Shown: positions 1-14,269 of the stretch, one piece after another | Layout of the letters: each line of letters begins with the position of its first letter | How positions within the stretch are numbered: the first letter of the stretch is position 1 | Position numbers and translations under genes: made by a program | DNA from: Phycisphaeraceae bacterium | Lineage (GTDB): Bacteria > Planctomycetota > Phycisphaerae > Phycisphaerales > Phycisphaeraceae | Assembly: GCA_029260695.1 (NCBI GenBank) | Contig: JAJDCT010000291.1 | Span: 1-14,269 of the forward strand | Reading direction: 5' to 3' | Length of the DNA: 14,269 nt | The notes under the pieces: generated by a model | Database searches by the model: none | What the model was told of the DNA's origin: nothing | The model's input: only the letters and a program-made list of their open reading frames with translations

Positions 1-1248
1 AGCGACGGTTGGGTCTTCGGCAATTCGTTCAACACCGAACTAGCGACCGGCGGGATCGAAGACGGCAACGCCCCGTTCGAGGCCGGCGCCTCCCAGCGCG
101 ACGCCGACTACCTGCACATCATCAATCTCGAGAAGGCGGCCAAGGTCTTCGAGGCGGGTAAATTTACAAAGGTCAAGGGCTTCCCGGTGATCTCGCTTAA
201 AACCAGCATCGAAGAGGGCATCCTGTTCTTCGCCCCCGAGCCCAAGAGCCCCCACGGCGTGGACGTCGCGCCCAAGGGCGAATACATCGTGGTCTCCGGC
301 AAGCTGGACCCGCACGTCACCATCTACAGCATGGCGAAGATAGAACAAGCGATTGCCGACAAGAACTGGACGCCCGATCAATACGGCGTGCCGGTGCTGG
401 ACTTTGACGCGATCGTGGAGGCGCAGGTGGAAGTGGGGCTTGGCCCCTTGCATACTCAGTTCGACGACAAGGGTTATGCCTACACCTCGTTGTTCCTGGA
501 TACGCAGGTCGCCCGTTGGACGCTGGGTGGTGCGTACTCCGATCTGCACGACGAGCCGGACTGGTCAGTCGCGGCCAAGACTTCGGTGCATTACAACGTC
601 GGCCACATCGCGGCCGCGGAGGGCGATACCGTCAGCCCCGACGGCAAATACCTGGTTTCGCTAAACAAGTGGTCGGTCGACCGATTCTTCACAACCGGGC
701 CCCTGTTGCCTCAGAACTTCCAGCTACTGGATATCAACGAACCCGGCGACAAGATGCAGTTGCTATACGACATGCCGATGGGTATCGGTGAGCCGCACTA
801 TGCACAGATCATCAAGGCCGACAAGCTCAAGCCCTGGAAGGTCTACCCCGAAGTCGGTTGGGACCCCCACACGCAATCGGTTTCCCCCGACGCGGTCAAG
901 GCCGGCGAAGAGCGGATCGAACGTAACGGCAAAAACGTCGATGTTTATATGTCTGTCGTCCGCAGCCATTTCAATCCCGAACACGTTGAGGTCAACCAGG
1001 GCGACCACGTCACATGGCACCTCACCAACGTCGAGCGTGCCCTGGACGCGACACACGGTTTTGCGATCCCCGCGTATAACATCAACCTCAGCCTTGAAGC
1101 GGGCGAACACCTGACGATCGAGTTCGACGCCGAGTTGCCGGGTACGTTTACGTTCTACTGTTCGGAGTTCTGTTCGGCACTTCACCTGGAGATGACCGGC
1201 TACCTGCGGGTCAAGCCGACCGAGGCCACCGCTGCGGCCACCGAGTGA
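1..1248 (+). CDS. nosZ: Nitrous oxide reductase NosZ, clade II type, C-terminal part (5' end outside window)
   Basis: NosZ is the periplasmic copper enzyme that reduces N2O to N2. The frame is open from base 1, so the N-terminus, including any signal peptide, lies upstream; about 415 codons are present. The beta-propeller carrying the CuZ cluster shows candidate histidine ligands in conserved settings (window residue numbers): SPHGVD (H85), DPHVTIY (H105), GPLHTQFDD (H151) and HYNVGHI (H197, H202). The C-terminal cupredoxin CuA domain has H352 in THGF, then CSEFCSALHLEM with C387, C391, H395 and M398, the complete CuA signature. Glu-Phe between the cysteines, where clade I enzymes have Trp-Phe, and the following nosB-like gene point to clade II. 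The stop TGA at 1246-1248 is followed at once by the ATG of the next gene. Family assignment is secure; clade is a strong inference. Confidence 0.97.
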   Translation, partial: SDGWVFGNSFNTELATGGIEDGNAPFEAGASQRDADYLHIINLEKAAKVFEAGKFTKVKGFPVISLKTSIEEGILFFAPEPKSPHGVDVAPKGEYIVVSGKLDPHVTIYSMAKIEQAIADKNWTPDQYGVPVLDFDAIVEAQVEVGLGPLHTQFDDKGYAYTSLFLDTQVARWTLGGAYSDLHDEPDWSVAAKTSVHYNVGHIAAAEGDTVSPDGKYLVSLNKWSVDRFFTTGPLLPQNFQLLDINEPGDKMQLLYDMPMGIGEPHYAQIIKADKLKPWKVYPEVGWDPHTQSVSPDAVKAGEERIERNGKNVDVYMSVVRSHFNPEHVEVNQGDHVTWHLTNVERALDATHGFAIPAYNINLSLEAGEHLTIEFDAELPGTFTFYCSEFCSALHLEMTGYLRVKPTEATAAATE

Positions 1249-1956
1249 ATGACTCTCATGAATCAAGCACTCAAGAAAATCATAGGCCCCAGAGTCCACC
1301 CCGACGAGTGGGCCGCTCACCGCGGCCGATACCTGCTGCCTACGGCACTGCTGGTGCTGGCCGCTGTGATGCTCCTCGTGTCGATATTCATACCCTTCTG
1401 GCATATGCAGCTCAACGCGCCGCAGTACCCCGGGGGGCTGCATGTGACGGGGTACGTCAACCACCTCACCGGAGACGTTCAGGAGATCGATTCGCTCAAC
1501 CACTACATCGGGATGCGGAAGCTCGATGAGGCGGCTCAACTCGAACGGTCGTTGTCGGTCATGATGATCACGGCGTTATCCCTGCTGGTACTCGGCGCGG
1601 TGTTTATCCACAGCAAGTGGGCCGCGCTACTTTCCGTGCCGGCGATCCTGTTCCCGGTGGGGTTTCTGGCAGATCTGCACCTGTGGCTTTCGTACTTTGG
1701 GAACAACCTCGACCCCACCGCACCGCTTTCAAGTTCGATCAAGCCCTTCACACCGCCCGTGTTGGGTACCGGCAAAGTCGGGCAGTTCGAGACCGTGGCG
1801 TCGGCGGGGCCCGGGCTGATACTCGCGGCGGTGGCTTCGGTGGTCATACTCGTTGCGCTGTGGCGGCACCGTGCGGCGTACAAACCGTTGTTGGATAAGC
1901 GGGCTCAAAGTGATAGTGGCGCTAGCCCGCCGCAGAAGTCTGATGTGACAGATTAA
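1249..1956 (+). CDS. nosB: NosB-like integral membrane protein of clade II nos clusters
   Basis: This 235-residue protein lies directly after nosZ, the usual place of nosB in clade II clusters such as that of Wolinella. NosB is a membrane protein of unresolved function required for or associated with N2O respiration. Four hydrophobic segments are visible at about residues 29-50, 103-121, 124-144 and 186-206. A periplasmic-type loop after the first holds FWHMQLNAPQYPGGL and, further on, DSLNHYIGM, whose Gly, His and Met residues look conserved and could bind metal (inference). The C-terminal tail is charged and low in complexity. The chosen ATG abuts the nosZ stop; a second ATG at 1258 (residue 4) is an alternative. 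I see no strong Shine-Dalgarno, so termination-reinitiation coupling is likely. Assignment rests on position, topology and the motif rather than on a computed alignment. Confidence 0.8.
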   Translation: MTLMNQALKKIIGPRVHPDEWAAHRGRYLLPTALLVLAAVMLLVSIFIPFWHMQLNAPQYPGGLHVTGYVNHLTGDVQEIDSLNHYIGMRKLDEAAQLERSLSVMMITALSLLVLGAVFIHSKWAALLSVPAILFPVGFLADLHLWLSYFGNNLDPTAPLSSSIKPFTPPVLGTGKVGQFETVASAGPGLILAAVASVVILVALWRHRAAYKPLLDKRAQSDSGASPPQKSDVTD

Positions 1957-1996
1957 TGTTATTCATCGGCCACCGTGTTTGTTTTGGGAACGCGAC

Positions 1997-2018
1997 GGCC
2001 GGTATCCAAGCACCGGCC
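1997..2018. other. Perfect hairpin in the nosB-nosDF gap
   Basis: GGCCGGT (1997-2003) and ACCGGCC (2012-2018) are exact inverted copies around the 8-base loop ATCCAAGC. The hairpin lies in the only sizeable gap of the nos operon, 18 bases before the preferred nosDF start at 2036. No T-run follows, so it is not a normal intrinsic terminator. It may be an mRNA stability or processing element, or may influence nosDF translation; the role is inferred only. Confidence 0.5.
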
Positions 2019-2035
2019 CCGGGCGTGGTATACAG

Positions 2036-4387
2036 ATGAGATGTCGTCCGAGTATCTGGATATGGGGTGCCTTCATCGCCATCGTGGGCGTGGTGGATCT
2101 ATGCGCTTCGCGGGTCGATGCGGGTTCGTTCAACCTGCAAGAGGCGGTCGATACGGCAGGGCCCGGCGACCGTATTTCGGTGCCGGCGGGGGCTTACCCC
2201 GGGCCATTGCTTATCAACCAGTCCGTCGAACTCATCGCCGAGCCCGGCACGATCATCCAAGGCGACGGCAAGGGCGATGTCGTTCAGATCCATGCCCCCG
2301 ACGTGACCCTGCGCGGATTCATCATCCGCAGCACGGGCAAAAGCCTGGATCGAGAGAACGCCGGGATCACCGTCCTTGCGCCCCGGGTCACTATCGAGGA
2401 CAACGTCTTTGAAGATGTCCTCTTCGGCGTCTATCTTAAAAAAGCTCACGACAGCGTCATCCGCAACAACCGCATCGGCGGTAAAGACCTGCCTGTAGCC
2501 CGCCGCGGCGACGGTATCCGGCTTTGGTACTCGCCTAACTCCGTTGTCGAGAATAACACCGTCAGCAACAGCCGAGACGTCGTCATCTGGTTCTCAAACA
2601 ACACGACGATCCGTGACAACACGGTCACACACGGGCGATACGGCCTGCACTTCATGTATTGCGACGACACCGTGTTGATCGGCAACCACCTCGAGGACAA
2701 CTCCGTCGGCGCATTCCTCATGTACAGCCGACGCCTGGTACTCGAAGACAACCGATTCATACGAAACCACGGCCCAAGCGGCTACGGCGTGGGGCTCAAG
2801 GAAGTCGACGGCGTTGAGGCAGAAGATAACCTGTTCGCCGGGAACCGTGTCGGCATCTACTTCGACAATTCACCCGCGTCGGTCGATATGGTTCAGCACT
2901 TTACCCGAAACGTGGTGGCGTACAACGACATCGGGCTGGCATTCATGCCCTCGATCGAGCGCAATGTGTTTACTGATAATAATCTCATCGACAACGTCGA
3001 GCAGGTCGGTGTTTTGGGTTCGGGGCAACTAAAAAACAATCAGTTCGTAGTCGATGGCCGGGGCAACTACTGGAGCGACTACACCGGATTTGATCTTAAC
3101 GGTGACGGCATCGGAGACATCAGCTACAAGGCACAGAGTCTTTTCGAGAATCTGATGGACCGCGAGCCCAAACTCCGGCTGTTCCTGTTCAGCCCCGTCC
3201 AGCAGGCGGTCGAACTCGCTGCCAAGGCGGTCCCGACGTTTCGGCCCCCGGTCAAAATCACCGATGAAGCTCCGCTGATGCAACCGGTCCCTATCTTCAT
3301 CGAGACGGGCAGCGAACCACCCGTTTGGCCCACCGCCACCGCGTCCTTGGTATTGTTGCTATCGGCCAGTGGGTTATTGATGTGTGGCATGACCGGCACA
3401 CTAGCACGCCCAAGCGCCGCCGCGGGCCCGACCCCTATGACAGAGCAGCCACACAGCAACCCATCGAAGCGGACCTCGGAGCCGATCCTGATGGCGGGGC
3501 GTATCACAAAGCGATTTGGCCGACTGACCGCGGTAAAGGATTTCGATCTGGACCTGCGGCCGGGAGAAGCGATCGCGTTGTGGGGCCCCAACGGCGCTGG
3601 CAAAACGACCGCGATGCGTTGCATGCTGGGGCTGATCCGTTGCAGGGGAACCGTTACGATCAACGGGTTCGACGTTCGCAAACGGCCAAAGCACGCCAAG
3701 CGATGTGTGGGTTACGTGCCGCAGGAGCTGGCCTTCTACGACGACTGGCGTGCCAAAGAATTGCTGGGGTTCTTTGCGAAGATCAAGCGGGTCGGCCGCG
3801 ACCGGGTGTCTGCTGTGTTGGACGAAGTCGGGCTGGCCGAACACGCCAGCAAGCGCGTCGGCGAGTTGTCCGGCGGGATGAAGCAGCGGCTTGCCCTTGC
3901 CGCGGCGTTGCTCGCCGACCCCCCGATCCTGATGCTCGATGAGTTGACCGCCAACCTCGACGCCGCTGCACGGGACAGCTTCCTTGGCCTGCTGTGTAGG
4001 CAGCGCGACCTTGGCAAGGCCATCCTGTTTACCTCCCATCGTCTGCGTGAGATTGAAGCTTTGGCCGATGGCGTCTTGGTTATGGCGTGTGGCGAAGTGG
4101 TATCTACTTGTGAGCCGCGCAAACTGGCGGAGGCGTTGGGCCTGAAATCTAGCCTACGTCTATGGATAGATCCGGACCGGCTGAACGAAGCTGTGCAGCA
4201 GCTGCGTACCGAGGGATATGACGCCGACCGCAACGGCCAGACCGTGAGGGTCAAGGTCCGTCCTGATGAGAAGGGGAAACCACTAGAGGCGCTATCTGCC
4301 GCGGGGATCGCTGTTCGGGACTTCGAGGTCGACAGCAACGACAGCAAGTCAGCGACCGGGTGTAGTGAACATGGGGGCGCACAGTGA
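2036..4387 (+). CDS. nosD-nosF: NosD-NosF fusion: periplasmic copper-maturation beta-helix joined by a TM linker to an ABC ATPase
   Basis: One uninterrupted 783-residue frame joins two normally separate NosZ maturation proteins. Residues 1-29 resemble a Sec signal peptide ending near VDA. Residues 30 to about 400 are the NosD right-handed beta-helix of CASH repeats, with hallmark GDGIRLWYS (158-166), RDVVIW (180-185), GRYGLHFMY (200-208) and the calcium-type loop DLNGDGIGD (353-361). A hydrophobic segment at about 434-456 would return the chain to the cytoplasm. From about residue 486 comes a full-length NosF ATPase: Walker A GPNGAGKTT (517-525, K523), signature LSGGM (611-615), Walker B ILMLDE (D635, E636) and H-loop His668. 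All catalytic motifs are intact. ATG 2036 is preferred because it begins the signal peptide; an in-frame TTG at 1979 would add 19 residues with no such character. An internal ATG at 3437 could yield free NosF, though no clear ribosome site precedes it. The stop overlaps nosY by four bases. Confidence 0.93.
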   Translation: MRCRPSIWIWGAFIAIVGVVDLCASRVDAGSFNLQEAVDTAGPGDRISVPAGAYPGPLLINQSVELIAEPGTIIQGDGKGDVVQIHAPDVTLRGFIIRSTGKSLDRENAGITVLAPRVTIEDNVFEDVLFGVYLKKAHDSVIRNNRIGGKDLPVARRGDGIRLWYSPNSVVENNTVSNSRDVVIWFSNNTTIRDNTVTHGRYGLHFMYCDDTVLIGNHLEDNSVGAFLMYSRRLVLEDNRFIRNHGPSGYGVGLKEVDGVEAEDNLFAGNRVGIYFDNSPASVDMVQHFTRNVVAYNDIGLAFMPSIERNVFTDNNLIDNVEQVGVLGSGQLKNNQFVVDGRGNYWSDYTGFDLNGDGIGDISYKAQSLFENLMDREPKLRLFLFSPVQQAVELAAKAVPTFRPPVKITDEAPLMQPVPIFIETGSEPPVWPTATASLVLLLSASGLLMCGMTGTLARPSAAAGPTPMTEQPHSNPSKRTSEPILMAGRITKRFGRLTAVKDFDLDLRPGEAIALWGPNGAGKTTAMRCMLGLIRCRGTVTINGFDVRKRPKHAKRCVGYVPQELAFYDDWRAKELLGFFAKIKRVGRDRVSAVLDEVGLAEHASKRVGELSGGMKQRLALAAALLADPPILMLDELTANLDAAARDSFLGLLCRQRDLGKAILFTSHRLREIEALADGVLVMACGEVVSTCEPRKLAEALGLKSSLRLWIDPDRLNEAVQQLRTEGYDADRNGQTVRVKVRPDEKGKPLEALSAAGIAVRDFEVDSNDSKSATGCSEHGGAQ

Positions 4388-5214
4388 GCCTGCGAACGAT
4401 CCTCATCATCGCCCACAAAGAGCTGCGTGATGCTCTGCGTAACCGATGGTTCGTTTTCTACACCGTGGCGTTTTCGGTACTCGCTATGGCGATGGCCTAC
4501 TTGTCGCTTGCCGGGTCCGGGATGCAGGGCTTGGCCGGGTTTGGTCGTACTACCGCAGGGTTGGTCAACCTGGTCATCCTGCTGGTGCCTTTGATGGGCC
4601 TGAGCATTGCGGCGCCCAGCTTGTCGGGAGAGCAGGAGCAGGGCACACTGGCCTACCTGCTTGCACAGCCGATCACCCGATTCGAAGCACTCTTCGGCAA
4701 GTACCTGGGGCTATCCACCTCACTGACCGCGGCTTTGGCGATCGGGTTTGGCATCTGTGGATTGGGGATCGCGGCCAACGGTGACACAGCCGGCGTAGGT
4801 GTGTACCTCACTCTGGTCGTCATGACCTTCGCGCTGGGCTTAGCGATGCTCAGCGTAGGAATACTGATCTCCACGTTGACACGCAAAGCCTCTCCGGCGA
4901 TCGGGATGGCGATCGTCGTCTGGCTATGCCTGACACTGTTCAGCGATCTTGGCCTCATGGGCAGCGCACTGGCGTTCAAACTCCGCATCCAGGATCTGTT
5001 CGGCCTGGCGTTGATAAATCCGCTACAGGTCTTCAAGATGTCCGTGCTGCACAGCATGAATGCCAGCCTGGACGTGCTTGGGCCTGCGGGTATCTACGCC
5101 ACTCAGGCCTACGGCCGATGGCTCTCGGCGCTATTCATCGGGTCTATCCTCGGCTGGATCATCTTACCCCTGGTATTGGCCAGCCTGACTTTTTCCAGGA
5201 AGTCTGTTTCATGA
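4384..5214 (+). CDS. nosY: NosY, ABC transporter membrane subunit for NosZ maturation
   Basis: NosY is the membrane part of the NosDFY complex, which works with NosL in assembling the copper-sulfur site of NosZ. This 276-residue protein has about six hydrophobic segments (roughly 22-42, 57-78, 108-130, 138-163, 172-194 and 244-268). It carries the ABC-2-type coupling region SGEQEQGTLAYLLAQPITR (81-99) and, late in the chain, the NPLQVFK segment (212-218) typical of NosY. The start is GTG within GTGA, overlapping the nosDF stop by four bases, with a GGGGG-containing stretch just upstream as a possible ribosome site. Its cytoplasmic partner is the NosF half of the preceding fusion, and its periplasmic partner the NosD half. 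The end overlaps nosL at ATGA. Confidence 0.95.
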   Translation: MSLRTILIIAHKELRDALRNRWFVFYTVAFSVLAMAMAYLSLAGSGMQGLAGFGRTTAGLVNLVILLVPLMGLSIAAPSLSGEQEQGTLAYLLAQPITRFEALFGKYLGLSTSLTAALAIGFGICGLGIAANGDTAGVGVYLTLVVMTFALGLAMLSVGILISTLTRKASPAIGMAIVVWLCLTLFSDLGLMGSALAFKLRIQDLFGLALINPLQVFKMSVLHSMNASLDVLGPAGIYATQAYGRWLSALFIGSILGWIILPLVLASLTFSRKSVS

Positions 5215-5786
5215 CCTGTTGTATAAGTAGACGGCCAGCCTATCGCATCAACACTTGGCTCATCTCCTTGGTGTGCCTCTGCAGCTACGGCTGTGGTGGC
5301 GGTGAGGATACCGGTCCGCCGACATTGCACCTCGGTTCGGATGTGTGCGACTACTGCAAGATGATTATCAGTGATCAGAAATTTGCCGCCGCCTGCATCG
5401 TCCGTGCTACGGACGGCCGAGTGCGTTCCGCCGCTTTCGACGACATCGGTTGTCTGTTGGAATATCAAGGCTCATCCGTCGAGGGCACCATCGAGTATCT
5501 GTACGTCACCGATTATGACAGCGGGGTATGGATGGACGCCACCGAGGCTTTCTACATACAAAGCCCGGAAATCCGCTCCCCGATGGCATCAGGCATCATC
5601 GCCAGCCAGACACAAGCGGACGCGGGCCGGCTCGCCGACAGGTTTGAAGGGGCTGTACTACGCTTCAATAAACTCGGCGGCCTAGCCGACACGAGCACAC
5701 CTGCTAATCTAACCAAAGAAATCTCACCCACCACAGACACCCAGCCCACGGGCGGTGACGAGGCCACGCTAGAGACCCCAAAATGA
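5211..5786 (+). CDS. nosL: NosL copper-chaperone lipoprotein
   Basis: NosL is a membrane-anchored copper(I) chaperone that supplies NosZ through NosDFY. The 191-residue product has a hydrophobic N-terminal segment (about 13-27) followed by SYGC, with Cys28 as the likely lipidated residue; Ser at -3 makes the lipobox atypical. The diagnostic NosL motif is DVCDYCKMII, with C46, C49 and M51 as the expected copper-site residues. Downstream FDDIGCLL, DYDSGVWMDA and the SPMASGIIA region are also family-like. After about residue 158 the tail becomes Thr/Pro/Glu-rich with no recognisable fold. The ATG at 5211 overlaps the nosY stop (ATGA). The frame stays open upstream, but an earlier start would lie inside nosY and would bury the signal sequence. 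The stop overlaps the next gene by four bases. Confidence 0.95.
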   Translation: MTCCISRRPAYRINTWLISLVCLCSYGCGGGEDTGPPTLHLGSDVCDYCKMIISDQKFAAACIVRATDGRVRSAAFDDIGCLLEYQGSSVEGTIEYLYVTDYDSGVWMDATEAFYIQSPEIRSPMASGIIASQTQADAGRLADRFEGAVLRFNKLGGLADTSTPANLTKEISPTTDTQPTGGDEATLETPK

Positions 5787-7051
5787 ATCAATCAGATGCA
5801 GAGCCTGGGAAATCGGACCACGCCGATACCACAAATCTGGCCCACCACTTCGACTCGCCCCGCCAGCAGTTCGACGCGGCGAAGCTGGGGATGTGGACCT
5901 TCCTTGCCACTGAAATCCTGATGTTCGGCGGTCTGTTCTGCGCCTACGCAGTCTACCGCAGTAACCACCCCGACATCTTCATCGCCGGGCACCACTTCCT
6001 CGATAAGAATATGGGGGCGTTGAACACCCTGGTGCTTATCGCCAGCAGCTTCACCATGGCGTGGGCCGTGCGCTGCGCACAATTAAATAAGCAACGTGCA
6101 CTGGTCCTGCTTCTCACGCTGACTTTCCTTGGCGGGGTCGTGTTCATGTGCGTCAAATTCGTCGAGTACAAGGCCAAATGGGAGCACGGCCTGACGCTGG
6201 GGCAATTCTACAACCCCGATGAGGCGTACTTCGCCTCACACTTCGATGGCGGCGGGCACGGAGCCGCGGGCGCAGAGGGGCACGGAGACGAAAATGAAAA
6301 GGCACCCGCCCCTGCCACGACGGAGTACGTCCCAAGCGACACGCGTGGCAGGATGGTTTTCGCAGGCACATGCTCCAGTTGCCACGGCCCCGACGGAACG
6401 GGCATGGTCAATCAAGGCGCCAACCTCCACGAGGGCGGGTTTGTCGCGTCGAAAGATGACAAAGAAATGCTCACCTTCCTCAAGATCGGCCGACAATCCT
6501 GGGACGCCGACAGCAAGATGAAGCTTCAGATGCCTGCCAAAGGCGGCAACCCCGCACTAACCGAAGAGCACCTCAAAGATGTCGTAGCCTACCTCCGTGT
6601 GCTAGTCAAAGAGGACGCCGCCTCAAATAAAGACGGGGCCCCGCAACCCGGTGCCACCGACAATGATCCCGACGGCGAGGGCGCGGGGGCCGTGTTGAGT
6701 GCCGCCGATCTGGCGCTGTTGATACCACGGACAAATATCGTCCCGCCCCCAGAGGGGACTCATGGGCTCAATGAGGTCTACTTCGTCAGCAAAGAGCCCG
6801 CCGTCTCTAACACCCCTGATGTCAAACCCGCAGACCTCCGCATGTTCTTTGCTATCTACTTCTTGCTCACGGGGCTCCACGGCTTCCACGTCCTTATCGG
6901 TATGATTGTTATCCTTTGGCTGATCGTTCGGTCTATCAAAGGCCATTTCGGTTCAGACTACTTCACCCCGGTTGATATGGGCGGTCTCTATTGGCACTTG
7001 GTCGATCTGATATGGATCTTCGTCTTCCCGTTGCTGTATCTCATACACTAG
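5783..7051 (+). CDS. Haem-copper-oxidase subunit III-like protein with an inserted cytochrome c domain
   Basis: The 422-residue protein has the five-helix form of oxidase subunit III (CtaE/CyoC/NorE family). Helices lie at about 35-58, 77-97, 105-127, 352-383 and 402-421. Family landmarks include E44 in ATEILMFGG, GLHGFHV (H366, H369) and YWHLVDLIW (H405, D408). Between helices 3 and 4, a loop expected to face the periplasm, sits a class I cytochrome c domain (about residues 187-273): CSSCH (197-201) attaches haem and M250 in LQMPAKGG is the likely distal ligand. His/Gly-rich and Asp/Gly/Pro-rich linkers flank it. The gene starts in an ATGA overlap with nosL and is the last gene of the operon. 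No subunit I or II gene is present, so it probably serves N2O respiration, perhaps as a membrane-bound electron donor to NosZ CuA (inference). A link to a terminal or NO reductase encoded elsewhere is the alternative. Confidence 0.9.
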   Translation: MNQSDAEPGKSDHADTTNLAHHFDSPRQQFDAAKLGMWTFLATEILMFGGLFCAYAVYRSNHPDIFIAGHHFLDKNMGALNTLVLIASSFTMAWAVRCAQLNKQRALVLLLTLTFLGGVVFMCVKFVEYKAKWEHGLTLGQFYNPDEAYFASHFDGGGHGAAGAEGHGDENEKAPAPATTEYVPSDTRGRMVFAGTCSSCHGPDGTGMVNQGANLHEGGFVASKDDKEMLTFLKIGRQSWDADSKMKLQMPAKGGNPALTEEHLKDVVAYLRVLVKEDAASNKDGAPQPGATDNDPDGEGAGAVLSAADLALLIPRTNIVPPPEGTHGLNEVYFVSKEPAVSNTPDVKPADLRMFFAIYFLLTGLHGFHVLIGMIVILWLIVRSIKGHFGSDYFTPVDMGGLYWHLVDLIWIFVFPLLYLIH

Positions 7052-7160
7052 ACCACCGAGAAGAAGTGGCATCGCTAGAACATCCGGCTATTGCTTTAAG
7101 GTGAGTTTGGACTGTAAGAAACCAGTGGGGATACCTGCTTTTTCAGCTATTTTGGGGCGG

Positions 7161-7190
7161 TTGAGAAGTTTCGTGAAACACTGGTATTTT
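7161..7190 (+). promoter_or_regulatory. Possible sigma70-type promoter for the giant LEPR-XLL gene, with inverted repeat in the spacer
   Basis: TTGAGA (7161-7166) and TATTTT (7185-7190) are separated by 18 bases, a reasonable -35/-10 pair about 65 bases before the ATG at 7255. The spacer contains GTTTC (7168-7172) and GAAAC (7175-7179), inverted arms around GT, which could be a regulator site. The surrounding 7052-7254 is the only long intergenic stretch in the window, and I found no hairpin with a T-run that would end the nos operon there. This is a by-eye match in a phylum whose promoters are poorly defined. Confidence 0.35.
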
Positions 7191-7254
7191 GTTTGCCTGC
7201 GAGCTACACTACGGGTCTTAATCTCAAGGGTCTTTATCTTCATATCGGGGCCAG

Positions 7255-10200
7255 ATGATGCCGGGACAGCTATCAGAGGGACAGAATCCGGGCTCTTCAG
7301 CCCGTGGTGGGTCACGTCTATCTGGCGTGAGCTTTCAAGAGGCATGTGACCCCGTCCGAGGCTTGGAGCCATTAGAACCAAGGCTGCTTCTCAGCGCCGT
7401 CGTGCCGGGAGAAGAGTTCATAACGCCGGTGTCGGCTTTCGGCTCCGAAGCGGTTGCCTCGGCGGTCGGTGGTGAGGTTATCCATCAGGAACAGACTCAA
7501 TTCGACAACTTCTTCGATCCCAATATTATCACCTTTGATTTTCCGATTGATCCGAATGCCATCAACGGCCGGATCGAGATCACAGCACTTTCAGACATCG
7601 ATAGCCTATCTGAGACTGTTTCCCTCGATGCCGAGGGGGTCGTGTCTTCGGAGTTATTCACCGGCCTTGATGATGGTATACGCCCTTTCTCATCAACGAT
7701 CGATTTGAGTGACACAGACCTGGCAACGCTGGCTGCGGACGGGAACCTGCACCTGGCGTTTACGCCGTCCGCTGCGGTCGACGACTTCGGGAATGTGCAG
7801 GAGTTCGTCACGGTCGGGCTGACATATGAAGTCCCGCCAACGCCTATTCCCTTGGACCCGTCGTCGCCGTTAATTAGTGGTACCTATCGGGGATCAGTTT
7901 CTGACGAGATAGATGTGGCCTCTGATGTAGACACGTTTACGCTTGATCTGGAGGCCGGCCAGACGTTACGTATCAAGGGCCTGCCCGATACCACCTTGAC
8001 ACTCACGGTAGAAGTGCGGGACCCTGCTGATGCGGTGATCTACGTCGGGTCCTCTACGTTGCCTGGCGAACGGATACTCCCGCAGGCGATCCCCTTGACC
8101 ACGGACGGGGCGTACAAGGTGATTGTCGGGTCAGACGGCACACTGGGTCAGTACAGCCTCGGTGTGGTCGTTAATGAAGCGATCGAGGAAGAGTCTATCG
8201 GTGGTGCGAGCAACGACTCGTTCGTTACCGCACAGGATCTTGACTTGCAGTTCATCGATGCCGGGTTCGGCTCTCAGCGTGCCTTGCTTCGAGGCACCGC
8301 GTCCGAGCACGGGCCGGGGGGCAGCATTGTCTTGACCGAATCATTCGAGTCAGGCCCAGTAGTAAACCGCTGGTTCACCTCATCGACCGGTAACGGACGA
8401 ATACAGTTCACATCTACATTCGGTGCGTCAGACGGGTCTTTCGCGCTGTTTATGGACAGCACCAATACCTGGGCCCGCAACGAGGCGACCTGGATCGTCA
8501 ATCTGTTTGGCGGTAAGCCGGCGGTGTTGTCCTACGATCAGATCAAGTGGTCCGACTTTGACAGCCCCCTGTTTAGCAGTTTCCCGAGCACCGGGTTCAA
8601 CGGTGACGGCGTTGCTTTCAGTGTAGACGGGATCACCTATTACTCTGCCAGAGCCAAGCTGAACACGCCGAGAGGGGTTTGGGAGAACGTGTCGATCGAT
8701 CTGGCCGCGGAGGCCGACCGGGTAGGTGTGACACTCGGGACAGACACACGGATCAGGTTCCAGCAATACGATTTTACTTCGCTGACCACCACCGGGCGTG
8801 GCTTCGACAACATCAAACTGACTACTTTTGACGGCGCAACGATCCCGTCGCCTTTGCCTGACTTCTATCGCTTTTCCTTGGCGGCCGATCAATTCGCAAG
8901 CATCGATCTACAAAGCACGGTCGGTGGGGCGATCGCATTCAACCTGTACGATGCGGCAGGCATTCTGCTGACGCCCGAGGGCGTGTCGTCGGAGGTTGGG
9001 ACCGCTAGTCTTGTTAATTTCAAGGCTCTATCTGCCGGTGAGTACTTCATCGAGGTGACGCAGGGCCTTGGCGAATACCAGTTGACAATCGTGCGTGATG
9101 GGACGCTCGAGGTAGAGCCCAACGAGACACCCGCCGAAGGGCAGCTGATTTCCCGGACAGGTGTCGTGCTCGGGGCCACGGACAGTGTCGGTGATACCGG
9201 TCACTTTAAGGTCCCGGTTGTGGCCGGTGATGCGCTTGTATTTGAAACGTTCACACTAAACGACGGCGTTTCTGGGCTAAACACGTTCGATCCGATCCTG
9301 ACGCTCTTCGATCCCAACGGGACATCGGTCGCCACCGACGACAACAGCGCCCCGGATGGTCGAAATGGGTTGCTCTCTCACACGGCGACGCTGTCGGGCG
9401 TCCACACCGTGGAGGTTTCCAGTAGCGGGACAACTGGTGCTTACACGCTGTCGGCTTCGGGCTTTACGGGGTCACTTGTCGAGCCGTTCGTAGTCGAATT
9501 CTCAACGGTCGAAGAAGGAGAGGTACTGAACAGTAATTTCGCCTTCATCGATCTGACCCTGAACGATGACGCGTTGCCTACAAGCGTCGATCCTGGCGAC
9601 TTCACCCTCAACGGTGTAGAGGCAACCGGCGTGACACACATCGTCGGCACACGGACCTATCGGTTTGACGTACCCACCGAGGCCTATCTCACCACCCTGA
9701 ACCAGATCGATCTGGTCGGTGGGTCCATCCGGAATATTGAGGGCGATTGGAACGATCCATTCTCCGCGGTATTTTCGGTCAACCAGCCTGGTGATCCCAT
9801 CATCATCGGGTCTTCTATCCTCGAAGGCGACAGCGTCCAGACCGGCGACCTCACGATCGTGCTGAAGTTCAGCGAAGTGATGAGGGACCCCTTCCGTGGA
9901 TTTGGCGAACACGCCAGACTCGACAAGCAGGCCGACGAAACCTTCGTCGACTACGACCCCTATACCAACGAGCTGACCCTGACCTACGCGAACCTGACCG
10001 AGGACGTCTACACGTTCAGCCTGCCCTATTGGGTTCATTTCCCAGGCGAACAAGATACGTATATCCAAGACATGGGTTTCCGCATGCTCGATGCGGATGA
10101 GAACCCGCTCACCACGGTGCCCAGCGGTGACGGCCAATTCGGTGGTACGTTCGACGTCAATTTTAATGTCGTGGATGATACAACTGCCCCCCTTAGCCTG

Positions 10201-13200
10201 AGCTTCTCCCCCATCCTACCAAGCGGGAGCTTCGCCCATCATGCGATCTTTACCGATGCAGCTGAGTTCCTTGATGATACCGATCGATTCGCGGTCGATC
10301 TGAACGCTGACTATTTCTATTCTTTCCTGATAACGCCCGACGATGAGCCTTCGTTGCAGATTGAAGTTGACCTGCTGGACGCGACTGGCGCGCTGATCGC
10401 GACTTCCACCGGTTCAAGCCCGGCCATCCTGAATAACCTGTCCGTTCCCGTGACAGGGACGTATACCCTTGTGGTCCGCACGACCGGGGGGGTCGGGTCA
10501 TACACCGGGGAGGTGCTGCTGAACGCGGGATTCGAAGAAGAGTTTTTCGGCGGGCCGACCAACGACGATCTCGCGACGGCGCAGGTCATTGATAGCTTGT
10601 TCGCAGACCTGGACGGCCCGATCCGTCAGGCGGTGGTGGTGGGCAACGTGCCGGCTGTCCCGCTCGCGTTCGTGGAAACTTTTGAATCCGGTGTACTGGG
10701 GCCTGAATGGACCACGAGCACAAGCAGCGCCGGTGGCAGCATCGAAGTCCGATCCGATCTCAATCAGGCGGAGGGAGACTTCGCGCTCTGGATGGAATCC
10801 CCTTTCGTTGATCCTTCGAACAATGAGGCGATCTGGACCGTCGATCTGACGAACGCCGCCGATGCACTGTTGACGTTCTCGTACGCTGAGGATATCGACG
10901 TCGCGCAATTGCTGCCATCCACTTACACCGGCAGTCGGAACGGCGACGGGGTCTCGATCAGTGACGACGGCGTGACTTGGCGCACGGTGTTCAACGCCTG
11001 GAACTCTGACCGACGTGTCTGGGGCACGCGTACCATTAACCTGGTCAACGAGGCCGGGCAAGCGGGGATGACCCTCGGGCCGGACTTTAAGATCAAGTTT
11101 CAACATTTTGAAGACAATGTTAATACGCCAGGTCGCCGCGGTTACGACAACATCCAGATCAGGGGTTTGAAGGTGGCCAAAACGCCCGCAGACCTCTACC
11201 GTGTCGGCCTTACGGCCGGGGAGCACCTCAGCGTTACGTTGAATGACGATGCGGGCGATCCGTTTGCGCTGGAGCTGTTGGACGCTGCGGGCCAGCTCCT
11301 GGCGGTTGGCGCACCGGGCTGGACCGATGCCGATGCGTTGATTGACGGGTTCAGTCCCCAGACCGATGGAGACTATTTTATCCGGGTCGTCAGCGACGCA
11401 CTGGATTACAAGCTGATCGTTACGCGCCAGGCCGGGTTCGCGCCTGAGACTTTTCTTAAGATCCCGATCGGGGCCACAGGCCAAGTCGTCAGCTCGATCG
11501 GGTTATCGAGCTCGGATACTGATCAGTTTACTTTGCTTGCCAACGCCGGGGATGTCCTGAGACTCTGGACCACCACACCGCAGGTCGGCGGGGCCGCGAT
11601 CCTTAACACACCGGACACCTTCCTTGAATTGTTCGATCCGGCAAACACGCTGGTTGTTAGCGGCGGCGGGGGAGGGGACGGAACCAATGCGCTGTTGAAC
11701 CACACCGTGGCACTGACCGGAACCTACACTGTCCGAGTCAGCACCGAACTAAGCACCCGCGGCGGGTACGTCCTGCACACGACCGGGCAGACCGGTGCGG
11801 CCCCGCCGTTCGAGGTGACTTTCAGCACATTGTTCGATGGCGAGTTCGTCAACACCGTCCCGAACGAGGTCTTGCTGAACTTCAGCCAGCCGGTCCGTCT
11901 GGACACCCTGGCGGCGTCGGACCTGACGATCGACGGCGTGCCGGCGCTGAGCGTCACGGTCAACGACCCGGACACCCTGACCTTCGAGCTGCCCGCGGGC
12001 CTGATCGACGGGCCTCACGACCTTGTGATCGCCGGCGACGCGCTCGCTTCGCTGACCGGAAGCCTGCTTGAGCCGTTCGCCGCCCAGTTCACGATCGACA
12101 CCGTCGCGCCGCGCGTGATCAGTTCCTCGATCCAGGACGGAGATATGTTCGAGCCCGGCCGGATCGAAGTGGTCATCCAGTTCGACGAAGAGATCGCGGT
12201 TGTGTTCGATCCGATCGACTTGGATGCCACGCTGAGCCCGCAGATCTTCGGGGGCTCGCTTATTCGGCCCACCTCCGCCGATTACGACCCGGTGTCATCG
12301 GTGCTGACACTCAGCTTCACCGACGTGCCGGAGGACAGTTACGTATTTCGGCTGGATAGTAGTGCTTCCAGTTTTGACTTCCATGACCGGGCGGGTAACG
12401 CGATTGACGGTGAGGCCATCGCCTGGCCTATCCCATCGAACATCTCGGGCAACGGCGTGCCCGGCGGCGACTTTATCATCAATCTCGACGTCGATCGTGT
12501 CACCCCGGATCAGTTGAAATTCCAGCGGCCCGTCCCTCTGGCGCCGCTAACCTCAGTGAGTCTGAACAATATTGGCCTGCTGTCTGATATCACCGACACC
12601 GACCCGTTCTCGGTGTTCATGCAGCCGGGGCAGATACTCACCGCGGTTTTGAGTTCGCCTTTTTCGTTCAATGATCCGTTCACCCTGACAGGGCCGGGTA
12701 TCAGCGCGACCTCGCCTGCGATCGGGGAGCCGGCGGTGCTGGAATACCGTCATACCGGGCCGGCGGGCGACGTGGTGCTGGTCGCCAGCGGGGAAGCGAT
12801 GTATGAGGAATACCGGTTCGACCTTTATATCAACACCGTGTTCGAGCAAGCGCTGCCCTTAACCACCGACGGTCTGGCCCCGGCGTTGGACCTTAACGCC
12901 GCGTTTGTCGGCGTGCCCGGGGCCGGTGTGGCAACCGCCAATGTCAGGGGTGTATTCGAAGACTTCACGCCCGACACCTACGCCGTGGACCTGCAGGCGG
13001 GCGAGTTCCTGGCGTTGGCACTGAACAAAGAAAACATATTCAGCGCCGCCACCGTCGAGATACTCGACCCCGTGACAGGTACTGTCCTGGCGACGAGCAC
13101 GCCCGTCTTTCCGCCCGAGCAGTCAACCGTGGACTTTGTCGCGCCCTCGGCTGGCCGATATGACGTGCGGATTAGCGCGACCTCTTCTACCGAATACCAA

Positions 13201-14269
13201 TTGACTGTCACACGAGGCGCCGTAGTGGATATCGAACCCAACGACGCGCCCGGCGATGGATTGAAGAGCCTGGATGACGCCAGCGCGGCCCTGGGTTATC
13301 TGCGGGAATTGGGCCAAGAGCGGCTGTTTGTCACAAGCACGTTTAATAATTCGGGCTCTGGCGCCGTTAGTGAGTTGGACCCCGACACCTTCGCGGTACT
13401 CAACCACTTCACCGTCGCGCCTATTCAGGGTGAATTCGGTCCTTTCGCGGCCATCACCTACGACGGTGTGAATCTCTACACACGTCGTTCATCTTCGCGG
13501 TACATACACGTTGTCGACCCTGACACCGGTGAGCTGCGGGGCCTGATCAGCACGCTTAGCCAGCTCGGCGGCGCGTCGGATATCGCGAGTTACAGGGGCG
13601 ATCTGGTTGTCCCGGACCGCTTCGGCAATCTCATATTTGTGGATCCCGAATCCTTGGCCGTGGTCAGGCAGATGTCCCTTGGCTCCCTACCATTCCAGAT
13701 TGTCGGTGCAGGCGATCGGGATTCATTCTTCATACAGACTGATTTCAGGGGTGCCGAGTTTGTTGAGATCGATGCCTTTACCGGACAGACGCTGAACACG
13801 ATCACACTAGGGCAGGGCGCATTCTCGTTCGTATCCGGTTTGGCATACGTGAACGGCCGACTGTATAGCTCGGTGTTCGGCGGGGAGTTGGCCGCTGCAT
13901 TCGACCCGGATACAGGTGAACTATTGCCCATCGAAGACCCCGGTTGTGTTTGTGCCAGCGTGTACGGCGGCGACGGCGTGATCCCTGGCTCCGTTGAGCC
14001 GGACGTGGATCTTTACTCGCTTGCACTCCCATCCGGGCAGCGGGTTACGCTTTCGACGATCACGCCTTTCGATGACCCTTTGGGTATGCCGTTGAACAGC
14101 CTGGACGCGGCGGTCAGTGTGCTGGGTACTGATGGTGTTGAGGTTGGGTTCGATGACAACAGCGCGGCGGACGGTAAGAATGCGTTGCTCACATTCACCG
14201 CCCTGGCCGGCGGGACCTACACGGTGGAGGTTTCGGCAGTGAGCGGCACGGGCGAGTACCTGTTGGAAG
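7255..14269 (+). CDS. Giant LEPR-XLL surface/secreted-type multidomain protein (3' end outside window)
   Basis: A single frame runs from ATG 7255 (second ATG at 7258; in-frame stop at 7219-7221) to the window end, 2338 codons with no stop. Residues 36-48 read GLEPLEPRLLLSA, the LEPR-XLL motif found near the N-terminus of very large planctomycete proteins; no classical hydrophobic signal peptide is present. After a beta-rich domain (about 50-200) come PPC-like beta-sandwiches, 'FESG' modules (about 361-526 and 1140-1306), SbsA/Big-type Ig-like domains recognised by repeated 'SSI..GD' openings, and a propeller-like segment (about 2023-2234). They form tandem supermodules of about 780 residues. 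I find only three cysteines: residue 31, in the N-terminal leader, and 2231 and 2233. A role in adhesion, cell-envelope structure or matrix binding is plausible but not shown; no catalytic domain was recognised. The downstream sorting signal, if any, lies outside. No link to nos function is evident. Confidence 0.92.
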   Translation, partial: MMPGQLSEGQNPGSSARGGSRLSGVSFQEACDPVRGLEPLEPRLLLSAVVPGEEFITPVSAFGSEAVASAVGGEVIHQEQTQFDNFFDPNIITFDFPIDPNAINGRIEITALSDIDSLSETVSLDAEGVVSSELFTGLDDGIRPFSSTIDLSDTDLATLAADGNLHLAFTPSAAVDDFGNVQEFVTVGLTYEVPPTPIPLDPSSPLISGTYRGSVSDEIDVASDVDTFTLDLEAGQTLRIKGLPDTTLTLTVEVRDPADAVIYVGSSTLPGERILPQAIPLTTDGAYKVIVGSDGTLGQYSLGVVVNEAIEEESIGGASNDSFVTAQDLDLQFIDAGFGSQRALLRGTASEHGPGGSIVLTESFESGPVVNRWFTSSTGNGRIQFTSTFGASDGSFALFMDSTNTWARNEATWIVNLFGGKPAVLSYDQIKWSDFDSPLFSSFPSTGFNGDGVAFSVDGITYYSARAKLNTPRGVWENVSIDLAAEADRVGVTLGTDTRIRFQQYDFTSLTTTGRGFDNIKLTTFDGATIPSPLPDFYRFSLAADQFASIDLQSTVGGAIAFNLYDAAGILLTPEGVSSEVGTASLVNFKALSAGEYFIEVTQGLGEYQLTIVRDGTLEVEPNETPAEGQLISRTGVVLGATDSVGDTGHFKVPVVAGDALVFETFTLNDGVSGLNTFDPILTLFDPNGTSVATDDNSAPDGRNGLLSHTATLSGVHTVEVSSSGTTGAYTLSASGFTGSLVEPFVVEFSTVEEGEVLNSNFAFIDLTLNDDALPTSVDPGDFTLNGVEATGVTHIVGTRTYRFDVPTEAYLTTLNQIDLVGGSIRNIEGDWNDPFSAVFSVNQPGDPIIIGSSILEGDSVQTGDLTIVLKFSEVMRDPFRGFGEHARLDKQADETFVDYDPYTNELTLTYANLTEDVYTFSLPYWVHFPGEQDTYIQDMGFRMLDADENPLTTVPSGDGQFGGTFDVNFNVVDDTTAPLSLSFSPILPSGSFAHHAIFTDAAEFLDDTDRFAVDLNADYFYSFLITPDDEPSLQIEVDLLDATGALIATSTGSSPAILNNLSVPVTGTYTLVVRTTGGVGSYTGEVLLNAGFEEEFFGGPTNDDLATAQVIDSLFADLDGPIRQAVVVGNVPAVPLAFVETFESGVLGPEWTTSTSSAGGSIEVRSDLNQAEGDFALWMESPFVDPSNNEAIWTVDLTNAADALLTFSYAEDIDVAQLLPSTYTGSRNGDGVSISDDGVTWRTVFNAWNSDRRVWGTRTINLVNEAGQAGMTLGPDFKIKFQHFEDNVNTPGRRGYDNIQIRGLKVAKTPADLYRVGLTAGEHLSVTLNDDAGDPFALELLDAAGQLLAVGAPGWTDADALIDGFSPQTDGDYFIRVVSDALDYKLIVTRQAGFAPETFLKIPIGATGQVVSSIGLSSSDTDQFTLLANAGDVLRLWTTTPQVGGAAILNTPDTFLELFDPANTLVVSGGGGGDGTNALLNHTVALTGTYTVRVSTELSTRGGYVLHTTGQTGAAPPFEVTFSTLFDGEFVNTVPNEVLLNFSQPVRLDTLAASDLTIDGVPALSVTVNDPDTLTFELPAGLIDGPHDLVIAGDALASLTGSLLEPFAAQFTIDTVAPRVISSSIQDGDMFEPGRIEVVIQFDEEIAVVFDPIDLDATLSPQIFGGSLIRPTSADYDPVSSVLTLSFTDVPEDSYVFRLDSSASSFDFHDRAGNAIDGEAIAWPIPSNISGNGVPGGDFIINLDVDRVTPDQLKFQRPVPLAPLTSVSLNNIGLLSDITDTDPFSVFMQPGQILTAVLSSPFSFNDPFTLTGPGISATSPAIGEPAVLEYRHTGPAGDVVLVASGEAMYEEYRFDLYINTVFEQALPLTTDGLAPALDLNAAFVGVPGAGVATANVRGVFEDFTPDTYAVDLQAGEFLALALNKENIFSAATVEILDPVTGTVLATSTPVFPPEQSTVDFVAPSAGRYDVRISATSSTEYQLTVTRGAVVDIEPNDAPGDGLKSLDDASAALGYLRELGQERLFVTSTFNNSGSGAVSELDPDTFAVLNHFTVAPIQGEFGPFAAITYDGVNLYTRRSSSRYIHVVDPDTGELRGLISTLSQLGGASDIASYRGDLVVPDRFGNLIFVDPESLAVVRQMSLGSLPFQIVGAGDRDSFFIQTDFRGAEFVEIDAFTGQTLNTITLGQGAFSFVSGLAYVNGRLYSSVFGGELAAAFDPDTGELLPIEDPGCVCASVYGGDGVIPGSVEPDVDLYSLALPSGQRVTLSTITPFDDPLGMPLNSLDAAVSVLGTDGVEVGFDDNSAADGKNALLTFTALAGGTYTVEVSAVSGTGEYLLE
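7289..7304. other. Hairpin at the 5' end of the LEPR-XLL gene
   Basis: CGGGCT (7289-7294) and AGCCCG (7299-7304) are perfect inverted arms around the loop CTTC. It falls in codons 12-17 if translation starts at 7255. If the real start were the in-frame GTG at 7327, it would instead lie in the leader RNA. No T-run follows. It could modulate early translation or be chance; the latter is possible for a 6-bp stem. Confidence 0.35.
7861..10200 (+). repeat. Supermodule A of the giant protein
   Basis: In order: a PPC-like domain (about 7861-8175); a linker with the NDSFVTAQDLD pattern that opens a second PPC; an inserted FESG module (about 8335-8830); the rest of that PPC (about 8845-9110, DFYRFSLAADQ to YQLTIVRDG); a third PPC introduced by VEPNET (about 9115-9465); and two Ig-like domains (about 9481-9780 and 9784-10190). 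Boundaries are by eye. It aligns at protein level with supermodule B at an offset of 2322-2349 bases. Confidence 0.7.
10201..12540 (+). repeat. Supermodule B of the giant protein
   Basis: The same domain order as A. Matched landmarks are FESG at 10681 versus 8344, NGDGV at 10939 versus 8599, DNI of the module end at 11143 versus 8803, and PPF/EPF starting the first Ig-like domain at 11803 versus 9481. All give a period near 2.33 kb (about 780 residues). Codons differ widely between copies while protein motifs are kept, which suggests an old duplication. The first Ig-like domain of this copy lies in an unusually GC-rich stretch. Confidence 0.7.
12541..14269 (+). repeat. Supermodule C of the giant protein, rearranged and cut by the window end
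   Basis: It begins with a diverged PPC-like domain (about 12541-12840). An uninterrupted PPC follows (about 12880-13215, DTYAVDLQAGE to YQLTVTRGA), with no FESG module where A and B carry one. The next linker, IEPNDAPGDG, leads into a propeller-like insertion before the third PPC resumes at about 13999 (VEPDVDLYSLALPSG). The window ends at the YTVEVS...GEYLLE strand, equivalent to about 9465 in A and 11790 in B, so Ig-like domains may follow. Confidence 0.6.
13321..13956 (+). other. Beta-propeller-like segment within the giant protein
   Basis: Five repeats with a central Asp-Pro/Asp-Ala turn followed by a Thr/Ser-Gly or similar step are seen: LDPDTFAVL, VDPDTGELRG, VDPESLAVV, IDAFTGQTL and FDPDTGELL. 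The Asp codons lie at 13378, 13516, 13642, 13771 and 13903, a regular 42-46-residue spacing typical of YVTN/Kelch/NHL-style propeller blades. It ends near a Cys-Val-Cys pair. Fold assignment is inferred from periodicity and strand pattern. Confidence 0.55.

Follow-up and report, generated by a model that had tools for sequence, protein, structure and literature searches.

Several respiratory systems contain proteins that resemble one or other part of the protein described here. NorE, the COX3-like protein of nor operons, is likewise a COX3 paralogue found outside an oxidase operon and in a denitrification setting; to our knowledge it has no cytochrome domain, unlike the present protein. NosC-type systems of clade II (nosC; NosC1 and NosC2 of Wolinella) have a c-type cytochrome in the nos operon that is the likely donor to NosZ, and in most clade II lineages that have neither NosR nor the NosGH module of Wolinella the route from quinol to NosZ has, as far as we know, yet to be traced. 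The caa3 oxidases, including that of the genome studied here, have a CoxB with a C-terminal cytochrome c, that is, an oxidase subunit with a built-in haem c. Finally, a five-helix COX3 is found in the aa3/caa3 oxidases linked to ACIII, and in F. johnsoniae the ACIII-oxidase supercomplex is described, in a Chem. Rev. review, as held together via this five-helix subunit III (PMC8361435). No description of a COX3-cytochrome c fusion was found in the literature searched, subscription papers lying mostly outside its reach.

The stretch of DNA analysed (the window) is one entire contig of 14,269 bases from a genome that is 77% complete in 492 contigs. Its plus strand carries the end of a nos operon in which nosL is followed by a gene for such a fusion. 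From sequence comparisons, we read the product as a membrane-bound monohaem cytochrome c for N2O respiration, whose COX3 scaffold would dock on ACIII or the oxidase and feed NosZ, and we give this reading a probability of about 0.5. The genes of the operon, in order, are:

1..1248, plus strand: 3' part of nosZ, 415 aa, 5' end lost at the contig start; PF18764 and cupredoxin matches.
1249..1956, plus strand: membrane-protein-like ORF of 235 aa in the nosB position, a name given by position only.
1979..4387, plus strand: nosD and nosF as a single frame of 802 aa; PF05048, PF00005 and TIGR04247 above cut-off.
4384..5214, plus strand: nosY, ABC-2 permease; PF12679; four-base overlap with nosDF.
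5211..5786, plus strand: nosL; PF05573, 51.4 bits (read from 5193); one ATGA shared with nosY, another with the fusion gene.
5783..7051, plus strand: COX3-cytochrome c fusion, 422 aa; Pfam, alignment and structure model.

The window nosZ is of the Sec-dependent (clade II) type, with a TIGR04246 match of 537.9 bits that reaches the end of the profile and lies below the cut-off of 625 because the gene is truncated. The 235-residue product matched no Pfam or NCBIfam profile; its relatives lie after nosZ and before nosD in almost every nos locus read, with 53-90% identity across most of these loci. The nosDF frame, which may in fact start at an internal ATG, at 2036, is a single frame in all five other fusion loci of family f1 and in none of the 11 other nos loci tested. 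G847, which lay outside that test set, apparently also has a single nosDF frame, of 809 aa. The nosL product gave no NCBIfam match. nosZ stops right before the next ATG, and four-base overlaps join nosDF to nosY, nosY to nosL and nosL to the fusion gene, which supports the view in the initial annotation that the fusion is a member of the nos operon. Beyond the fusion gene, an open reading frame (7255-14268) of 2338 aa or more runs off the contig end; it has the motif LEPRLLLSA near its start, contains repeats, and presumably encodes one of the giant secreted or surface proteins known from planctomycetes.

The fusion protein itself can be divided as follows:

5858..6184, plus strand: N-terminal COX3 half, residues 26-134, helices 1-3; model helices and COX3 profile positions 75-179.
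6329..6622, plus strand: inserted class I cytochrome c, residues 183-280; Pfam, fold and the subfamily of nosZ-neighbour cytochromes.
6371..6385, plus strand: haem-binding motif CSSCH, residues 197-201; Cys and His invariant in 70 selected rows.
6530..6532, plus strand: Met250, the presumed distal ligand of the haem; present in all 70 selected rows.
6827..7042, plus strand: C-terminal COX3 half, residues 349-420, helices 4-5; model and COX3 profile positions 190-255.

The protein scores above the curated cut-off of the COX3 profile and is modelled with a COX3 fold of five helices, and the insert has the CxxCH motif, distal Met and fold of a class I cytochrome c, to which haem would be attached covalently. 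Pfam, the fold and the gene junctions confirm the earlier description of a COX3-like protein with an internal cytochrome c and a four-base overlap with nosL, and COX3 topology, though with a weak charge bias, would place the cytochrome-bearing loop in the periplasm, where the haem had been proposed to lie. In its fold, its five helices and nearly all conserved residues the protein resembles the five-helix COX3 of ACIII-linked oxidases; the same loop is enlarged in the genome's own coxC product (365 aa), which has no CxxCH, whereas the fusion adds a haem c domain and occurs in other gene neighbourhoods. A misplaced coxC is ruled out, as the genome has a separate coxC inside its cox operon. Nor is the fusion unique to the window, since relatives with the same architecture were found elsewhere. 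A full-length relative (80% coverage) was present in none of 140 matching plasmid records.

By its sequence scores, the inserted domain belongs to a cytochrome subfamily that otherwise lies beside nosZ. Each of the 23 fusionless nos loci read has a gene for a mono- or dihaem cytochrome upstream of nosZ, and in 22 of the 23 the product has a hydrophobic N-terminal segment. The window domain scores 95.5 bits against this nosZ-neighbour set and 36.6 bits against the best of 25 control cytochromes c (CoxB, NarI, NxrC-like, Cco and others from five genomes, with the coxD-linked ones of G054 and G062 excluded); 30 fused domains score 83-112 bits against the set and at most 41.6 bits against any control. 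These scores rule out that the fused domain is simply close to any cytochrome c of these genomes. The fusion differs from caa3 CoxB in being a different subunit, and the CoxB cytochrome of this genome is one of the controls. The subfamily likeness concerns the nosZ-upstream cytochromes of related bacteria; in those bacteria the cytochrome is a separate protein, whereas that of the fusion sits inside COX3. In an AU test that grouped the fused with the nosZ-neighbour cytochromes, apart from the controls, p was 0.296, which neither rejects such a group nor establishes it.

The distribution of the two arrangements was examined in 301 genomes of the order, 84 of which have nosZ (E <= 1e-60). A separate cytochrome lies within 3.5 kb of nosZ, a test of distance and not of side, in at least 72 of the 84, a nos-linked fusion is present in eight, and among the matches listed none has both. 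Four have neither arrangement on the nosZ contig among the matches listed; three of these have a subfamily cytochrome on a different contig, and the remaining one has a nosZ that starts close to a contig start. The readable flanks of fused nos loci (G004, G011, G047, G063, G847 and a short flank of G671) contain no second subfamily gene upstream. Other CxxCH genes nearby are two four-CxxCH frames upstream in G063 and, in G002, a five-CxxCH frame on the opposite strand just after the fusion. Given the subfamily of the fused domain and the mutual exclusion of the two arrangements, the fusion is most likely a replacement for the electron donor of NosZ, a role that we infer for the separate cytochrome. 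The proposal in the initial annotation of a donor that takes the place of a NosC-type route thus gains support within this sample. Among the matches listed, 18 of 119 subfamily genes lie away from nosZ and outside the count of fused genes; these include the divergent fusion of G227 and possible nos genes split by contig ends. In the cox operons of G054 and G062 the gene next to coxD on its 3' side (L060:9723-9980, L155:8014-8271) encodes a cytochrome c of this subfamily. Both the 18 genes and these two coxD-linked ones count against our preferred reading.

Fused genes were counted at 47 loci, including L055 (G033), whose N-terminal COX3 half is unmatched, and two divergent ones (G155, G227) bring the total to 49. 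The partners at the 47 loci are nosL (11), NXR-like genes (15), nar genes (8) and cbb3 genes (1), with no partner at 12. The fusion lies directly 3' of nosL in three families of the class: f1 (G000, which is the window, G001, G002, G004:C34, G005 and G011:C80), f3 (G047, G063, G270 and G671) and f104 (G847). A molybdopterin subunit is present at eight of the NXR-like loci; six others have only an ethylbenzene-dehydrogenase-like (EB_dh) haem subunit with two cytochromes c, and the remaining one, the second G675 copy, has only a weak molybdopterin-subunit match. At the eight nar loci and both divergent loci the fusion comes after narK, with narGHI visible in some and narK alone in view at four of the eight; the NarI of one such fused locus, taken as an example, has two cytochromes c by Pfam. 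The G292 fusion sits ahead of cbb3 genes. Ten of the 12 partnerless loci are from genus g69, and several of the 12 are at contig ends. In G226 (L082:8997-9268, g69) a lone fusion has upstream of it a narK-like remnant spread over two frames, which suggests, from the sequence, that a nar operon was lost and the fusion left behind. Contig C20 of G198 (L166) carries a second cox operon, whose CoxA shares 87% identity with the CoxA of the window genome (63% for the other G198 copy); this contig is probably foreign, and the fused locus on it may not be G198's own.

These neighbour counts come from tblastn with references from the window genome and fetched loci, so that distant partners may have escaped detection, and several of the loci are truncated at contig ends. 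Pfam backs the partner names EB_dh, molybdopterin, Fe-S, NarI and cbb3 at example loci. The names NXR-like, NarK, Rrf2, SCO1 and NosB are our assumptions from family likeness and position, NXR being our own reading, and we take the identified partners to be enzymes that exchange electrons with a periplasmic cytochrome c, as expected from their families.

The initial annotation had expected the architecture to co-occur with nosZ rather than with coxAB, and had assigned it to N2O respiration alone. As regards the oxidase genes the expectation held: coxA or coxB was in view at none of the 49 loci, and 11 of 47 follow nosL. Consistent pairing with norB was likewise absent, a single qNOR-like gene (782 aa; L052:5091-7436; PF22085 and COX1) being found at the nos-linked locus G011:C80. 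An exclusive tie to nosZ, however, is ruled out by the NXR-like and nar loci and by fused genomes that lack nosZ, and dedication to N2O cannot be upheld with 15 of 47 loci beside NXR-like and eight beside nar genes. Within the order sample 27 of 301 genomes have the fusion, and nosZ was detected in only eight of those 27; in a ninth of them, G001, a contig end interrupts the nos operon. The 36 of 47 loci without a nos link count against our preferred reading.

The gene neighbourhoods also bear on a role in maturation, in which the fusion, together with NosL, would assist copper loading or redox conditioning of NosZ and would not be an electron carrier. NosL is a copper chaperone, and the overlap of its gene with that of the fusion fits such a role. 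The recurrence of the fusion beside nar and NXR-like genes does not, as enzymes of these kinds need no such copper centre, and what the fusion excludes from nos loci is the separate cytochrome, the remaining nos genes being kept. We consider a maturation role very improbable.

Conservation of the COX3 part was assessed at 59 reference columns, namely the COX3 positions at which at least 95% of 23 CoxC rows share a residue. In counts made without G847 and other later-found loci, 57-58 of these columns are preserved in the COX3 halves of ten nos-linked fusions (of 11). The window fusion keeps 58, against 26 for COX3b of the same genome and 23-28 for 16 COX3b paralogues from cox operons. Fusions without a nos link keep 53-59, except that of L067 (34, cut by a contig end). 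Between genomes, fused COX3 cores diverge to within 5 points of true CoxC in seven of eight pairs (G000/G011, 68% for both; G000/G063, 60% for both), the exception being G000/G047, where 52% for the fusion and 61% for CoxC indicate clearly faster divergence of the fusion, a point against our preferred reading. The divergent fused row of L055 was left out of both the conservation and the divergence comparisons.

This constraint is informative about how the scaffold might be used. Were COX3 a mere membrane anchor for a cytochrome that feeds NosZ, or did it dock on the NosZ CuA domain, as the initial annotation suggested by analogy, the operon and donor arguments would apply just as they do to our preferred reading, and the simple hydrophobic N-terminal segment of the relatives' cytochrome indicates that an anchor would suffice. 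An anchor should not, however, retain nearly all of the subunit III columns that COX3b has largely lost, and docking on CuA sits poorly with the occurrence of the same scaffold beside nitrate reductase-like genes, as nitrate reductase-like enzymes have no CuA. We therefore regard this alternative as unlikely. The subunit-III-like constraint argues instead for docking on the oxidase or ACIII, and we infer that the COX3 scaffold still docks where subunit III docks, which would wire NosZ to that site.

A scaffold so conserved could also belong to an alternative caa3 subunit III with an extra haem c, expressed under low oxygen along with the nos or nar genes and feeding oxygen reduction, not NosZ. 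Genus g69 speaks for this possibility. A PF00510 search found no coxC-type COX3 besides the fusion in any of the seven g69 genomes tested, and in all six cox loci that extend past coxA (L142-L147) the very next gene is coxD, the operon being ActF-linked. For G112, whose coxA stops at the contig end, coxC absence comes from the PF00510 search alone; G112 and G151 also have an extra short COX3, of about 200 aa, beside a COX1 gene. From this arrangement, the g69 fusion is probably the oxidase's own subunit III, so that subunit-III-like conservation may reflect oxidase service. Elsewhere, G124 has a cox operon without coxC and an apparently unfused copy in another part of the genome. Against an alternative caa3 subunit III stand the lack of coxA or coxB in view at any of the 49 fused loci, the retention of a normal coxC in all eight nos-linked fusion genomes read (of 11), and a fused cytochrome that is of the nosZ-neighbour subfamily and excludes the separate gene. 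On balance we think it rather doubtful that the nos-linked fusions serve oxygen reduction in this way. An AU test on COX3 cores rejected a single clade for 31 fused rows (p 0.014; 193 columns, with several rows weakly placed), and the fused proteins are likely, from this test, to have arisen more than once.

Several observations would fit a wiring of NosZ to ACIII. In the window genome an ORF ahead of SCO1-coxB matches the solved ActF (6f0k_F, E 6e-53), and its relatives hold the same position in most cox loci read. Published reports describe, in Methylacidiphilum, a nos cluster within the ACIII gene cluster (PMC11102522) and, for F. johnsoniae, a proposed branch from ActE to other acceptors (PMC8552683). 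The PF00033 cytochrome b profile found no match in four of nine nos-linked fusion genomes tested (G002, G011, G047 and G063); it matched in the other five, G000 (the window), G001, G004, G005 and G270, so that in the window's own genome and four others ACIII need not be the donor, and the bc route may serve in the window's own genus.

Returning to the preferred reading, the cytochrome domain, a separate protein in related bacteria, would here sit inside a subunit III paralogue, in its periplasmic loop. More than an anchor, the COX3 scaffold would probably still bind at the subunit III site of ACIII or of a neighbouring caa3 oxidase, an adaptor role suggested by the part of the five-helix subunit III in holding the supercomplex, the ActF match, the Methylacidiphilum cluster and the ActE branch. 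Quinol electrons would leave ACIII for the fused haem and pass from there to the CuA centre of NosZ, both the transfer from fusion to NosZ and its direction being predicted from the gene comparisons. Copies linked to nar and NXR-like genes would be the same plug fitted to other partners, namely enzymes facing a cytochrome c in the periplasm, and beside NXR-like genes the direction of electron flow could be reversed, as in nitrite oxidation. All of this evidence is comparative and comes mostly from MAGs. More tentatively, and in our judgement with the odds against it, the fusion may be a plug-in subunit III with haem c, of multiple origins, which competes for the subunit III site of the ACIII/caa3 supercomplex and reroutes its electrons to interchangeable enzymes (NosZ, nitrate reductases of the NXR-like or NarGHI type, and cbb3) in what would be an N-oxide respirasome.

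If the preferred reading is right, one gene holds both the likely donor to NosZ and a possible docking site, which predicts a supercomplex that could be purified and provides a sequence marker by which to recognise it. The finding suggests, in addition, that in such genomes an annotation as oxidase subunit III can hide a gene of anaerobic respiration. In some planctomycetes, the putative electron feeder of the enzyme that destroys N2O, a greenhouse gas, would thus be built into a copy of a subunit from oxygen respiration.
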